Assembly: GCA_947586255.1 (NCBI GenBank)
Contig: CANPXP010000006.1
Span: forward strand, 1-64,000
Source of the DNA: an uncultured Lachnospiraceae bacterium
Lineage (GTDB): Bacteria; Bacillota; Clostridia; Lachnospirales; Lachnospiraceae
Reading direction: 5' to 3'
Length of the DNA: 64,000 nt
Positions 1 to 64,000 of this stretch are shown here, one piece after another; position 1 is the stretch's first letter, and the number at the start of each line of letters is the position of its first letter. The notes below the pieces were generated by a model that worked only from the letters and a program-made list of their open reading frames with translations, had not been told where the DNA came from and did no database searches. Both the position numbers and the translations under genes were made by a program.

Positions 1-1264
1 CCCGCACCACATCCGCCGTCATTTTCAGGGCGTAATCGCCCGCCAGGTGCCCGTGTACCTGATTGATTTTCTTGAAGTGATCCAGGTCAAGAATCATCAG
101 ACAGCCGCCCGCGGCGCGAAGGCCCGCGGCTATCTCATGCTCGCCCTTGCGCTTGCTGATCACACCGGTCAGATAATCCGTGGGCGCGTCCAGAATACTC
201 TCGTCTCCCATCGTCGTCCCCAGGATCTTCTCGCTGTCAAAGATCGGGGAGGCCATATCCTCCTCGTGCATCCACTGCTGCTCCAGCGCTCCCTCTTTGA
301 TCAGCTCGATAAAGATATCTACCAGATCGGGATCCCACTGGCTTCCCTTGCCCTTCTCCAGCTCCTGCATCACAATGTCGTCGCTCAGCCTGCGGCGGTA
401 CACACGGTTGCTCGTCATGGCGTCATAGGAATCCACCAGCGCGATGATTCTCGCGATCAGCGGAATGGATTCCGCCTTGAGCCCTTCCGGATATCCCTTG
501 CCGTCGTAGCGCTCGTGATGATACTTCGCGCCCACGGCCACGTTCGGAAACATCTTGAAGTCCTTCAGGATCTCCGAGCCCATGATCGTGTGATTCTTGA
601 TCAGCCGAAACTCCAGGTCCGTCAGCTTAAAGGGCTTGTTGAGCACCGCGTCCGGCACGCCGATCTTACCTACGTCGTGCAACATCGCCACATAGTATGT
701 ATTCTGCACGTCCTCCTCGGACCAGCCGAGTCTCTGCGCCATCAGCTCGGCGTAGGCCGCCACGCGCATGGAATGCCCCTTCGTGTAATCGTCCTTCGCA
801 TCCACCGTGTTCGCGACAGTCATGATCGCCTGGATGGTGATGCGCTCCATCTCTCTCGTCTTCTCGTCCAGACGGCGCTGCAGGTCCTTGCGGTAGCCGT
901 CCAGCTCCAGCGTGCTCTTGATACGGCTCAGCATGATCTGCGGTTCAAACGGCTTGGAGATAAAATCGCACGCTCCCACGCGGAAACACTCCACCTCCGT
1001 CTCCGCGCTTCTGTCCGCCGTCAGGAAGATGACGGATATCTTGCGCCAGCGCGGATCCGCCTGTAATGTCTGCATCACTTCAAAACCGCCGATCTCCGGC
1101 ATGTTGATGTCGAGAAGGATGAGATCCGGCGTGTGCCTTTCCAGGTATTTGTAAGCCTGTCTTCCGGAATTGACGGCGACGACCTTATAGGTATCGCCCA
1201 GCAGGTTCTGTGCTGTTGACAACGTCAGTCTGTCATCGTCAACGATCAAAATTATTTTCTTCAT
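1..1264 (-). CDS. Response regulator with HD-GYP and GGDEF domains (3' end beyond window)
   Basis: The protein is read from ATG at 1264 to the window edge (421 codons, no stop). An N-terminal receiver domain begins MKKIILIVDDD, with acidic pocket D9/D10 and phosphoacceptor D52 in LLDINMPE. An HD-GYP domain follows, with HDVGKIG near residue 196 and HHERYDGKGYP near 255; these residues bind metals in c-di-GMP phosphodiesterases. From about residue 370 a GGDEF domain starts (DAPTDYLTG, then LDLDHFKKIN); the signature GGDEF loop is outside the window, so cyclase activity cannot be judged. The product should be a cytosolic two-component output protein that breaks down, and perhaps makes, c-di-GMP. 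No partner kinase is adjacent, though three hybrid kinases lie in the window. A TATAAT at 1328-1333 could be its -10 box, but the -35 is weak. Confidence 0.9.
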   Translation of the reverse strand, partial: MKKIILIVDDDRLTLSTAQNLLGDTYKVVAVNSGRQAYKYLERHTPDLILLDINMPEIGGFEVMQTLQADPRWRKISVIFLTADRSAETEVECFRVGACDFISKPFEPQIMLSRIKSTLELDGYRKDLQRRLDEKTREMERITIQAIMTVANTVDAKDDYTKGHSMRVAAYAELMAQRLGWSEEDVQNTYYVAMLHDVGKIGVPDAVLNKPFKLTDLEFRLIKNHTIMGSEILKDFKMFPNVAVGAKYHHERYDGKGYPEGLKAESIPLIARIIALVDSYDAMTSNRVYRRRLSDDIVMQELEKGKGSQWDPDLVDIFIELIKEGALEQQWMHEEDMASPIFDSEKILGTTMGDESILDAPTDYLTGVISKRKGEHEIAAGLRAAGGCLMILDLDHFKKINQVHGHLAGDYALKMTADVVR

Positions 1265-1357
1265 TTGCCCCTCACATACACATTTGTCTATACCGTCTGC
1301 AGCATCGCCTGTTTTTGCTTATATTCCATTATAGTGTATCACTCTGTACCGTAAAAA

Positions 1358-2098
1358 TCAATTGTCTTTGCTCATCTCCTTTTTCAGCCGCCGCATAATC
1401 TTTTTTTCCAGCCTGGAAATATAGGACTGCGAGATGCCCAGCATCTCCGCCACCTCCTTCTGCGTCAGCTCCTTGCCGTCCGCGTTTCCCAGCCCGAAAC
1501 GCAGACGGATGATGGTCTGCTCCCGCTCTGACAGCTTCGCGATCGCCCTGACAAGCAGCTTGCGCTCCGCCTCGTTCTCCAGATCCTTATAGATGACGTC
1601 CTCGTCCGTCCCGAGAATATCCGACAGCAAAAGCTCGTTGCCGTCCCAGTCGACATTGAGCGGCTCGTCGATGGACACCTCCAACTTGTGCTTGCTGTTT
1701 CTTCTCAGATACATCAGAATCTCGTTCTCAATGCAGCGGGACGCGTAGGTCGCCAGCTTAATATTTTTGTCCGGGTTAAAGGTGTTGATGGATTTGATCA
1801 GACCGATCGTCCCAATCGAGATCAGATCCTCCACGCCAACGCCCGTATTGTCAAATTTTTTGGCGATATATACCACCAGACGCAGATTGTGTTCTATCAG
1901 AAGCGCCTTGGCCTCATCCTCATACTCCGTCCCGAGGTCGCCGATAATCTCATTCTCCTTCTCGCTCTCAAGGGGCGGCGGAAGCACCTCCGCACCGCCT
2001 ATGTAATGAATGTCTCCCTGTCTGTTCATAAGGAATCTCGTGTCCTTACGCACCATCTTAAACTGCACTTTTCCGGGAATTGCCACTTTCAGAACCAT
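1358..2098 (-). CDS. sigE: Sporulation sigma factor SigE precursor
   Basis: This is the mother-cell sigma factor of early sporulation, made as inactive pro-SigE and matured by SpoIIGA. The 246-residue product starts with a short amphipathic pro-sequence, then the family junction [12 protein letters not shown], sigma-70 region 2 ([18 protein letters not shown], about residues 95-115) and a region 4 helix-turn-helix ([21 protein letters not shown]). Its length is close to the B. subtilis protein (239 residues). It directly follows spoIIGA: the Shine-Dalgarno AGGAGGAG overlaps the spoIIGA stop, so the two are translationally coupled, as in Bacillus. SigE targets include spoVD, which makes this gene directly relevant to the split spoVD upstream. 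The order ftsZ-spoIIGA-sigE makes the identification firm. Confidence 0.97.
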
Positions 2099-2109
2099 TT
2101 TTACTCCTC

Positions 2110-2916
2110 CTAGCCTTCTAATAACCGTGGGTTCAGTATCATCTGATAGACGCCGTCCTCAGAGATTCCCGTATTACAAACCGCGACGATAACATGCTCC
2201 CTTCTGATCGCCTGCGCCTGCGCTTCGATCACGATCTCCGGAATCTCATACGCCGGCAGGATTCCTCTGTCCTTCCCGACGCTTTGAAAAGGCACCGCAT
2301 GATATTTCTCCGGTCTGAAAGCCGGCTTCAGCCTTTTTGCAAGCTTCCTGCCAATCAGATTCACGGGCGCACCGCTTACCGGATCGGACAGATGATTGCC
2401 CGTATCCACGAGTGCCTGCACGCGCAGCCTCTCCCCCGGCACACAGATCTCCACCGTTCTCAGGCAGTTGTCCCTCTCGCGCTTCATGCGCCTCAGAATC
2501 GCCGCCAGAATGCGATACGCGGCATATTCCGCCGCCAGCGTGACAATCAGGCTCACGTTTCCTCTCAGAACCGTTCTCAGGCAATTCAGGATCCATATCA
2601 TACCGCTGCCCAAAAAAAAGCCGCAGCCCGCCAGTACAAGGCTTGCGCGCAGCAATCTTCGCAGCCGCCCGATCCGGTAAACCGCCCACAGCATACCCAG
2701 GCTGACCGGCACGGCGCTCAGGGCGCTTCGCATCCCCGCCGTACCGAGGGGCAGCGTGACCGCGATACAGCTAAACAGCGCTCCCATCGCAGCTCCCGCC
2801 CAGATTCTTCTGTGCGTGGCAGTACACTCGAGAATCTGTCCCGCGAGAGACAGCAGATAGACATTCCCCGTCATCTGCAGGATGAAAACACTGTCGATAT
2901 ACAGTTTGTAATACAC
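2110..2916 (-). CDS. spoIIGA: SpoIIGA, membrane aspartic protease that activates pro-SigE
   Basis: The N-terminal half holds about five hydrophobic segments. The cytosolic C-terminal half carries the aspartyl-protease motif in [14 protein letters not shown]. In the known system SpoIIGA sits in the sporulation septum and cleaves the SigE pro-sequence after a signal from the forespore. I chose GTG at 2916 because GGAGGT lies five bases upstream and the protein then begins [10 protein letters not shown], as expected for the family; an upstream in-frame ATG at 2979 would add 21 non-conserved residues and lies upstream of the probable promoter. Length is 268 residues, slightly under the Bacillus protein. 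It forms a two-gene operon with sigE. Confidence 0.93.
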
Positions 2917-2940
2917 AGCCCACCTCCGTGTTCCGGCTTT

Positions 2941-2971
2941 ATTATATGCAAAGCGGGACAAATATTTTGTC
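2941..2971 (-). promoter_or_regulatory. Probable spoIIGA-sigE promoter with 0A-box-like palindrome
   Basis: Read on the minus strand, a perfect -10 box TATAAT (2941-2946) lies 10 bases after the palindrome GACAAAATATTTGTC (2957-2971, arms GACAAA/TTTGTC). A -35-like ATGACA ends 21 bases before the -10. In B. subtilis spoIIG the -35/-10 spacing is unusually long (22 bp) and Spo0A boxes overlap the -35 region. The geometry here is similar, but each arm matches TTTGTCGAA only in part, so Spo0A control is an inference. The start codon at 2916 lies about 18 bases after the expected transcript start. Confidence 0.55.
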
Positions 2972-3014
2972 ATAATCACGGCGTGGTTTTGCTTTTTTTG
3001 CAGACAGATAACAA

Positions 3015-3045
3015 CAAAAAACCGCAGGATATGCTATCCTGCGGT
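3015..3045 (-). terminator. Intrinsic terminator after ftsZ
   Basis: An 11-bp stem (3021-3031 with 3035-3045, three-base loop, centred on CCGCAGGATA) is followed on the minus strand by six T residues. It lies 18 bases past the ftsZ stop and separates the division operon from spoIIGA-sigE. Confidence 0.93.
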
Positions 3046-3062
3046 CCAAAATGCCAATTGCC

Positions 3063-4286
3063 CTAACTTTTCTTTACTTTTAAGAAACTCGGAATATCCA
3101 GGGATTTCTCCTCCACGGAACTCTTGATATCCGGCGTCTTGTTGATGCCGCCCACCTGCTGCTTAAACTGCGGCGTCACAGCCTGTCCGCCCGCGGCGCT
3201 GCCTGTCTTTGAGCCGGCGCCCGGCGCGGCGAAATTGCCGAGTCCCGAACTGGGCACGGTTCCCAGCGTGGTCTTGCTCTGCAGAGACGTGGGAGTTATG
3301 TATCCGGCCTTGAACCCGAGTCCCGCCTGCTTCGCCTTCTCCTCGATGCCCGTCGCGATGAGCGTGACATTACAGGTATCCGTCATACTCGCGTCGTATC
3401 TGGAACCGAAGATGATATTGACGTCGGCGCCTGTCAGACTCTGCACGTAGCTTGCCGTATCGTTGGCGTCCGCCAGCGCGATATCGCCGGTCACATTGAG
3501 GAGAATATGCTTCGCGCCGGAGATCGTCGTCTCCAGAAGCGGGCTCTCCACAGCCATCTTGACCGCCTCGCTGGCCTTGTCGTCGCCCTTGCCCGTACCG
3601 ATACCGATATGGGCGATGCCCTGATCCTTCATGACAGTCTGCACATCGGCGAAATCCAGATTGATATCAGCCGGAACGTTGATCAGATCCGTGATGCCTT
3701 GCACCGCCTGCTGCAACACCTCATCCGCCTTCTTCAGCGCATCCGGCATTGTCGTCCGTCTGTCCACAATCTCCAACAGTTTGTCGTTCGGAATGACAAT
3801 CAGGGTATCTACATTGCCCTTGATCTTATCGATACCGGCGAGCGCATTGGTCATGCGCGCCTTCGCCTCAAAGCTGAAGGGCTTCGTCACGACGCCCACC
3901 GTCAATATTCCCATATCCTTGGCCAGCTTCGCCACCACCGGCGCGGCTCCCGTACCTGTTCCGCCGCCCATGCCGCAGGTGACAAACACCATATCCGCGC
4001 CCTTGAGCGCGGCGGCCACCTCATCCGAGCTCTCCTCCGCGGCCTTCTCGCCAATTTCCGGCTTCGCGCCGGCTCCCAGCCCCTTGGTCAGCTTCTCGCC
4101 GATCTGCAGAAGCGTTGGCGCCTTGCACAGCTGCAGCGCCTGCTTGTCCGTATTGATACCGATAAACTCCACACCGGTGATCTCTTCATCTATCATTCTA
4201 TTTACAGCATTGTTACCCGCGCCGCCGATACCGACCACAATGATCTTGGCGGCAAACTCCGCATCATTTAACTTAAGCTCAAGCAA
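3063..4286 (-). CDS. ftsZ: Cell division GTPase FtsZ
   Basis: Tubulin-like GTPase that forms the cytokinetic Z ring. The 407-residue protein shows the nucleotide-binding [13 protein letters not shown] near residue 20, the tubulin signature GGGTGTG near residue 108, the synergy loop NLDFADV, a variable linker and the C-terminal anchor peptide ([11 protein letters not shown]) that binds partner proteins. The start is TTG at 4286, preceded at six bases by a perfect AAGGAGGT, so I accept the rare start codon. There is no ftsA between ftsQ and ftsZ. A strong promoter lies immediately upstream and a terminator follows, so ftsZ can be expressed independently of the upstream dcw genes. Confidence 0.98.
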
Positions 4287-4327
4287 GGTGATACCTCCTT
4301 TTGTTTACCAAAAAACTCTCATAGATT

Positions 4328-4356
4328 ATCATATAATTATTTTTCAAAATTCGCAA
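4328..4356 (-). promoter_or_regulatory. Sigma-A-type promoter of ftsZ
   Basis: On the minus strand TTGCGA (4351-4356), a 17-base spacer and TATGAT (4328-4333) lie in an AT-rich gap of about 150 bases between ftsQ and ftsZ. The long leader carries AAGGAGGT just before the TTG start. This would give ftsZ transcription that does not depend on readthrough from the interrupted operon upstream. Confidence 0.75.
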
Positions 4357-4433
4357 CCCATTTTTTTGCTTTTTGTGGACATCCGCCCGAAAACAGGCCA
4401 AAATACCATAATTATCCACCGCCGGGAGCTGTC

Positions 4434-5276
4434 TCACTCCAGCTCGAAGCTGTAAGACTTCAGATCCTCGCTGTACTCCCGCATGTCCAGCGTCCCCTTT
4501 TTGCCCTCCAGACTGGGCAGCATGTACTGCAGCTTCATGATCTTCTCGTCGATAAACCCGTCGTCCCCCATGGCCACCTTGGCGTCGCCGAATATGAGCG
4601 TGACCTGATAATCCTTGTCGAAGTAGATCTTGTCCGCCTTCATGGAGTACTTGTCCAGCTGCTGCGTGATGTTGAGCACCTCCTGAAAAATCTCGGGTTT
4701 TTCCACCGGCAGCGGCTCGTGCAGGATGACGTGATCGAACTGCAGTCCCGTCACCTGCGGTATCCCCGACGTCTTCTCCGGGGAAGTCTCCACGACAATG
4801 CCGTCCTTGTCGAAATAGACATATTGGTCCAGATAAGCCACGCAGCCTGCCAGCGCTTTCTCATACACCGTGATGCGTATCGTGTCCTTCGCCTCGATCG
4901 TCACGTCCATCGTCTGAATGAACGGTATGTCCTCCATTCCCTTATCCTTATACTTCATCGCTAAGAACAGGGAATTGTTGCCGAATTTTCCATCCATTAC
5001 CATGTCGATAATCTCTTCGTTGGTATAATGGACATTTCCCTCCACATATATTGTAGTGACAGTGTAATTGTGTATGATATACCAATATCCCGCGGCCAGA
5101 ACCGCCAGGACGAGGAAAAGCACAGAGCCCAGAATCGCCATTCTCCTTCTCCTGCCAAAGCGCAGCTTTTCTTCCGGTCCTTTCCCGTGCCTTTCCTGTT
5201 CGATATCGCCGTTTTTGACCAGCCGCAGATTCGGGTGAGCCTTCTTTACTTTTTTTACCTTTTTCCTGTCAGCCAT
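4434..5276 (-). CDS. ftsQ: Cell division protein FtsQ/DivIB
   Basis: Bitopic membrane protein of the divisome that forms a complex with FtsL and FtsB-like proteins. It has a basic cytosolic N-terminus of about 50 residues, one membrane segment (MAILGSVLFLVLAVLAAGYWYII), then a POTRA domain (YTVTTIYVEGNVHYTNEEII) and the FtsQ-type beta domain. The 280-residue length fits the DivIB family. GAGGT seven bases before ATG 5276 supports the start. It lies between murA and ftsZ, as in Bacillus, where divIB follows murB. Confidence 0.93.
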   Translation of the reverse strand: MADRKKVKKVKKAHPNLRLVKNGDIEQERHGKGPEEKLRFGRRRRMAILGSVLFLVLAVLAAGYWYIIHNYTVTTIYVEGNVHYTNEEIIDMVMDGKFGNNSLFLAMKYKDKGMEDIPFIQTMDVTIEAKDTIRITVYEKALAGCVAYLDQYVYFDKDGIVVETSPEKTSGIPQVTGLQFDHVILHEPLPVEKPEIFQEVLNITQQLDKYSMKADKIYFDKDYQVTLIFGDAKVAMGDDGFIDEKIMKLQYMLPSLEGKKGTLDMREYSEDLKSYSFELE

Positions 5277-5314
5277 CTGTCAACCTCGCACAATCACCGT
5301 CCCGGCGCCGTCGT

Positions 5315-6565
5315 TCAGGCAAGCTCCAGATCAGCGCCCAGCGCTCTCAGGTGAAGCACAATATCCTCATATCCTCTGTCGATATAATGACGGTTCGTCA
5401 CAATGCTCGTTCCGTCCGCCGCGAGAGCGGCAATGACGAGCGCCGCTCCGCCGCGAAGCTCCTGCGCCTGCACAATCGCGCCGCGAAGCCGGGCGACTGG
5501 GGCGATATGGGCCGTATTCCCACACACGGTGATATCCGCGCCCATCTTGCACAGCTCGGACACAATGCGGAAGCGGTTTTCAAACACCGTCTCCTCGATG
5601 CGGCCCGCCCGCCCGGAAAGCGCCATGACCGCCATAAAGAGGGACTGCATATCCGTGGGAAATCCGGGATAGCACGCAGTCGTAACAACGTCGCAGCAGT
5701 TTTCGTGATCCTTACCCGTCACCAGAATCCCGTCCGCCTCGCACAGAACCGCCGCACCCATGCGCTCCGCACAGGCAAGCACACTCTCCATGTGGCGCAC
5801 CGGCGCGTCCCGCAGAAAAATGCGGCCCCCGGCGCACATGCACGCGCACAGGTACGTTCCCGCCACAATGCGGTCTGCCGGGATGCGATACCGCACCGGC
5901 ATAAGCTTTTCCACCCCGCGAATCACCAGCCGGCCGGTGCCGCTTCCTTCAATCCTTGCTCCCGCGCTTTGCAGAAATTCGCACAGCGCCTGTATCTCCG
6001 GCTCTCTGGCCGCCGGCTCGATCACTGTCACGCCGTCCGCCAGCACCGCCGCCAGAATCAGATTCTCGGTCGCCCCGACGCTGATAAAGGGCAGCCGCAG
6101 CACGGCTCCCTTCAGTCTCGCCGCTTCGACGCAGAATCCGTTCTCCCGCTCCTCCACAGAGGCGCCCATCAGGCGCATAGCCTGCAGATGCAGATCGATG
6201 GGTCTTGCGCCGATCACACAGCCGCCCGGATACTCCATGCAGATCTGTCCCGTCCTGGCCAAAAGGGCCCCCACAAGCATGACCGAGGAGCGCATGACGC
6301 ACACGGAATCAGAGGGCATGTCACACGCGGAAAAGCCCTGCGTGTCTACCCGCACAAGCGACTCCTCTCTCTCAACCCTGCACCCCAGACTTTCCAACAG
6401 TCTCAGCATATGGTAGACGTCGGAAATATCCGGGCAATTCTCTATCTCGCAGACACCGTCTATCAACAGTGTCGCCGCCAGAATCGGCAGCGACGCGTTC
6501 TTTGACCCTTGTATCACAGTCTGTCCGTTCAGACACCTGCCGCCATAGATACGAATAGCGTCCAT
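5315..6565 (-). CDS. murA: UDP-N-acetylglucosamine 1-carboxyvinyltransferase (MurA)
   Basis: Catalyses the first committed step of peptidoglycan synthesis, transfer of enolpyruvate from PEP to UDP-GlcNAc. The 416-residue protein shows the N-terminal substrate loop GSKNASLPILAAT and the catalytic-cysteine loop PGGCVIGARPIDLH; the cysteine is present, so the enzyme should be fosfomycin-sensitive. The fold of repeated beta-alpha units continues to the end (RHYIDRGYED). It sits between ftsW and ftsQ within the dcw cluster, the place held by murG/murB in Bacillus. AAGG precedes ATG 6565. Confidence 0.96.
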   Translation of the reverse strand: MDAIRIYGGRCLNGQTVIQGSKNASLPILAATLLIDGVCEIENCPDISDVYHMLRLLESLGCRVEREESLVRVDTQGFSACDMPSDSVCVMRSSVMLVGALLARTGQICMEYPGGCVIGARPIDLHLQAMRLMGASVEERENGFCVEAARLKGAVLRLPFISVGATENLILAAVLADGVTVIEPAAREPEIQALCEFLQSAGARIEGSGTGRLVIRGVEKLMPVRYRIPADRIVAGTYLCACMCAGGRIFLRDAPVRHMESVLACAERMGAAVLCEADGILVTGKDHENCCDVVTTACYPGFPTDMQSLFMAVMALSGRAGRIEETVFENRFRIVSELCKMGADITVCGNTAHIAPVARLRGAIVQAQELRGGAALVIAALAADGTSIVTNRHYIDRGYEDIVLHLRALGADLELA

Positions 6566-6637
6566 ATTCCTTACCTCGAATCCAAAAATATGACCTATTC
6601 TATCTATATGGCTTTTGCCCCGAAAGTTATCTTGTCC

Positions 6638-7825
6638 CTAAGACAGATCTTTGAGTCTGATTCCTCTGGCCACACTTAAGACCAGCCCGATCTCACTTAA
6701 CAGGATCACCACCGACGATCCCCCGTAGCTGATAAACGGAAGCGAAATGCCGGTGTTGGGGATCGTGTTGGTGACAACCCCGATGTTCAGGATCACCTGG
6801 ATGGAGATGTGTCCCAAAACCCCTACGACCAGAAGCGCCCCGAACAGATCGGGCGCGTTGTTCGCAATCACCATGAAACGCCAGATCAGCATGACGAACA
6901 TGATGATCACGGCGAATCCGCCGAACAGTCCCAGCTCCTCGCAGATAATGGAGAAGATCATATCGTTCTGCGCCTCGGGCAGAAAGCCGAGCTTCTGCAT
7001 GCTCGCGCCCAGTCCCTTACCCAGCACGCCGCCGGAGCCGATGGCGTAGAGCGCCTGAATTGTCTGGAACCCCTTGCCGCTCGCGTACGCCTCCGGATCG
7101 AGCCAGGCCAGAATGCGCTCCCCGCGGAAGCCGCCCACACTGCCCTCCTCCGCAGCCGGCTGCGCCGCCGCCATCTGCACGATGACGAACACCATCAGAG
7201 CAACGGCCGCCGCGCCCGCAAGGCCCAGCAGAATAAAGCGCTTATAGTCCGGACAGGAGACGAACAGCATCAGCACCGCGATGCCCATGACAATAATCGC
7301 GGAACTTAAATTGTTCGTGATCAGCCAGAGCATCAGCGCAATCGGCACCGGCACGCCCAGCACCGACCAGAAACCCTTGCGGCTTCGTATCTGCTTGCCC
7401 ATCGTACAGATCATGCTCGCCAGAAACAGAATCATGCCTAGCTTTGCCACCTCCGCCGGCTGCAGGGAGATCGGCCCTATGTACAGCCACCGCTTCGCGC
7501 CGTGGGAGGCATGCCCGAAAGGAATGATCAGGAAGATCAGCACCACCGACACAATATAACCGAGTACCGCGAAGCGCTCCCAGAAATGGTACGGCACGTT
7601 CGCCACGATGATCATCGCGATCAGGCCCAGCACCGTCGCAAACATCTGCTTTTTCAGGTAATAGGCCGAGTCGCCGAAATCCAGATTGGCCTCATAGGAG
7701 CTGGTGGAATACACCATAATCATTCCGAATCCCAGCAGGAACAGCACGATGAAAAGCAGACTGTAATCCATGAAATTTTCGCCGTTCGATCTTCCTCTTC
7801 TCCGTGAAGAATTTCTCTGTGCCAC
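6638..7825 (-). CDS. ftsW: FtsW/SpoVE-type peptidoglycan glycosyltransferase
   Basis: SEDS-family polymerase that extends glycan strands from lipid II and works with a class B PBP. About ten membrane segments are visible across 395 residues, and the SEDS signatures are present: AAGRWLYIGPISLQPAE-like SHGAKRWLYIGPISLQPAEVAK in the first half and PNTGISLPFISYGGSS near the C-terminus. The start is GTG at 7825, directly abutting the murD TAG stop, with GGAGG eleven bases upstream, so translation is coupled. The position matches spoVE in Bacillus. Whether it serves vegetative division, sporulation (with SpoVD) or both cannot be told from sequence. Confidence 0.95.
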   Translation of the reverse strand: MAQRNSSRRRGRSNGENFMDYSLLFIVLFLLGFGMIMVYSTSSYEANLDFGDSAYYLKKQMFATVLGLIAMIIVANVPYHFWERFAVLGYIVSVVLIFLIIPFGHASHGAKRWLYIGPISLQPAEVAKLGMILFLASMICTMGKQIRSRKGFWSVLGVPVPIALMLWLITNNLSSAIIVMGIAVLMLFVSCPDYKRFILLGLAGAAAVALMVFVIVQMAAAQPAAEEGSVGGFRGERILAWLDPEAYASGKGFQTIQALYAIGSGGVLGKGLGASMQKLGFLPEAQNDMIFSIICEELGLFGGFAVIIMFVMLIWRFMVIANNAPDLFGALLVVGVLGHISIQVILNIGVVTNTIPNTGISLPFISYGGSSVVILLSEIGLVLSVARGIRLKDLS

Positions 7826-9205
7826 CTATTTCGTATCCTCCAGTCGGTTTACAAGTTCTTTGAAAAGTTTCCCTCTGACCTCATAGTTCGGGAACATGCC
7901 CCAGCTCGCGCAGGCGGGAGACAGAAGCACCGCGTCGCCGCTTACGGCTTCCCTGACGCAGATCTCGAAGGCCTCCTCGAAACTGTCCGCCAGAATGATA
8001 TTCTGCACGCCGTGCCTCCTGGCGCAGGCGGCGATTTTGTCCCTGGTCTGCCCGATGAGCACCAGACATTTCACCTTGCCGTCAAAGGCTTCTATCCACT
8101 CGTCGTACTCACTCTGCTTATCGTAGCCGCCGCCGATCAGCACCGTGGGCTTACTCATCGCTCGGATGCCCTGAATCGCCGCGTCGGGATTCGTCCCCTT
8201 GGAGTCATTGTAATAATCCACACCGCGCTTGGTGGCCACGAACTCGATCCGGTGCTCCACCGCCTTGAACTGCCGCACCACAGAGAGAATTGTCTCTGTC
8301 GGCACGCCCATGGCCTGCGCGATCGCAATCGCCGCCATCACATTCTCCACATTGCAGACTCCCACCAGATTCATCTCGTGAATATTCATCAGGCGTTCCT
8401 TCCGGCCGGCCGACGCCTGCCAGATCTCCTCACCGTCCAGATAGAGTCCGTCCTCCAGCCGGCGCGCGGAGGAGAACCACATGACTCTCGCGGGGCACCT
8501 CTTCTCCCCGAAATCGCGCGTGTACGCGTTCTCATAGTTGAGCACACAGACCTGCGCCCTCGTCTGGTTCTTCGCGATCGCCTCCTTGGCTGCCGCGTAA
8601 TTCTCCATCGTATGGTGCCTGTTCAAATGATCCGGCGTGACGTTGAGAATCGCTGATACCTGCGGCGCGAACTCCTCGATCGTCTCCAGCTGAAAGCTGC
8701 TGATCTCCGCCACCGTGACCGTCTCCTCCGTAGCCTCGAGCGCCATGAGCGTATACGGATTGCCGATATTGCCCACCACGGCCACGTCTTTACAGTGCGC
8801 CGCCATAATCTCTCCCACCAGCGAGGTGGTCGTCGTCTTGCCGTTGGTACCGGTAATGCCGACCACACGCCCTCTGCCGAGTCTATAGGCCAGCTCGATC
8901 TCTCCCCAGATCGGAAGACCGCGGTCGCGAAGCGCGTTCACAAACTCCGTATCTGTCGGCACGCCCGGACTCAACACGGCCAGCGCTACCTCAGCGGCCA
9001 CTTCCTCCGGCAGTTCGCCCAACACGATCTCTGCCTGCACATCCGACGCCAGTTTCCGGCCAAGCTCCTCTCTGTCCAACGCCGCGTTCGAGTCATATAA
9101 CACAGGCAGCGCCCCGACGCGGCTCAGCGCCGTCACAGCGCCGATCCCGCTGATGCCCGAGCCGACCACCAGCACCTTCTTACCCTGCCAAGCTTTTCTG
9201 TCCAT
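7826..9205 (-). CDS. murD: UDP-N-acetylmuramoylalanine--D-glutamate ligase
   Basis: Cytosolic ATP-dependent ligase that adds D-glutamate to UDP-MurNAc-L-alanine. It shows an N-terminal Rossmann domain (KVLVVGSGISGIGA), the Mur-ligase P-loop GITGTNGKTTTTSL near residue 117, NVTPDHLNRH in the central domain and the C-terminal DYYNDSKGTNPDAA region. I place the start at ATG 9205, which begins MDRKAWQGKKV just before the Rossmann fold; the open frame extends further upstream, but only through sequence that overlaps the preceding gene. The first 26 bases overlap the end of the large membrane-protein gene, implying coupling. Length is 459 residues, normal for MurD. Confidence 0.96.
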   Translation of the reverse strand: MDRKAWQGKKVLVVGSGISGIGAVTALSRVGALPVLYDSNAALDREELGRKLASDVQAEIVLGELPEEVAAEVALAVLSPGVPTDTEFVNALRDRGLPIWGEIELAYRLGRGRVVGITGTNGKTTTTSLVGEIMAAHCKDVAVVGNIGNPYTLMALEATEETVTVAEISSFQLETIEEFAPQVSAILNVTPDHLNRHHTMENYAAAKEAIAKNQTRAQVCVLNYENAYTRDFGEKRCPARVMWFSSARRLEDGLYLDGEEIWQASAGRKERLMNIHEMNLVGVCNVENVMAAIAIAQAMGVPTETILSVVRQFKAVEHRIEFVATKRGVDYYNDSKGTNPDAAIQGIRAMSKPTVLIGGGYDKQSEYDEWIEAFDGKVKCLVLIGQTRDKIAACARRHGVQNIILADSFEEAFEICVREAVSGDAVLLSPACASWGMFPNYEVRGKLFKELVNRLEDTK

Positions 9206-11483
9206 ACTGCTTCTTTTCCATACCTTTCCACCGAAATACAACCGCCGCCAGGCCGAGCGCCGAGACGAGCGATATCGCTTCCGCCACCCGCCAGTACCAC
9301 GGTTCTCTGTATTCGATATTGATATAACCGTCGAATCCCGGCGGGAGAGAAAATTCAATTCGTTTCGCATAACCGTCGCTGATCGCATATTCCCGCCCGC
9401 TGTCATCCGTCACGTGATATCCCTTATAATAAAACATAGGCGCGTCCACCAAGCCCTTCTCCTCATCAGAGGCAACGCAGTGAAGCCGCATGCTGCTGCC
9501 TCTGCGCTCCACAATCACCGCCTCCTTCATATGTTCCGCAGAGACGTCGGAGGAAAGGTTCTGCAGCATACCGTCGTTGATTTCATTCCGCAGATACTCT
9601 CCCTTCTCAATGTGATAAGTGTCCAGTTCGGCGTAGCTATACGGCGCGATAAATCCGTAATTGTCCGCATACTCCGAGGCGAAGTAACCCATCATCACCA
9701 TAGCGACCCCGGCGATGATCCATCCAGCCCGCGTTATTCTCCCGCTGTCCATCCTAATCCCGCGCAAAAGCTGCATAAGCAGAAGACACAGAAATATGAT
9801 CGCTATACCGATATATCTGTAGGGAAACTGCACCTGCGACATGATCTCAAAAAGAATACAGTGATCCGCCAGGTAATCCCAGGGAAAAACATTCAGCGTA
9901 ATGCACATGGTCAGACCTGCAGCGACGGTGAGAAAGCGCAGCATCTTATCCTTCGTCTTTGTACACAGCGGCACCGCAACCAGAAACGCCGTCATCAGAA
10001 TCAGCCCCGGAGACAGAAATCTTCTCCCCACAGTCTGGTCAAGCATCTCGTGATTCAGCGTTAACTTCCTAAAAAATGTAAAATATTCGCCAACCGTCAT
10101 CCCATATTCCTGCACGGCGATATTTACCATATCCTCCCTCAAGTGAAGTGGCACGTTGAATGCATAGTCCAGAAAGGGCACAAGAAAATATGCGCTCAGG
10201 GCACATGTCCCGGCCACCGCCAGCAGATATACCTTCACAGTCTCCCTGCGGAGGGTTTTTCGGAACAAAGCTATGCAGACGAACAGCATGGCAAAGGCAA
10301 CCATCTCCGCACTCAACATATGTGTCATAAACAGGCCGCTCATTCCTACAGCCAACAACAGCGCGTTTTTTCTGTATTGCCTGTAATCCCGCACGTCATC
10401 CATATAGATCCGCCAGACTGCCGCAGCCATAAGCGGCATAAACATCATGGCGCTGTATTCTCCCACCGCTGCCCGCGCATATATGTTGATCATCCGATAG
10501 GAGGCTGTACAGTACGCTAACGTCGCGATCAAAGCAATTCTCGTATCCCTGCATATGCGCTTCATACTGTAATAAGAAATCGCCGTAGTTCCGACATTGA
10601 TCAGAAATACATAAAACTTGTAAGACGTCGTGACAGAAAATCCGAGCAGATTCATGAGCGCCGGCAGATACAACAGCAGATCACCGTAACAGACAGATAC
10701 CGGGTACCCGTAGCCGTCCATCCACTCCGATGACAGCCTCACCGGAATATGCCCCAGCCGCAGTTCCCGCGCAATGCCCCCGATCCGCATCAGATGGAAC
10801 CACAGATCATCTCCCGCGACTATGTCGTCCATGAACAGTGGAAGCGATGAGAGCAGCGCAATCCCCGCCAGAGCCGTCAGGACATCCCTGTGCTTTTTGA
10901 TGCTGTCCGACAGAAGCAGACAGATATCCAGGCTCAAAAACAGTGTCAGAATAACACACATTCTCTTCAGAATGCCGAAAAAAGTCGGTGCAATACTGAT
11001 GCCGGTAACCTGCAGATACCCTGTTCCGTCATAGATGACCTTGAACTCAAAATGATCGACCTTGTCGCTGACGGCAAAGTCATACCGCAATGTATTGCTG
11101 TTTCTGCTCAGGCGTGCCTCTTCTCCTTTCAGATGAAAGGAGTCCTCTTGATCGTAGACTCCGCATTCTTGGTCATGATCGCAGAAATACTCGACTTCGA
11201 TTCGATAGGTTCCGGATTTCAGGCTGATATCTGGTCCGTAAATCAGCTCAATCGGCTGATCCCCGGAATATTTACTCTCATCGATCTGCCAGCCGTTCCT
11301 GACGTCATACACAACATAATCGGAGCTCCAATCTGAAACGGACAGATCCGGCATTTCCCTGTTACGACGCTGCAGCTGCGCCAGCGACACGACTGCCATG
11401 ACAATAACAGCCAGCACCTGAATCAACAGTACAAGCTTTATTTTCCCTCTTCGGCTGTCCAATATTGCAGTTTTTCTTCTCAT
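9180..11483 (-). CDS. Large polytopic membrane protein, GT-C-like (YfhO / PTPS-related type)
   Basis: The 767-residue protein has one N-terminal membrane segment, an outside beta-rich domain (about 30-170), a block of roughly a dozen membrane segments (about 175-590), a second outside domain and a last membrane helix near the C-terminus. The first long loop after the membrane block begins contains GDDLWFHLMRIGGIAREL followed by WMDGYGYPVSVCYGDLLLYLPAL, which resembles membrane proteins annotated as 6-pyruvoyl-tetrahydropterin-synthase-related or YfhO-like. Paired acidic residues in this loop are typical of GT-C glycosyltransferases that use lipid-linked sugars. The substrate is unknown. Start ATG 11483 is preceded by GGAGGA. 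It sits between mraY and murD and overlaps murD; by eye it is richer in AT and in ATA/AGA codons than its neighbours, suggesting acquisition. Confidence 0.7.
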   Translation of the reverse strand: MRRKTAILDSRRGKIKLVLLIQVLAVIVMAVVSLAQLQRRNREMPDLSVSDWSSDYVVYDVRNGWQIDESKYSGDQPIELIYGPDISLKSGTYRIEVEYFCDHDQECGVYDQEDSFHLKGEEARLSRNSNTLRYDFAVSDKVDHFEFKVIYDGTGYLQVTGISIAPTFFGILKRMCVILTLFLSLDICLLLSDSIKKHRDVLTALAGIALLSSLPLFMDDIVAGDDLWFHLMRIGGIARELRLGHIPVRLSSEWMDGYGYPVSVCYGDLLLYLPALMNLLGFSVTTSYKFYVFLINVGTTAISYYSMKRICRDTRIALIATLAYCTASYRMINIYARAAVGEYSAMMFMPLMAAAVWRIYMDDVRDYRQYRKNALLLAVGMSGLFMTHMLSAEMVAFAMLFVCIALFRKTLRRETVKVYLLAVAGTCALSAYFLVPFLDYAFNVPLHLREDMVNIAVQEYGMTVGEYFTFFRKLTLNHEMLDQTVGRRFLSPGLILMTAFLVAVPLCTKTKDKMLRFLTVAAGLTMCITLNVFPWDYLADHCILFEIMSQVQFPYRYIGIAIIFLCLLLMQLLRGIRMDSGRITRAGWIIAGVAMVMMGYFASEYADNYGFIAPYSYAELDTYHIEKGEYLRNEINDGMLQNLSSDVSAEHMKEAVIVERRGSSMRLHCVASDEEKGLVDAPMFYYKGYHVTDDSGREYAISDGYAKRIEFSLPPGFDGYINIEYREPWYWRVAEAISLVSALGLAAVVFRWKGMEKKQYGQKSLAG

Positions 11484-11547
11484 CAGTCTTCCTCCCGCAT
11501 TCGGGCTGCCGTCCGCATTTTCTCTTCGTCCCCTCATATCAAACCGT

Positions 11548-12504
11548 CTATACGCCCATCAGCGCTGCCAGGCACAGAAGCGCCGTCACGATGGAGAACA
11601 CTGCGACCACTCGGGTTTCCGACCAGCCGCACAGTTCAAAATGATGGTGAATCGGCGCCATCTTAAAGATGCGCTTACCTCCGGTCAGCTTGAAGTATGT
11701 CACCTGCATGATCACCGACAGCACCTCGATCATGTAGATAAAGCCCACAATCACAATAAAAAGCGGCATCTGCATCATGTAAGCCGCAGCCGCCACAAAA
11801 CCGCCCAAAGCCAGCGAGCCGGTGTCTCCCATGAACACGCTGGCCGGATATACGTTAAACAGCAGGAATCCCAAAAGCGCACCGGCCACCGCGCAGGTGA
11901 TCGGCTCAATGCCGCTGCCCGTCCCGATGGCCACGACGCTGAAGAAAGTCGCCACCAGCACCGTGACGGAGCTTGCCAGGCCGTCCAGACCGTCGGTAAA
12001 ATTGACGCCGTTGACCGTGCCGATCACGATAAAAAACAGGATCGGTATGTTCCATATCCCAAAATCGAGAACCACGCCGTCCAGAAACGGCACCTTCATC
12101 GCCAGCGACACATCCGTATACCGCATCAGATAATAGACGAAGACACCCGTCACCACGATCTGCAGCGCGAACTTCTGCCACGGGCGAAGACCCATCGAAC
12201 GCTTCAGCACAACCTTGATGTAATCGTCCATAAATCCGATCAGACCAAAGCCCAGCGTGAGAAACAGAACCGGGATGATCCTCGGATAATCTCTGACAAA
12301 GACAAGGGATGTGACCACTACACTCACAAGAATCAGAATCCCGCCCATCGTCGGCGTTCCGTTCTTCTTCAGATGACTCTGCGGGCCCTCCTCCCGCACT
12401 GTCTGTCCGACCTTGAGACGCCTGAGAAAAGGAATCACAAAGGGCCCAAGCGCCACGCTGACCGCAAACGATATCAACACAGACATTAAAATCGTCGAAT
12501 TCAT
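11548..12504 (-). CDS. mraY: Phospho-N-acetylmuramoyl-pentapeptide transferase (MraY)
   Basis: Integral membrane enzyme that transfers phospho-MurNAc-pentapeptide to undecaprenyl phosphate to form lipid I. Ten membrane segments fit the sequence, with family motifs GTPTMGGI, FMDDYIKV, NFTDGLDGLA, VFMGDTGSLALGG and the histidine-rich MAPIHHHFEL. The start at ATG 12504 is supported by GGAGG five bases upstream and gives 318 residues. It lies 32 bases downstream of the 3' part of spoVD; murE, which normally lies between these two, has moved to 40996-42465. I find no convincing promoter in the short gap before it. Confidence 0.97.
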   Translation of the reverse strand: MNSTILMSVLISFAVSVALGPFVIPFLRRLKVGQTVREEGPQSHLKKNGTPTMGGILILVSVVVTSLVFVRDYPRIIPVLFLTLGFGLIGFMDDYIKVVLKRSMGLRPWQKFALQIVVTGVFVYYLMRYTDVSLAMKVPFLDGVVLDFGIWNIPILFFIVIGTVNGVNFTDGLDGLASSVTVLVATFFSVVAIGTGSGIEPITCAVAGALLGFLLFNVYPASVFMGDTGSLALGGFVAAAAYMMQMPLFIVIVGFIYMIEVLSVIMQVTYFKLTGGKRIFKMAPIHHHFELCGWSETRVVAVFSIVTALLCLAALMGV

Positions 12505-12536
12505 ACACCCCTCCAAAAAAGATATATGGTAAAAAC

Positions 12537-13191
12537 CTAAGTTTTATTATAGTCCATCTCCTCCAAATATGGAAGAATGTTTTCAAAAAGCTGCCGCACG
12601 ACCGGCGCCGCAATCTGGCCGCCGTAATAAGTTCCCTGCGGATTATTGATAATCGCAACCGCCAGCACCTGCGGGTCGTCCGCCGGTGCGAAGCCGAGGA
12701 ACGAAGCGATGTATCTGCCGCTCCCTCTCGGCAGCGTCTGACTGGTGGCCGTCTTACCGCCGATGCGGTATCCCTCCACCGCGCCGTTTTTGCCGCTGCC
12801 CTCCGCCACCACCTGCTCCAATATGTACCGCATCGTCGCGGAGGTCTCCTCGGACACCACATGATCCCTGACCGGATAGGAGAATGTCTCGCTGTTTCCG
12901 CCATCCGCATCCGCCGTCCGTACGCCGAAATGCGGCGTCACCCGCCTGCCGCCGTTGATGATCGAGGAGGCCGTCACCGCCAGCTGGATCGGCGTGATCT
13001 GGAAGGACTGTCCGAAGGAGATCGTCGCAAGCTCCACCGGACCGATATTGTCCACATCGTGCATGATCGTCCCCGCCTCCCCCGGCAGATCGATGCCCGT
13101 CTTATCCAACAGCCCGAACTGCCTGAAATAAGAGTAAAACCGCTCCGCGCCGATCCGGAGTCCCACCGTGATGAACACCGGGTTGCAGGAA
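12537..13191 (-). CDS. spoVD: spoVD, 3' part (separated by the inserted element)
   Basis: This segment encodes the second half of a SpoVD-type class B penicillin-binding protein: NPVFITVGLRIG, the SFGQSFQITPIQLA region and IGGKTATSQTLPRG, which occupies the place of the KTG motif but reads KTA. It has no Shine-Dalgarno or plausible start of its own. In-frame stop TAA lies at 13200-13202, the recombinase stop, just outside the 9-bp core (13183-13191). When the core is joined to the copy at 16665-16673, the codons read TCC TGC AAC, giving SCN and continuing in frame for 215 residues to the stop at 12537. The C-terminus ends soon after the transpeptidase domain and lacks the PASTA domain found in B. 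subtilis SpoVD. Confidence 0.92.
13183..13191 (-). repeat. Core of the element's attachment site, spoVD 3' side
   Basis: The coding-strand core TTCCTGCAA is shared exactly with 16665-16673. Outside it the two flanks differ: here CGCAGC precedes and CCCGGTG follows. The core encodes the serine, cysteine and start of the asparagine codon of the SxN active-site motif. The recombinase stop is nine bases away. Confidence 0.85.
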
Positions 13192-13199
13192 GCTGCGTA

Positions 13200-14900
13200 T
13201 TATAGAGTCCCACTCCTGTGCACATACCGCGCCGTGATCCGAAACAGATTTTCACCGGCCGTCCCGTCCTGCGGGGAAATATCTGCCTCCCGGATCTGCG
13301 GCATACCGGGCAGCGCGTTCCTGTCAAAGAATATCTCCAGTCTTCCGTCCGAATATACCATGATCCTTTTGATTCCGGCAATGAATCCCCGCGCCCTGGC
13401 CTGCCGGATAATATCCCCGTCGGCCAAAGACTCCCTGATTTTTTCCAGCCGCCTCTCACAGTCGGCGCGGGAAGCGCCTGTCTGTTCCAGATCGCTGATC
13501 CGCGCGGCAAGCGGCGCCATCTGCTCTTCCAACTGTCGATTATACCGCGCGAACTCCCCGTCTGCAATCGTTTCGTTCATCAGCTTGTCAAACAGGACGT
13601 CCTTTTTCCCGGAAAGCTTCCCATATTCCCGCCTGCACCGGCTCAGCTCCTCTTTCGCCGGATTGTCCCGCATCGCTCTCCGCGCGGCGGCAAGCGCCTC
13701 GCCGACAACGCTCTGCTGCGCGCCGAAAATATTCTCGCACTGCTCCGCGCATACCGCCTCAAGCAGCTGATGGAGCTCCTCATCCAGAAGATTGATATTG
13801 TCACAGCCCAGCGGATTCTTCGCCTTCCGCCCGGCCGTCAGCGCCGTCGAACATTTCCACTCCGCGATCCTGCGCCCCGCCTTCCCCGACCGGAAGGAGG
13901 ACCTGTAATACACCTGTCCGCACTCCGCGCAGTAGAGCTTCTGCGACAGGTCATACATGCCCGCCTTGGACAGATCCCTCCGGTAATCCCCGTACCGGTT
14001 CCCGATCCGCCTGCCTTCCAGCGCCCGCAGCGCCTCCTCCTGGCACTCCTTCGTGACGATCGCCGGCAGCGCGTTCTCTATATAGATCCACTCCTCCGGC
14101 GGCAGATTGACGAACCTGTGCGCCTCGAAATCGTACTCTCTGGTGTGGATGACCATCGTGCCGTGCGCCCGGGGCGAATACAGCATCTTGCGCCACTGCA
14201 CGTTCGAGATCCGTTTCCCGCTCTTGCCGCGGATGCCCCGCTCATACATGACGTTGGCGATGGTGTAGAATCCTGCTCCGGAGCGCGCCATGGCAAAAGC
14301 CTCTCTGTAGGCCGCGGCCTCCGCCTCGTTGACGACATACACGTCCTTCTCTACCCTGTCCCAGCCGAACATCGGTCTGGTGATATTCAGGCCGGCGCTC
14401 CTGCCCTGTCTGTGCTGCTCCTGTCTGCGGCTGTGGGAGTTTTTGATCTTCTTGGAGAGCTCTCTGCTGAACTCCTCCGCCAGAATCGCCTTGATACCGG
14501 AGATCAGCCCGTCATCCGGCGTATAGAACCTGTCATCAATATAGATGTAGAGACGCTTGCCGGTCTCCGTGAGTCGGTTCAGGAACAGGTACCAGTCCTT
14601 CGCCGAACGCATGAGCCGGTCGATGGACTTGATCATCACGATATCGAAACAGTCCTTCTCCATGTCCTCCAAAAGCCGTCGGTACTCCGTCCGATTCTTC
14701 ACGGACGTTCCCGACTCGCTCTCGATATACTGCGCGGTGATCAGCCAGCCCTTCCGTGCCGCGATCTCCCGGCTCTCCTCCGCCTGGACCTCCAGCGCGT
14801 TCTTCTGCGCCTCCTCCTCTGTGGAACAGCGGTTATAGATACCGACGCGCTGCCGCGGCAACGATCGCGCATGAGAGTTCTGCCCCATGCCGCACCTCAC
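13200..14900 (-). CDS. Large serine recombinase of the spoVD element
   Basis: Site-specific recombinase likely to join and exchange the two cores. The N-terminal resolvase domain contains VGIYNRCSTEEE with the catalytic serine (S26 counting from the GTG) and the arginine-bearing SIDRLMRSAKD. The recombinase domain follows (RPMFGWDR to MLYSPRAHGTM), then a zinc ribbon (YCAECGQ, later a cysteine pair) and a coiled coil (about residues 420-480). All expected residues are present and the frame is open, so the enzyme looks active. The start is GTG 14900, overlapping the TGA of the small ORF as GTGA, with AGGA upstream; ATG 14888 with GAGGTG is an equally good alternative. Its stop is nine bases from the core, in the same frame as spoVD. 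Confidence 0.95.
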   Translation of the reverse strand: MRCGMGQNSHARSLPRQRVGIYNRCSTEEEAQKNALEVQAEESREIAARKGWLITAQYIESESGTSVKNRTEYRRLLEDMEKDCFDIVMIKSIDRLMRSAKDWYLFLNRLTETGKRLYIYIDDRFYTPDDGLISGIKAILAEEFSRELSKKIKNSHSRRQEQHRQGRSAGLNITRPMFGWDRVEKDVYVVNEAEAAAYREAFAMARSGAGFYTIANVMYERGIRGKSGKRISNVQWRKMLYSPRAHGTMVIHTREYDFEAHRFVNLPPEEWIYIENALPAIVTKECQEEALRALEGRRIGNRYGDYRRDLSKAGMYDLSQKLYCAECGQVYYRSSFRSGKAGRRIAEWKCSTALTAGRKAKNPLGCDNINLLDEELHQLLEAVCAEQCENIFGAQQSVVGEALAAARRAMRDNPAKEELSRCRREYGKLSGKKDVLFDKLMNETIADGEFARYNRQLEEQMAPLAARISDLEQTGASRADCERRLEKIRESLADGDIIRQARARGFIAGIKRIMVYSDGRLEIFFDRNALPGMPQIREADISPQDGTAGENLFRITARYVHRSGTL

Positions 14901-15040
14901 GTTCTGTCCTGCGCGGGACTTAAGATCTGCTCCCGCATCCGCAGTTTCTCCTCCTCGCTGATCAGTCCCCTCTGCGCCAGAATTTCAGAAATGTTGAGCA
15001 GCAGCTGTTCCTTGGCTCTTTCCATACTTCTCTCTTTCAT
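14897..15040 (-). CDS. Small protein coupled to the recombinase, candidate directionality factor
   Basis: The conserved-looking part is MERAKEQLLLNISEILAQRG followed by LISEEEKLRMREQIL, a small helical protein with a C-terminal helix resembling SHOCT-type modules; I do not recognise a named family. I place the start at ATG 15040 (47 residues); ATG 15025 is also possible. Farther upstream starts would fall in or before the putative promoter at 15073-15102. Its TGA overlaps the recombinase GTG, so both are made from one message in fixed ratio. Large serine integrases often need a small directionality factor to recombine hybrid sites, and this protein is the only such candidate in the element. 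That role is inference. Confidence 0.6.
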   Translation of the reverse strand: MKERSMERAKEQLLLNISEILAQRGLISEEEKLRMREQILSPAQDRT

Positions 15041-15072
15041 ACTGCCTGTTCCCATGTACAAGTTCTTGCTCC

Positions 15073-15102
15073 ATTCTATTCTGAGAGAATCGGCAATATT
15101 AC
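15073..15102 (-). promoter_or_regulatory. Candidate sigma-E promoter for the recombinase operon
   Basis: On the minus strand GTAATATT (15095-15102), 14 bases, then AATAGAAT (15073-15080). The sigma-E consensus, as known from B. subtilis, is KMATATT, 14-15 bases, CATACAHT. The -35 matches fully, the spacing is exact and the -10 matches at six of eight positions. It lies just after the terminator of the cargo operon and just before the small ORF. A sigma-A promoter of good quality is not visible here. The region is AT-rich, so a chance match is possible. Confidence 0.45.
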
Positions 15103-15133
15103 TTTCGTCGCACAAAATACTTTTCTTCCGTAA

Positions 15134-15171
15134 CAAAAGGGCACTCGGGATCGCTCCCAAATGCCCTTTTG
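15134..15171 (-). terminator. Terminator between cargo genes and recombinase operon
   Basis: A long stem pairs CAAAAGGGCA (15162-15171 read on the minus strand) with TGCCCTTTTG (15134-15143), with an inner GGGA/TCCC pair, followed by a short T-rich stretch. It begins 11 bases after the stop of the upstream exported protein gene and should keep cargo transcription out of the recombinase. Confidence 0.8.
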
Positions 15172-15182
15172 AAACTTCCTTT

Positions 15183-16055
15183 TTATTCTTTTCTTACCCA
15201 GGTAACAGTACCGTTGTATGAGTATTTTCTGTCATAGGAACTGTAAGTCTGAATATCAAGTGCATTTCCTCCACCAGTCACACTTGGAGTAACCCAAAAG
15301 TCACTTGGATGATCGACAGAGACGCTAATAGTATGTGTTTGGTATGTATATCCGGCGGGTGCATATATAATGACATGTCTGTAGTTGGACATATCGTTAC
15401 TATTCCTTATGGTGGTACCCGAGTTTGCGAAAGATTGAACTATCGTATCACCGGCAGTCTTGTAATAAGTGCGATTATCCTCACCTGTTCCCAACAACAG
15501 CTGCCCGTCCACATAGGCGACCTTTCCGGCGCTCAAATCATCCGCCGTAGCTGCCGCCAGACCGATCTCTTCCGCGCCGGAAGTATCTTCCCCGGAGGAA
15601 GCCGTGATCAACTTGCCGTCCTTCGTCTTATAATAGGTATCCCCCGACAGCTCGGCGATCCCCGCCGCCGACGACTGACTGTACGTGATAGCCGGCGTCA
15701 GCATGCGGAACGTCGGCTGCGCGGGCTGTGACGCCTGCGCGTCTTTCTCGCGCGTGACGCTTCCGTCTCCCCGCAGATAGACGCCGATCCCGTTTAACGC
15801 AGTCAACGCATCCAGCATCCCGGACTTATAGCTCTGCTCCAGCGTGTCAATCTCGCCCGCAAGATAAGCGAGGTCTCCCGTATCGATCACCACCGAGCCG
15901 CCTCCATAGTTCACGATTCCCTTCGATTGGATTTTGCCGGCGCGCCCGCCGCCCTCCTCTGCCAGGACGCTTCCGGACGCCATCAGCGCCGTGACCAGAA
16001 TCGCCAGGATCACCGCTCCCGCTCCCAACAATATGCTTCTCTTTTTCTGATTCAT
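15183..16055 (-). CDS. Exported protein of unknown function carried by the element
   Basis: The 290-residue protein begins with a signal peptide or anchor (MNQKKRSILLGAGAVILAIL, ending near SGSVLAEE). The first mature segment, KIQSKGIVNYGGG to DLAYLAGEIDTL, matches in spacing the mature part of the preceding small protein, so the two are paralogous at this domain. The central segment has TADDLSAGKVAYVDGQLLLGTG, a pattern I associate with repeats in phage or surface fibre proteins, and two copies of a YYKT motif. The C-terminus is Ser/Thr/Tyr-rich and beta-like. No cysteines or enzyme motifs are apparent. It is followed by a terminator and is likely co-transcribed with the smaller paralogue. 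Its benefit to the host or element is unknown. Confidence 0.75.
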   Translation of the reverse strand: MNQKKRSILLGAGAVILAILVTALMASGSVLAEEGGGRAGKIQSKGIVNYGGGSVVIDTGDLAYLAGEIDTLEQSYKSGMLDALTALNGIGVYLRGDGSVTREKDAQASQPAQPTFRMLTPAITYSQSSAAGIAELSGDTYYKTKDGKLITASSGEDTSGAEEIGLAAATADDLSAGKVAYVDGQLLLGTGEDNRTYYKTAGDTIVQSFANSGTTIRNSNDMSNYRHVIIYAPAGYTYQTHTISVSVDHPSDFWVTPSVTGGGNALDIQTYSSYDRKYSYNGTVTWVRKE

Positions 16056-16070
16056 GCCGTTCTTTCCTCC

Positions 16071-16292
16071 TTACTGTGCAAACTCCGCATACAGCCTGTC
16101 CACCTCTTCCTGCAGATAGTGAATGTCCGAGGCGTACACCGCCACTTCCTGTCCCTCGCGAAACACAAGGTTTCCCTTGCTGTGAATCGCTTCCTCCTCC
16201 GCCAGAACGCTGCCTTTCGCGCCGAGCGAAATCCCCAATGCGCAGACCGCGCCGGCAAGCGCAAGCGTTCCGCTTCCCCTTTTCTTTTTCAT
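16071..16292 (-). CDS. Small exported protein of the element, paralogue of its neighbour
   Basis: The 73-residue product has a signal peptide (MKKKRGSGTLALAGAVCALG, with a likely cleavage near SVLAEE) and a short mature part AIHSKGNLVFREGQEVAVYA followed by SDIHYLQEEVDRLYAEF. Its mature part aligns with the N-terminal domain of the next gene (IQSKGIVNY, DLAYLAGEIDTL), ending in what looks like a coiled-coil helix. The start at 16292 is fixed by GGAGGA seven bases upstream. Fifteen bases separate it from the next gene. I do not recognise a named family. Confidence 0.75.
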   Translation of the reverse strand: MKKKRGSGTLALAGAVCALGISLGAKGSVLAEEEAIHSKGNLVFREGQEVAVYASDIHYLQEEVDRLYAEFAQ

Positions 16293-16534
16293 ATTTCGTC
16301 CTCCTTCCGCCTCCATCCGACACCGGCACAGATACCCCTCCGTATGCGCCTGCAATGCCGCGCGCATACAACAGATGACAGCGCGACATCGCCAGCAGAT
16401 TTCCACTCATTTTCTCAAAACAGCTGCAACTTCCCCAAATCCAATTCAAAACCGCAAACACTGTGGAAGCTTTGCCCGATACGGGCCGACTGATAACGAT
16501 ATCAGGATAGAAACTATATATGTTTGATTTTTAC
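16293..16534 (-). other. Long untranslated leader of the cargo operon
   Basis: About 240 bases separate the expected transcript start from the first cargo gene. I see a small hairpin (GCCCGTATCGGGC, near 16474-16486) but no recognisable riboswitch class, no convincing small gene and no further repeat. Confidence 0.4.
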
Positions 16535-16564
16535 ATTATATACGGAACGACATGCTCCCGTCAA
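16535..16564 (-). promoter_or_regulatory. Strong sigma-A-type promoter of the element's cargo genes
   Basis: On the minus strand TTGACG (16559-16564), an 18-base spacer and a perfect TATAAT (16535-16540). It lies inside the element, about 95 bases from the core, and points to the two exported protein genes. It implies expression in growing cells, before any excision. Confidence 0.8.
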
Positions 16565-16648
16565 CTATGACTTGTATGAAAAATTGCACAAAACAGTTGT
16601 TCTCCGAACGTCTTTTCGCGAATCCATTTCCGGTGAAACAACTCTACG

Positions 16649-17758
16649 TTACATAAATTCCTGCTTGCAGGAATTCATCGTCCCCTGCACGAAGGTCTCC
16701 GCGCCGTGGCCTCCCACCTTGTGGCAACGGATTCTTCTGTCCTCCACCATAATATAGCCCGGACAATGGAAGGTATCCTCCGGCGTGACTGCGCCGGATT
16801 CCAGTCCCGCCGCGGCCGTGACAATCTTGAAGGTGGAGCCGGGCTCATAGGTATCGTTGATGCAGCCGTTGCGCCAGACGCCGTTGAGAAGCTCCTGTCT
16901 GCGCTCCCCGCTCAGTTCCACGCCCGTCTCGTCCTCCGGCAGCGCATAGGGATCGTTCAGATCGAATTCCGGCACATTCACCATCGCCAGAATCTCCCCA
17001 TTCTGCGGGTTCATCACGAGGATGGAGACGCTGTCCGCCTCCTTCGTCTCCATCGTCTGCAGGGCCAGCTGCGTCGCATAGCTCTGAATATTCATGTCCA
17101 TGCTGATATACAGGTCTCTCCCCGCAACCGGCTCGACGCGCTCCTCCCCCGCCTCGGGCACCTCTACGCCCTTTGCGTCCGTGACCGTCAGGATCGTCCC
17201 TGCCTCCCCCTGCAGCGCATCCTCGTAAACCACTTCCAGCCCTATGATACCCTGGTTGTCGCCGCCGGTGAAGCCCAGCACCTTGGAGCCCAGCGAGTCG
17301 TACGGATAGTACCGCTTATAATCCTCATCCACCTTGACGCCGGCCAGGTCATATGCCCTGACAGCATCGCCGACGCTCTTGTCCACGTTGCTCTTAATCT
17401 TTTCAATGGAGGAATATTTCTCCACTCTCTTCCTGACATACTCCTCCGACAGCCCCAGTTCTCTGCACAGCACGCGGATCACTTCCTCCTGATCCGTGAT
17501 CTGACTGTGAATCACCGAGATCGTGCACACCGTCTTGTTGTCGGCCAGTATCTTCCCGTTGGCGTCTATGATCCGTCCTCTGGCCGCCTTGATACGCCGC
17601 TCCCTCTCGTGCAGCTCCCTGGCCTTCATCGTGTAGTACTCCGACCGGAAAACCATCAGGTACACAAGCCGCCCCATCAGCACGGCAAACACGAGCAAAA
17701 TGAGAAACATAGCCGCCACGGTTTTGTTCCTGTGGTACGTCTTGTGCTGCCGCGGCAT
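16649..17758 (-). CDS. spoVD: spoVD, 5' part (interrupted within the SxN motif)
   Basis: Encodes the first half of a SpoVD-type class B PBP: a short basic N-terminus, one membrane anchor (VAAMFLILLVFAVLMGRLVYLMVF), the dimerisation domain with RGRIIDANGKILA, and the start of the transpeptidase domain with the catalytic serine in EPGSTFK. The reading frame then gives GTMNSC and runs into the element for five codons (KQEFM) before TAA at 16649. The start is ATG 17758 with GGTGG upstream (ATG 17770 lacks a Shine-Dalgarno). SpoVD acts in the outer forespore membrane and makes cortex peptidoglycan with SpoVE. Without the second half the transpeptidase site lacks its SxN and KTG-type motifs and should be inactive. 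Location after pbpB matches Bacillus. Confidence 0.93.
   Translation of the reverse strand: MPRQHKTYHRNKTVAAMFLILLVFAVLMGRLVYLMVFRSEYYTMKARELHERERRIKAARGRIIDANGKILADNKTVCTISVIHSQITDQEEVIRVLCRELGLSEEYVRKRVEKYSSIEKIKSNVDKSVGDAVRAYDLAGVKVDEDYKRYYPYDSLGSKVLGFTGGDNQGIIGLEVVYEDALQGEAGTILTVTDAKGVEVPEAGEERVEPVAGRDLYISMDMNIQSYATQLALQTMETKEADSVSILVMNPQNGEILAMVNVPEFDLNDPYALPEDETGVELSGERRQELLNGVWRNGCINDTYEPGSTFKIVTAAAGLESGAVTPEDTFHCPGYIMVEDRRIRCHKVGGHGAETFVQGTMNSCKQEFM
16656..16675 (-). repeat. Attachment site, spoVD 5' side, with palindrome around the core
   Basis: The core TTCCTGCAA (16665-16673, minus strand) lies in a perfect palindrome with 9-bp arms, AATTCCTGC and GCAGGAATT, around a central AA (16656-16675). 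Serine recombinases cleave at a central dinucleotide between paired half-sites; AA is inside the shared core and is not self-complementary, so it could define direction. The other core copy at 13183-13191 shares only the left arm, as expected after integration. Confidence 0.7.
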
Positions 17759-17776
17759 CTCTTCCACCATACAAAA

Positions 17777-17825
17777 AACCTCATCAAAAGGTATTGGTAT
17801 AATCTATTACCGTTTTGATGAGGTT
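17777..17825 (-). terminator. Intrinsic terminator between pbpB and spoVD
   Basis: A 13-bp perfect stem (AACCTCATCAAAA at 17813-17825 read on the minus strand, with its complement at 17777-17789) is extended by an inner GGTA/TACC pairing and followed by six T residues. It lies 15 bases past the pbpB stop and just before the spoVD start, separating vegetative from sporulation PBP transcription. Confidence 0.9.
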
Positions 17826-17839
17826 ATTCTTCATTCTCT

Positions 17840-20122
17840 CTATTCCGTTTTATCGGCGCTGTCCTCCCCGGAGCCGTCCTCCGCATCGCCGTCTTCCCCG
17901 TTCTCTTCCTCCTCGTCCTCCAGCATACTGCCGCCGTACACCTGCGTTCCCGTATCGGGATCGTACAGATAACCCGTGTTCGGATCTTTCAGATAGCCGG
18001 TCTCGGGATCGACGGGGAAAGTTTTCCAGACCTCGCGCTGTTCCCGCTCTTCCTCGCTCTCTCCCTCTTCTTCCTCCGGGTTCTCCTCCGCATCTTCTCC
18101 GACGGTTTCGGGGTCGATCGGATTGCCTTCCTCGTCCAGAAGCTGTTCTTCGTCCGCCTTCTCCGGCATCTTCATCTGGATCTGCAGTTCCTCCAGTTCT
18201 GCCCGCTCTTCGTCGCTGAGTTCCTCCGTCATGAAGATATTCAGATACGGGAGCACCTCCGTAAGTACCTTCTTGACGATTCTGGTGGCATGTTTTGCGT
18301 CATCCTGCGGCCACACGTTGGGCCTGTCCACCACCACATAGATGACGATCTGCGGATCGTCCGCCGGCGCGTAGCCCATGAAGGACACCACGTATTCGTT
18401 GTTGCCGCGGGGCAGTGTCTCGGCTGTCCCCGTCTTGCCGCCGATCATGTAGCCGGCCGGTCTGGCCGTCTTACCTGTTCCCTTCTCACCGGTCACAACC
18501 GTGTTACAGAATTCTTTAATCATCTCGCTGGTGGACTGGGAGATCGTCTGTTTTAAGATTCTCGGCTGAATATTCTCCAGCGTCGCGCCGTCCGCCGTGG
18601 TGATCTTGTCGACAATGTGCGGCTCGTAATAATAACCGCCGTTGATCAGGGAACAGAAGCCCGTGATCATCTGAATCATCGTCGCGTTGAAGCCCTGACC
18701 GAAGGAATTGGTCGCCAGCTCCGTGATCCGCATACTGTCCTTGTTATAGACCATGGTGGCCGTCCGCGCCTCGCCCGCCAGATCGATGTTCGTCTTCAGG
18801 CCGAAATTGAACAGATGCTGATAGTCCACCATATTATTTTTGCCGAGCTTAAAGGCCACATTCATCAGCACCACGTTGCAGGAGCGCTCTATGCCCTGCT
18901 GCACGGTGAGCATACCGTCGCCGTACGTCTGGTGGCACTTGATCGGCTTCTCGCCCTCCACCACCACCAGACCGCCGTCGCAGTAGTAGGACTCGTCGCC
19001 GTTGATCGCGCCGCTGTCGATCGCCGCCGCCACCGTGAAGGGCTTCGCCACGGAACCCGGCTCGTAGGGCTCCACGATACAGTAGTTCTTCCACAGCGCG
19101 TTGAGCTGCTGGTACATGGCCGCGTCGTCCATGTCGTCCAGGAGTTCCTGCGTCACGCTCTCCCCCGTCCGGCTTCCCTTGTCGTCCACGAGCGGCATAC
19201 CGAGCAGACAGTCCGTATTTCTCGGATCGTTCAGGTCAAAGCTCGGATAACTCGCCATCGCCAGAATCCTGCCGGTGTTCGCCTCCATAATGATACAACC
19301 CACGTTCTCCGCGCCGTTGCCCGGTCTGACATTATCCTTGTATTCCTCATTGAATTCCTGCAGATATTTCTCCACGATGCTCTGGATATTGGCGTCGATG
19401 CTGAGCTGCAGATTGCAGCCGTCCTGCGCCGCTATGGTGGTTCTCTCCAGATTGGAATCGTCGTTCAGATAGCCGTATTCCCTGCCGTTGATGCCGCTGA
19501 GCGTATCGTTATAGAATTCCTCCAGCCCGTATGTACCCTGATTGTCGTTGGTCGTGAAGCCGATCACGTCGCAGGCCATCGTATTGTTGGGATACTCCCG
19601 CTTGTATTCGCTCTCAAACCACACGCCCCCGGCGCTGATGGAACTGCCGGTCTCCGGGTCGGTGTCCATCTCCTGGAAAGCGCTGACTTTCTCGTAATCC
19701 TGACGCTTGGCCATCACGTAGTAGGCGGATTCCGGATGCGCCGCCATATAGTTTCTCACTTCATTCGTGTCTATATTGAAACACTTTCTGAGCGCGCTCA
19801 GCGTGGGCTCCACACTCTCCTCATTCCGCGTCAGGCGCTTCGTGTCCAGTATGACATTGTAGACCTTGTTGCTGACCGCCAGAATCGTCCCGTTGGCGTC
19901 GACGATTTCTCCACGCTTAAAAGGTATTGTCACAGAATCATATTCCTGCTGCGACAATACCTGTTTTTTGTACTCTTCGCCATTATCTCTCGTAATCAGG
20001 TACAGGCGGACGCTGAGCCCCGCAAAAGCCGCCATCATAATTAAGAACAGAAACAACAGCTTCTTCTGCATCCTGACCGTAAATTTCATTATGCCATTTC
20101 TGGTTTTCGTACGACCGCTCAA
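17840..20122 (-). CDS. pbpB: Class B penicillin-binding protein of division (PBP2B/FtsI type)
   Basis: Septal transpeptidase that crosslinks peptidoglycan with FtsW. The protein has one membrane anchor (KLLFLFLIMMAAFAGLSVRLYLI), a dimerisation domain (KRGEIVDANGTILA) and all three catalytic motifs: EPGSVAKPF, ERSCNVVLMNVA and IGGKTGTAETLPRG. The last 130 or so residues form a very acidic Glu/Asp-rich tail containing short repeats of the type DPETGYLKDPNTGYLYDPDTG, with no PASTA domain. The start is uncertain: TTG at 20122 has GGTGA upstream, and ATG at 20089 begins MKFTVRMQKK. Co-directional with ftsL. A strong terminator follows. Confidence 0.95.
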   Translation of the reverse strand: MSGRTKTRNGIMKFTVRMQKKLLFLFLIMMAAFAGLSVRLYLITRDNGEEYKKQVLSQQEYDSVTIPFKRGEIVDANGTILAVSNKVYNVILDTKRLTRNEESVEPTLSALRKCFNIDTNEVRNYMAAHPESAYYVMAKRQDYEKVSAFQEMDTDPETGSSISAGGVWFESEYKREYPNNTMACDVIGFTTNDNQGTYGLEEFYNDTLSGINGREYGYLNDDSNLERTTIAAQDGCNLQLSIDANIQSIVEKYLQEFNEEYKDNVRPGNGAENVGCIIMEANTGRILAMASYPSFDLNDPRNTDCLLGMPLVDDKGSRTGESVTQELLDDMDDAAMYQQLNALWKNYCIVEPYEPGSVAKPFTVAAAIDSGAINGDESYYCDGGLVVVEGEKPIKCHQTYGDGMLTVQQGIERSCNVVLMNVAFKLGKNNMVDYQHLFNFGLKTNIDLAGEARTATMVYNKDSMRITELATNSFGQGFNATMIQMITGFCSLINGGYYYEPHIVDKITTADGATLENIQPRILKQTISQSTSEMIKEFCNTVVTGEKGTGKTARPAGYMIGGKTGTAETLPRGNNEYVVSFMGYAPADDPQIVIYVVVDRPNVWPQDDAKHATRIVKKVLTEVLPYLNIFMTEELSDEERAELEELQIQMKMPEKADEEQLLDEEGNPIDPETVGEDAEENPEEEEGESEEEREQREVWKTFPVDPETGYLKDPNTGYLYDPDTGTQVYGGSMLEDEEEENGEDGDAEDGSGEDSADKTE

Positions 20123-20154
20123 CGCTTCACCCGCTCACACCGCTCCAGGCCGCT

Positions 20155-20634
20155 CTAGCGGGGAATCTCCGCCATCTGCTTCACATAGTCGTTGTCCTCG
20201 CTCGAAAAGGGAACGATCTGTCCCTCCCCCGCGTACTGCATACCGAGCTCCTGAATCGCGATTCTTTTGATCTCTTCCAAGTTCACACTACTTGTTATTC
20301 TACTATATTCCTCATCATTTGCAAGCTTTAAATCATTCAGCTGCTTCTCCAGCACGGAAATATGCTGCACGCTGTTCGTGATATCGGACTGCAGACCGAT
20401 ATAGCCTGTCAGAATGAAACCCGTCACCGCCAGCGCCGCCGATAAGTACAAGAGAAAGCCCGGGCTCATATGCTTGGCTATCTCTCTGTTTCTGCGCGCC
20501 GAATTGCTGAGTTTTCTGGCCGGTCTTTTCCTGATCTCCTCCGTCACGTCATACTGCGGCGCAGCGTTGCCGTACACGTAGATCTGCGCCCTGTTGTCCT
20601 GCGGCCGTCTTCTTGTTCCCCCCTGTGCTGCCAT
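20155..20634 (-). CDS. ftsL: Cell division protein FtsL
   Basis: Small bitopic divisome protein that pairs with DivIC/FtsB and FtsQ. The 159-residue product has a basic cytosolic N-terminus of about 60 residues, one membrane segment (GFLLYLSAALAVTGFILTGYIGL) and a short coiled coil (VQHISVLEKQLNDLKLANDEE). Sequence conservation is low in this family, so the call relies on size, topology and position between rsmH and pbpB. It starts seven bases after rsmH. Confidence 0.88.
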   Translation of the reverse strand: MAAQGGTRRRPQDNRAQIYVYGNAAPQYDVTEEIRKRPARKLSNSARRNREIAKHMSPGFLLYLSAALAVTGFILTGYIGLQSDITNSVQHISVLEKQLNDLKLANDEEYSRITSSVNLEEIKRIAIQELGMQYAGEGQIVPFSSEDNDYVKQMAEIPR

Positions 20635-20640
20635 AGCTTC

Positions 20641-21579
20641 CTACATTCCCCTCTCAAATACTCTCAGTTTTGCGCTCTTTGCCCTCTTGTTACCCGCGAT
20701 CTCCTCATCTGTCGGCAGGATCGGCTTTCTGGTGACCACCCTGCCCTTGGAGACTTTTCCGCACACGCACACTGGAAAATCCGGCGGACAGGTACAGGGA
20801 TTCTCATTCCTGCGAAAAGCGGTCTTGACGATTCGATCCTCAAGGGAGTGAAAGGTGATCACACAGAGTCTCCCGCCTGGCTGCAGCATGTCTATGAATC
20901 CGTCCAGAGAATCCTGTAACACCTCCAGCTCCCTGTTGCACTCTATTCTGATCGCCTGAAAAGTCCGCTTGGAGGGATGTCCTCCCTCGGCCCTCATCTT
21001 CGCCGGAATCGCCGCCCTGATGATTTCGTTCAGCTCTCCCGTCGTCTCGATCGGCTTGTCCGTTCTCGCCTTCACGATATGTCTGGCGATATTCTTCGCG
21101 AACTTTTCCTCCCCATAATCTCTGATGACGCGGTACAGTTCCGCCTCGTCATAACCGTTCAGAATATCCGCCGCCGTGATCGACTGCCTCGTATCCATAC
21201 GCATATCCAACGGCGTGTCATACTTATAAGAAAATCCTCTCTCCACGTTGTCCAGCTGGTAGGAGGACACCCCCAAATCCAGCAGAATGCCGTCTACTCG
21301 CTCTATCCCGAGTTCACGCACCGCCTGCGCAGCGTTGCGATAATTGTCACGAATCAATACAATCCTGTCGCCGTAAGGCTTCAGTCTCTCTCGCGCGGCC
21401 TCAATGGCCGCCTCATCCTGATCGATGCCGATCAGTCTGCCCTTTCCTGTCAGGCCGGCGGCGATATGGTATGAATGTCCGCCGCCGCCCAGCGTACCGT
21501 CCACATAGATTCCCTCGGGCCTGACCCGCAGAGCCTCTATCGTCTCATCCAAAAGAACCGATATATGTCTAAATTCCAT
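20641..21579 (-). CDS. rsmH: 16S rRNA m4C1402 methyltransferase RsmH (MraW)
   Basis: S-adenosylmethionine-dependent enzyme that N4-methylates C1402 of 16S rRNA. The 312-residue sequence has the opening [13 protein letters not shown], the SAM-binding [42 protein letters not shown] and the closing [15 protein letters not shown]. It lies in the usual position after mraZ in the dcw operon. Confidence 0.97.
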
Positions 21580-21617
21580 TTCGGTTTCCGTATCCCTCTC
21601 GGTCCCGGCAGGCCGCG

Positions 21618-22052
21618 CTATATGCTCAGCCCCAGCTCCTCCATATGCGCCGCGATGTCGTCCATGTCGTCATAGGATGTAATGCCGTCCAGCCGCTCCC
21701 TGCTCCAGATTTCTATCCTGCTGGCAACGCCGATCAGCGCCACATCCTTCTGCAGATCCGCAAATTCTCTGAGCACACCCGGCACCAGTATTCTTCCCTG
21801 TTTGTCCACTTCCGCTTCCGTAGCTCCCGCCAGGAAAAAACGCACGAACTTTCTGGCTTCCCTGTTGGTGATCGGCAGAGATTTCAGCTTCTCCTCAAAC
21901 GCCTTCCACTCTTCGTTGTCATAGACGAACAGGCAGCCATCCAGTCCCTTAGTCACCACGAAGGTATCTCCCAACGCCTCACGGAACTTCGAGGGAATGA
22001 TCAGCCTGCCCTTAGTGTCGATCGTGTGATTGTACTCTCCCATAAACATCAT
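21618..22052 (-). CDS. mraZ: Transcriptional regulator MraZ
   Basis: First gene of the dcw operon; MraZ forms ring-shaped oligomers with AbrB-like folds that bind repeats in its own promoter. Two SpoVT-AbrB-type halves are visible, each with the DxKGR-type loop: [15 protein letters not shown] near the start and [15 protein letters not shown] near residue 85. GGGGTG lies just before ATG 22052; ATG 22049 is also possible. The four repeats upstream are a likely target for autoregulation. Confidence 0.96.
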
Positions 22053-22151
22053 CAATCACCCCGCCAGCAGTCCGTCCGCCTCCGCATCCTTCGTGCACTC
22101 TCTGACACAAGTGGTCTGCCACGGTCAGCGCCCGCATCCGCCTCAAAGTTA

Positions 22152-22188
22152 CCACTTTGAACCATTTGCCTCCACTTTCCACCACTCT
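22152..22188 (-). promoter_or_regulatory. Four MraZ-box repeats at 10-bp spacing
   Basis: On the minus strand AGAGTGG, AAAGTGG, AAATGG and AAAGTGG begin at a strict 10-bp period (plus-strand positions 22152, 22162, 22172 and 22182). The AAAGTGG form resembles the MraZ-binding repeats known from Mollicutes and other bacteria. The even spacing places every repeat on the same face of the helix. They lie just downstream of the promoter, so binding would repress or tune the dcw operon. Confidence 0.8.
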
Positions 22189-22195
22189 GATACCT

Positions 22196-22224
22196 ATTTT
22201 ATACTAAGATGAGGGATATTGCAA
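22196..22224 (-). promoter_or_regulatory. Main promoter of the dcw operon
   Basis: On the minus strand TTGCAA (22219-22224), a 17-base spacer and TAAAAT (22196-22201). It directly precedes the MraZ repeats and lies about 145 bases before mraZ. Confidence 0.7.
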
Positions 22225-22281
22225 GCCAAATCGAAGCTTTTTTTGCCTTTTCTCAGTTTGGCTAAAAAGCAGTGAAACGCC

Positions 22282-22315
22282 AAGAGCGCCGCTATCCATC
22301 GATAGCAGCGCTCTT
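22282..22315 (-). terminator. Long hairpin after the 7TM hybrid kinase gene
   Basis: A 15-bp stem with one mismatch pair (22282-22296 with 22301-22315, four-base loop) starts 25 bases past the kinase stop. It lacks a clear T run, so termination is likely but not certain. Confidence 0.55.
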
Positions 22316-22339
22316 CTTCATCACGTCTGTCTGTTCCGT

Positions 22340-24613
22340 TCAGTCTTCCTGCATATGAATCAATTCCGGCGGGAGATATTTGCAGATCATCTCCTTGTAA
22401 CGCGCCGCGTTGATCGGCTTGGAGAGATAGTCGTCAAACCCGGCGGCAAGATACATCTCTCTCGACCCGGAGATGGCGTTCGCCGTGAGGGCGATCACCG
22501 CGGCCTCCCTGCTCGCGTTCTCCTCCTGCTCGCGCATCTTCTTGATGGTCTCCATGCCGTCCATCACGGGCATCATGTGATCGAGCAGAATGATGTGATA
22601 CTTCTCCGTCTTGATCTTCTCGAGAGCCTCCGCGCCGCTCAGCACGGAATCCACCTGAATCTTCGTCTCTCTGATCAGCCCCTTGGCCACCACGAGGTTG
22701 ACCTTGTTGTCGTCCACGACGAGAATTCTCGCCTCCGGCGCCGTGAACGCGATCTCCTCCGCTCTTCTGTCCTTATACATTCTGGCCACCGCGCCGGCGA
22801 AATCGCCGATCGGCGCGGCATCCTCCACTTTCTGCGGCAGACAGATGGCGAACGTGGAACCCTGTCCGTAAGTGCTGTCCACCCGTATTGTGCCGTTCAT
22901 CTGCTCCACGAGCTGTTTGGCGATGGAGAGTCCCAGGCCCGTCCCCTCCACTTTGCGGTTGACCGACATGTCCACACGCTGGAAGCTGTTGAACAGCTTA
23001 TCCAGATCCTCCTCGCGGATGCCGATGCCCGTGTCCGCGACAGAGACCAACAGATCGATATCCCCGTCCTCGCGCTTTCGGTGCTCCACCTTGAGCGTGA
23101 CCTTTCCCTGATCCGTGTACTTGACCGCGTTGTTGACCAGATTCAGGATAATCTGGCGGATGCGGATCTCGTCGCCGAACAGCTGGTGCGGAACATCCGG
23201 CGAGATGTCCGCCACGAGCTCCAGCCCTTTGTCGTGCACCTTCTTATTGACCATGTTCAGCACGTCGTTGAGCAGCGAGCCCAGCTCGTAGCTCACGGGC
23301 ACGATCTCCATCTTGCCCGATTCGATCTTCGAGAAATCCAGAATGTCGTTGATGATGGCCAGAAGCGTCTGCCCGGCATTGTAGATATCCTGCGAGTACT
23401 GCGCTGCCTTGGGCGAGATCTCCTCCCGCATGACCATCTCGTTCATGCCGATGATGGCGTTCATCGGCGTCCTGATCTCGTGACTCATATTAGCGAGGAA
23501 ATCGCCCTTTGCCTGATTGGCGCGCTCCGCCTCCAGACGGTTCTCCTCCGCCAGCGCCGTCTGCTCTTCCAGATTCACCAGAAGCTTCTGCGCCTCCGTC
23601 ACATCATTGATGACGTTCATGACGCAGCGCGTCTCGCCGAAGTGATCCAGTATCACCGTATACCGGATATCTAGCACCCGCGAGCCGTCCAGCGTCTTGG
23701 CCGGGAAGGCTCCCTCATACATTTTCTCGGAATTGACCAGATCGATGGCCTCGTCCACCGTGCGCTCCGTGAGAATGTTGCTGTAGAACTGCCTCGTGCC
23801 GAGGATCTCTCTGTCCTCCAGATGAAAGAACCTGCGGAAGCTCTCGTTGTAATAGATGATCCGCCCGGTATAGTCCACGAACACCACCGGCGTGGTCAGA
23901 TAGGTGGTGATGTAGGAATCCACCTTCGCCTTCGGCAGCTCCAGCATATCCAGGTAGCTGGCGATAAAATAGAAGCTCAGGTTCGCGAAACAGCCGACCG
24001 CGCCCTCGTAGGGCGTCGTCGCGATGCCCTTCCCCATGTTGATCATGCTGAGGCCGTTGACGGCGACGCTGTAGACGACGATCAGAATAATCCAGAGATC
24101 CAGGCAGATCCGCTCCCGCTTGAGCTGTGTTTTTGTTCTGTGGTAAGCAAGCAGAATAATGCCGATAAAGCACATGACAAAGATGCAGATATAAAACAGA
24201 TAGTTGGCCGCACAGACGCGGTCCTTATAAAACAGGCCGAACTCCGTCTCGACCATGATATATCCGTTGCCCGCCAGACGCAGCAGCCAGATCGCCACAC
24301 CCAGAACCGGACAGAGTATGTGGAGCAGCCTGTATGTCCTGGACTCCTCATAGAAGGTCAGCATGAACACCAGGACAAACATGACGAAGCTGACCGCCCC
24401 CAGAACGCTGACATTCGCATAGAAAAAGCTGTGCTGCCTGGGACAGAACATCATAATCGCAAGCGAGCTCGCCCACACATAGGTGGAAAGGCACATGCCG
24501 AAATAGGCGCTGTTGTGCTTGCTGTGTCTGTTGTTGAACCATTTTACCTGGATTCCCTGTATCAGAACAAGGAAACTGACCGAGAACAAAAGTACGCAAG
24601 TATACAGATTCAT
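22340..24613 (-). CDS. Hybrid histidine kinase with 7TM sensor, PAS and receiver
   Basis: The 757-residue protein has seven or so membrane segments in the first 225 residues (7TM histidine-kinase sensor type), a PAS domain (about 230-345), a HisKA domain with MSHEIRTPMN and phospho-accepting histidine near 376, a HATPase domain with NLVNNAVKYT, DTGIGI and GTGLGLSI, and a C-terminal receiver (ILVVDDNKVN near 628, LLDHMMPVMDG as phospho-site). No DNA-binding output is present, so it must signal to another protein. It is clearly paralogous to the kinase at 51495-53726. Its ligand is unknown. The gene is monocistronic and lies between lgt and the mraZ promoter. Confidence 0.93.
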   Translation of the reverse strand: MNLYTCVLLFSVSFLVLIQGIQVKWFNNRHSKHNSAYFGMCLSTYVWASSLAIMMFCPRQHSFFYANVSVLGAVSFVMFVLVFMLTFYEESRTYRLLHILCPVLGVAIWLLRLAGNGYIMVETEFGLFYKDRVCAANYLFYICIFVMCFIGIILLAYHRTKTQLKRERICLDLWIILIVVYSVAVNGLSMINMGKGIATTPYEGAVGCFANLSFYFIASYLDMLELPKAKVDSYITTYLTTPVVFVDYTGRIIYYNESFRRFFHLEDREILGTRQFYSNILTERTVDEAIDLVNSEKMYEGAFPAKTLDGSRVLDIRYTVILDHFGETRCVMNVINDVTEAQKLLVNLEEQTALAEENRLEAERANQAKGDFLANMSHEIRTPMNAIIGMNEMVMREEISPKAAQYSQDIYNAGQTLLAIINDILDFSKIESGKMEIVPVSYELGSLLNDVLNMVNKKVHDKGLELVADISPDVPHQLFGDEIRIRQIILNLVNNAVKYTDQGKVTLKVEHRKREDGDIDLLVSVADTGIGIREEDLDKLFNSFQRVDMSVNRKVEGTGLGLSIAKQLVEQMNGTIRVDSTYGQGSTFAICLPQKVEDAAPIGDFAGAVARMYKDRRAEEIAFTAPEARILVVDDNKVNLVVAKGLIRETKIQVDSVLSGAEALEKIKTEKYHIILLDHMMPVMDGMETIKKMREQEENASREAAVIALTANAISGSREMYLAAGFDDYLSKPINAARYKEMICKYLPPELIHMQED

Positions 24614-24701
24614 CTCTCTTCGTCTTTCCTCCGCAAATGTCCGATCGCGTTTTCCGTCTTTATCAATAATATTATATTATAACAAAATCTGCCAAAATTG
24701 T

Positions 24702-25583
24702 CTATGCCGGCTCTTCTGACTTCCCGCGAAGCCGCACCCTGACAACGATATCCGCAGCCACGGCCACAGCCACGCAGACTGCCGCGAGAAGCTGGGACAC
24801 CGGAATCGTCGTTCCCGTCAGGTAGAGCTGATCCGTGCGGATCCCCTCGATCCAGAATCTGCCAAGCCCGTAGCCACCCAGATAGAGCAGCCAGATCTCA
24901 CCCCGGAATTTCCTGTGCTTCCTGTAGAGCAGCATCAGCGCGAGAATGAACAGATTCCAGAGACTCTCGTACAGAAACGTCGGGTGCACCTGAATATAAT
25001 TGGCGCCCTCCGCGATGTGCGCCGCCACGCTCTCCGTGATATCCCTGCTTCTGACCGCGTCGATGGGAAGCCGCATCGCCACGAGATTGTCGGTATAGCC
25101 GCCGAACACCTCACGGTTCATGAAATTGCCCCACCTGCCGATCGCCTGTCCCAGAATCAGTCCCGGCACGCAGACGTCCACCATCTGCAGGAAGCTCTGC
25201 TTCTTGACCCGCGTGTAGACATACAATGTGAGAAATGCCGCGATAACTCCGCCGTAGATGGCCAGCCCGCCGTTTCGCAGATTGAACACCTCCAGCAGAT
25301 GATCCCGGTAGACATCCCACCGGAATACCACATAGTAGAGTCTCGCGCCTATGATGGAAAAGATGATGGCGTAGATCGCGAAATCCCATATGACGTCCGG
25401 ATCCATGCCCTCCCGCTTCGCCACATGCGCCGCCATCAGCACGCCGCACAGCACGCCGATCCCGATGATCACGCCGTAGAAGGCGATCTGAAAGCCGAAT
25501 ACGCTGAAGCCCTTCGGCACATTATTCAGATAAATTCCCAGATGCGGGAACGCTATGTCGCCCGCATTCATGATTTCCTGCAT
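24702..25583 (-). CDS. lgt: Prolipoprotein diacylglyceryl transferase
   Basis: Membrane enzyme that moves diacylglycerol from phosphatidylglycerol to the lipobox cysteine of pre-lipoproteins. The 293-residue sequence holds about seven membrane segments, the Lgt signature GRWGNFMNREVFGG and the HPTFLYESLWN motif, both central to catalysis. ATG 25583 follows GGAGG at about eight bases. It lies just downstream of ychF. Confidence 0.96.
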   Translation of the reverse strand: MQEIMNAGDIAFPHLGIYLNNVPKGFSVFGFQIAFYGVIIGIGVLCGVLMAAHVAKREGMDPDVIWDFAIYAIIFSIIGARLYYVVFRWDVYRDHLLEVFNLRNGGLAIYGGVIAAFLTLYVYTRVKKQSFLQMVDVCVPGLILGQAIGRWGNFMNREVFGGYTDNLVAMRLPIDAVRSRDITESVAAHIAEGANYIQVHPTFLYESLWNLFILALMLLYRKHRKFRGEIWLLYLGGYGLGRFWIEGIRTDQLYLTGTTIPVSQLLAAVCVAVAVAADIVVRVRLRGKSEEPA

Positions 25584-25607
25584 GATGTTCCCTCCGTGCC
25601 GTCCGCG

Positions 25608-26705
25608 CTATACGTTAAACCGGAAAAGAATTACATCGCCGTCCTGCACCACGTAGTCCTTGCCCTCCATGCCGACCAGCCCCTTCTCTCTGGCCGCCGC
25701 GAGGGACCCCTGCTCCAGCAGATCCCTGTAATTAACCACTTCCGCCTTGATAAAGCCTCTCTCGAAATCGGTGTGGATCTTGCCCGCCGCCTGGGGCGCC
25801 TTCGTGCCGATCTTAATGGTCCAGGCCCTCGTCTCGTCCTCGCCCGCCGTCAGGAAACTCATAAGGCCGAGGATGCGGTAGCTCGCCCTGATCAGCTTCT
25901 GTAAGCCTGATTCCTTTAATCCCAGATCCTCCAGGAACATGGCCGTCTCCTCCTCGTCCAGCTCCGCGATCTCCTCCTCGATCTGCGCGCAGATCACGAA
26001 CACTTCGCTGTCATTCTCGGCCGCAAAGGCTCTCACCTTCGCCACGCCCTCATTGGAGGCGCCGTCGTCCGCCAGATCCCCTTCCGCCACGTTCGCCGCA
26101 AAGATCACCGGCTTGTAGGTGAGCAGATTGTAGGACGCAAGAAGCGCTTCCTCATCTTCATCCGACGCGGCAAAACTCCGCGCCAGCTTTCCCTCCTCCA
26201 GATGCGCCTTCAGACGCTCCAGAAGCGCCGCTTCCTTCGCCAGACTCTTGTCCATCTTAGCCGCCTTGCCCGTCTTGGCGATACGCCGCTCCAGAATCTC
26301 GATATCGGAAAAGATCAGTTCCAGATTGATCGTCTCAATGTCCCGCATGGGATCAATAGAACCGTCCACATGCACGATGTTGCTGTCCTCGAAGCAGCGC
26401 ACCACATGCACGACGGCGTCCACTTCGCGGATATTGCTCAAAAACTGGTTGCCCAGGCCCTCGCCCTTTGACGCGCCCTTCACCAGTCCTGCGATGTCCA
26501 CGAACTCGATCGTCGCGGGCGTCACCTTCTTAGAGTGGTACATATCGCCGAGGAGTTTCAGACGCTCGTCCGGCACGGACACGATACCGATGTTCGGATC
26601 GATGGTGCAGAACGGATAGTTGGCGGACTCCGCGCCCGCTTTGGTCAGTGAATTGAACAGTGTGCTCTTCCCCACATTGGGAAGGCCGACGATGCCTAAT
26701 TTCAT
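25608..26705 (-). CDS. ychF: Ribosome-associated P-loop NTPase YchF/OLA1
   Basis: Obg-family NTPase linked to ribosomes and stress responses. The 365 residues include the P-loop GLPNVGKSTLFNSLT, the switch region NYPFCTIDPN, DIAGLVKGASKGEGLGNQFL, an antiparallel coiled coil and the C-terminal TGS domain with FIKAEVVNYRD and the typical end DVILFRFNV. Family members commonly prefer ATP because the G4 motif is altered (here NVAEGD region). Confidence 0.97.
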   Translation of the reverse strand: MKLGIVGLPNVGKSTLFNSLTKAGAESANYPFCTIDPNIGIVSVPDERLKLLGDMYHSKKVTPATIEFVDIAGLVKGASKGEGLGNQFLSNIREVDAVVHVVRCFEDSNIVHVDGSIDPMRDIETINLELIFSDIEILERRIAKTGKAAKMDKSLAKEAALLERLKAHLEEGKLARSFAASDEDEEALLASYNLLTYKPVIFAANVAEGDLADDGASNEGVAKVRAFAAENDSEVFVICAQIEEEIAELDEEETAMFLEDLGLKESGLQKLIRASYRILGLMSFLTAGEDETRAWTIKIGTKAPQAAGKIHTDFERGFIKAEVVNYRDLLEQGSLAAAREKGLVGMEGKDYVVQDGDVILFRFNV

Positions 26706-26799
26706 TGTATTGCAATCTCCTTTGGATGTTCTTGACTTACATTTTTTGAAAGCTCACAAAATCTTGAATAGTATAGCACACCGGACGGAAAAAGTAAAC

Positions 26800-26828
26800 T
26801 TGAATCCCGTCCCCTTTTCCCTTATAAT
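26800..26828 (+). promoter_or_regulatory. Sigma-A promoter of the BvgS-like kinase gene
   Basis: TTGAAT (26800-26805), a 17-base spacer and a perfect TATAAT (26823-26828), about 40 bases before the start codon. Confidence 0.85.
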
Positions 26829-26868
26829 AGATTCCGATTCAAGACCTCACCGCAAAGGAGAACCCGTC

Positions 26869-29800
26869 ATGAGAAAAATACGCCCGCTGTCCTTTCTTTT
26901 AGCTGCGCTGCTTCTGCTGTCGTCCCATCTGCCCGTGTGCGCGGCGAATCCCGCGGCGGGTCAGCCGGAGATCCTCCGGGTCGGCTTCTTCGCCTTCTCG
27001 GGTTACCACGTGATCGATGAGCAGGGCCGCCGAAGCGGCTACGGCTATGAATTTCTGCAGAGGCTTGCCATCCACGGCGGCTGGTCCTACGAGTATATAG
27101 GCTACGACGGCTCCTACGCCGACGCCCTGGATATGCTGCGCGACGGCAGCGTGGACATCGTCACTTCCGTCTCCAAAACGCCGGAGCGGGAAGAAGAATT
27201 TCTGTTCTCCGATCAGGACATCGGCGTCAACTCCACCATCTTCACTGTAAAATCCGGGAATCAGGACATTGTAGAAGGCGACTATACCACCTACGACGGC
27301 ATTCGCGTCGGCATGCTGGAGGGCAATTCCAAGAATGTCAACTTCGAACGCTTCGCCGAGAATCACGGCTTCACCTTCCAGCCGGTGTACTTCTCCGTAC
27401 AGGACGAGCTGACCGCCGCCCTGCAGGAGGGCCGGGTGGACGCCGCCGTCACAGGCAGCCTGCGTCTTCTCGAGAACGAGTGGCTGCTGGAATCCTTCGA
27501 CGCCAGCCCGTTCTATATCTGCACCCGCAAGGACCGCGCCGATCTGATGAGCCAGATCAACGCTGCGATCAACGAGATGGATCTGCACGATCCCAACTGG
27601 CGGGATACGCTGCATGAGACATACTATTCCACCGATCAGGAAGGAGCCATTATCCTGAACGCGGGCGAGCGTGCCTTCCTCGAGGAGCACCGCGCCTCCG
27701 GCGTCCCGTTGAAACTGCTCGTCAATCCGGAGCGGAGTCCCTACTGCTACTTCCGCGACGGGCAGGCGCAGGGCATCCTGCCTTCTCTCTTCGAGCTTCT
27801 GGCCGACCGCATCGGACTGAATTATGAGTATATTCCGGTTAAAAACCGCGAAGAATACTACGCCCTGCGCTCGTCAGGCGCAGCGGACATCGTGCTCGAC
27901 TTCGCGGGCGACTACTATCTCGCGGAGGAGGAAGGCTACAAGATCACCGTCCCCTATTTCCGGACCAACTTCGCCCGCCTGACACTGGACGGCTTCTCCG
28001 GGACGGCAGAGCGTCTGGCGATACCCGAACGCGCCGACGCCATTGACAGTCTGGTAACCGCCCGGTATCCGGATGCTTCCGTCACCCGATACCCCAATAC
28101 GGGCGCCTGCGTGCAGGCTGTTCTGGACGGACAGGCCGACGCCGCCATTCTCTACTCCTACAACGCGGAGATCTATATCCGTCAGGATTCCCGCAACCGG
28201 CTCGCCTCCACCGTCTTCGGCGACACCTCCATGTCCTATGCGGTGGGCAACAATGTTCCAGGCGGCCGTTATCTGCTCTCTCTTCTGGACAAGGGCGCGG
28301 ACAGCTTAACAGACGCGGAGCTGGATGCCGTCATGGCGCGGGAGATTGAGGAGGGGCTGGAGCAGGACATCAGTCTGGTCGACTTTCTCTACAGAAACCC
28401 GATTTACAGCGTCATCGGGGTCGCCCTCATCCTGCTGCTGCTCTTCACCATGATCATGCTGGTTGTGCGAACCCGCAATCAGAAGCGGCTGCAGCAGAAA
28501 ATCGCGCTGGCCACGGGAGAGCTGGAACAGAAGACGCAGGAGCTGACGGAAGCCCTGCAGGCCGCCGACGCCGCCAGCCGGGCCAAGACCACCTTCCTCA
28601 ACAACATGTCCCACGATATCCGTACGCCCATGAACGCCATCATCGGCTACACCGCTCTGACCACCGCGCACTTGGACAACAGGGAGCGTGCGCAGGACTA
28701 TCTGTCCAAGATTTCACAGGCCTCCGAGCATCTGCTCTCTCTGATCAATGACGTGCTGGACATGAGCCGCATCGAGTCGGGCAAGGTCACAATCAACGAG
28801 CATCCGGAAAATCTGGCGGATATCCTGCAGCGGCTGCGCAACATCATACAGTCCGACATTCACGCCAAGAAACAGGAGCTGTTCATCGATACCGTGGACG
28901 TGACGGACGAGGAAATCTGCTGCGACAAGCTGCGGCTGAACCAGATTCTGCTGAATCTGACCTCCAACGCGATCAAGTTCACCCCCGTGGGCGGCACGGT
29001 AGCCCTCCGCGTCACCCAGAAGTCCTCCTCTTCCGAGGGCTACGGACTCTATGAATTTAAGGTCAGCGACACCGGCATCGGCATGAGTCCGGAGTTTATG
29101 CGAACTGTGTTTGACCCCTTCACCAGAGAACAGTCCTCCACGGTCAGCGGCATCCAGGGAACCGGCCTGGGCATGGCCATCACCAAAAACATTGTGGACA
29201 TGATGGGTGGAACGATTGGGGTGGAGAGCGAGCACGGCAAGGGAACCACCTTCACTGTAACGCTGGAGTTCCGCTTCAGCGCCGCGCACAGGGAGATCAG
29301 TCCCATCGCGGAATTAAAAGGATTCCGTGGACTGGTGATCGACGATGATATGGTCTGCTGTCAGAGCGTGTCCAAGATGCTCCGGCAGATCGGCATGCGG
29401 GCGGAATGGGCGCTGTCCGGCCGTGAGGCGATCGCCCGCGCCGCGGAGGCGGTGGAGCTGTCGGATCCCTTCGAGGTCTACATCGTGGACTGGTCCATGC
29501 CCGAACTGAGCGGTATCGAGACGGTCCGTGAAATTCGCAAAACGGCCGGCGCAGACTCCCCCATCATCCTCATGTCCGCCTATGACTGGTCGGATATCGA
29601 AGCGGAGGCCCGCCGTGCAGGCGTCACCGGCTTCATCAGCAAGCCCCTCTTCGCCTCCGATCTTCATCACACGCTGAAGCGCAGTCTGGGGCAGCCCGCC
29701 GCGCCGGCCGAACCCGAGGTGTCTCTGCAGGCAAGTTCGCTTGCGTCGGCCGACAGCTTCGCGGGCAGGCGTATCCTTCTCGCCGAGGACAACGAGCTCA

Positions 29801-30180
29801 ACCGCGAAATCGCCGAAGAACTTCTCAAGGAGTCTGGCTTCACAGTGGCGTGCGCCGAGAACGGCCAAATGGCCTGCGATATGCTCTGCGAATCCCAGCC
29901 GGGATACTATGATCTGATTCTGATGGACATTCAGATGCCCGTCATGGACGGTTATGCCGCCACCCGCGCCATCCGCAGTATGGAGGATCCGGCTTACGCC
30001 AATATCCCCATCATCGCCATGACCGCCAACGCCTTTGAGGAGGACAGGGAACAGGCTCTGGCTGCAGGTATGAACGGCCATCTGGCCAAGCCCATCGAGC
30101 CTGACAGGATGATGTCGCTTTTCAGGGAACTGTTCGATGCGGACGCCGGTTCCTCCCGCCCGGCTCCTAATACCTTCTGA
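26869..30180 (+). CDS. BvgS-like hybrid sensor kinase with two solute-binding domains
   Basis: The 1,103-residue protein starts at ATG 26869, with AAGGAG upstream and a signal peptide (MRKIRPLSFLLAALLLLSSH, cleavage near VCA). Two periplasmic-type family 3 solute-binding domains follow (about 35-265 and 280-500), then a membrane helix (511-535), HisKA (MSHDIRTPMN, histidine near 582), HATPase (DTGIGM, GTGLGMAITKN), and two receiver domains (VIDDDMVCC near 821; LLAEDNELN near 967 with LMDIQMPVMDG). The binding domains suggest direct detection of an amino acid or similar small solute. It is the only long plus-strand gene in a minus-strand neighbourhood, has its own promoter, and its 3' end overlaps convergent rsgA by 14 bases. 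The first receiver has VDWSMPE as its phospho-site. Confidence 0.94.
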   Translation: MRKIRPLSFLLAALLLLSSHLPVCAANPAAGQPEILRVGFFAFSGYHVIDEQGRRSGYGYEFLQRLAIHGGWSYEYIGYDGSYADALDMLRDGSVDIVTSVSKTPEREEEFLFSDQDIGVNSTIFTVKSGNQDIVEGDYTTYDGIRVGMLEGNSKNVNFERFAENHGFTFQPVYFSVQDELTAALQEGRVDAAVTGSLRLLENEWLLESFDASPFYICTRKDRADLMSQINAAINEMDLHDPNWRDTLHETYYSTDQEGAIILNAGERAFLEEHRASGVPLKLLVNPERSPYCYFRDGQAQGILPSLFELLADRIGLNYEYIPVKNREEYYALRSSGAADIVLDFAGDYYLAEEEGYKITVPYFRTNFARLTLDGFSGTAERLAIPERADAIDSLVTARYPDASVTRYPNTGACVQAVLDGQADAAILYSYNAEIYIRQDSRNRLASTVFGDTSMSYAVGNNVPGGRYLLSLLDKGADSLTDAELDAVMAREIEEGLEQDISLVDFLYRNPIYSVIGVALILLLLFTMIMLVVRTRNQKRLQQKIALATGELEQKTQELTEALQAADAASRAKTTFLNNMSHDIRTPMNAIIGYTALTTAHLDNRERAQDYLSKISQASEHLLSLINDVLDMSRIESGKVTINEHPENLADILQRLRNIIQSDIHAKKQELFIDTVDVTDEEICCDKLRLNQILLNLTSNAIKFTPVGGTVALRVTQKSSSSEGYGLYEFKVSDTGIGMSPEFMRTVFDPFTREQSSTVSGIQGTGLGMAITKNIVDMMGGTIGVESEHGKGTTFTVTLEFRFSAAHREISPIAELKGFRGLVIDDDMVCCQSVSKMLRQIGMRAEWALSGREAIARAAEAVELSDPFEVYIVDWSMPELSGIETVREIRKTAGADSPIILMSAYDWSDIEAEARRAGVTGFISKPLFASDLHHTLKRSLGQPAAPAEPEVSLQASSLASADSFAGRRILLAEDNELNREIAEELLKESGFTVACAENGQMACDMLCESQPGYYDLILMDIQMPVMDGYAATRAIRSMEDPAYANIPIIAMTANAFEEDREQALAAGMNGHLAKPIEPDRMMSLFRELFDADAGSSRPAPNTF

Positions 30181-31045
30181 CTTCCTTTAATTCCCGGTAC
30201 AGCACCTTATAGTTCTCATATCGCACCCTGCTGATCCTGCCCTCCTCCACGGCCTCCTTGACGCCGCAGGAGGGCTCACTTATGTGCGCGCACCCGCTGA
30301 ACCTGCAGTGCGGCTCATACTGCGCGAACTCCGGATAATACCGCCCCAGCTCCTCTTTCGTGATCTCGGAGATGTCCAGGGACGTAAAGCCCGGCGTGTC
30401 CACGATGTATGTACCGTTTCCGAGAGCGATGATCTCCGAGTGCCGGGTGGTGTGCCTGCCACGCTCGATCTTCCTGCTGATCTCGCCCGTCTCCATGTGC
30501 GCCGCGGGCGCGAGACGGTTGATCAGGGACGATTTGCCCACGCCGCTGGGCCCCGCCACGGTGGTGGTCCTGCCCTCCAGGACCTCCCGCACCCGCTCCA
30601 GTCCCTCGTTCTCCAGGGCGCTGACAAAAAGCACCCGGTACCCGCACGTCTCATAGGCGGTCCGCAGCGCTTCCTTCTCCTCGTCCGAGGCAATATCCTG
30701 CTTGTTGAAACAGATGACGGTGGGCAGATTCTGCCGTTCCATGCGGATCAGAAAGCGGTCCAGCAGATTAAAATTGGGATTGGGCTTCACGATCGCAAAG
30801 ATGAGCAGCGCCTGATCCACATTCGCCACCGCCGGACGGACCAGCGCGCTTTTACGCGGAAGAATACGCCGGATACTGCCCTCCCGATCCTTCTCGTCAA
30901 GCACCTCCAGCTCCACATCATCTCCCACCAGAGGCTTGATCTTCTCATTTCGGAAAATGCCCTTGGCGCGGCACGAATAGACGCCCCTGCCTTCCACATG
31001 GACATAGTAGAAGCCCGCAATGCCCTTGATAATCTTCCCTGTCAT
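30167..31045 (-). CDS. rsgA: Ribosome small-subunit GTPase A
   Basis: Circularly permuted GTPase that tests late 30S maturation. The 292-residue protein has an OB-fold N-terminus, the permuted G motifs (CFNKQDI before GPSGVGKSSLINRL, then DTPGFTSLDIS) and a C-terminal zinc finger with CRFSGCAHISEPSCGVKEAV. GGAGGG precedes ATG 31045. It follows the PASTA kinase gene, a standard linkage in Firmicutes. Confidence 0.97.
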   Translation of the reverse strand: MTGKIIKGIAGFYYVHVEGRGVYSCRAKGIFRNEKIKPLVGDDVELEVLDEKDREGSIRRILPRKSALVRPAVANVDQALLIFAIVKPNPNFNLLDRFLIRMERQNLPTVICFNKQDIASDEEKEALRTAYETCGYRVLFVSALENEGLERVREVLEGRTTTVAGPSGVGKSSLINRLAPAAHMETGEISRKIERGRHTTRHSEIIALGNGTYIVDTPGFTSLDISEITKEELGRYYPEFAQYEPHCRFSGCAHISEPSCGVKEAVEEGRISRVRYENYKVLYRELKEVRRY

Positions 31046-31068
31046 CTGCCCTCCGTATCGGTTTGATT

Positions 31069-33186
31069 CTATTCCTGTGTAAAATTAACTTCCCGCGTCA
31101 CGGTCTTCTCCTCAGTGGAAGCCTCACCGACAACCACGTTCCCTTCTTCGTCCGTCGTGGTCTCCGCCTCGCGCTCCACCGTAAAGCGGAAGGTGATCGT
31201 ACCGTTCGGAGACTTGATCCCCGTATAGTTGACCACCACCGGGAACGTGGACGTCTGCGTGCTGAGAAGCTGTGTGCCGTCCGCCGTCGTCACCGTGACG
31301 TTCACCGGCATACCGCCGCGGTATTCGGGATCCTCCGTGGGCGCCTCGATGCCCTCGGAATAGCGGTAGGTTACATCCTCCGGGCCCGTGCTCACCTTTA
31401 AGTCCACCGCCGTGCCCTTATCCACATAGGAACCGACGGAGTAGCTCTGGTAACACACCTTGTCGGTCAGGGACGCGTCCTCGTTGCTGACGGTCGTGAC
31501 CGTACCCACGCTCAGACCGCTCTCCACCAGACTGACGGTGGCGTCCTCCTCCGTCAGGCCGACGACGTTCGGCACGCGGATCTTATTGTCCTCCGCTCCC
31601 TGGCTGACGCGCAGCGTCACGGAAGACCCCTGAGGCGCCGTCGTGTCCGCATCGGGCGACTGGGAAATCACATAGCCGCTCTCCACGGAGGCGTCGTAGC
31701 TCTCGGTCACGCTGACCACAAAACCCTCTTTCTCCAACAGGGAGACAGCCTCCTCCCTGGATTTCCCCGTCACCGCCGGGACCGTCACGCCGTCCTCTCC
31801 CTGCGCCACGGTCATCACGACCACCGTGTTCCTGTCTATCATCAGACCGTCCTGCACACTTGCCCGCAGAACCGTTCCCTCGTCATAATTGGTGTTCACC
31901 TCATACTGAATCTCCGGCGTCAGTCCCAGCTCCAGCAGGGCGCGCTTCGCATCCTCCACGTTCATGCCGACCACCCGGATCATCTCTACCTGCTCGGACT
32001 CCGCCTCCTGCCCGTCGCCTTCCGCATCCTCTCCGAAATGGAACACGCCGAAGGTTCTTCCCACGAAGAAAATCACAATGCACCCGACTAACAGCGCCGC
32101 CACAACGGCGAGAATCGTGGTGATCTTCTCCATCTTGGGATCGTAGTCCTCGTCGTCCTCATCCTCCCAGTCCTCGTCATCGTCGTCGATATCTTCCTCC
32201 TCGTCGTCGTCCTCATAGACGCGGCCGCGATCCTTGTTCAGGCGCATCGCCTCGTCCATCGAATCCCGTCTGTCGGACTGCTTCTTGATGCGCGCCATGT
32301 CACGGTCGGTGATCATGCGCGTGGACGCCTCCTCATCGGGATCGACCACCTTGACGAAATCCTCGTCGGGACTGATCAGAGACTGCTTCAGATCGGCGAT
32401 CAGCTCGCCCATCGACTGATATCTTCTGTCCGGGCTCTTCTGGCAGCACTTTAACACAATCTGCTCCACACTGATCGGGATCTCGGACACATACTCCCGC
32501 GGGGATGGCATCTCCTCCTGGATATGCTTGATGGCGATCGCCACCGTTGTCTCGCCGTTGAAGGGCACTCTGCCCGTCAGCATCTCAAACATGGTGACGC
32601 CCAGCGAATAGATATCGCTCTTCTCGTCGCTGTAACCGCCTCTGGCCTGCTCCGGCGAAGTGTAGTGCACAGAACCCATGACGTTGGAGGTGATCGTGTT
32701 GCTGGTGGCCGCCTTGGCGATGCCGAAATCCGTCACCTTCACCTTGCCCTCTTTGGAGATAATGATATTCTGCGGCTTGATATCCCGGTGTATGATATGG
32801 TTGTTGTGCGCCGCCTCAATCCCCATGGACACCTGAATCGCGATGCTGACCGCCTCCTTGACGGACAGTCTCGCCTTCTTCTCGATATATTTCTTCAGGG
32901 TAATGCCTTCCACCAGCTCCATCACGATATAGTGGATTCCGCTCTCCTCGCCGACGTCGTACACGTTGACGATATTGGGGTGCATCAGTCCCGCCGCCGC
33001 CTGCGCCTCGATCCGGAACTTGGACACAAAATTCGCGTTCTCCCCGAACTCCTGCTTCAGCACCTTGACCGCAACAAAACGATTCAGCTTGTGATCTTTG
33101 GCTTTATATACATCTGACATGCCGCCGGTACCGATTTTTTCCAGAATCTCGTACCGTTCTCCTATCATCATTCCTATCTTAATCAT
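31069..33186 (-). CDS. prkC: PASTA-domain serine/threonine kinase (PrkC/PknB type)
   Basis: Membrane kinase that senses muropeptides or lipid II and controls growth, germination and envelope synthesis. The kinase domain (about 1-270) has GTGGMSDVYKA, VAVKVL, HRDIKPQN and DFGIAKA. A strongly acidic linker precedes one membrane segment (TILAVVAALLVGCIVIFFVG), then three PASTA repeats (about 410-610) and a Ser/Thr-rich tail. ATG 33186 is supported by GAGGTGG and overlaps the end of the phosphatase gene by eight bases, so kinase and phosphatase are coupled. Length is 705 residues. Confidence 0.96.
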   Translation of the reverse strand: MIKIGMMIGERYEILEKIGTGGMSDVYKAKDHKLNRFVAVKVLKQEFGENANFVSKFRIEAQAAAGLMHPNIVNVYDVGEESGIHYIVMELVEGITLKKYIEKKARLSVKEAVSIAIQVSMGIEAAHNNHIIHRDIKPQNIIISKEGKVKVTDFGIAKAATSNTITSNVMGSVHYTSPEQARGGYSDEKSDIYSLGVTMFEMLTGRVPFNGETTVAIAIKHIQEEMPSPREYVSEIPISVEQIVLKCCQKSPDRRYQSMGELIADLKQSLISPDEDFVKVVDPDEEASTRMITDRDMARIKKQSDRRDSMDEAMRLNKDRGRVYEDDDEEEDIDDDDEDWEDEDDEDYDPKMEKITTILAVVAALLVGCIVIFFVGRTFGVFHFGEDAEGDGQEAESEQVEMIRVVGMNVEDAKRALLELGLTPEIQYEVNTNYDEGTVLRASVQDGLMIDRNTVVVMTVAQGEDGVTVPAVTGKSREEAVSLLEKEGFVVSVTESYDASVESGYVISQSPDADTTAPQGSSVTLRVSQGAEDNKIRVPNVVGLTEEDATVSLVESGLSVGTVTTVSNEDASLTDKVCYQSYSVGSYVDKGTAVDLKVSTGPEDVTYRYSEGIEAPTEDPEYRGGMPVNVTVTTADGTQLLSTQTSTFPVVVNYTGIKSPNGTITFRFTVEREAETTTDEEGNVVVGEASTEEKTVTREVNFTQE

Positions 33187-33925
33187 GTTCCACCTCATCA
33201 GCCAACGGCTCGATAACAATCACGGAAATATTATCCTTACCGCCGTTTCGGTTGGCTGTCTCCACCAGTTTTTCCACTCTGTCCTTCAGGCTCCCCGCGC
33301 CTGTCAGGATCTTCCGTATGTCCTCGTCCTCCACCATATTGGTCAGGCCGTCGGAGCAAAGAAGCACCAGCTCGCCCGGCTTCATCTCCCTGCTGAAAAA
33401 ATCTGCGTCAATATAATCCCGCGCGCCGATCGCCCGCGTGATGATATTTTTGTCCGGATGGTTTCTGGCCGCCGTGCGGTCGATACCGCCCATGCGCACC
33501 ATCTCCGCCACCAGCGAATGATCCTCCGTGATCTGCTCTATCCCGTCGCCTACGACATACAGCCTGCTGTCTCCCACATTGGCCACTTCCAGATACTTTC
33601 CAATGCATGTGGCGGCCACCATCGTGGTCCCCATGCCACTGTAAGCGATATTTTCCTGCGCCTGCCTGCGTATGAGCGCGTTCGCCTTGCCGATCGCCGC
33701 CCCCATGATCCGGATGGGATTCTTCTCAAAGGATGCGCCGATCTCCTCCACCACGGTCTCCACCGCATAGCGGGAGGCGTAGTCTCCGGCCTTGTGTCCG
33801 CCCATGCCGTCCGCCACGATAAACAGATTCGGCAGATTGCCCACAGGCGTCTCCGACAGATAGATAAAGTCCTGATTCAGTTGTCTTCTCCGTCCGATAT
33901 CCGTTACCGCATAGGATTTAAGCAC
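33179..33925 (-). CDS. prpC: PP2C-type protein phosphatase (PrpC/Stp)
   Basis: Metal-dependent serine/threonine phosphatase that reverses PrkC phosphorylation. The 248 residues show the PP2C motifs RRQLNQDF, ADGMGGHKAGD, NVGDSRLYV, AIGA and CSDGLTNMV. The start is GTG 33925 with AGGAGG nine bases upstream. It directly precedes and overlaps the kinase gene. Confidence 0.95.
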   Translation of the reverse strand: MLKSYAVTDIGRRRQLNQDFIYLSETPVGNLPNLFIVADGMGGHKAGDYASRYAVETVVEEIGASFEKNPIRIMGAAIGKANALIRRQAQENIAYSGMGTTMVAATCIGKYLEVANVGDSRLYVVGDGIEQITEDHSLVAEMVRMGGIDRTAARNHPDKNIITRAIGARDYIDADFFSREMKPGELVLLCSDGLTNMVEDEDIRKILTGAGSLKDRVEKLVETANRNGGKDNISVIVIEPLADEVEHD

Positions 33926-34022
33926 CGCAGCTTCCTCCTGTTATCGCCTCGTTACCAAATATATCCATAACTTTCAATATTTTACCACACTGTGTCAAAA
34001 AGGTCAAAAAATATAAAACGGC

Positions 34023-35054
34023 CTACTGTTCGCTCTGATATCTGCGCCTGAGCTGTCCGCAGGCGCCGTCGATATCTCTGCCCATCTCTCTTCTGACCGT
34101 CACGTTAATTCCTCTGTTCTGAAGCTTCCTCTGAAAAGCCTCCACCGCCCGTCTCTCGGACTGCACGTAGTCCCGCTCTCTGATCGGATTCACGGGAATC
34201 AGGTTCACATGACAGTTGCGGTGCCCGATGAGGGAAGTCAAAAGCGCGGCGTCCTCCTCCGAATCGTTGACGCCCCGCACCAGACTGTACTCAAAGGTGA
34301 TCCTTCTGCCCGTCTGCTCGAAATAATACGCGCACGCATCGATCAGCTCCCGCAGGGAATATCTCTCCGCAACCGGCATCAGCTCTTTTCGCTTTGCGTC
34401 CGTCGCCGCGTGGAGAGACAGCGCCAGCGTGATCTGCAGCTTCTCCTCCGCCAGCTGCCGCATACGGGGAACCAGCCCGCAGGTGGACACCGTGACGTTT
34501 CTCTGACTGATATGCAGCCCGTTTTCATCCGTGAGCAGCTCGATGAAACGCAGCAGATTGTCGTAGTTGTCCAACGGCTCTCCGCTCCCCATGACCACCA
34601 CGTTGGAGACGCGCTCTCCCGTGTGGCGCATGACGGCGTACACCTGCTCCAGCATCTCCGACGGCAGAAGGTTCCGCTCCAGACCATCCAGCGTGGAGGC
34701 GCAGAACTTACAGCCCATGCGGCAGCCAACCTGGGAGGAGACACAGACGCAGTTGCCGTGCCTGTAGCGCATCAGAACGCTCTCCACCGTATTGCCGTCC
34801 GGCAGGCCGAAGAGATATTTCCTCGTGCCGTCGACGGCGGACTCCTGCACGCGCACCGCGTTCAGCACGGTGTAGTCATACCGCTCCGCGCATTTGGCCG
34901 CAAACGTTTTCGGGAGATTCGTCATCTCCTCATAACGGACGGCAAGTTTCCGATGCATCCACTCATACAGCTGTCCGGCGCGGAAGGGTTTCTCGCCCAT
35001 AGACTGCATCTCTTCGGCAAGTTCGTTCCGTGTGAGTGATTTGAGATCCGTCAT
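34023..35054 (-). CDS. rlmN: Dual-specificity RNA methyltransferase RlmN
   Basis: Radical-SAM enzyme that makes C2-methyladenosine at 23S A2503 and in tRNA A37. The 343 residues show GCRMGCKFCAS (cluster cysteines CxxxCxxC), GSGEPLDNYDN, and the C-terminal catalytic cysteine in DGACGQL. It starts within the last bases of rsmB (ATGA overlap), so both RNA modification genes are coupled. Confidence 0.97.
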   Translation of the reverse strand: MTDLKSLTRNELAEEMQSMGEKPFRAGQLYEWMHRKLAVRYEEMTNLPKTFAAKCAERYDYTVLNAVRVQESAVDGTRKYLFGLPDGNTVESVLMRYRHGNCVCVSSQVGCRMGCKFCASTLDGLERNLLPSEMLEQVYAVMRHTGERVSNVVVMGSGEPLDNYDNLLRFIELLTDENGLHISQRNVTVSTCGLVPRMRQLAEEKLQITLALSLHAATDAKRKELMPVAERYSLRELIDACAYYFEQTGRRITFEYSLVRGVNDSEEDAALLTSLIGHRNCHVNLIPVNPIRERDYVQSERRAVEAFQRKLQNRGINVTVRREMGRDIDGACGQLRRRYQSEQ

Positions 35055-36403
35055 ACCTGTCCTCTCCTGCGCAGCTTTGCGATAAAAAAGCCGTCCGTGC
35101 CGTGTATGCCCGGCAGAAGCTGCACGTATCCTCTGTCCGCCGTCTCCCCCAGGGCCTCCGACAGCTCCCGCGCCATGCTCACCGTCTCCAGGCCGAGCTC
35201 TTCACAGAGCCAACGGACCGTCTCCTCGTTCTCCGCCGGATTTAACGTGCACGTGCTGTACATCATTGTCCCCGACGGCTTCAGGTATGACACCACATTT
35301 CGCAGTATCTCCCTCTGCAACTCCTGCACTTCCCGCAGAGACTCCGGCGTCACGCGGTACTTGATATCCTGTTTCCGGCCGATCACACCGAGTCCCGAAC
35401 AGGGCACATCCGCGAGAAGCACATCCGCCCGCCCGATCAGTTCCTCATCGGAGACGCGGGCGTCGCGCACTCTGACGGACACATTCTCCATGTGCAGCCT
35501 GCGCATGTTCTCCTCTATTCTCCCGGTCTTGCGGGGCGTCAGATCACAGGCGATGACCCGCCCCGTTCCCGCCAGTCTGGAAGCCGCGTGCAGCGCCTTG
35601 CCGCCGGGGGAAGCGCAGACGTCGATCACCGTATCCCCGGCTTTGATTCCCGCCGCCTCGACCACCAGCATGGAGCTCACATCCTGCACCGCAAAGGCGC
35701 CCTCCGCATACCCCGCGAGACTGCGGATGCCCTCCGCGTTCTCCACAATCGCCGCGTAGGAGAGATACGGGCTTTTTCGCACGCTGACTCCCTGCCCGCG
35801 CCACGCCTCCATCAGACGCTCCCGCTGCGCTTCGCCGACCGCGTCCTGAAACCGGATGCCGACCGCACCGCTCTGCAGATAGGCCTTCAGTATCTCCTCG
35901 CACCGCTCCTCCCCATAGGCGCCGCAGAAATGATCCACCAGCCACGGCGGCATGGAATAGCACACCGACAGATATTCCCGATACGCCGTCCGTCTGTCGG
36001 GATAATCGATCTGCTCCCGGCCTCTTGCCACCGCGCGCAGCACGCCGTTGACATAGCCCTGCAGAGACTGAAAATGCCGCTTTTTCGCCAATTTCACCGC
36101 CTCGTTGCAGACCGCCGCGTCAGGGATATTGTCCATGAAGAGGATCTGGTAACAGCTCATGCGAAGCAGCTCGCGGATAAGCGGCTTCATCTTCTCAACA
36201 GGCACTTTGGAAAACTGTCCGAGCACGTAGTCGATCTGAATCCTTCTCTCGATGGTTCCCGCCGCGACCCGCTTGAGAAACGCCTTCTCCCTGCCGTCCA
36301 GATAGTCGTACTTCTCCAGAACGGCGGCGATCAGGACGCTGCTGTATTCCTTTCCCCTGGACAGTTCCAGCAGAATATCCAGAACAAGTTCCCTTACATT
36401 CAT
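35051..36403 (-). CDS. rsmB: 16S rRNA m5C967 methyltransferase RsmB
   Basis: The N-terminal third is a NusB-like RNA-binding domain (ARELVLDILLEL-type start, then DYVLGQFSK). The C-terminal two thirds form a SAM-dependent m5C methyltransferase with DVCASPGGKALHAA, the Pro-Cys motif in LADVPCSGLGVIGRK and the second cysteine in MYSTCTLNPAENE. Length is 450 residues, typical. Confidence 0.96.
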   Translation of the reverse strand: MNVRELVLDILLELSRGKEYSSVLIAAVLEKYDYLDGREKAFLKRVAAGTIERRIQIDYVLGQFSKVPVEKMKPLIRELLRMSCYQILFMDNIPDAAVCNEAVKLAKKRHFQSLQGYVNGVLRAVARGREQIDYPDRRTAYREYLSVCYSMPPWLVDHFCGAYGEERCEEILKAYLQSGAVGIRFQDAVGEAQRERLMEAWRGQGVSVRKSPYLSYAAIVENAEGIRSLAGYAEGAFAVQDVSSMLVVEAAGIKAGDTVIDVCASPGGKALHAASRLAGTGRVIACDLTPRKTGRIEENMRRLHMENVSVRVRDARVSDEELIGRADVLLADVPCSGLGVIGRKQDIKYRVTPESLREVQELQREILRNVVSYLKPSGTMMYSTCTLNPAENEETVRWLCEELGLETVSMARELSEALGETADRGYVQLLPGIHGTDGFFIAKLRRRGQV

Positions 36404-36457
36404 CTCTTCACCACATTCTCACCGCAGGACCCCGCCCTGCTGCCGCGTCTCTTCCTC

Positions 36458-37192
36458 TCAGTCGTCCCGCCGTCCTCTGCCTCCGAACAGCAGAATCAGC
36501 CTGAGAAGCTGCAGAATCGCCGTGGCGGCGGCAGCCACATAGGTGAGCGCGGCGGCGGACAATACCTTGCGGCAGCCCTTCACCTCGCTCTGCTCCATCA
36601 TGCCGTAGTCGCCCAGCATCGCGAGCGCCCTGGAGGAGGCGTTAAACTCCACGGGGAGCGTCACGATCTGGAAGAGCACCGACAGCGCGAAGACCCAGAT
36701 GCCGATCTGGATCAGCGTCTGGCTCATGCCGAGAAACACGCCCAGGAGAATGAGCGGCACCCCCGCCATCGAGCCGATATTGGCCGCCGGGACGAGCGCC
36801 GTACGGATGGTCAGCGGCGCATAGCCCCTGTGGTGCTGCAGCGCGTGCCCGCACTCGTGCGCCGCCACCCCGATGGCCGCCACGGAATCGGAGGCGTACA
36901 CCGTGTCCGACAGCCGAAGAACCTTGTTCGACGGGTCATAGTGATCGGTCAGGTTACCGCTCACGTGCTCGATGCGCACGTCATAAATCCCCGACATCTG
37001 CAGGATCCGCTGCGCCGCCTGCGCGCCCGTCATACCGCTTCTGCTCCTGACGCGGGAATACTTTCCGTAGGTGGAGCTGACGCGCGCCTGCGCCCAGATG
37101 CACAATACCGCTCCGATCAGCACCAGCAGATAAGTCGGATCAAAATAGAACGGATTGTGATACATACCGTAATAACCGCCATAGTAACCCAT
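36458..37192 (-). CDS. Membrane zinc metallopeptidase (YugP family)
   Basis: The 244-residue protein starts with a Tyr/Gly-rich segment, has a membrane helix (TYLLVLIGAVLCIWAQ), the metallopeptidase motif GVAAHECGHALQHH near residue 112 and several further hydrophobic segments. This is the YugP-like Zn peptidase family (Zn_peptidase_2), whose substrate is unknown to me. In Clostridia it commonly lies between fmt and rsmB, as here. Confidence 0.93.
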   Translation of the reverse strand: MGYYGGYYGMYHNPFYFDPTYLLVLIGAVLCIWAQARVSSTYGKYSRVRSRSGMTGAQAAQRILQMSGIYDVRIEHVSGNLTDHYDPSNKVLRLSDTVYASDSVAAIGVAAHECGHALQHHRGYAPLTIRTALVPAANIGSMAGVPLILLGVFLGMSQTLIQIGIWVFALSVLFQIVTLPVEFNASSRALAMLGDYGMMEQSEVKGCRKVLSAAALTYVAAAATAILQLLRLILLFGGRGRRDD

Positions 37193-37238
37193 ACTTCTTT
37201 CCCTCCAATTCCGGGTATTTCCCTCTTATCCTTTTCTC

Positions 37239-38201
37239 TTACGCGCCCAGACGCTCCCCCGCGGTCATCGGATAGCCGCGCAGAAAGTCCCGCGCCGCCA
37301 TGCGCTTCTTTCCCTCCGGCTGCACGGCCAGGATTCTGAGAAAGCCGTCCCCCGCCCGCACATAGAAGGCGTCCCGCTCCACGAGAACCACCGTGCCCGG
37401 CTCCGCGCCTTTCAGCCAGTCCGCACCTTTGGCCTCCATCTGCTCCGCCGTCACCGGCTCCTCCTCCCAGATCTTGAGCATCCTGCCGCCGCGAACGGTG
37501 AAGGCGCCCGGCCAGGAGATCAGGCCGCGGATCAGGCGGTCCAGCGTGACGGCGTCCCGCTGCCAGTCGATCCTGCTCATGGTTTTCTGCAGCATCTTGG
37601 CGTAGGATGACGCGCTCTCATCCTGCTTCACCGGCGTCACCTCGCCCCGCTCGATCGCGGTAAGCGCCTCCACGATCAGTCCTGCCCCGGCCGCAGCCAG
37701 CTTGTCATGCAGACTGTCGCCCGTGTCCCGCGCGTCGATCGGCACCTCCGTCTTCATGAGCATGTCTCCCGTATCGATTCCCCGGTCCATCTGCATGATA
37801 GTGACGCCGCTCACCTTCTCGCCGTCTATGATAGCCCTCTGGATCGGCCCCGCTCCTCTGTACTTCGGCAGCAGAGAGGCGTGAATGTTCACACAGCCGT
37901 ACCGCGGCATCTCCAGAATCTCCTCCGTCAGAATCTGTCCGAAGGCAGCCACCACGAAAATATCCGCCCCGTAAGCGCGCAGCGTCTCCACAGCCTCGGG
38001 CTCCCGGATCTTCACAGGCTGGAACACCGGTATGCCATGCGCGACGGCGCAGGCCTTCACCGGCGTCATCTGCAGCTTCTTGCCTCTCCCCTGCGGCTTA
38101 TCCGGCTGCGTCACCACGGCCGCCACCTCGTGCCCCGCGTCTATGATCGCCCGCAGCGCGCTGACCGCGAAATCGGGCGTCCCCATAAATACAATTCTCA
38201 T
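37239..38201 (-). CDS. fmt: Methionyl-tRNA formyltransferase
   Basis: Formylates initiator Met-tRNA. The 320 residues show the opening MRIVFMGTPDFAV, the formyl-folate motif NIHASLLPKYRGAGPIQRAI, MDRGIDTGDML and a C-terminal tRNA-binding domain. GGAGG precedes the ATG. It lies directly downstream of def, its functional partner. Confidence 0.97.
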   Translation of the reverse strand: MRIVFMGTPDFAVSALRAIIDAGHEVAAVVTQPDKPQGRGKKLQMTPVKACAVAHGIPVFQPVKIREPEAVETLRAYGADIFVVAAFGQILTEEILEMPRYGCVNIHASLLPKYRGAGPIQRAIIDGEKVSGVTIMQMDRGIDTGDMLMKTEVPIDARDTGDSLHDKLAAAGAGLIVEALTAIERGEVTPVKQDESASSYAKMLQKTMSRIDWQRDAVTLDRLIRGLISWPGAFTVRGGRMLKIWEEEPVTAEQMEAKGADWLKGAEPGTVVLVERDAFYVRAGDGFLRILAVQPEGKKRMAARDFLRGYPMTAGERLGA

Positions 38202-38228
38202 ACTTTCCTCCGTCCCGCAGCGTTTCCG

Positions 38229-38714
38229 CTACGCTTCCTCCGACTCCGCCAAATCCGCCGTGTTCACCAGCGGACCGTCCACCTTCTCCACATACAGATG
38301 GCCGTCCAGATGCTCCAGCTCGTGGCAGAGCGCTCTCGCCAGAAGCTCCGTTCCCTCCAGCTCAAAGGGCTGCAGGTTTTCGTCGTAGGCAAGCACCTTG
38401 ACGTAGTTGGGCCGTGTCACCATGCCGCTCTTGCCCGGCACGCTCAGGCAGCCCTCATACCCCGTCTGTTCTCCGCTCGTCTCCATGATCTTCGGGTTGA
38501 TGAGCAGCATCGGATCTTCACCGGTGACATCGATCACGACGATGCGCTTCAGAATGCCCACCTGCGGCGCGGCGAGTCCGACGCCCTGCGCCTCGTACAG
38601 CGTCTCAAACATATCGTCTATCAGCTCCTGGGTTCTCGGCGTGATCTCCTTCACTTCCTTGCACTTTTTTTCCAGAACCGGGTCTCCCATCTCTCTGATC
38701 TTTCTGATCGCCAT
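38229..38714 (-). CDS. def: Peptide deformylase
   Basis: Metalloenzyme that removes N-formyl groups from nascent proteins. All three motifs are present in its 161 residues: GVGLAAPQVG, EGCLSVPG (metal cysteine) and CHELEHLDGHL (HExxH metal histidines). It lies between priA and fmt. Confidence 0.97.
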   Translation of the reverse strand: MAIRKIREMGDPVLEKKCKEVKEITPRTQELIDDMFETLYEAQGVGLAAPQVGILKRIVVIDVTGEDPMLLINPKIMETSGEQTGYEGCLSVPGKSGMVTRPNYVKVLAYDENLQPFELEGTELLARALCHELEHLDGHLYVEKVDGPLVNTADLAESEEA

Positions 38715-38741
38715 ATCTGTCCTCTCCTTTTTCCCTCTCTG

Positions 38742-40988
38742 TTAATATGTATTCATCGGGTCGAAATCATACTGTACCGTCACGTTTTTTACCTCTTTTT
38801 CCCTGCAGAAAAGTTCCAGCGCATCCTTGATCTCCACCAGCGTCTCATAGTCCTCATGCTTCACATACAGCACATGCCGGTACAGATCGCTGATCTTGCC
38901 GATCGCCGCCCGGGCGGGGCCGATCACCTGCGGCGGCCTCTCTTTTTTGCACGCCTCCATGCGGCCGCGCGCCTGCTCCGCCAGCTGCGCGCACAGCTCT
39001 CTTCCCGCCTCCTCGTCGGCGGAGACCGCCAGCACCGCCAGCATGTGGGACGCGGGCGGATACTGCATCAGCTCCCGGTACAGGATCTCCTCCTCATAGA
39101 AGCCCCTGTAATCCTGCCGGGCCGCGTGCACAATGCTGTAGTGCTCCGGCTGGTAGGTCTGGATCACCACCTCGCCGGCCTTCCCGCCCCTGCCGGCCCG
39201 GCCCGCCGCCTGGGTCAGAAGCTGGAAGGTCCGCTCGCCCGCGCGGTAATCGTTTCGGTTTAACGACAGATCCGCCGCCAGGATTCCCACCAGGGTGACG
39301 TTCGGGAAGTCGTGCCCCTTGACGATCATCTGCGTACCCACCAGAATGTCCGCCTTCTCGTCCGCGAAGGCCGCCAGAATTTTCTCATAGCTGTCCCTGG
39401 TACGGGTGGTATCCGCATCCATGCGCAGCACCCGCGCCGCGGGGAACTCCCTGTGAAGAGCCTCCACGATCTGCTCCGTGCCCGCCTTAAATCCCAGCAG
39501 ATATTTGGAGCCGCAGGCCGGACAGTTCGCGGGACGCCTCTCCTCATAGCCGCAATAGTGGCATACCAGCATACCGTTTGTGTGCTCGGAGAGCGACACG
39601 TCGCAGTGAGGACACTTCATCACGTGTCCGCAGGCTCTGCAGGAGACAAAGCCCGCATAGCCCCGCCTGTTTAAGAACAGCATGGTCTGCTCGCCCGCAG
39701 CCAGTCTTCCTTCGATCAGCGTCCGCAGCATACCGCTGAACATGGAGCGGTTGCCCCGCCTCAGCTCTTCCCGCAGATCGACGATGTGCACATCCGGCAG
39801 CGTGCTGCCTCCGTGTCTGGCGTTCATCTCATACAGCCGGTACTCGCCCTTCCTCGCGCGGTAGTACGCCTCGAGAGAAGGCGTCGCCGAGCCGAGCACC
39901 ACGGCCGCCCCGTGCATGGACGCGATCTGTACGGCGGTCTCCCTGGCGTGGTATTTCGGCGCGTTTTCGCTCTTGTAGCTTCCCTCGTGCTCCTCGTCCA
40001 CCACAATGACCCCCAGTGCCGGGAAAGGTGTAAAAAGCGCCGAGCGCGGACCGATGATCACATCGATGTCGCCCGCCGCCGCCCGCCGCATCTGATCGTA
40101 CTTCTCCCCCTGGGACAGGGTGGAGTTCATCACGGATACCCTGTCGCCGAACCGCCTGTAGAAGCGAAGCAGCGTCTGGTAGGTGAGAGCGATCTCCGGA
40201 ATCAGCACAATGGCCTGTTTTCCCAGGGCGATCATCTGCTCGATAACGCCCAGGTACACCTCCGTCTTGCCGCTGCCGGTGACACCGTGCAGAAGATAGA
40301 TCTGCGGCTTTCCCGCCCGATAATCGCGCAGGACGTCCTCGATGACGGTGCGCTGCGCCTCGCTCAGTGTAAGCTTCTTCTCCTCCCCCGCCATGGGCTT
40401 CACGGGATTCCTGTAGATGCTCTCCGACTCGATCCGCAGAAAGCCCTGCTTCTCCAGCGCCTGCAATGTCGCCGGCGCCACATTCAGCTTGCGGCGGATC
40501 AGCTCATAGGGAAGCGTTCCGTCCTCCGCCAGCGCCCGCAGCACCCGCGCCTTCGCCGTCTGGCGCTTCTCCTCGCACTCCCCGGCAGCCCTGCGCAGCC
40601 CGTCCACCGCGAGACTGGCGGTGACTTTCTTCTGCTCCAGCTGGCGCAGCTTCTGTTTCACCGGCAGAACGGTCTTGAGCGCCGCGATCATGGTAGAACC
40701 GTACTGCCGCTTCAGCCACCAGGCGATCTGAATCTGCCTGCTCTGCACCGTGACGCCCTTAACGTCCACCGAGGCGATATCCTTGATTCTCTCCACCGGA
40801 TATGCCGGCCGGTCCGAAATGTCCACCACGTACCCGATCTTGTCCCGGTTGCCGTTTCCGAAGGGCACATGCACGCGCACGCCCGGATATATATCTTCGG
40901 AAAGCTCCTGCGGAATTCTGTACTGAAACGGCCGGTCCACCTTCTCATGAGAAATATCCACGATGATATCCGCATATCTCTCCGCCAT
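38742..40988 (-). CDS. priA: Primosomal helicase PriA
   Basis: 3'-5' DNA helicase that restarts replication forks. The 748 residues contain the DNA-binding N-terminal domain (VHVPFGNGNRDKIGYV), Walker A GVTGSGKTEVYL, the DEEH box (VVDEEHEGSYK), a zinc-binding region with paired CxxC motifs (CRACGHVMKCPHCDVSL, CHYCGYEERRPANCPACGS) and helicase motifs V-VI (QAAGRAGRGG). It lies seven bases after murE. Confidence 0.97.
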   Translation of the reverse strand: MAERYADIIVDISHEKVDRPFQYRIPQELSEDIYPGVRVHVPFGNGNRDKIGYVVDISDRPAYPVERIKDIASVDVKGVTVQSRQIQIAWWLKRQYGSTMIAALKTVLPVKQKLRQLEQKKVTASLAVDGLRRAAGECEEKRQTAKARVLRALAEDGTLPYELIRRKLNVAPATLQALEKQGFLRIESESIYRNPVKPMAGEEKKLTLSEAQRTVIEDVLRDYRAGKPQIYLLHGVTGSGKTEVYLGVIEQMIALGKQAIVLIPEIALTYQTLLRFYRRFGDRVSVMNSTLSQGEKYDQMRRAAAGDIDVIIGPRSALFTPFPALGVIVVDEEHEGSYKSENAPKYHARETAVQIASMHGAAVVLGSATPSLEAYYRARKGEYRLYEMNARHGGSTLPDVHIVDLREELRRGNRSMFSGMLRTLIEGRLAAGEQTMLFLNRRGYAGFVSCRACGHVMKCPHCDVSLSEHTNGMLVCHYCGYEERRPANCPACGSKYLLGFKAGTEQIVEALHREFPAARVLRMDADTTRTRDSYEKILAAFADEKADILVGTQMIVKGHDFPNVTLVGILAADLSLNRNDYRAGERTFQLLTQAAGRAGRGGKAGEVVIQTYQPEHYSIVHAARQDYRGFYEEEILYRELMQYPPASHMLAVLAVSADEEAGRELCAQLAEQARGRMEACKKERPPQVIGPARAAIGKISDLYRHVLYVKHEDYETLVEIKDALELFCREKEVKNVTVQYDFDPMNTY

Positions 40989-40995
40989 GCCGTCT

Positions 40996-42465
40996 CTACC
41001 TTCCTTCCAGAATCTCCCGGATCAGCTCTCTCTCGTCCATCGGATACTTCACGCCGTTGATCTCCTGATAGTCTTCATGCCCCTTGCCGGCCAGCACGAT
41101 GATATCTCCCGGCTCCCCGTGGGCAATGGCATAGGCGATAGCTTCCTTCCTGTCGCAGATCTCCACGTATCTACCGTCCGTCCTGCCGATGCCGATCTTG
41201 ATGTCGTCTATGATCGCCTGGGGCTCTTCGGTGCGCGGATTGTCGGATGTGATGATCGTGAAATCCGCCAGTCTGCCGCTCACCTCTCCCATCTCGTACC
41301 TTCTGGATTTCGCGCGGTTGCCGCCGCAGCCGAAGAGACATACCAGGCTGTGGGGCCGGTACTCCCGCAGGGTGGTGAGCAGACTTTTCAGGGCCATCGC
41401 GTTGTGGGCGTAATCGATCAACAGCGTGAACTCGTCGGACACCTTCACGGGCTCGATCCTGCCCTTCACTCTGGCGGCGAGAAGCGCCGCCTTTACATCC
41501 TCTCCGCCGACGCCGAAATGCCTGCAGATGGCGATCGCCGTCAGCGCATTGTAGACGCTGAATTTGCCGGGCGTCGCGATCTGCACATGCATGTTCACAA
41601 GCCCCGTCACGTCGAAGGCCATGCCGAGGCTGCCCGCCTCCCGCAGAAAGGTGATATTCTCCGCCCGCAGATCCGCCGCCGTGTCGATGCCGTAAGTCTC
41701 CAGCTCACAGGTGTGTCCCTCCGTGACCGCCTCCCAGTGCGCGTCGTCATGGTTGACAATGCCGACCAGACACTGTCTGAAAAGCAGGCTCTTGCAGTGC
41801 AGATAATCGTCGAAATCCCTGTGTTCGCCCTTGCCGATGTGATCCGGCTCCAGATTGGTGAAGATGCCGTAATCGAAGACAAACCCCTGGGTCCTGTGAA
41901 GCATCAGCCCTTGGGAGGACACCTCCATCACCACCGTATCGCAGCCGGCGTCCGCCATCTGCCTGAAATATTTCTGAACCAGATAGGACTCCGGCGTGGT
42001 GTGGTCCGCATGGATATGCACATCGCCGATGATGATCTCGATCGTGCCGATCAGACCGACCTTATGCCCGGCGTGCTCCAGAATCGATTTCACGAGGTAG
42101 GTCGTGGTCGTCTTGCCCTTCGTGCCCGTGATACCGATGATCTTCATCTCCCGGGCCGGATTGCCGAAGAAGTTCGCCGACAGAAAAGCCATCGCATAGT
42201 GCGCGTCCGGCACTCTGAGCACCGTCACCCCGTCCGTCTCGGGCAGTTCTGTGTCCCGCTCCTCCACAATCACGGACGCTCCCGCCCTGACCGCGTCCGC
42301 CGCGAAGGCATGGCCGTCCGTCACCGCGCCCGGTATGCAGATGAACATACAGCCCGGCACGACCTTTCTGGAATCGTACACAATATCCGTGATTTCTCTG
42401 TCCAGCGTCCCCCGGACACACTCGTAATCCACTTGTTCCAACAAATTTCTCAGCGCTGCCATCAT
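40996..42465 (-). CDS. murE: UDP-MurNAc-tripeptide synthetase (MurE)
   Basis: Adds the third amino acid to the peptidoglycan stem peptide. The 489 residues have the Mur-ligase P-loop GITGTKGKTTTTYL, the MEVSSQGL segment, and SDNPRTEEP; the DNPR form is associated with meso-diaminopimelate as substrate. The gene is outside the dcw cluster, heading a block with priA, def and fmt, and is the missing member between spoVD and mraY. It has its own promoter. Confidence 0.95.
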   Translation of the reverse strand: MMAALRNLLEQVDYECVRGTLDREITDIVYDSRKVVPGCMFICIPGAVTDGHAFAADAVRAGASVIVEERDTELPETDGVTVLRVPDAHYAMAFLSANFFGNPAREMKIIGITGTKGKTTTTYLVKSILEHAGHKVGLIGTIEIIIGDVHIHADHTTPESYLVQKYFRQMADAGCDTVVMEVSSQGLMLHRTQGFVFDYGIFTNLEPDHIGKGEHRDFDDYLHCKSLLFRQCLVGIVNHDDAHWEAVTEGHTCELETYGIDTAADLRAENITFLREAGSLGMAFDVTGLVNMHVQIATPGKFSVYNALTAIAICRHFGVGGEDVKAALLAARVKGRIEPVKVSDEFTLLIDYAHNAMALKSLLTTLREYRPHSLVCLFGCGGNRAKSRRYEMGEVSGRLADFTIITSDNPRTEEPQAIIDDIKIGIGRTDGRYVEICDRKEAIAYAIAHGEPGDIIVLAGKGHEDYQEINGVKYPMDERELIREILEGR

Positions 42466-42509
42466 TACCCCCTGCGATTTCTTTTCGACGACCTCTCTTA
42501 TCTGTGATT

Positions 42510-42538
42510 ACCATAGCACGAAAGCCGCCGTTTTTCAA
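42510..42538 (-). promoter_or_regulatory. Promoter of the murE-priA-def-fmt block
   Basis: On the minus strand TTGAAA (42533-42538), a 17-base spacer and TATGGT (42510-42515), about 45 bases before murE. The AT-rich gap further upstream (to 42700) holds no gene I can support. Confidence 0.65.
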
Positions 42539-42704
42539 CTTGTGCGGTACTTTTGTACTATATTTCAGGCCGTTTTCACAAGTTGTTCAAGATTATTTTA
42601 TAAATATTAAAGAAAGTAAACACATTTTGGACACAATTTACTTTTAAAGTAAAAATCAAGATAGTTGAATGCTCACTATCTCCCCCCCCTCATAAGAAAT
42701 GCAG

Positions 42705-42731
42705 AAAAGTCCGGGTTGACCGGGCTTTTTT
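42705..42731 (-). terminator. Terminator after the PfkB-type kinase gene
   Basis: A 10-bp stem (42705-42714 with 42720-42729, one G-U pair, five-base loop) starts nine bases past the kinase stop. T residues follow on both strands, so it could work in either direction; the only gene entering it is the minus-strand kinase. Confidence 0.8.
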
Positions 42732-42739
42732 GTATGTCT

Positions 42740-43684
42740 CTATCTGCCGTCCGGCTTCTCCACCACTATTCTATTCATCAGTTCTTCCGCAGTTTCCATC
42801 GGTATGCTCGCGCTCTCGCCCGTGGTGGCATTGGCCGCCGCGATGGCACAGGCGCGCTTAAGCGCCTCCTCATCCCCTTCACCCATCATGTAAGACATGG
42901 CGTAGGAAGCCACCACGCTGTCGCCGCAGCCTACCGTATTGACGGGCGATATCCCCCGCACATTGGCGTACAGCACTCCTTCCCCGGTGACGCTCATCAG
43001 TCCCTTTGCTCCCATGGAGACGATCACCCGGCCGATCCCCCTGCCGAGCAGGAAACGCGCCGCCTCCGCCAGCCCTTCCCTGTCGGCGATCCTGTGGCCG
43101 ATCACGTACTCCAGCTCTTTCCAGTTGGGTTTGATCAGCTGCGGTTTCTCCTGTATGCCGAAGCGCAGTCCCTCCCCGCTGGAATCCAGCCACACCGGAA
43201 CGCCCGCGCGCCGTGCGCGCACGATCAGTTCCGCGTAGATATCGTCGCCGATCCCCCGCGCAGCCGACCCCGACAGAATCGCCAGCCCGCACTCCGCAAG
43301 CAGCTCGTCGTACCGCACAAGAAACGCATCCTTCTCCCGGGCGCTGACGACGGGCCCCGGCTCCAGAATTTCCGTGACGTAGCCGTCGTCCCCCAGAATG
43401 TTCATATTGCTCCGGGTCTCGCCCTCCACATGGACGAAGCGGCACTGCGCGCCGCGCTTTGTGAGCTCCTCCTCGATGAATTTTCCGCTGTAACCGCCCA
43501 GAAAGCCCGTGGCCGCGACCTCGTACCCGTACTGTCTGAGTATCTTCGTCACGTTGACGCCCTTGCCGCCCGCAATCTTCGTGACGGTGCGCATCCTGTT
43601 CACATGGCCGACCATAACTCCCTGCGCCGTGTAAGTCTTGTCCACCGCCGGATTCAGCGTGACGGTCACTATTTTCTGCATCAT
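42740..43684 (-). CDS. PfkB-family sugar kinase, 1-phosphofructokinase type
   Basis: The 314-residue protein starts MMQKIVTVTLNPAVDKT, has the substrate-binding GGKGVNVTKIL and the ATP/catalytic segment NTVGCGDSVVASYA, where the usual second glycine-alanine is replaced by cysteine-glycine. This pattern fits 1-phosphofructokinase or tagatose-6-phosphate kinase (1-PFK subfamily). No PTS or DeoR gene is adjacent, so the true substrate is uncertain. AGGAG six bases before ATG 43684 fixes the start; the upstream open frame belongs to the recJ overlap region. It starts one base after the recJ stop. Confidence 0.85.
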   Translation of the reverse strand: MMQKIVTVTLNPAVDKTYTAQGVMVGHVNRMRTVTKIAGGKGVNVTKILRQYGYEVAATGFLGGYSGKFIEEELTKRGAQCRFVHVEGETRSNMNILGDDGYVTEILEPGPVVSAREKDAFLVRYDELLAECGLAILSGSAARGIGDDIYAELIVRARRAGVPVWLDSSGEGLRFGIQEKPQLIKPNWKELEYVIGHRIADREGLAEAARFLLGRGIGRVIVSMGAKGLMSVTGEGVLYANVRGISPVNTVGCGDSVVASYAMSYMMGEGDEEALKRACAIAAANATTGESASIPMETAEELMNRIVVEKPDGR

Positions 43685-43685
43685 T

Positions 43686-45464
43686 CTAATCTCCTCTGCA
43701 ATAATCCTCCATAACCATCTGCAGCCGTTCCCTGCCCTGATAGACGTCCAGCCTGGGATAGTACACCACATGGATACGACCCTCGCAGCGCACGCCGCGG
43801 TACAGGCCGTCGCAGGCATCCTGCCCGAAGTTCTCCCGCAGGAAGTCGTGCCATCTCTCCAGATCGCCGAAATATATCATCTCGAACTGTCCGCCTTCCT
43901 CGTTCTCCACAGTGTACTTTCCCACATTGCCGTTCCTTCCCAGCACTCTGCCCCTTATGAGGCGGACATTCTTCTGGGCGAAGACCGGTTTCCGGTTGCC
44001 GATGCCGCAGGGCTCCAGCAAGTCGAGCTGCCGCACCAGGTCTGCAGTCACATAGGACATGGGCATAGGCACATCGATCCGGATTTTTTCCGTCAGATCC
44101 TCGTCAGACAGGCCGCAGTGTTCATTCAGATACCGGCGAAATGTCTCCATGTTCTCTGCCGGCATGGAGAAGCCCGCCGCCATCTTGTGGCCGCCGAACT
44201 TCGTATACAGCTCTCTGCACTCGCTCATCTTGTCGAACATATGATACGCGTCTATGGAGCGCCCCGAACCCTTGATCCCGTCCTCCGCATCCGTCAGCAC
44301 GAAGGCGGGTTTCCCGTACCGCTCTCTGACGCGCCCCGCGATAATCCCTGCCAGACTCTCATGGCAGTCGGGCAGATACACGACCAGAACCCTGTCGTTT
44401 CGCAGGTCGCTCTCCTCGATCAGCTGTATGGCGCGCTGCGTTCCCTGCAGCGTCATGGTTTTTCTGCTGTCGTTCAGCGCCTTCAGCTCACCCGCAATCG
44501 CCGCGGCCTCCGCCTCATCCTCGGCGTCAAACATCCGCAGCGCCCTGCGCGCCGTATCCAGTCTGCCCGTAGAGTTGATACACGGCCCCAGGATAAAGCC
44601 GATATCGTAGGCCGTCAGCGGTTTCTCCAGACGCCCGCACGCATTTAACAGCGCCCGCATCCCCTTGTTCGCAGTCTCGGCAATCAGTCTGAGCCCATAC
44701 TTGACAATGATGCGGTTTTCATCCACAAGTTCCATCACATCGCCCACCGTGGCAAAAGCCGCGAAGGCAAACAATTCCTTCCGGAGCGCCTCCGCCGCGC
44801 CGTCCCGGCGGCCGTCAAGCATCAGCTGCATCAGCTTGTAAGCCACCACAGCCCCGCAGATTTCCTTAAAGGGATAAGCGCAGCCCTCCTGCTTCGGATC
44901 GACGACCGCGTCCGCGGCGGGCACAAGCTCTCTCCTTGCGCCGTCCTCTCCCACCTCATAGGGCACTTCGTGATGATCCGTGACGATCACCGTCATACCG
45001 AGAGATTTGGCCAGATCGATCTGCGCTGCGGCGGCAATGCCGTTGTCACAGGTCAAGAGCAGATCGACGCCCTCCTCGTGCGCCTCCGTGATGATGCGGT
45101 CGTTCATGCCGTAGCCGTCGTAGATTCGATGCGGAATCACCGTGTCGACGTCCGCGCCCAGAAACCGCAGACCGCGCAGCAGAATATAGGAGGCGCAGAC
45201 GCCGTCGATGTCATAGTCGCCGACCACACGCATCCTCTTTCCGTCCCGGATCCCGTCCGCCAGTATCTCTACGGCGCGGCGCGCGTCCTTCAGAAGCCCC
45301 GGGTCATACATGTCCGCCGGCGTGCCGTTCAGAAACCGGTCGATGGCTTCATCCCCCACAATATCGCGGTTACGGATAATCCGTGCAATCACCTGATCGA
45401 TATGAAATTTTTCGGCAATCGCGGCAAAATCCGCTCTCTTTCCGTACACAACCCACTTCGCCAT
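43686..45464 (-). CDS. recJ: Single-stranded-DNA exonuclease RecJ
   Basis: 5'-3' ssDNA exonuclease of recombination and mismatch repair. The 592-residue protein has DHH motifs: VVGDYDIDGVCAS, CDNGIAA, VTDHHEVP, and the DHHA1 domain with GGHKMAAGFS, followed by an OB domain (FAQKNVRLIRGRVL). The start is ATG 45464 with GGGAG at six bases; open sequence upstream is not conserved. Shorter than the longest RecJ proteins but complete in motifs. Confidence 0.93.
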   Translation of the reverse strand: MAKWVVYGKRADFAAIAEKFHIDQVIARIIRNRDIVGDEAIDRFLNGTPADMYDPGLLKDARRAVEILADGIRDGKRMRVVGDYDIDGVCASYILLRGLRFLGADVDTVIPHRIYDGYGMNDRIITEAHEEGVDLLLTCDNGIAAAAQIDLAKSLGMTVIVTDHHEVPYEVGEDGARRELVPAADAVVDPKQEGCAYPFKEICGAVVAYKLMQLMLDGRRDGAAEALRKELFAFAAFATVGDVMELVDENRIIVKYGLRLIAETANKGMRALLNACGRLEKPLTAYDIGFILGPCINSTGRLDTARRALRMFDAEDEAEAAAIAGELKALNDSRKTMTLQGTQRAIQLIEESDLRNDRVLVVYLPDCHESLAGIIAGRVRERYGKPAFVLTDAEDGIKGSGRSIDAYHMFDKMSECRELYTKFGGHKMAAGFSMPAENMETFRRYLNEHCGLSDEDLTEKIRIDVPMPMSYVTADLVRQLDLLEPCGIGNRKPVFAQKNVRLIRGRVLGRNGNVGKYTVENEEGGQFEMIYFGDLERWHDFLRENFGQDACDGLYRGVRCEGRIHVVYYPRLDVYQGRERLQMVMEDYCRGD

Positions 45465-45579
45465 AGAAATCTCCCGCAATGTCCTTCTATTTTCAGAAAG
45501 GCGCCCTGCCACAACAGCCAGAGCGCCTCCCCGCATATCGCCTCTCATCCGCCTCCGCACGCGCTGTGCGCGGCGCGGA

Positions 45580-47850
45580 TTATTTGGCGGCCTTCTTCAC
45601 AAACTTCGTGCGGAACACAAACCACATCGCGCCGGTCAGGCAGATCGAGGAGTACGTACCGCATATGATGCCCGCGATCAACGGCAGCGCAAACTCCCTG
45701 ATGGAAGATACGCCGAACACTTCCAGCGCCGCCACCATAAAAAATGTCGTCAGAGAGGTGAAGATACTTCTCGACAATGTCTGCGTGATGCTTCTGTTCA
45801 CCAGCTCCTGCAGATCCTCCCTGCCCCGTTTGTCCCGCAGATTCTCACGGATACGGTCGAAGATTACGATGGTCGCGTTGATGGAATAGCCCACGATGGT
45901 CAGCATACACGCGATAAAGGTATTGCCGACGGACACCCGCACCACCGCGTAGAACGCCAGCACCACCAGCACGTCGTGCACCAGCGCCAGCACGGAGCTC
46001 GCGCCGAAACGGATATCCTTGAACCTGAACCAGATATACAGCAGCATGAGAATCGTGGAGACGATGATCGCCTTAATCGCGTCCGCCTGCATCTCGGAGC
46101 TGATCGTCGCGCTGATCGTCTCCGCGGTGATGCTGTTCTTATCCACGCCGAAATTCGCCGCCATCGTGTCCGCGAACTGCTCTCTCTCCTCCACGTTCAG
46201 GGTCCGCGTCTTGATGATAATCTGATTGGAGCCCGCCACCTTGGTGGTCTGCACGTTGGCGTCGCCGGTGATCTCCTCGACATAGGGGACGATCTGCGCG
46301 TCGATCTCCTCAATGCTCATATCCTCGTTCAGCGTCAGGGTCGTGGATGTGCCGCCCACAAAATCAAGACTGTAGTTGAGGGGCATACCCGTCCGCGCCT
46401 TGTTGACGCCCATCACCACGAAACCGGCCACGATCACCGCCGCGGAAATTCCAAAGAACAGATACTTCTTCGAGAGGAAATTGATGGTCTTCTTCTCCTT
46501 GCCGACACCGTAAGCCTTCTCGCTCTGGACGCCCACGGCGTACAGCGCGTTGATCAGGAACTTCGTCACAAACAGCGCGGTAAACATGGAAATGATGATA
46601 CCCAGCATCAGCGTGATGGAGAAACCTCTGATCGTGCCGCTGCCCATGAAGTAGAGCACGATGGCGGCGATCAGCGTCGTGATATTGCCGTCCAGAATCG
46701 CGGACAGCGCCTTGCTAAATCCAATCTTGATAGAGGACTGCACCGTCTTGCCCGTGGCCAGTTCCTCTCTGATACGCGCGAAGATGATGACGTTTGCGTC
46801 CACCGCCATACCGACGGAGAGGATGATACCCGCGATACCCGGCAGCGTCAGCGTCGCCTCGAAGGCATACAGCAGAATCACCATCAGTTCCGCGTACAGG
46901 CACAGCGCCAGGGACGCCGCAAAGCCCGCCACATAATAGACCGCGATCATAAATACAACCACCAGCGCGAAGCCTGCCGCCGCCGCGATCAGGCTCGTGC
47001 GGATCGCCTCGGAACCAAGCTGTGCGCCGACCACGTTGGAGCGAAGCTCCTCCAGCTCCAGCTTCAAGCCGCCGATGCGGATCGTGGATGCCAGATTCTC
47101 GGCCTCCGCCGCGCCGCCCTGTCCCATCGTGATGACGGCGTTGCCGTCCGTGATGACGGCGTTGACACTGGGTGCGCTGACAATGGCGTCGTCATAGTAG
47201 ATCGCGATCGACTCCCCGTTGTTGTACGCCTTCTCGGTAGCCTCCGCAAAAGCCGCCGCGCCGGCGTCGTTCAGCGTCAGGGTCACCACATTCTCCACAT
47301 TGCCCATCTGCTGATCCTGCTGCGCTCTCGCCTGCGCGTCCACCACTTCCGTACCGGTGATGATCACGGAGCCGTCCGCCAGAAGCTCGTCGATGGTCTT
47401 ATTGAGCACATACTGCGGAACGAGATTGCCGTCCGCGTCGATGGTGAGGCCGCCCGTGTAATTCTCGTTGCCCTCGCTGTCCGTCTGTGAGATAAAATAC
47501 AGGCTGCCGGGCTTGCCGAGCTCCTCCAGAATCGCGTTGGCATCCGTCACACCCGGGATCTCGATGTTGATACGGTCGTCGCCCTCCTGGTAGACCTGCG
47601 CCTCCGTGCTGTAATTCTGCACACGCTGCTGCAGCTTGTAGATCGTATCGTTCATATCCTCCGTGCTGGGATTTTCGTCTCCCACCACCTGGTAAGTGAT
47701 GCTGACGCCGCCCGCCAGATCCAGTCCCAGCTTGATGCTGGAGGCCGAGCCGGACTTGTCCGATCCGACGCCGAAGACCGCCGTGTAACCAAGCAGTCCA
47801 AGTATCAGAACATACACTATCAAACCTATAACCGCTCTGCTCTTTTTCAT
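45580..47850 (-). CDS. secDF: Fused protein-export subunits SecD-SecF
   Basis: Proton-driven RND-type membrane protein that pulls exported proteins from SecYEG. The 756-residue fusion shows the SecD P1 domain (GLDLAGGVSITYQV), its membrane block (ILSVGMAVDANVIIFARIREEL), then SecF (LDFVGGTSTTLTL and IVGYSINATIVIFDRIRENL). About twelve membrane segments are present. The ATG at 47850 overlaps the maturase stop (ATGA) and has GGAG upstream. Tight coupling to the SCIFF maturase suggests shared expression. Confidence 0.96.
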   Translation of the reverse strand: MKKSRAVIGLIVYVLILGLLGYTAVFGVGSDKSGSASSIKLGLDLAGGVSITYQVVGDENPSTEDMNDTIYKLQQRVQNYSTEAQVYQEGDDRINIEIPGVTDANAILEELGKPGSLYFISQTDSEGNENYTGGLTIDADGNLVPQYVLNKTIDELLADGSVIITGTEVVDAQARAQQDQQMGNVENVVTLTLNDAGAAAFAEATEKAYNNGESIAIYYDDAIVSAPSVNAVITDGNAVITMGQGGAAEAENLASTIRIGGLKLELEELRSNVVGAQLGSEAIRTSLIAAAAGFALVVVFMIAVYYVAGFAASLALCLYAELMVILLYAFEATLTLPGIAGIILSVGMAVDANVIIFARIREELATGKTVQSSIKIGFSKALSAILDGNITTLIAAIVLYFMGSGTIRGFSITLMLGIIISMFTALFVTKFLINALYAVGVQSEKAYGVGKEKKTINFLSKKYLFFGISAAVIVAGFVVMGVNKARTGMPLNYSLDFVGGTSTTLTLNEDMSIEEIDAQIVPYVEEITGDANVQTTKVAGSNQIIIKTRTLNVEEREQFADTMAANFGVDKNSITAETISATISSEMQADAIKAIIVSTILMLLYIWFRFKDIRFGASSVLALVHDVLVVLAFYAVVRVSVGNTFIACMLTIVGYSINATIVIFDRIRENLRDKRGREDLQELVNRSITQTLSRSIFTSLTTFFMVAALEVFGVSSIREFALPLIAGIICGTYSSICLTGAMWFVFRTKFVKKAAK

Positions 47851-49247
47851 AATATATTCTCCTTTTCCTCGCCGGCCAGCGCCGCCTTTATCATGATCGC
47901 GCACTCGACGCGCTTCCTCTGCAGCTCACACCCGATATCGTAAGCGCCCGTAATGCTGCCGCTGAAATTGTACGCGTTGGCCGCGCAGCCTCCGCTGCAG
48001 TAATACTTCGCGAAGCAGTCCCTGCACGTCTCCTTGGCATAGACATTGCACTGCTTAAAGGTGTCTCTGATATCCGTCCGCACAATCCCGTCGTCCACGT
48101 TGCCCATCAGGAATTCCTCCTGCCCGACGAACTGGTGGCAGGGATACAGATCGCCCCAGGGGGTGACGGACAGATACTCCGTTCCGGACCCGCAGCCCGA
48201 CAGTCTCTTGGCCACGCAGGGGCCACCTTCTAAATCTATCATAAAATGGAAAAATTGGAAACCTTTTCCTTCTTTTTTTCTGCGGATATACTCGAGCGCC
48301 AGCTTATCGTACTCCGTAAGCAGCGCCGGAACGTCCTCCTCGCGGATCGCGTAATCCTCCCCGGCAGGCGCCACCACCGGCTCCATGGAGATCTGCTCGA
48401 AGCCCTCGTCCGCCAGGTGCTTCACATCCTCCGAAAAGTCGAGATTGTATCTCGTGAAAGTGCCGCGCACATAATAATTCATCTGGTTCCTGCTCTCGGC
48501 CACCTTCTTATACTTCGGCACCACCTCGTCGTAGCTGCCCTGTCCGCCTCTGTGGGGCCGCATCCGGTCGTGGACTTCCTTTCGCCCGTCGATGCTTAAG
48601 ACAATGTTCGCCATCTCCCTGTTCGCGAACTCCATCACCTCATCGTCAAGCAGCACGCCGTTTGTCGTCAGGGTAAAGCGGAACTTCTTGTGATGCGGCT
48701 CCTCCAGACTTCTTCCGTAGGCCACCAGATCCTTCACGACCTGCCAGTTCATCAACGGCTCGCCGCCGAAGAAATCCACTTCCAGATTGACTCTGTTCCC
48801 CGAGTTCGCCACCAGGAAGTCCAGCGCCTTCTTCCCCACCTCATAACTCATGAGCGCCCGGTCGCCGTGGTACTCCCCCTTGCCCGCGAAACAGTATCTG
48901 CAGGCGAGGTTGCAGTCGTGGGCGATATGGAGGCACAGCGCTTTCACCACCGTCTCCCGGCTCTTAAAATCGCCGATATACCGCTCGTAGATATCCTCCG
49001 TGTACAGGGTGCCGGCGTCCCGCAGCGCGAGAAGCTCCTCCACCGTCTCCGCCAGCTCCGCAGCCGCCACGTCAGGCAGCTTCCCGGACGCATAAGCCGT
49101 GATCTCCTCCGGCGTCCCGAGTCCGTCCGCCAGCGCTTTCTCCACGACGGGAACCGCCCGGTAAGCCGTCTCGTCCGTCACATGTACGCTGCCGCTGTTG
49201 ACGTCCAGTACGATATGATATCCGTTATTGATGTATTGATGTATCAC
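47847..49247 (-). CDS. scfB: SCIFF peptide radical-SAM maturase
   Basis: SPASM-type radical-SAM enzyme that forms thioether crosslinks in the SCIFF peptide. The 466-residue protein carries CNLACRYCFAGKG (CxxxCxxC, radical-SAM cluster), FFGGEPLMNW, and a C-terminal SPASM region with cysteines in CVAKRLSGCGSG, LYPCHQF and CNVYAKETCRDCFAKYYCSGGC. GTG 49247 with GGAG upstream starts the protein at VIHQYINNGYHIVLDV, the typical N-terminus. It follows the peptide gene and overlaps secDF by four bases. Confidence 0.95.
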   Translation of the reverse strand: MIHQYINNGYHIVLDVNSGSVHVTDETAYRAVPVVEKALADGLGTPEEITAYASGKLPDVAAAELAETVEELLALRDAGTLYTEDIYERYIGDFKSRETVVKALCLHIAHDCNLACRYCFAGKGEYHGDRALMSYEVGKKALDFLVANSGNRVNLEVDFFGGEPLMNWQVVKDLVAYGRSLEEPHHKKFRFTLTTNGVLLDDEVMEFANREMANIVLSIDGRKEVHDRMRPHRGGQGSYDEVVPKYKKVAESRNQMNYYVRGTFTRYNLDFSEDVKHLADEGFEQISMEPVVAPAGEDYAIREEDVPALLTEYDKLALEYIRRKKEGKGFQFFHFMIDLEGGPCVAKRLSGCGSGTEYLSVTPWGDLYPCHQFVGQEEFLMGNVDDGIVRTDIRDTFKQCNVYAKETCRDCFAKYYCSGGCAANAYNFSGSITGAYDIGCELQRKRVECAIMIKAALAGEEKENIL

Positions 49248-49281
49248 TTCTGTTCTCCCAAACCCGATAGATAAACGCATA

Positions 49282-49310
49282 ATAAGCAGCGACGCCTGAT
49301 CGCTGCTTAT
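49282..49310 (-). other. Hairpin between the SCIFF peptide and its maturase
   Basis: An 11-bp perfect stem (49282-49292 with 49300-49310, seven-base loop) without a T run lies in the 108-base gap. It may act as a partial terminator or RNA-stabilising element, giving more peptide than enzyme. Confidence 0.5.
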
Positions 49311-49355
49311 GCTTCGTATACAATTCCTCTCTTTTTCGCTGGACCCGTCAGGCTC

Positions 49356-49499
49356 TTATCTCGCCTTCTCGCAGGTCTGATTACCCACCGTGCAGGACGT
49401 CTTGCAAGCAGACTGGCAGGATGTCTGACACTCGCCGCATCCGCCCTTCTTCATGGACTCCTTCAGGTCTCTCGTGTTCAGTGTCTTGATATGTTTCAT
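49356..49499 (-). CDS. scfA: SCIFF ribosomal peptide precursor (six cysteines in forty-five)
   Basis: A 47-residue peptide that begins MKHIKTLNTRDLKESMKKGG and ends in a cysteine-rich core (CGECQTSC, QSACKTSC, TVGNQTC) with six cysteines. This is the SCIFF family, almost universal in Clostridia and matured by the radical-SAM enzyme encoded next. GGAGG lies nine bases before ATG 49499. Its cellular role is not established. Confidence 0.96.
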   Translation of the reverse strand: MKHIKTLNTRDLKESMKKGGCGECQTSCQSACKTSCTVGNQTCEKAR

Positions 49500-49604
49500 A
49501 ATATCGCATCCTCCGTTTATCGCTCGTCGCTTATTTGCTTTGCTTTTCGCCTATTGTAACACACTTTTTTCAATAGGAAAAGTGTTTTTCTGATTTTTTG
49601 TGCC

Positions 49605-49979
49605 CTAACTCACCATGCCGCCCAGCATACCGCTTCCCGCGCACAGGAAAAACACCGTGGCCAGACTGCCCGAGACGTCCTGTAAGCCCCTGTTGACAAT
49701 GAGGGACACAATCACGAGAATCACGTAGTACGCCGCGCCCATCGCCAGTCCCCACAGAAATTTGCGCCTGCCCGCGTGTCTGCCGGCGAGGAATCCCGCC
49801 GCGAAGGTGACCGCTATGTAGATGCCGATGATACTCAACGACACCGTCTTCTCGGACAGGCCGAACCGGTACAGCAAAAAGGCGAGCAGCAGAAGCAGCC
49901 CCGCCGTCAGAATATACGCCGCCAGCATACACTTTGTGAGAAAGACTGTTTTTTCCAGACAGATTTCCTTTTTCCCCAT
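49605..49979 (-). CDS. Small four-helix membrane protein (TIGR04086/YrzE type)
   Basis: The 124-residue product has four membrane segments after a short charged N-terminus (MGKKEICLEKTVFLTKCMLAA to SGMLGGMVS). GAAGGAGG precedes ATG 49979. Proteins of this type are commonly found near SCIFF genes in Clostridia, as here; function unknown. Confidence 0.8.
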   Translation of the reverse strand: MGKKEICLEKTVFLTKCMLAAYILTAGLLLLLAFLLYRFGLSEKTVSLSIIGIYIAVTFAAGFLAGRHAGRRKFLWGLAMGAAYYVILVIVSLIVNRGLQDVSGSLATVFFLCAGSGMLGGMVS

Positions 49980-50161
49980 TTCATCCTCCTTCTTCGTTCC
50001 TCTGTAAGATCTTCTCCTATACGAATGTATATTCCTCTGTCCCGAAAAACTTGACACCTTCTTATATTCCATAGTAATATTTCTGTAACTGTCCGTCTCC
50101 TGTCATACCGGAGCGATACAGGGCAATCCACGATCTTACATACAAGGAGTGAACTTTTCAA

Positions 50162-51457
50162 TTGGATACCACAGGTGTCATACAAATCATAACACTGGTA
50201 ATTCTCGTCTTTCTGTCGGGATTCTTCTCTTCCGCCGAGACGGCGTTCTCGACAGTCAACCGCGTGCGGATGCGCACGCTCGCCCAGGAGGGCTCACAGA
50301 GGGCCGTCAGGGTACAGAATATTCTGGACCACTACGGCAAGATGCTCAGCGCCGTCCTGATCGGCAACAACATCGTGAACCTCTCCGCCTCCTCCGTCAT
50401 GACCACCTTCGTCATCAGAATATGGGGCAATTACGCCGTCGGTATCGCCACCGGCATTCTGACTTTCGCCGTGCTCATGTTCGGCGAGATCATACCGAAG
50501 ACCTGGGCGATGCAGCGGTCCGAGAAAATCACGCTGATGTACGGCGGTCCGATCCACGCGCTGATGACCGTGCTGACGCCCGTCATCTTCTTCATCGACA
50601 AGCTGTCCGACTGGATCCTGCGCTTCTTACATATCAGCTCGGACGGCAACACGTTCAGCATCACCGAGAAAGAATTGAAAACCTATGTGGACGTCAGCCA
50701 CGAGGGCGGCGTCATCGAATCCGAGGAGCGCGAGTTTATCTACAACGTGTTTGACTTCGGGGACACGGTGGCCAAGGATATCATGATCCCGCGCATCCAG
50801 ATGACCACGGTGCCCATCGACGCGACCTATCAGGATCTGCTGTCCACCTTCCAGGATTCGATGTTCACCAGAATCCCCGTCTACGACGAGGATCCCGACC
50901 ATATCATCGGCGTGGTCAACATCAAGGACTTTATTCTGGTCAAGGACAGGGAAAAATTTCAGCTCAAGAAAATCCTGCGCGAAGCGTATTACACCTACGA
51001 GTACAAGCGTGTGTCCGATCTGCTGATGGAGATCCGCGAGAAATCCTTAAGCATCGCCTTCGTGCTGAGCGAGTACGGCGCGACGGTGGGCATGATCACC
51101 ATGGAGGATATGATCGAGGAGCTGGTGGGCGAGATCCGCGACGAGTACGACGAAGACGAGGAGGAGCTGATCCAGGAAATCGAAGACGGCCAGTATCTCG
51201 TGGAGGCGCAGATGAAGCTGAGCGACATCAACGACGCGCTGGACATCGAGCTTGCCTCCGAGGACTACGATTCCGTGGGCGGACTCATGATCGAGAAGCT
51301 GGAGCGTCTGCCTCAGGACGAAGAGCAGATCACGCTGGACAACGGCATCCTGCTGCAGGCCAGGGGCGTGCAGGACAACCGCATCCTGAAAGTACTCATC
51401 ACGCTGCCGGAAGAAACGCCGGAGGAAGATACGACAACTCCCGTGGAACCCGCCTAG
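50162..51457 (+). CDS. CNNM/CorC-type membrane protein with CBS domains
   Basis: The 431-residue protein has an N-terminal CNNM (DUF21) membrane domain with SGFFSSAETAFSTVNR and GNNIVNLSASS, two CBS domains (about 200-330; DIMIPRIQMTTVPID, MITMEDMIEELVGEIRDEYDE) and a C-terminal CorC/HlyC domain. Family members affect magnesium or other divalent-cation balance; some are labelled haemolysins. The start is taken as TTG 50162, with AAGGAG 12 bases upstream, which is long, so the start is uncertain. It is a lone plus-strand gene. Confidence 0.92.
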   Translation: MDTTGVIQIITLVILVFLSGFFSSAETAFSTVNRVRMRTLAQEGSQRAVRVQNILDHYGKMLSAVLIGNNIVNLSASSVMTTFVIRIWGNYAVGIATGILTFAVLMFGEIIPKTWAMQRSEKITLMYGGPIHALMTVLTPVIFFIDKLSDWILRFLHISSDGNTFSITEKELKTYVDVSHEGGVIESEEREFIYNVFDFGDTVAKDIMIPRIQMTTVPIDATYQDLLSTFQDSMFTRIPVYDEDPDHIIGVVNIKDFILVKDREKFQLKKILREAYYTYEYKRVSDLLMEIREKSLSIAFVLSEYGATVGMITMEDMIEELVGEIRDEYDEDEEELIQEIEDGQYLVEAQMKLSDINDALDIELASEDYDSVGGLMIEKLERLPQDEEQITLDNGILLQARGVQDNRILKVLITLPEETPEEDTTTPVEPA

Positions 51458-51474
51458 GCTCCCCGGGAGTTTTT
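51436..51474 (+). terminator. Terminator of the CNNM-type gene
   Basis: AACTCCC (51436-51442) pairs with GGGAGTT (51465-51471), followed by T residues; the left arm lies within the last codons of the gene. Confidence 0.7.
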
Positions 51475-51494
51475 CCGTCACATGTACATGCCTA

Positions 51495-53726
<2,232 letters not shown>

Positions 53727-53732
53727 AGGCAA

Positions 53733-54674
53733 TCACTCCAGCGGCCGCGCGGCAAGCGTCATCACGGCCTCGATCTCGGCCCCGTTGTCCGGCGCCGCTC
53801 CGACCGTCTCATGTCTGCCGTCAGGCGCAACCATGCCGATCCGGCTGTCCTTTCCGACCTGCTCTAACGTATAGTAACGAATCTCCTGCGCGGCCTGCAG
53901 ACGAACCGCGTAGATCCTGCGGCAGGCGCCCGCCTTCTCCTTCTCCTCCGGCATGTCCACCCGGGTGATCTGCATGTCTTCCGTGACATTCATCGTCATC
54001 ACCGAGAAATCCTCCTCCGCGACCGCGACAGCCGACCTGCGCTCCGCGGGGTAACACTCCTCGCACAATTCCCGCAAGAAGGCCCCCTCCTCGCTCTGCA
54101 GGCGCTTAAGCCCTTCCTCTCCGTGCCCAAACAGATACTGCGGCAGCAGCTGGAACGCCACCCGGTCCTGCACCATTCTGGCGAACTGCTTCTCCGTCAC
54201 TCTGACCGTCCGTGTCTGCTTCGCCGCCGTGGCACGCTTGAGAGCCACCTCCAGGATCTCCTTCGGCATCACAATATTGTGCGTAAAAGGGTTTAACGTC
54301 ATCGTCTTCGCCGGAGACTGCTCCGACATCACCATGGAGAGACATACCTGAAAAGGCATGGCGAGCACGGCCGGGCTTCTCCGCTCCGGCGGTATCTGCG
54401 CCGCCGACGAAAAAACCGGAAACAGCTGTTCTCCCGACTCCTTGCGCAGCAGGCAGGGCGTGATCGCCGCATTCTTCGGAAGCTTCACCGGCTCCCCTTC
54501 CCGCATCTTGCGCTGCGTCTTCTCGTCCAGTCCCTGCGGAGGCATAACCGGCATCAAAACCGTCGCTTTTTCCAGAACCTCCATGACCGCGGCATATTTT
54601 TCCTTCTGTCTGTCCTTCACGAACTCTTCCGCCAGCGTCTCCAGCTGCGCGTTGTCCCATTTCTGATCCGCCAT
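53733..54674 (-). CDS. SseB-domain protein
   Basis: The 313-residue soluble protein resembles the SseB N-terminal domain family: KATVLMPVMPP early on, then ITPCLLRKESGEQLFPVFSS and LNPFTHNIVMPKEILEVAL. The C-terminal part (about 190-313) is unassigned and ends with a beta-rich segment. In enterobacteria the name refers to an enhanced-serine-sensitivity factor; in Clostridia the role is unknown. It starts four bases after the acyltransferase gene. Confidence 0.75.
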   Translation of the reverse strand: MADQKWDNAQLETLAEEFVKDRQKEKYAAVMEVLEKATVLMPVMPPQGLDEKTQRKMREGEPVKLPKNAAITPCLLRKESGEQLFPVFSSAAQIPPERRSPAVLAMPFQVCLSMVMSEQSPAKTMTLNPFTHNIVMPKEILEVALKRATAAKQTRTVRVTEKQFARMVQDRVAFQLLPQYLFGHGEEGLKRLQSEEGAFLRELCEECYPAERRSAVAVAEEDFSVMTMNVTEDMQITRVDMPEEKEKAGACRRIYAVRLQAAQEIRYYTLEQVGKDSRIGMVAPDGRHETVGAAPDNGAEIEAVMTLAARPLE

Positions 54675-54677
54675 GAC

Positions 54678-55853
54678 TCAGTCCTTCTCCTTCTTCGCTT
54701 CATCCGCCCCGCGCCGTCCTTTTCCCGCGCCGATGCGCCCTGCCAGCCCGATCAGCTTTCCGTCGATCACATGCAGGGGCACGGCCAGCGCGATGGAGGC
54801 CGCATAACACGCCAGAATATAACCTACTCTGTTCTTCACCGGCATGTAGAGCAGGAACAGATTGTGGATCAGGTACAGCTCCAGCGCTATGCTGCCCAGG
54901 AAATCCATCACCTTGTTGCCGAGCCCGATCTTCTGCGTCACGATGACGACCGTGAGCACCACGAAGAAAACAAAGGGCGTCTGCACCAGAAGCGTCTGCC
55001 ATTTCTCCCTGTAACCGGGATAGCCTTCCCACTCGTGCCAGTAGCCTGCGGTCTGCAGCATATACATCGTCCTGCTGTAGAAAAACGCCACCAGAAGCAC
55101 GGAGACGATCAGCGATATCCCGTAGAACTTCCTGATCAATCCGAGAATCTGCTTCTCCCATCTAGCGAACAGAATGCCGACCGGCATCAAAAGCGTCGTG
55201 TTGTACCACCACTCCCCGTGAAACCACAGCCCCTGCGTGGGCGTCGTCGTATCGTGTCCGAGCCATAGGCTGAACGCGATCAGAAGCACGACACAGACAG
55301 TGTACACAAGGCACGCCGCATCGCGGTTTCGCACGAACCGGAACACGAGCCAGAACAGCAGATATAGGAAGAAAATCTCCACGACGTACCACATCTGATT
55401 GTTCATCAAGACCACGCCGGTCAGATAGGAAAGCAGTTCCTTCGCCTGCAGCTCATAGCCCCACAGGCAGGAACCGACGATAAACACAAGATTGCAGACA
55501 TAAAAAGGAATCAGAATCGCCGGCAGCCTGCGCCTCAAGAAGCCCTTCAGATAATCCGGCTTGTCCCGCAGACTGCAGTACAGCCCGTAGCCGGAAAAGA
55601 AAAAGAACATGCCCACAAAGCAGACACCGATGTCCACCATAAAGATCAGAATCCCCGGATCCTCGTTCGCAAAATAAATCGTCTGGGACATATGGTGCAG
55701 CATGATCGCCACGGCGCAGAAGCCCAGGAGTCCCTTGGACGCCTTGAGAGAAAGCGCATCCTCGCGCCACAGTCCCCTCGCCGTCGGGCGGACGCCGGTC
55801 AGCAGAATCACCGCCAGCGCGCTGTAAAAGATAAAAAAGTATTCCTTCGCCAT
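54678..55853 (-). CDS. Acyltransferase-3 family membrane protein
   Basis: The 391-residue protein has about ten membrane segments and the family features KGLLGFCAVAIMLHHMS (catalytic histidine) and FFFFSGYGLYCSL. Members move acyl groups onto sugars or peptidoglycan at the cell surface; there is no extra SGNH domain of the OatA type. GGAGG precedes ATG 55853. It belongs to a run with the EamA gene and aspS upstream. Confidence 0.87.
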   Translation of the reverse strand: MAKEYFFIFYSALAVILLTGVRPTARGLWREDALSLKASKGLLGFCAVAIMLHHMSQTIYFANEDPGILIFMVDIGVCFVGMFFFFSGYGLYCSLRDKPDYLKGFLRRRLPAILIPFYVCNLVFIVGSCLWGYELQAKELLSYLTGVVLMNNQMWYVVEIFFLYLLFWLVFRFVRNRDAACLVYTVCVVLLIAFSLWLGHDTTTPTQGLWFHGEWWYNTTLLMPVGILFARWEKQILGLIRKFYGISLIVSVLLVAFFYSRTMYMLQTAGYWHEWEGYPGYREKWQTLLVQTPFVFFVVLTVVIVTQKIGLGNKVMDFLGSIALELYLIHNLFLLYMPVKNRVGYILACYAASIALAVPLHVIDGKLIGLAGRIGAGKGRRGADEAKKEKD

Positions 55854-55864
55854 AACGTCCTCCA

Positions 55865-56788
55865 TTATGCCCTGTTCCGGTCAGGCAGCTGCGCCGACAC
55901 GATAGCCGCGGCCATCATGACACAGCCCGACAGCTCCCTGACGCTCATCGCCTGGTGCAGAATCAGGAAGCCCGCCACGGCGCTCACCACGGATTCCAGG
56001 CTCAGAATCAGGGACGCCACCGTGGGATTCATGTCTCTCTGCCCCACGATCTGGAGCGTATACGCGACGCCGCAGGACATGATACCGCCGTAACAGATCG
56101 GCTTCCACGCCGCCAGAATGTCACCCGGCACAGGATCCTCCAGCGCCAGACTGCAGAGCAGCGACAGGATCCCGCAGACCCAGAACTGAATGCATGACAT
56201 TCTGACGCCGTCCACCCTCGGAGAGAAGTAATCGACCACCAGAATATGCAGCGAGAAGATCACGGCGCACACGAGCACGAGCGCATCCCCTCTCTCCAGC
56301 CGCAGTCCCTCTTTCATGCACAGCAGGTACAGACCGCACACGCCAAAGACGACGCCCAGCCACACCTGCGCGCCCACCTTCTTGTGCGCAAACAGCCCGA
56401 GAATCGGCACTAGCAGAATGTACATCGCCGTGATAAAGCCTGCCTTTCCCACCGTCGTATACTGAATACCCACCTGCTGAAAGCTGCTCGCGGCAAACAG
56501 GAGAAGTCCGCAGCACAGACCGCCCGCAAGCAGCCTTCTGCGCTCCCGCTTCACGCCCTCTTCGTCCGCCGCGCACTCTTTCTTGGCCGAATCGGCGCCG
56601 CCTGCCCGCAGCCTGTCTAACAGCGCGATGCAGGGTATGAGCACAAGCCCGCCCAGAATACACCGGACGCCGTTGTAGGTAAAGGGTCCCACGTAATCCA
56701 TACCGGCACTCTGCGCCACAAACGCGACGCCCCAGATCACCGCCGTCAGAAACAACAGGAGCGACTGGCGCAGCACAAACCGGTTCAT
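55865..56788 (-). CDS. EamA-type drug/metabolite transporter
   Basis: The 307-residue sequence has ten membrane segments in two EamA repeats (VIWGVAFVAQSAGMDYVGPF first; later GIMSCGVAYTLQIVGQRDMNPTVA with SLESVVSAVAG). The substrate cannot be read from sequence. Its start overlaps the aspS stop by four bases. Confidence 0.9.
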   Translation of the reverse strand: MNRFVLRQSLLLFLTAVIWGVAFVAQSAGMDYVGPFTYNGVRCILGGLVLIPCIALLDRLRAGGADSAKKECAADEEGVKRERRRLLAGGLCCGLLLFAASSFQQVGIQYTTVGKAGFITAMYILLVPILGLFAHKKVGAQVWLGVVFGVCGLYLLCMKEGLRLERGDALVLVCAVIFSLHILVVDYFSPRVDGVRMSCIQFWVCGILSLLCSLALEDPVPGDILAAWKPICYGGIMSCGVAYTLQIVGQRDMNPTVASLILSLESVVSAVAGFLILHQAMSVRELSGCVMMAAAIVSAQLPDRNRA

Positions 56789-58581
56789 TCCGTCCCTTCT
56801 TCCGGCAGGACCGCGATGCGCAGCTCGTCAAGCTGCTCCTTGTCCACCGTACCCGGCGCCTCCGTCATGAGGCAGGAGGCGTCCTTGACCTTCGGGAAGG
56901 CGATGACTTCCCTGATATTGTCCGCTCCCACGAGAAGCATCACGAAGCGGTCCAGTCCGTATGCCAGCCCTGCGTGCGGCGGTACTCCGTACCGGAAAGC
57001 GTTCAGCAGGAAGCCGAAGCGCTCCCACGCCTGCTCCTTCGTGAAACCCAGCACCTCGAACATCTTCTCCTGAATGTCGTTCTGATGGATTCTGACCGAA
57101 CCGCCGCCCAGCTCCACGCCGTTCAGCACGATGTCGTACGCCTTGGCGCGCACGCGTCCCGGGTCGGAGTCGATGTACTGCCAGTCCTCCTCCATCGGCA
57201 TCGTGAAGGGATGATGCATCGCCATGTAACGGTTCTCCTCGTCGCTCCACTCCAGCAGCGGGAACTCCACCACCCAGAGGAAGTGGAACTTCGCCTCGTC
57301 GATCAGGCCCAGCTGTCTGCCCAGCTCCACGCGCAGCGCGCCCAGCACGCTGTATACGATATTCTTCTGATCGGCCGCAAAGAGGAGCAAATCTCCCTTC
57401 TCCCCCTGCATGGCCCGCACCAGACGCTCCAGCTCTTCCTCGGTCATAAATTTGGCAAAAGAAGACTTGTAGCTGCCGTCCTCCTGCACGCTCAGGTAGG
57501 CAAGCCCCTTCGCGCCGTACCCCTTGGCGAAGTCCACCAGGGCGTCAATCTTCTTGCGCGGCATGGCCGCCTGGCCCTTTACATTCAGACCGCGCACAGA
57601 GCCGCCGTTCTCAAGTGCCGACGCAAACACGCCGAAGCCGCATCCCGCCACCACATCGGACACATCCGTAAGCTCCATCCCGAAGCGCGTGTCCGGCTTG
57701 TCGGAACCGTACCGGTCCATGGCCTCCTGCCACTTAAGCCGCGGGAACGGTATCTGTACCTCCAGCCCGATGGCCTCCCTGCATATGTGCTGTATCAGTC
57801 TCTCGTTGACGTCGATCACATCGTCCACATCCACGAAGGAGAGTTCCATGTCCGCCTGCGTGAATTCCGGCTGCCTGTCCGCGCGCAGATCCTCGTCACG
57901 GAAACATCTTGCGATCTGGAAATATCTGTCGTAGCCGGAGCACATCAGCAGCTGCTTGTAGAGCTGCGGCGACTGCGGCAGCGCATAGAAGCTGCCCGGG
58001 TGCACGCGGCTCGGCACGAGATAATCTCTCGCCCCCTCCGGCGTGGATTTGCACAGGATGGGCGTCTCGATCTCCAGGAAGCCCTCCTTAGCCATAAAGG
58101 AGCGCATCTCGGAGGCGATTTTGCTCCTGAGCATCAGCTTTTCCTGCAGGTCCGGCCTGCGCAGATCCAGATAGCGGTATTTTAAGCGGATCTCCTCCTT
58201 CGTCCTGGAGTCGCTCTCCACCGGGAACGGCGGCGTCTCCGCCTCGGCCAGAATGCGCACCTGGGCGGCCCGCACCTCGATCTCCCCTGTCTTCAGGTTC
58301 TCGTTCACCGCGCCCGAGCGTTTCTCCACTCTGCCGACGACGGCAATGACAAACTCGCTGCGCATCCGCTCCGCCTTGGCGAAAGCCTCCGCGCCGCAGT
58401 CCGCCTCCTCGAAAATGATCTGCAGAATACCGGACCGGTCGCGCAGATCCACGAAGATGATTCCTCCTTTATTTCTCTGCTTCTGCACCCAGCCCATCAC
58501 GGTGACTTCTTCCCCCGCGTTGCCAAGGGAGAGTTCCGCGCAGCGGCAGGTTCTCTTCCAGCCTTTCATAGATTCCGCCAT
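56785..58581 (-). CDS. aspS: Aspartyl-tRNA synthetase
   Basis: Bacterial class IIb enzyme, 598 residues: N-terminal OB anticodon domain (VTVMGWVQKQRNKGGIIFVDLRDRSG), motif 2 (FRDEDLRADRQPEFTQADMEL), inserted GAD domain (about 300-410) and motif 3 (GLAYGLDRFVMLLVG). No T-box leader is seen. It follows hisS by about 60 bases, a common pairing. Confidence 0.98.
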   Translation of the reverse strand: MAESMKGWKRTCRCAELSLGNAGEEVTVMGWVQKQRNKGGIIFVDLRDRSGILQIIFEEADCGAEAFAKAERMRSEFVIAVVGRVEKRSGAVNENLKTGEIEVRAAQVRILAEAETPPFPVESDSRTKEEIRLKYRYLDLRRPDLQEKLMLRSKIASEMRSFMAKEGFLEIETPILCKSTPEGARDYLVPSRVHPGSFYALPQSPQLYKQLLMCSGYDRYFQIARCFRDEDLRADRQPEFTQADMELSFVDVDDVIDVNERLIQHICREAIGLEVQIPFPRLKWQEAMDRYGSDKPDTRFGMELTDVSDVVAGCGFGVFASALENGGSVRGLNVKGQAAMPRKKIDALVDFAKGYGAKGLAYLSVQEDGSYKSSFAKFMTEEELERLVRAMQGEKGDLLLFAADQKNIVYSVLGALRVELGRQLGLIDEAKFHFLWVVEFPLLEWSDEENRYMAMHHPFTMPMEEDWQYIDSDPGRVRAKAYDIVLNGVELGGGSVRIHQNDIQEKMFEVLGFTKEQAWERFGFLLNAFRYGVPPHAGLAYGLDRFVMLLVGADNIREVIAFPKVKDASCLMTEAPGTVDKEQLDELRIAVLPEEGTE

Positions 58582-58641
58582 TTCTCATATCCTCCTCGTA
58601 GTTACTGTCTATCTGTCGTGTGAATTTCACAGTGTCATGCG

Positions 58642-59904
58642 TCAAACCTTCAGCGGTTCCCTGTAGAACTCCCTGAATTCCTCATACCCCTGCGCCGCAA
58701 GCTGCTCCTTCTGGAATTTCTTGTTCTTGTTCATGCGGGCCGTGAGCACCTGATCGCCCGTCTCCCGCCGCGCCTGCGCCTCGGCCATGATCCCTGCCAG
58801 CCGCTCGCCGTCGATACCCTTCTCGATCAGATAGGCGCATTTCCCGCCGGACGCGGGCACCTTGAACCCGCTCTCCATAAGAAGCAGGATAATGCGCTCG
58901 AAGCCGATGGAAAAACCGCAGGCCGGCACATCGTGTCCCGTGAAGCGCCCCACCATGCCGTCGTATCTGCCGCCGCCTCCGCAGCTTCCGCCGAACTGCG
59001 GCATCGCGATCTCAAAAATCGTGCCCGTGTAATAGGACATGCCCCGCACCAGCGTCGGGTCGAACACCAGCGAAAAGAAATCTCCCTTGACGGCCTCCAC
59101 GCTCTTCAATATCTCCAGAAAGCCTTCCTTAACCTCTCCGTCCAGACCGTCTCCCAACCTGTCGAACAGACAGCGCACCGGCTCTTCGGCCGTCTTCATC
59201 TCCTCAAACAGCGCGAGGAACCTGTCGATCGCGTCCCCGGCGAAACCGGCCTCCCGCAGTTCCTCCTCCACGCCCGCCGCGCCGATCTTGTCCATCTTGT
59301 CCAGCGCGATGAAAACCATGTCGTAATCCTCCTCGGCGAAGCCGCAGTGCGCCGCCGTCGCCTTCAGGATCCGCCTGTCGTTGATGCGGATCTGAAAATC
59401 CCGGAAGCCCAGCTTGCCCAGCGTCGTCGTCGTAGCGAGAATCAGCTCGATCTCCGCCAGATTGGAGGCCTCGCCCAGGATATCGATGTCGCACTGCATA
59501 AACTGCCGGTACCGCCCTCTCTGGGGCCTGTCCGCGCGCCACACATTGCCCATCTGCAGCGCCTTGAAGGGCGACGGCAGCTCCGACGCGTGATTGGAAT
59601 AATAGCGCACGAGCGGCACCGTCAGATCGTACCGAAGCCCGCCGTCCGCCAGATCGTCCTCCGACTGCGCTTCCGCCAGGCGCAGCTTCTCGCCCCGCTT
59701 TAAAATCTTAAAGATCAGCTTCTCGTTCTCGCCGCCCGCCTTGCAGTTCAAATTCGCCAGATTCTCCACGCAGGGCGTCTCGATCGATGTAAAGCCAAAT
59801 TTCCCGTAAGTCTCCTTGATGATCCGGATCACATAGTCGCGGATCTCCATCTCCTCGGGAAGGATATCCTTCATGCCCGTCACGGGCTTCTTGCTCAGTG
59901 TCAT
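58642..59904 (-). CDS. hisS: Histidyl-tRNA synthetase
   Basis: Class II synthetase, 420 residues. It has motif 2 (GNVWRADRPQRGRYRQFMQCDIDILG), the histidine-A motifs (LVRGMSYYTGTIFEIA and GGRYDGMVGRF) and motif 3 (ACGFSIGFERIILLL). The C-terminal anticodon domain (about 330-420) is short. Its own strong promoter lies directly upstream. Confidence 0.96.
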   Translation of the reverse strand: MTLSKKPVTGMKDILPEEMEIRDYVIRIIKETYGKFGFTSIETPCVENLANLNCKAGGENEKLIFKILKRGEKLRLAEAQSEDDLADGGLRYDLTVPLVRYYSNHASELPSPFKALQMGNVWRADRPQRGRYRQFMQCDIDILGEASNLAEIELILATTTTLGKLGFRDFQIRINDRRILKATAAHCGFAEEDYDMVFIALDKMDKIGAAGVEEELREAGFAGDAIDRFLALFEEMKTAEEPVRCLFDRLGDGLDGEVKEGFLEILKSVEAVKGDFFSLVFDPTLVRGMSYYTGTIFEIAMPQFGGSCGGGGRYDGMVGRFTGHDVPACGFSIGFERIILLLMESGFKVPASGGKCAYLIEKGIDGERLAGIMAEAQARRETGDQVLTARMNKNKKFQKEQLAAQGYEEFREFYREPLKV

Positions 59905-59961
59905 AGCGCTCTCCTGTGTCCTTATGATTTTCGGTCATACCGCTTTTATTTTACTGCTACG

Positions 59962-59990
59962 ATTCTACACTGTTTCACGGCTTTTTTCAA
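59962..59990 (-). promoter_or_regulatory. Sigma-A promoter of hisS-aspS
   Basis: On the minus strand TTGAAA (59985-59990), a 17-base spacer and TAGAAT (59962-59967), about 60 bases before hisS. The leader is too short for a T-box. Confidence 0.8.
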
Positions 59991-60044
59991 GAACGTATAC
60001 AAAAATTGCGCGGGCAGACTCTTCCCTTCCGTTTTCTTTTCTAG

Positions 60045-60050
60045 TATAAT
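60045..60050 (+). promoter_or_regulatory. -10 box of the KduD-like gene
   Basis: A perfect TATAAT lies 50 bases before the start codon; the -35 (TTCCCT at 60022-60027, 17-base spacer) is poor, so an activator may be needed. Confidence 0.5.
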
Positions 60051-60100
60051 GAGAATATCGTATTGCTACACTATACTTTTAAGAAAGACAGGTGACCATA

Positions 60101-60871
60101 ATGTTTGAACCAGATTTAAGTATGTTTTCTCTCGTCGGCAAAACCGCCCTCGTGACCGGCGCCAACACCGGCCTGGGCCAGGGGATCTGCGTGGCGTTTG
60201 CGCAGGCAGGCGCCAACGTGATCGGCGTGGCGAGGAGAAGCTGCGCGGAGACGGCGGAGAAGATCGCCGCTTTTTCCGGCTCCTTCAAAGAGGTAATCGC
60301 CGATCTGTCGGACAGCGGCGTGATCCCGCACATCGTTGAGGAGGCGGAAAAGGCCTTCGGCCGCGTGGATATTCTCGTGAACAACGCGGGCATCATCAAG
60401 AGATGCGACGCGGTGGACGTCACCGAGGAGGACTGGGACGCCGTGATCGATCTGAATGAGCGGATGGTATTCTTCCTCTCACAGACCTTCGCCAAGAAGT
60501 GGATCGCCGACGGCAAGGGCGGCAAGATCATCAACATCGCCTCCATGCTCAGCTATCAGGGCGGCATCAGAGTTCCCGCCTACACGTCCAGCAAGAGCGC
60601 CGTTCTAGGTCTCACCAGGGCGTTGGCCAACGAATGGGCTTCCCACAACATCAATGTGAACGCCATCGCTCCGGGTTATATGGCGACCAACAACACCAGC
60701 AATCTGCGGAGCGACGATCAGCGCAGCGCGGAGATTCTGGGCCGGATTCCCGCCGGGCGCTGGGGCACCCCCGCGGACGTCGCCGGCGCGGCCGTCTTCC
60801 TCGCCTCCGATGCGGCAGCCTACGTGCACGGCTTCACGATCGCAGTCGACGGCGGCTGGCTGGCCAGATAA
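60101..60871 (+). CDS. kduD: Short-chain dehydrogenase, 2-dehydro-3-deoxy-D-gluconate 5-dehydrogenase type
   Basis: The 256-residue protein is an SDR with the NAD-binding TGANTGLGQGI, NNAGI, the catalytic serine in IASMLSYQGG and YTSSKSA (YxxxK). The start MFEPDLSMFSLVGKTALVTG and the end FTIAVDGGWLAR match KduD of pectin/uronate breakdown. No other uronate genes are in the window, so the substrate remains provisional. ATG 60101 has AGGTGA six bases before it. Confidence 0.8.
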   Translation: MFEPDLSMFSLVGKTALVTGANTGLGQGICVAFAQAGANVIGVARRSCAETAEKIAAFSGSFKEVIADLSDSGVIPHIVEEAEKAFGRVDILVNNAGIIKRCDAVDVTEEDWDAVIDLNERMVFFLSQTFAKKWIADGKGGKIINIASMLSYQGGIRVPAYTSSKSAVLGLTRALANEWASHNINVNAIAPGYMATNNTSNLRSDDQRSAEILGRIPAGRWGTPADVAGAAVFLASDAAAYVHGFTIAVDGGWLAR

Positions 60872-60893
60872 GGAACTCCTATCCATGAACATG

Positions 60894-60934
60894 AAAAGGG
60901 CAGCGAACGGTTTTTCCGAACGCTGCTCTTTTTT
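60894..60934. terminator. Bidirectional terminator between convergent genes
   Basis: A long stem (AAAAGGGCAGCG ... CGCTGCTCTTTTTT, with a small internal loop) lies between the KduD-like gene and the minus-strand acyltransferase. T runs follow on both strands. Confidence 0.85.
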
Positions 60935-60992
60935 GACACTGTCTTTATCCCGCCGCGTCTCTTCGTCCGCGGCGCGCCGCCTCGGACCGCAG

Positions 60993-62249
60993 TCAGCACT
61001 CCAGCCGCAGTCCCGGGATCACCAGCGGCGCCGGATCCGAAACTTCCGCGGGGATGTTCTCTTCCCTCAGAAGCTCCATAAACCGCTTCACGTAGAGATC
61101 CTCCGAAAATTCCTGCAGGAAGCTGAAATCAAAATAACCGTTGCACGCCTGCATCTCGATCATGACGCCTGAATTCAGGACGTCCACGTTGCTGTACAGC
61201 TTCTTCAGATACGGCTCCATCGCTCCCCAGCCGATACGCCCCATATAGCTTACCTTAAATGTGTCGCTGCCGAGTCTCTGCGCCGCGCGCTGCATGAACT
61301 GCAGCTTTTCGGCGTGGGACATCCCCTTAAGCCGCTCGATTGTCTGCAGGTCTTTCCGAACCTGCGCAAGCATGTTCTCCTCCAGTCCCTGCACCATGAT
61401 CATGCCGCGGGTGCAGGTGCAGAGTTTCGCCATATCCGCCCCCGTCAGACGTTCCGAATATTTCAGGTGCAAAATCGGCGAGAGGCTCTGATGTGCCAGC
61501 GGTTTCCCCAATTCCTTGCGCATATTGTGCGCCATGCCGCACACAATCGGGAGCCCCGCATCCGGATAGAGACTCTGCACCGTCCTGTACATCAGCACGG
61601 AAGTCAGCACGGCCGGGCTCGCGTCATGGGCGCTGGTGTATTTCATATAATCGGACTCCCTGACCCGTATCTGGAACACGGTGCGCTCCCCCGCGTGCGG
61701 GCCCGTCCTCTCCGGAAGACAGAACTGCTTCACGGGCTTGAAGGCGCCCATCGGCTTGATGGATTCCGGCACGGACGCCGGATACGGATCCTCGAACTCC
61801 TCCGGCGCGATCTCGCTGTCCGCAAGCCGGATACCCTGCGGATCCAATGTGATCTTCTCACGCCCGCACAGATAATAGTAAAGAACGGTCTTGAGCAGCG
61901 GGAATATCCCCGCGCCGTCCGTCAGACTGTGAAAAGCGTCCAGATATATAATGTTTTCATAATAGGCAAACGCGACCAGGTGATGATTCGCCTCCCCGGC
62001 GCCGAGGCAGACCGTCTTTCCGCCTCCGCTTACCACCACAGGCGCGTCATTCGGCAGGAGGACATACTCCTCATCCTCAACCGCCGTCTTGACGGCAAAA
62101 TAGGGATAGCGGCGCATCGATGTGTCCACGGCCTGCCGCAGGATCTCTCCGTCGATCGGCTTATCCAGTTCAACTCCGACCCGAAGCGTATTTACCAGAT
62201 TTTCATTCGCCGCATAGAATCTTGGAAGCGCTGAAATTAATTTTGTCAT
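60993..62249 (-). CDS. Condensation-fold acyltransferase-like protein
   Basis: The 418-residue protein resembles the chloramphenicol-acetyltransferase/condensation fold group that includes alcohol acetyltransferases: an early TLRVGVELDKPIDGEILRQA and the active-site-type AFHSLTDGAG near residue 105, which keeps the HxxxDG pattern. The later parts (GMAHNMRKELGKPLAHQSL, SYMGRIGW) fit the second lobe. The acyl donor and acceptor are unknown. It follows the YbaK-type gene by 10 bases. Confidence 0.7.
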   Translation of the reverse strand: MTKLISALPRFYAANENLVNTLRVGVELDKPIDGEILRQAVDTSMRRYPYFAVKTAVEDEEYVLLPNDAPVVVSGGGKTVCLGAGEANHHLVAFAYYENIIYLDAFHSLTDGAGIFPLLKTVLYYYLCGREKITLDPQGIRLADSEIAPEEFEDPYPASVPESIKPMGAFKPVKQFCLPERTGPHAGERTVFQIRVRESDYMKYTSAHDASPAVLTSVLMYRTVQSLYPDAGLPIVCGMAHNMRKELGKPLAHQSLSPILHLKYSERLTGADMAKLCTCTRGMIMVQGLEENMLAQVRKDLQTIERLKGMSHAEKLQFMQRAAQRLGSDTFKVSYMGRIGWGAMEPYLKKLYSNVDVLNSGVMIEMQACNGYFDFSFLQEFSEDLYVKRFMELLREENIPAEVSDPAPLVIPGLRLEC

Positions 62250-62259
62250 AATTTTTCTC

Positions 62260-62835
62260 CTACTCCTTTTCTTTTCCGCCCGCTTTCGTCGTCTCTTCGC
62301 CGATCAGATGAACGGTTCTGTACTCATGCCCCACTGCCGGGAGAAATATTTCCGTTACGTCCCTTGTCCGCAGCTTCAGACTGGAAGTGCACACGCACGG
62401 ATGGCATCCCAGATATTCCCCCGCCAGGACGTCCTCGTCGATCAAAAGCTGCACCGCGCCTTCCCTGTCGTTCATCAGTCCCATGACACTGACCGCACCG
62501 GGCTCGATATCCAGATATTTCAGCATATCCTCCGGATCGGCGAAAGACAATCTGGAAGAATCAATCTGCGCCGACAGTTCTTTAGTCTTAAACTTTTTGT
62601 CCCCCGGCATCATCAGAAGATAGAACCGTGTCTTCTGCCGATTGCAGAGAAAAAGATTCTTGCAGATCACCACATCCAGCACCGCGTCAATCTCGTTGCA
62701 GGCCTCCATGTTGTCCGCCGTTTCATGGTCGGTCCGCTGATAGCGGATACCCAGCGCGTCCAGGAAATCATAGGTTCTGATTTCCCGCGGCAGCCTGCCC
62801 TCTGTGTTGTCCGGTCTTCCGTCGCACAATTCCAT
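62260..62835 (-). CDS. YbaK/PrdX-type aminoacyl-tRNA editing protein
   Basis: The 191-residue protein matches the free-standing prolyl-tRNA editing domain: FLDALGIRYQRTDHETADNM, VICKNLFLCNRQKTRFYLLMMPGDKKFKTKEL (with the conserved lysines), LIDEDVLAGEYLGCHPCVCTSSLKL. PrdX-type proteins hydrolyse alanyl-tRNA-Pro. AAGGAG precedes ATG 62835. It is co-transcribed with the next gene. Confidence 0.88.
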   Translation of the reverse strand: MELCDGRPDNTEGRLPREIRTYDFLDALGIRYQRTDHETADNMEACNEIDAVLDVVICKNLFLCNRQKTRFYLLMMPGDKKFKTKELSAQIDSSRLSFADPEDMLKYLDIEPGAVSVMGLMNDREGAVQLLIDEDVLAGEYLGCHPCVCTSSLKLRTRDVTEIFLPAVGHEYRTVHLIGEETTKAGGKEKE

Positions 62836-62982
62836 TTTCGAAACGCTCCTTTGTTTCCCGCAGCTATATTGCCGGTAGTACTGCTTTTTTCAGCTTTTTT
62901 TTCTCTCAATATCACTGTATTATATCATTTTATCACAGGCAGGCGCAACAGCGCAAATTTGCTTATAGAATACCATCACAAA

Positions 62983-64000
62983 TCACACACACTCTCTCGC
63001 CACTACATATTGAACCTCTGCCGAATTATAAGTAATAGTCAAAAACAAATTCCCCTTTTCATTTTCTTGTCTAAAATGAATGCTAATACAGCCATCGACG
63101 TCTTCACTATAACTCTGTAACTCCCAGTCATCTTTTGTTGTAATTTTTATTACGCTGTTTTCCCCATTATAGTCTTTCCAATTCATATCTTCTGATAACT
63201 CATATATACTCTCTATCATATCAAATTGCATCGTTTCATGTATTGTCTCTATAGTATCTTGCGGTAAAATAGGAATGCCATCCGCAATAGCTGCTACATT
63301 ATTCCTAACAATAAAAGACGCCTCTCCTAATTCTGGACAATCACGATAGGTGCTGGGCCAATTTTCTTCTGAATCACAATAATCTATCCACCTTGATCTG
63401 TAGACTGTACCATCCGCTTTTGTCGTACTATCATATATATCATATATACTTACGTGTCCATCCCCGTATGTAAAAATCGGAGTATGAAGTCCAACATCGC
63501 TATATTCATAAGATTCTATTGAAATTCCTAATGCATCAATAATTTCTTCCCAATGAGGCATAAACAAATCATACTCCATAATCTTTATATCTGCCAGTGA
63601 AAAATCTAATTGCACAAGTTGCTTGATAAAGTCTTCCAATTCTGCATTTCCTGTGAGTCCATATCCTTCCTGTAATGTTGCCAATGTCATCGACAGGTCA
63701 TCGCTTTGCTGATATGCTCGCGCTTTTCCCAAATAGGCCCTTACATTCATGGGATCTATTGCAATCGCCTTATCAAACTCTATAATTGCCTGTTCATATT
63801 TTTTCTCTTCCAAATAGCGTGCACCCAAATTCAAGTGTCTGCCCACACGATTAACAGGCATACTATAGAATCCAACACCACTTAAAACAGCCAAAAGCGC
63901 TACTGCCGCTACAACCATAATAAGCTTGCCGTGCTTTTTTCCAATAATTTCAGAAATCCTACTAATCGAATCTTTTGCCGAAGAGTTTTTTATTGATACT
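62983..64000 (-). CDS. Membrane-anchored TPR protein (5' end beyond window)
   Basis: The reading frame is open to the right edge, so the start is missing. It shows a single membrane helix (KLIMVVAAVALLAVLSGVGF), then TPR repeats (YLEEKKYEQAIIEFDKAIAI and DPMNVRAYLGKARAYQQSDD), then an unassigned C-terminal domain of about 200 residues. It is clearly more AT-rich than the rest of the window, with AT-rich codons, suggesting acquisition. The 147-base gap between it and the YbaK-type gene holds no feature I can support. Confidence 0.75.
   Translation of the reverse strand, partial: VSIKNSSAKDSISRISEIIGKKHGKLIMVVAAVALLAVLSGVGFYSMPVNRVGRHLNLGARYLEEKKYEQAIIEFDKAIAIDPMNVRAYLGKARAYQQSDDLSMTLATLQEGYGLTGNAELEDFIKQLVQLDFSLADIKIMEYDLFMPHWEEIIDALGISIESYEYSDVGLHTPIFTYGDGHVSIYDIYDSTTKADGTVYRSRWIDYCDSEENWPSTYRDCPELGEASFIVRNNVAAIADGIPILPQDTIETIHETMQFDMIESIYELSEDMNWKDYNGENSVIKITTKDDWELQSYSEDVDGCISIHFRQENEKGNLFLTITYNSAEVQYVVARECV

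What the first reader, a model, noticed from the sequence alone, without database searches (positions are those of the whole stretch)
12537..17758. spoVD is split by a 3.5-kb element exactly at the active-site SxN codons, and precise excision would rebuild it
The 5' part ends in GTMNSC and the 3' part resumes with NPVFITVGL, the two halves of a SpoVD-type PBP at the conserved spoVD position. Both ends carry TTCCTGCAA (16665-16673 and 13183-13191). Joining them gives TCC TGC AAC, the SCN motif, in frame, and one 579-residue protein. The element holds an intact serine recombinase in the same orientation. Known systems of this kind interrupt sigK and some other sporulation genes; I know of none described for spoVD, but cannot search.
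Basis: partly seen in the sequence, partly recalled or inferred. Interest (0 to 1): 0.95.

Follow-up and report, generated by a model that had tools for sequence, protein, structure and literature searches.

The report
Excisable element splits spore gene spoVD
In several related gut bacteria a mobile DNA element sits exactly inside the active-site code of a gene used to build the spore wall, and cutting it out precisely would restore the gene, so sporulation there probably depends on a built-in DNA edit.

Summary
spoVD (minus strand, 17770-12537) is cut by a 3,482-bp element with a serine recombinase; the joined flanks read one open frame with the SCN motif. It is not an isolated oddity: 10 of 77 genomes of the genus are split at the same codon, 65 are intact, one is frameshifted, one has no SpoVD hit. 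Three other genera show the same split, a fourth probably. All 13 complete cases rejoin in frame; AA, the start of the Asn codon, is the longest run shared by all 13 end pairs. Elements are 3.5-24.7 kb; one at least 34.7 kb long is an ICE. In the cleanest pair both gene halves stay under strong purifying selection after insertion (dN/dS about 0.03). Spore genes are present. Best reading: an ICE-derived, spoVD-specific family of sporulation-gene intervening elements, like skin or gin. Excision, its timing and the helper protein are inferred, not shown. My searches found no report of a natural spoVD split.

The parts
16665..17770 (-). 5' part of spoVD (N half: membrane anchor, dimerisation domain, start of transpeptidase domain with STFK, up to Cys of SCN); frame runs on into the element to a stop at 16649
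   Evidence: PBP_dimer; Transpeptidase 2-103; TIGR02214 4-350
12537..13182 (-). 3' part of spoVD (C half, from the last base of the Asn codon to the stop)
   Evidence: Transpeptidase 108-299; TIGR02214 349-558
16665..16673 (-). core repeat TTCCTGCAA at the attL junction; proposed crossover AA = 16665-16666
13183..13191 (-). core repeat TTCCTGCAA at the attR junction; proposed crossover AA = 13183-13184
13183..16664 (.). the intervening element with one copy of the AA, 3,482 bp
13200..14900 (-). large serine recombinase, 566 aa, same orientation as spoVD, next to attR
   Evidence: (best NCBIfam hit XisF, below cut-off)
14897..15040 (-). small gene of 47 aa directly before the recombinase and overlapping its start by 4 bp; candidate recombination directionality factor (role inferred)
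   Evidence: present before the recombinase in all 13 elements; alignment of 10 of them; helical hairpin, mean pLDDT 89.8; no convincing Pfam match
15073..15102 (-). conserved non-coding block GTAATATT-N14-AATAGAAT, candidate promoter of the small gene and recombinase
   Evidence: spacing of 14 in all 10 genus elements; single hit in the window with up to 2 mismatches, 0.03 expected, but the pattern was taken from this block
15183..16055 (-). 290-aa cargo protein with an N-terminal hydrophobic segment, function unknown; relatives in 6 of 10 genus elements counting this one
   Evidence: low-confidence model
16071..16406 (-). 111-aa ORF, small protein of unknown function, partly alike the 290-aa protein
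17772..17829 (-). between the 760-aa PBP and spoVD: terminator-like hairpin (arms 17779-17789 and 17813-17823, then a T run) with a conserved GAATAAC..AATARATT block in and beside its loop; candidate spoVD promoter (inferred)
   Evidence: 24 chosen genomes
17840..20122 (-). 760-aa FtsI-type PBP of the division cluster, intact neighbour
1358..2979 (-). sigE-like (1358-2098) and spoIIGA-like (2110-2979) genes, intact; names by recognition of the translations and gene order
   Evidence: sigma-factor hit at 1373-2011

Best explanation
The element is a stripped-down relative of an integrative conjugative element whose large serine recombinase uses the codons of the SpoVD active-site SxN motif as its chromosomal attachment site. 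While integrated it leaves SpoVD cut off after the Cys of SCN, which growing cells presumably tolerate because they divide with other PBPs such as the adjacent FtsI-type one. During sporulation the recombinase, probably helped by the 47-aa protein encoded just before it, recombines attL with attR at the dinucleotide AA, releases a circle and restores one SpoVD reading frame, so that cortex peptidoglycan can be made. Excision is most likely confined to the mother cell, so the spore keeps the element. SHOWN: the split, its recurrence at one codon in 4 genera, in-frame rejoining in all 13 complete cases, purifying selection on both halves after insertion in the cleanest pair, horizontal movement, ICE genes in one relative. 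INFERRED: that excision happens, its timing and cell type, the helper role, and that spores need it.
For: Same split at the same codon in 10 of 77 genus genomes, recombinase before the C half in all 10, and in 3 other genera. All 13 joined genes are open through the motif. MNSCNP is present in all 65 intact genes of the genus. attP arms symmetric about the AA: 15 or more of 25 positions in 8 of 13 elements; control windows average 6.2. dN/dS in the G023/G024 pair (sister recombinases, shared cargo) 0.033 and 0.029 for the halves, 0.108 for the recombinase. No second SpoVD-like gene in any of the 10 split genus genomes at E<=1e-40 besides the FtsI-type PBP. SASP in 12 of 13 split genomes, SpoIVA in 9 of the 10 genus ones, SpoIIIAA in the 9 tested. 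Small gene before the recombinase in all 13. ICE genes in G009. Precedents: skin, SPbeta/spsM, vfbin, gin, yin.
Against: No reads, no transcripts, no excised form seen. attP symmetry is weak in 5 of 13 (9-12 of 25), and the control maximum (17) equals the window's value. SpoIIID gives no hit in 4 of the 10 split genus genomes (G000, G065, G068, G073), only an N part in G069, and is itself split in G009; intact in 4. SpoIVA not found in G066. The promoter block matches the genus's spoIIIAA and spoIVA motifs only in part and I did not see it in the three other-genus elements. In C. difficile SpoVD also acts at the polar septum, before mother-cell excision could help. dS above 1 makes the key dN/dS values rough.
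Confidence: 0.8

Rival explanations
1. Plain parasitic insertion: an ICE-derived element that uses spoVD as its attachment site and inactivates it. Carriers no longer sporulate, or sporulate without SpoVD, and excision serves only transfer.
For: ICE genes in G009 and G073; element moves between species; SpoIIID not found in 4 of 10 split genus genomes; only 10 of 77 genomes carry it.
Against: Both halves stay intact and under strong purifying selection, dN/dS about 0.03 in G023/G024 whose insertion predates their separation; stripped elements keep recombinase, small gene and both ends but no transfer genes that I recognise; spore genes kept.
Confidence: 0.1
2. Excision is real but not tied to sporulation: it happens at random or in growing cells, giving a mixed population in which only excised cells can sporulate, with loss or re-integration of the element.
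For: Close relatives with and without the element (G009 split, G075 intact); mobility of the element; the yin element was detected excised at all time points (PMC10747680, passages); C. difficile skin recombinase is expressed in vegetative cells too (PMC5025042, passages).
Against: The small elements have nothing I recognise for transfer, so random loss should remove them; a conserved promoter-like block precedes the recombinase unit in all 10 genus elements.
Confidence: 0.09
3. The two halves act as two separate proteins, or the C half is used from an internal start.
For: Both halves keep open frames and are conserved.
Against: The halves split the active-site motifs (STFK on one, SCN and KTA on the other, with the break inside SCN); relatives have one protein (65 of 77).
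Confidence: 0.01
4. Assembly artefact.
For: Draft assembly of 88 contigs; in G009 the halves lie on two contigs.
Against: Assemblies from different samples (Lapin isolates, water deer) and four genera show the same codon with different inserts.
Confidence: 0.01

Closest known systems
skin element in sigK (B. subtilis, C. difficile)
   Same: Serine recombinase inside the element, precise rejoining of a sporulation gene; small directionality factor (CD1234 in C. difficile; skr overlapping spoIVCA in B. subtilis) (PMC5025042, PMC6957869, passages).
   Different: Target is sigK and the element is prophage-like; there excision is shown. Here the target is a cell-wall enzyme, the element has no recognised phage gene and excision is not shown.
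gin element in gerE (B. cereus)
   Same: Non-phage mobile element splitting a mother-cell gene; recombinase GirC and directionality factor GirX shown to act (PMC5595907, passages).
   Different: 28.6 kb with three serine recombinases, in gerE; here one recombinase, 3.5 kb in the window, ICE-type relatives, spoVD.
SPbeta in spsM, vfbin in spoVFB, yin in yabG
   Same: Prophage or prophage-like elements that interrupt sporulation genes (PMC10747680 introduction, passages; PMC4191935, search listing).
   Different: Other target genes; phage-derived; not at an enzyme's active-site motif as far as the passages tell.
Laboratory spoVD::ICEBs1 insertion in B. subtilis
   Same: An ICE integrated in spoVD (PMC3715440, passages).
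   Different: Secondary site with 8 mismatches to attB, tyrosine integrase, excision below 10^-4; no natural system.
XisF of the fdxN element
   Same: Best NCBIfam hit of the recombinase (8.8e-20, 71 bits); recalled as an excision recombinase of a developmental element in cyanobacteria.
   Different: Far below the model's cut-off of 375 bits, so not that protein.

Membership tests
Sporulation-gene intervening elements (skin/gin/vfbin kind) | Insertion inside the coding sequence of a sporulation gene | tested here: met
   the role of SpoVD in the cortex is from C. difficile papers
Sporulation-gene intervening elements (skin/gin/vfbin kind) | Own site-specific recombinase inside the element | tested here: met
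Sporulation-gene intervening elements (skin/gin/vfbin kind) | Ends whose recombination restores the reading frame exactly | tested here: met
   13 of 13 complete cases
Sporulation-gene intervening elements (skin/gin/vfbin kind) | Directionality factor in the element | tested here: inconclusive
   conserved small gene before the recombinase in 13 of 13; function untested
Sporulation-gene intervening elements (skin/gin/vfbin kind) | Excision during sporulation, with a circular product | not testable with these tools
   no reads or cultures
Sporulation-gene intervening elements (skin/gin/vfbin kind) | Sporulation-type control of the recombinase or its helper | tested here: inconclusive
   conserved promoter-like block, partial match to sigmaE-type upstream motifs
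Prophage-like element | Phage structural or replication genes | tested here: inconclusive
   no Pfam or NCBIfam hit in the three non-recombinase ORFs of the window element and one weak IMG/VR hit to the recombinase; PHROGs was not searched
Integrative conjugative element | Relaxase and type IV secretion genes | tested here: not met
   not found in the window element; present in the relative G009, in part in G073

The most novel reading that the evidence does not exclude
The split is a two-stage developmental switch. Before excision the truncated SpoVD (anchor, dimer domain, no complete active site) serves as a non-catalytic partner of the SpoVE-type synthase at the polar septum; after mother-cell excision the active enzyme appears only for cortex synthesis. 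The insert would thus separate in time the two SpoVD roles known from C. difficile, where a catalytically dead SpoVD still supports asymmetric division in part (PMC12713402, passages), and the host would gain from keeping the element.
Probability: 0.05. Interest if true: 0.9.

Novelty: new member of a known kind. Interest (0 to 1): 0.66.

Why it matters
It would add a cell-wall enzyme gene to the short list of sporulation genes rebuilt by DNA excision, and it shows conjugative elements, not only phages, in that position, with a size series from an ICE to a 3.5-kb remnant. The attachment site lies in codons that can hardly change without losing the enzyme, which may explain why one recombinase family recurs at one codon in four genera. 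It also gives a natural test of when SpoVD is needed: an enzyme required for the polar septum could not wait for mother-cell excision. In practice, gene callers will report spoVD as truncated in such genomes and may wrongly score them as unable to sporulate.

Tried and rejected
Ten family genomes picked (eight or so for a middling best score, the rest as known cases) were re-searched. G097, G127, G213, G259 and G269 are single open frames of 611-693 aa with an internal insertion near residue 283, not splits; G120 is intact; G302 has only an N half ending at NSC about 420 bp before a contig end and counts as probable. Family genomes whose best hit was weaker (only FtsI-type level) were not re-examined, so further splits there are not excluded.

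Viral origin: one IMG/VR scan gave a single 23%-identical hit, not pursued. The 290-aa cargo protein: low-confidence model (mean pLDDT 45.9), so no fold search was made. The promoter regular expression was off by one base and found nothing; redone. A firm sigmaE assignment was rejected: spacing and -35 fit, the -10 does not fully match spoIIIAA or spoIVA. One origin with vertical descent was rejected: recombinase and host trees conflict and dS differs (both trees are quick ones). Pfam scans of the larger elements covered 10 ORFs of G009 and 10 from G073, G024, G067 and G068, not every ORF. The repeat finder had a length threshold too high to print the 5-base spoIIID core; that core was read by eye.

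Full report
What is there. On the minus strand the window holds a division and cell-wall cluster: mraZ, mraW, ftsL, an FtsI-type PBP of 760 aa (17840-20122), spoVD, mraY, murD, ftsW/spoVE, murA, ftsQ, ftsZ, spoIIGA and sigE (names recognised from translations and gene order, the PBPs also). spoVD is in two pieces. The N piece (from ATG 17770 or 17758) ends ..GTMNSC, then runs into element sequence and stops at 16649. The C piece resumes NPVFITVGL and ends at 12537. Both match TIGR02214 best, end to end in the profile, but the 760-aa neighbour also hits this model, so the names rest on the combined score and on the order known from B. subtilis (recalled). Joining the pieces gives 583 codons without a stop.

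The ends. TTCCTGCAA marks both ends and occurs nowhere else in the window. Over a 14-base window the positions identical in all 13 attL/attR pairs are AA, a G two bases before it and a C two bases after it; AA, the first two bases of the Asn codon of SCN, is the longest run. With the crossover at AA, the circle's attP has arms that are inverted repeats about it: 17 of 25 positions for the window element, 15 or more in 8 of 13, but only 9-12 in G066, G069, G024, G023 and G009. Control windows along the window's locus average 6.2, with 15 of 5,940 at 13 or more and a maximum of 17. attB is only weakly symmetric (8-11 of 25). Symmetric arms round a short central crossover are what I recall for large serine integrases.

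Recurrence. In the genus 10 of 77 genomes are split at this codon (G000, G009, G023, G024, G065-G069, G073), 65 have one open frame, G020 is frameshifted and G030 has no SpoVD hit. G046 has an intact gene plus a second C fragment at a contig end. In all 10 the recombinase (the window's own, or 62-82% identical) stands directly before the C half and mraY. Among the next-best recombinases of the genus with loci (L023-L042, 24-40% identical) none lies beside spoVD within the flanks held, about 1.5 kb and less at contig ends. In a sample of 397 family genomes 17 have a recombinase at E 1e-120 or better. Besides the own one, three (G139, G197, G339, three other genera, 49-53% identical) sit in spoVD with the N half upstream: elements of 7,996, 6,334 and 4,953 bp; the other 13 show no spoVD in their flanks. 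G302 has an N half ending at the same codon near a contig end.

Rejoining and selection. The joined genes of all 13 are open through the motif; in G009 the halves lie on two contigs. MNSCNP is present in all 65 intact genes, so the attachment site is always available. Median dN/dS among split genomes is 0.057 (N, 30 of 45 pairs usable) and 0.051 (C, 43 of 45), against 0.045 (868 of 2,080) and 0.055 (1,583 of 2,080) among intact ones. The cleanest test is G023/G024: sister recombinases and shared cargo, so the insertion predates their separation. Their halves have dN/dS 0.033 and 0.029, the recombinase 0.108. A gene no longer rebuilt should not be held like this, though dS of 1.2-1.5 makes the figures rough.

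Movement and origin. The spoVD tree needs four changes between split and intact. The spoVD recombinases form one clade against the seven next-best ones of the genus (support 100), yet their order conflicts with the hosts: G065 and G067 have recombinase dS 0.48 but spoVD dS 2.17 (N) and 1.54 (C). So the element has moved between species. Sizes are 3,482; 3,626; 3,827; 3,837; 8,664; 15,926; 17,860; 23,679 and 24,687 bp, and at least 34.7 kb in G009 if its two contig ends belong to one element. G009 encodes relaxase, coupling protein, PrgI/TraG ATPase, NikA/MobC, M23 peptidase, ParA-like ATPase and topoisomerase, so it looks like an ICE; it also has a tyrosine integrase. G073 keeps the coupling protein and ParA-like ATPase. 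G024 carries solute-binding and GH30 genes, with relatives in G023. The small elements keep the recombinase, the small gene before it, the ends and unknown genes.

Helper and control. A small protein (about 42-63 aa, by choice of start) is encoded directly before the recombinase in all 13: one search printed 11, those of G066 and G067 are. The window's copy is predicted as a helical hairpin (pLDDT 89.8). In B. subtilis skin the directionality gene skr overlaps the start of spoIVCA, and C. difficile uses the small protein CD1234 (PMC6957869, PMC5025042, passages), so this is the natural candidate. Upstream, a block GTMATAYY-N14-AATARRAT keeps its spacing of 14 in all 10 genus elements. Its -35 resembles those before spoIIIAA (GTCATA) and spoIVA (AGAATA) of the same genomes; its -10 has A where theirs starts with C (CATATATT, CATATACA). 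The three other-genus elements do not show it by eye. spoVD itself is preceded by a conserved GAATAAC..AATARATT block in and beside a terminator-like hairpin in the 24 genomes I chose to align. I read both as candidate mother-cell promoters; neither is proven.

Is the host a sporulator? SASP is found in 12 of 13 split genomes (the miss, G139, is 61% complete), SpoIVA in 71 of 77 genus genomes and 9 of 10 split ones, SpoIIIAA in 10 of 10 tested, nine of them split. A sigK-like frame is uninterrupted in the own genome, but no genome of the 77 exceeds that model's cut-off. Against: SpoIIID gives no hit in 26 of 77 genomes, among them G000, G065, G068 and G073; G069 has an N part only, G009 a split copy, and G066, G067, G023 and G024 an intact one.

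Known work. Natural intervening elements are described for sigK, spsM, spoVFB, gerE and yabG (PMC10747680, PMC5595907, passages). My searches found no natural spoVD case (open-access PMC only, subscription papers mostly missing). The nearest is a laboratory ICEBs1 insertion in B. subtilis spoVD that does not excise detectably (PMC3715440, passages). SpoVD is needed for the cortex in C. difficile (PMC8417463, abstract; PMC12713402, passages), and there it also helps build the polar septum. That raises a timing question: mother-cell excision would serve the cortex only.

Verdict. Observation confirmed, interpretation supported; excision and its timing remain inferred. A new target gene and a new ICE-related element family within the known kind of sporulation-gene intervening elements.

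Noticed in passing
G059 (L224, G059:C3:3500-21000); also G009:C52/C92, G044:C2, G069:C47: spoIIID, another sporulation regulator, looks split too. In G059 the N part (..SKSTVH) and C part (KDVT..) lie about 13.8 kb apart with a different serine recombinase (22% identical) directly before the C part; both junctions share TACAT by eye, and joining there would read STVHKDV in frame. G009 and G044 have C parts and several N parts.
   Followed up: partly
G072:C2, G046:C24, G074:C30, G062:C32 and others: Several genomes have an intact spoIIID plus one or more extra copies of its first 45 codons nearby, as if elements had inserted repeatedly or carry the gene start themselves.
   Followed up: no
window 12537-13182 and spoVD of relatives: SpoVD here has KTA where PBPs usually have KTG (recalled): 64 of 65 intact genus genes (one ambiguous), all 10 split ones, and 9 of 9 loci from other genera looked at; the FtsI-type neighbour has KTG.
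   Followed up: partly
G024 (L081, L082) and G023 (L083, L084): The 24-kb spoVD elements of these two carry a sugar-use island in place of transfer genes: solute-binding protein, GH30 glycosidase and a chemoreceptor by Pfam in G024, with relatives in G023.
   Followed up: partly
window 15183-16055 and relatives in L073, L074, L075, L077, L078: The 290-aa cargo protein family has a conserved N-terminal two thirds and a C-terminal part that differs strongly between elements; no Pfam match in those scanned, no usable model.
   Followed up: partly
recombinases of G066, G073, G024, G023, G009 versus G000, G065, G067, G068, G069: The first group has an extra C-terminal stretch of about 50-70 residues that the second group lacks.
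   Followed up: no
G020:C4 (L122): spoVD is broken by a frameshift near residue 282 rather than by an element; assembly error or real loss not distinguished.
   Followed up: no
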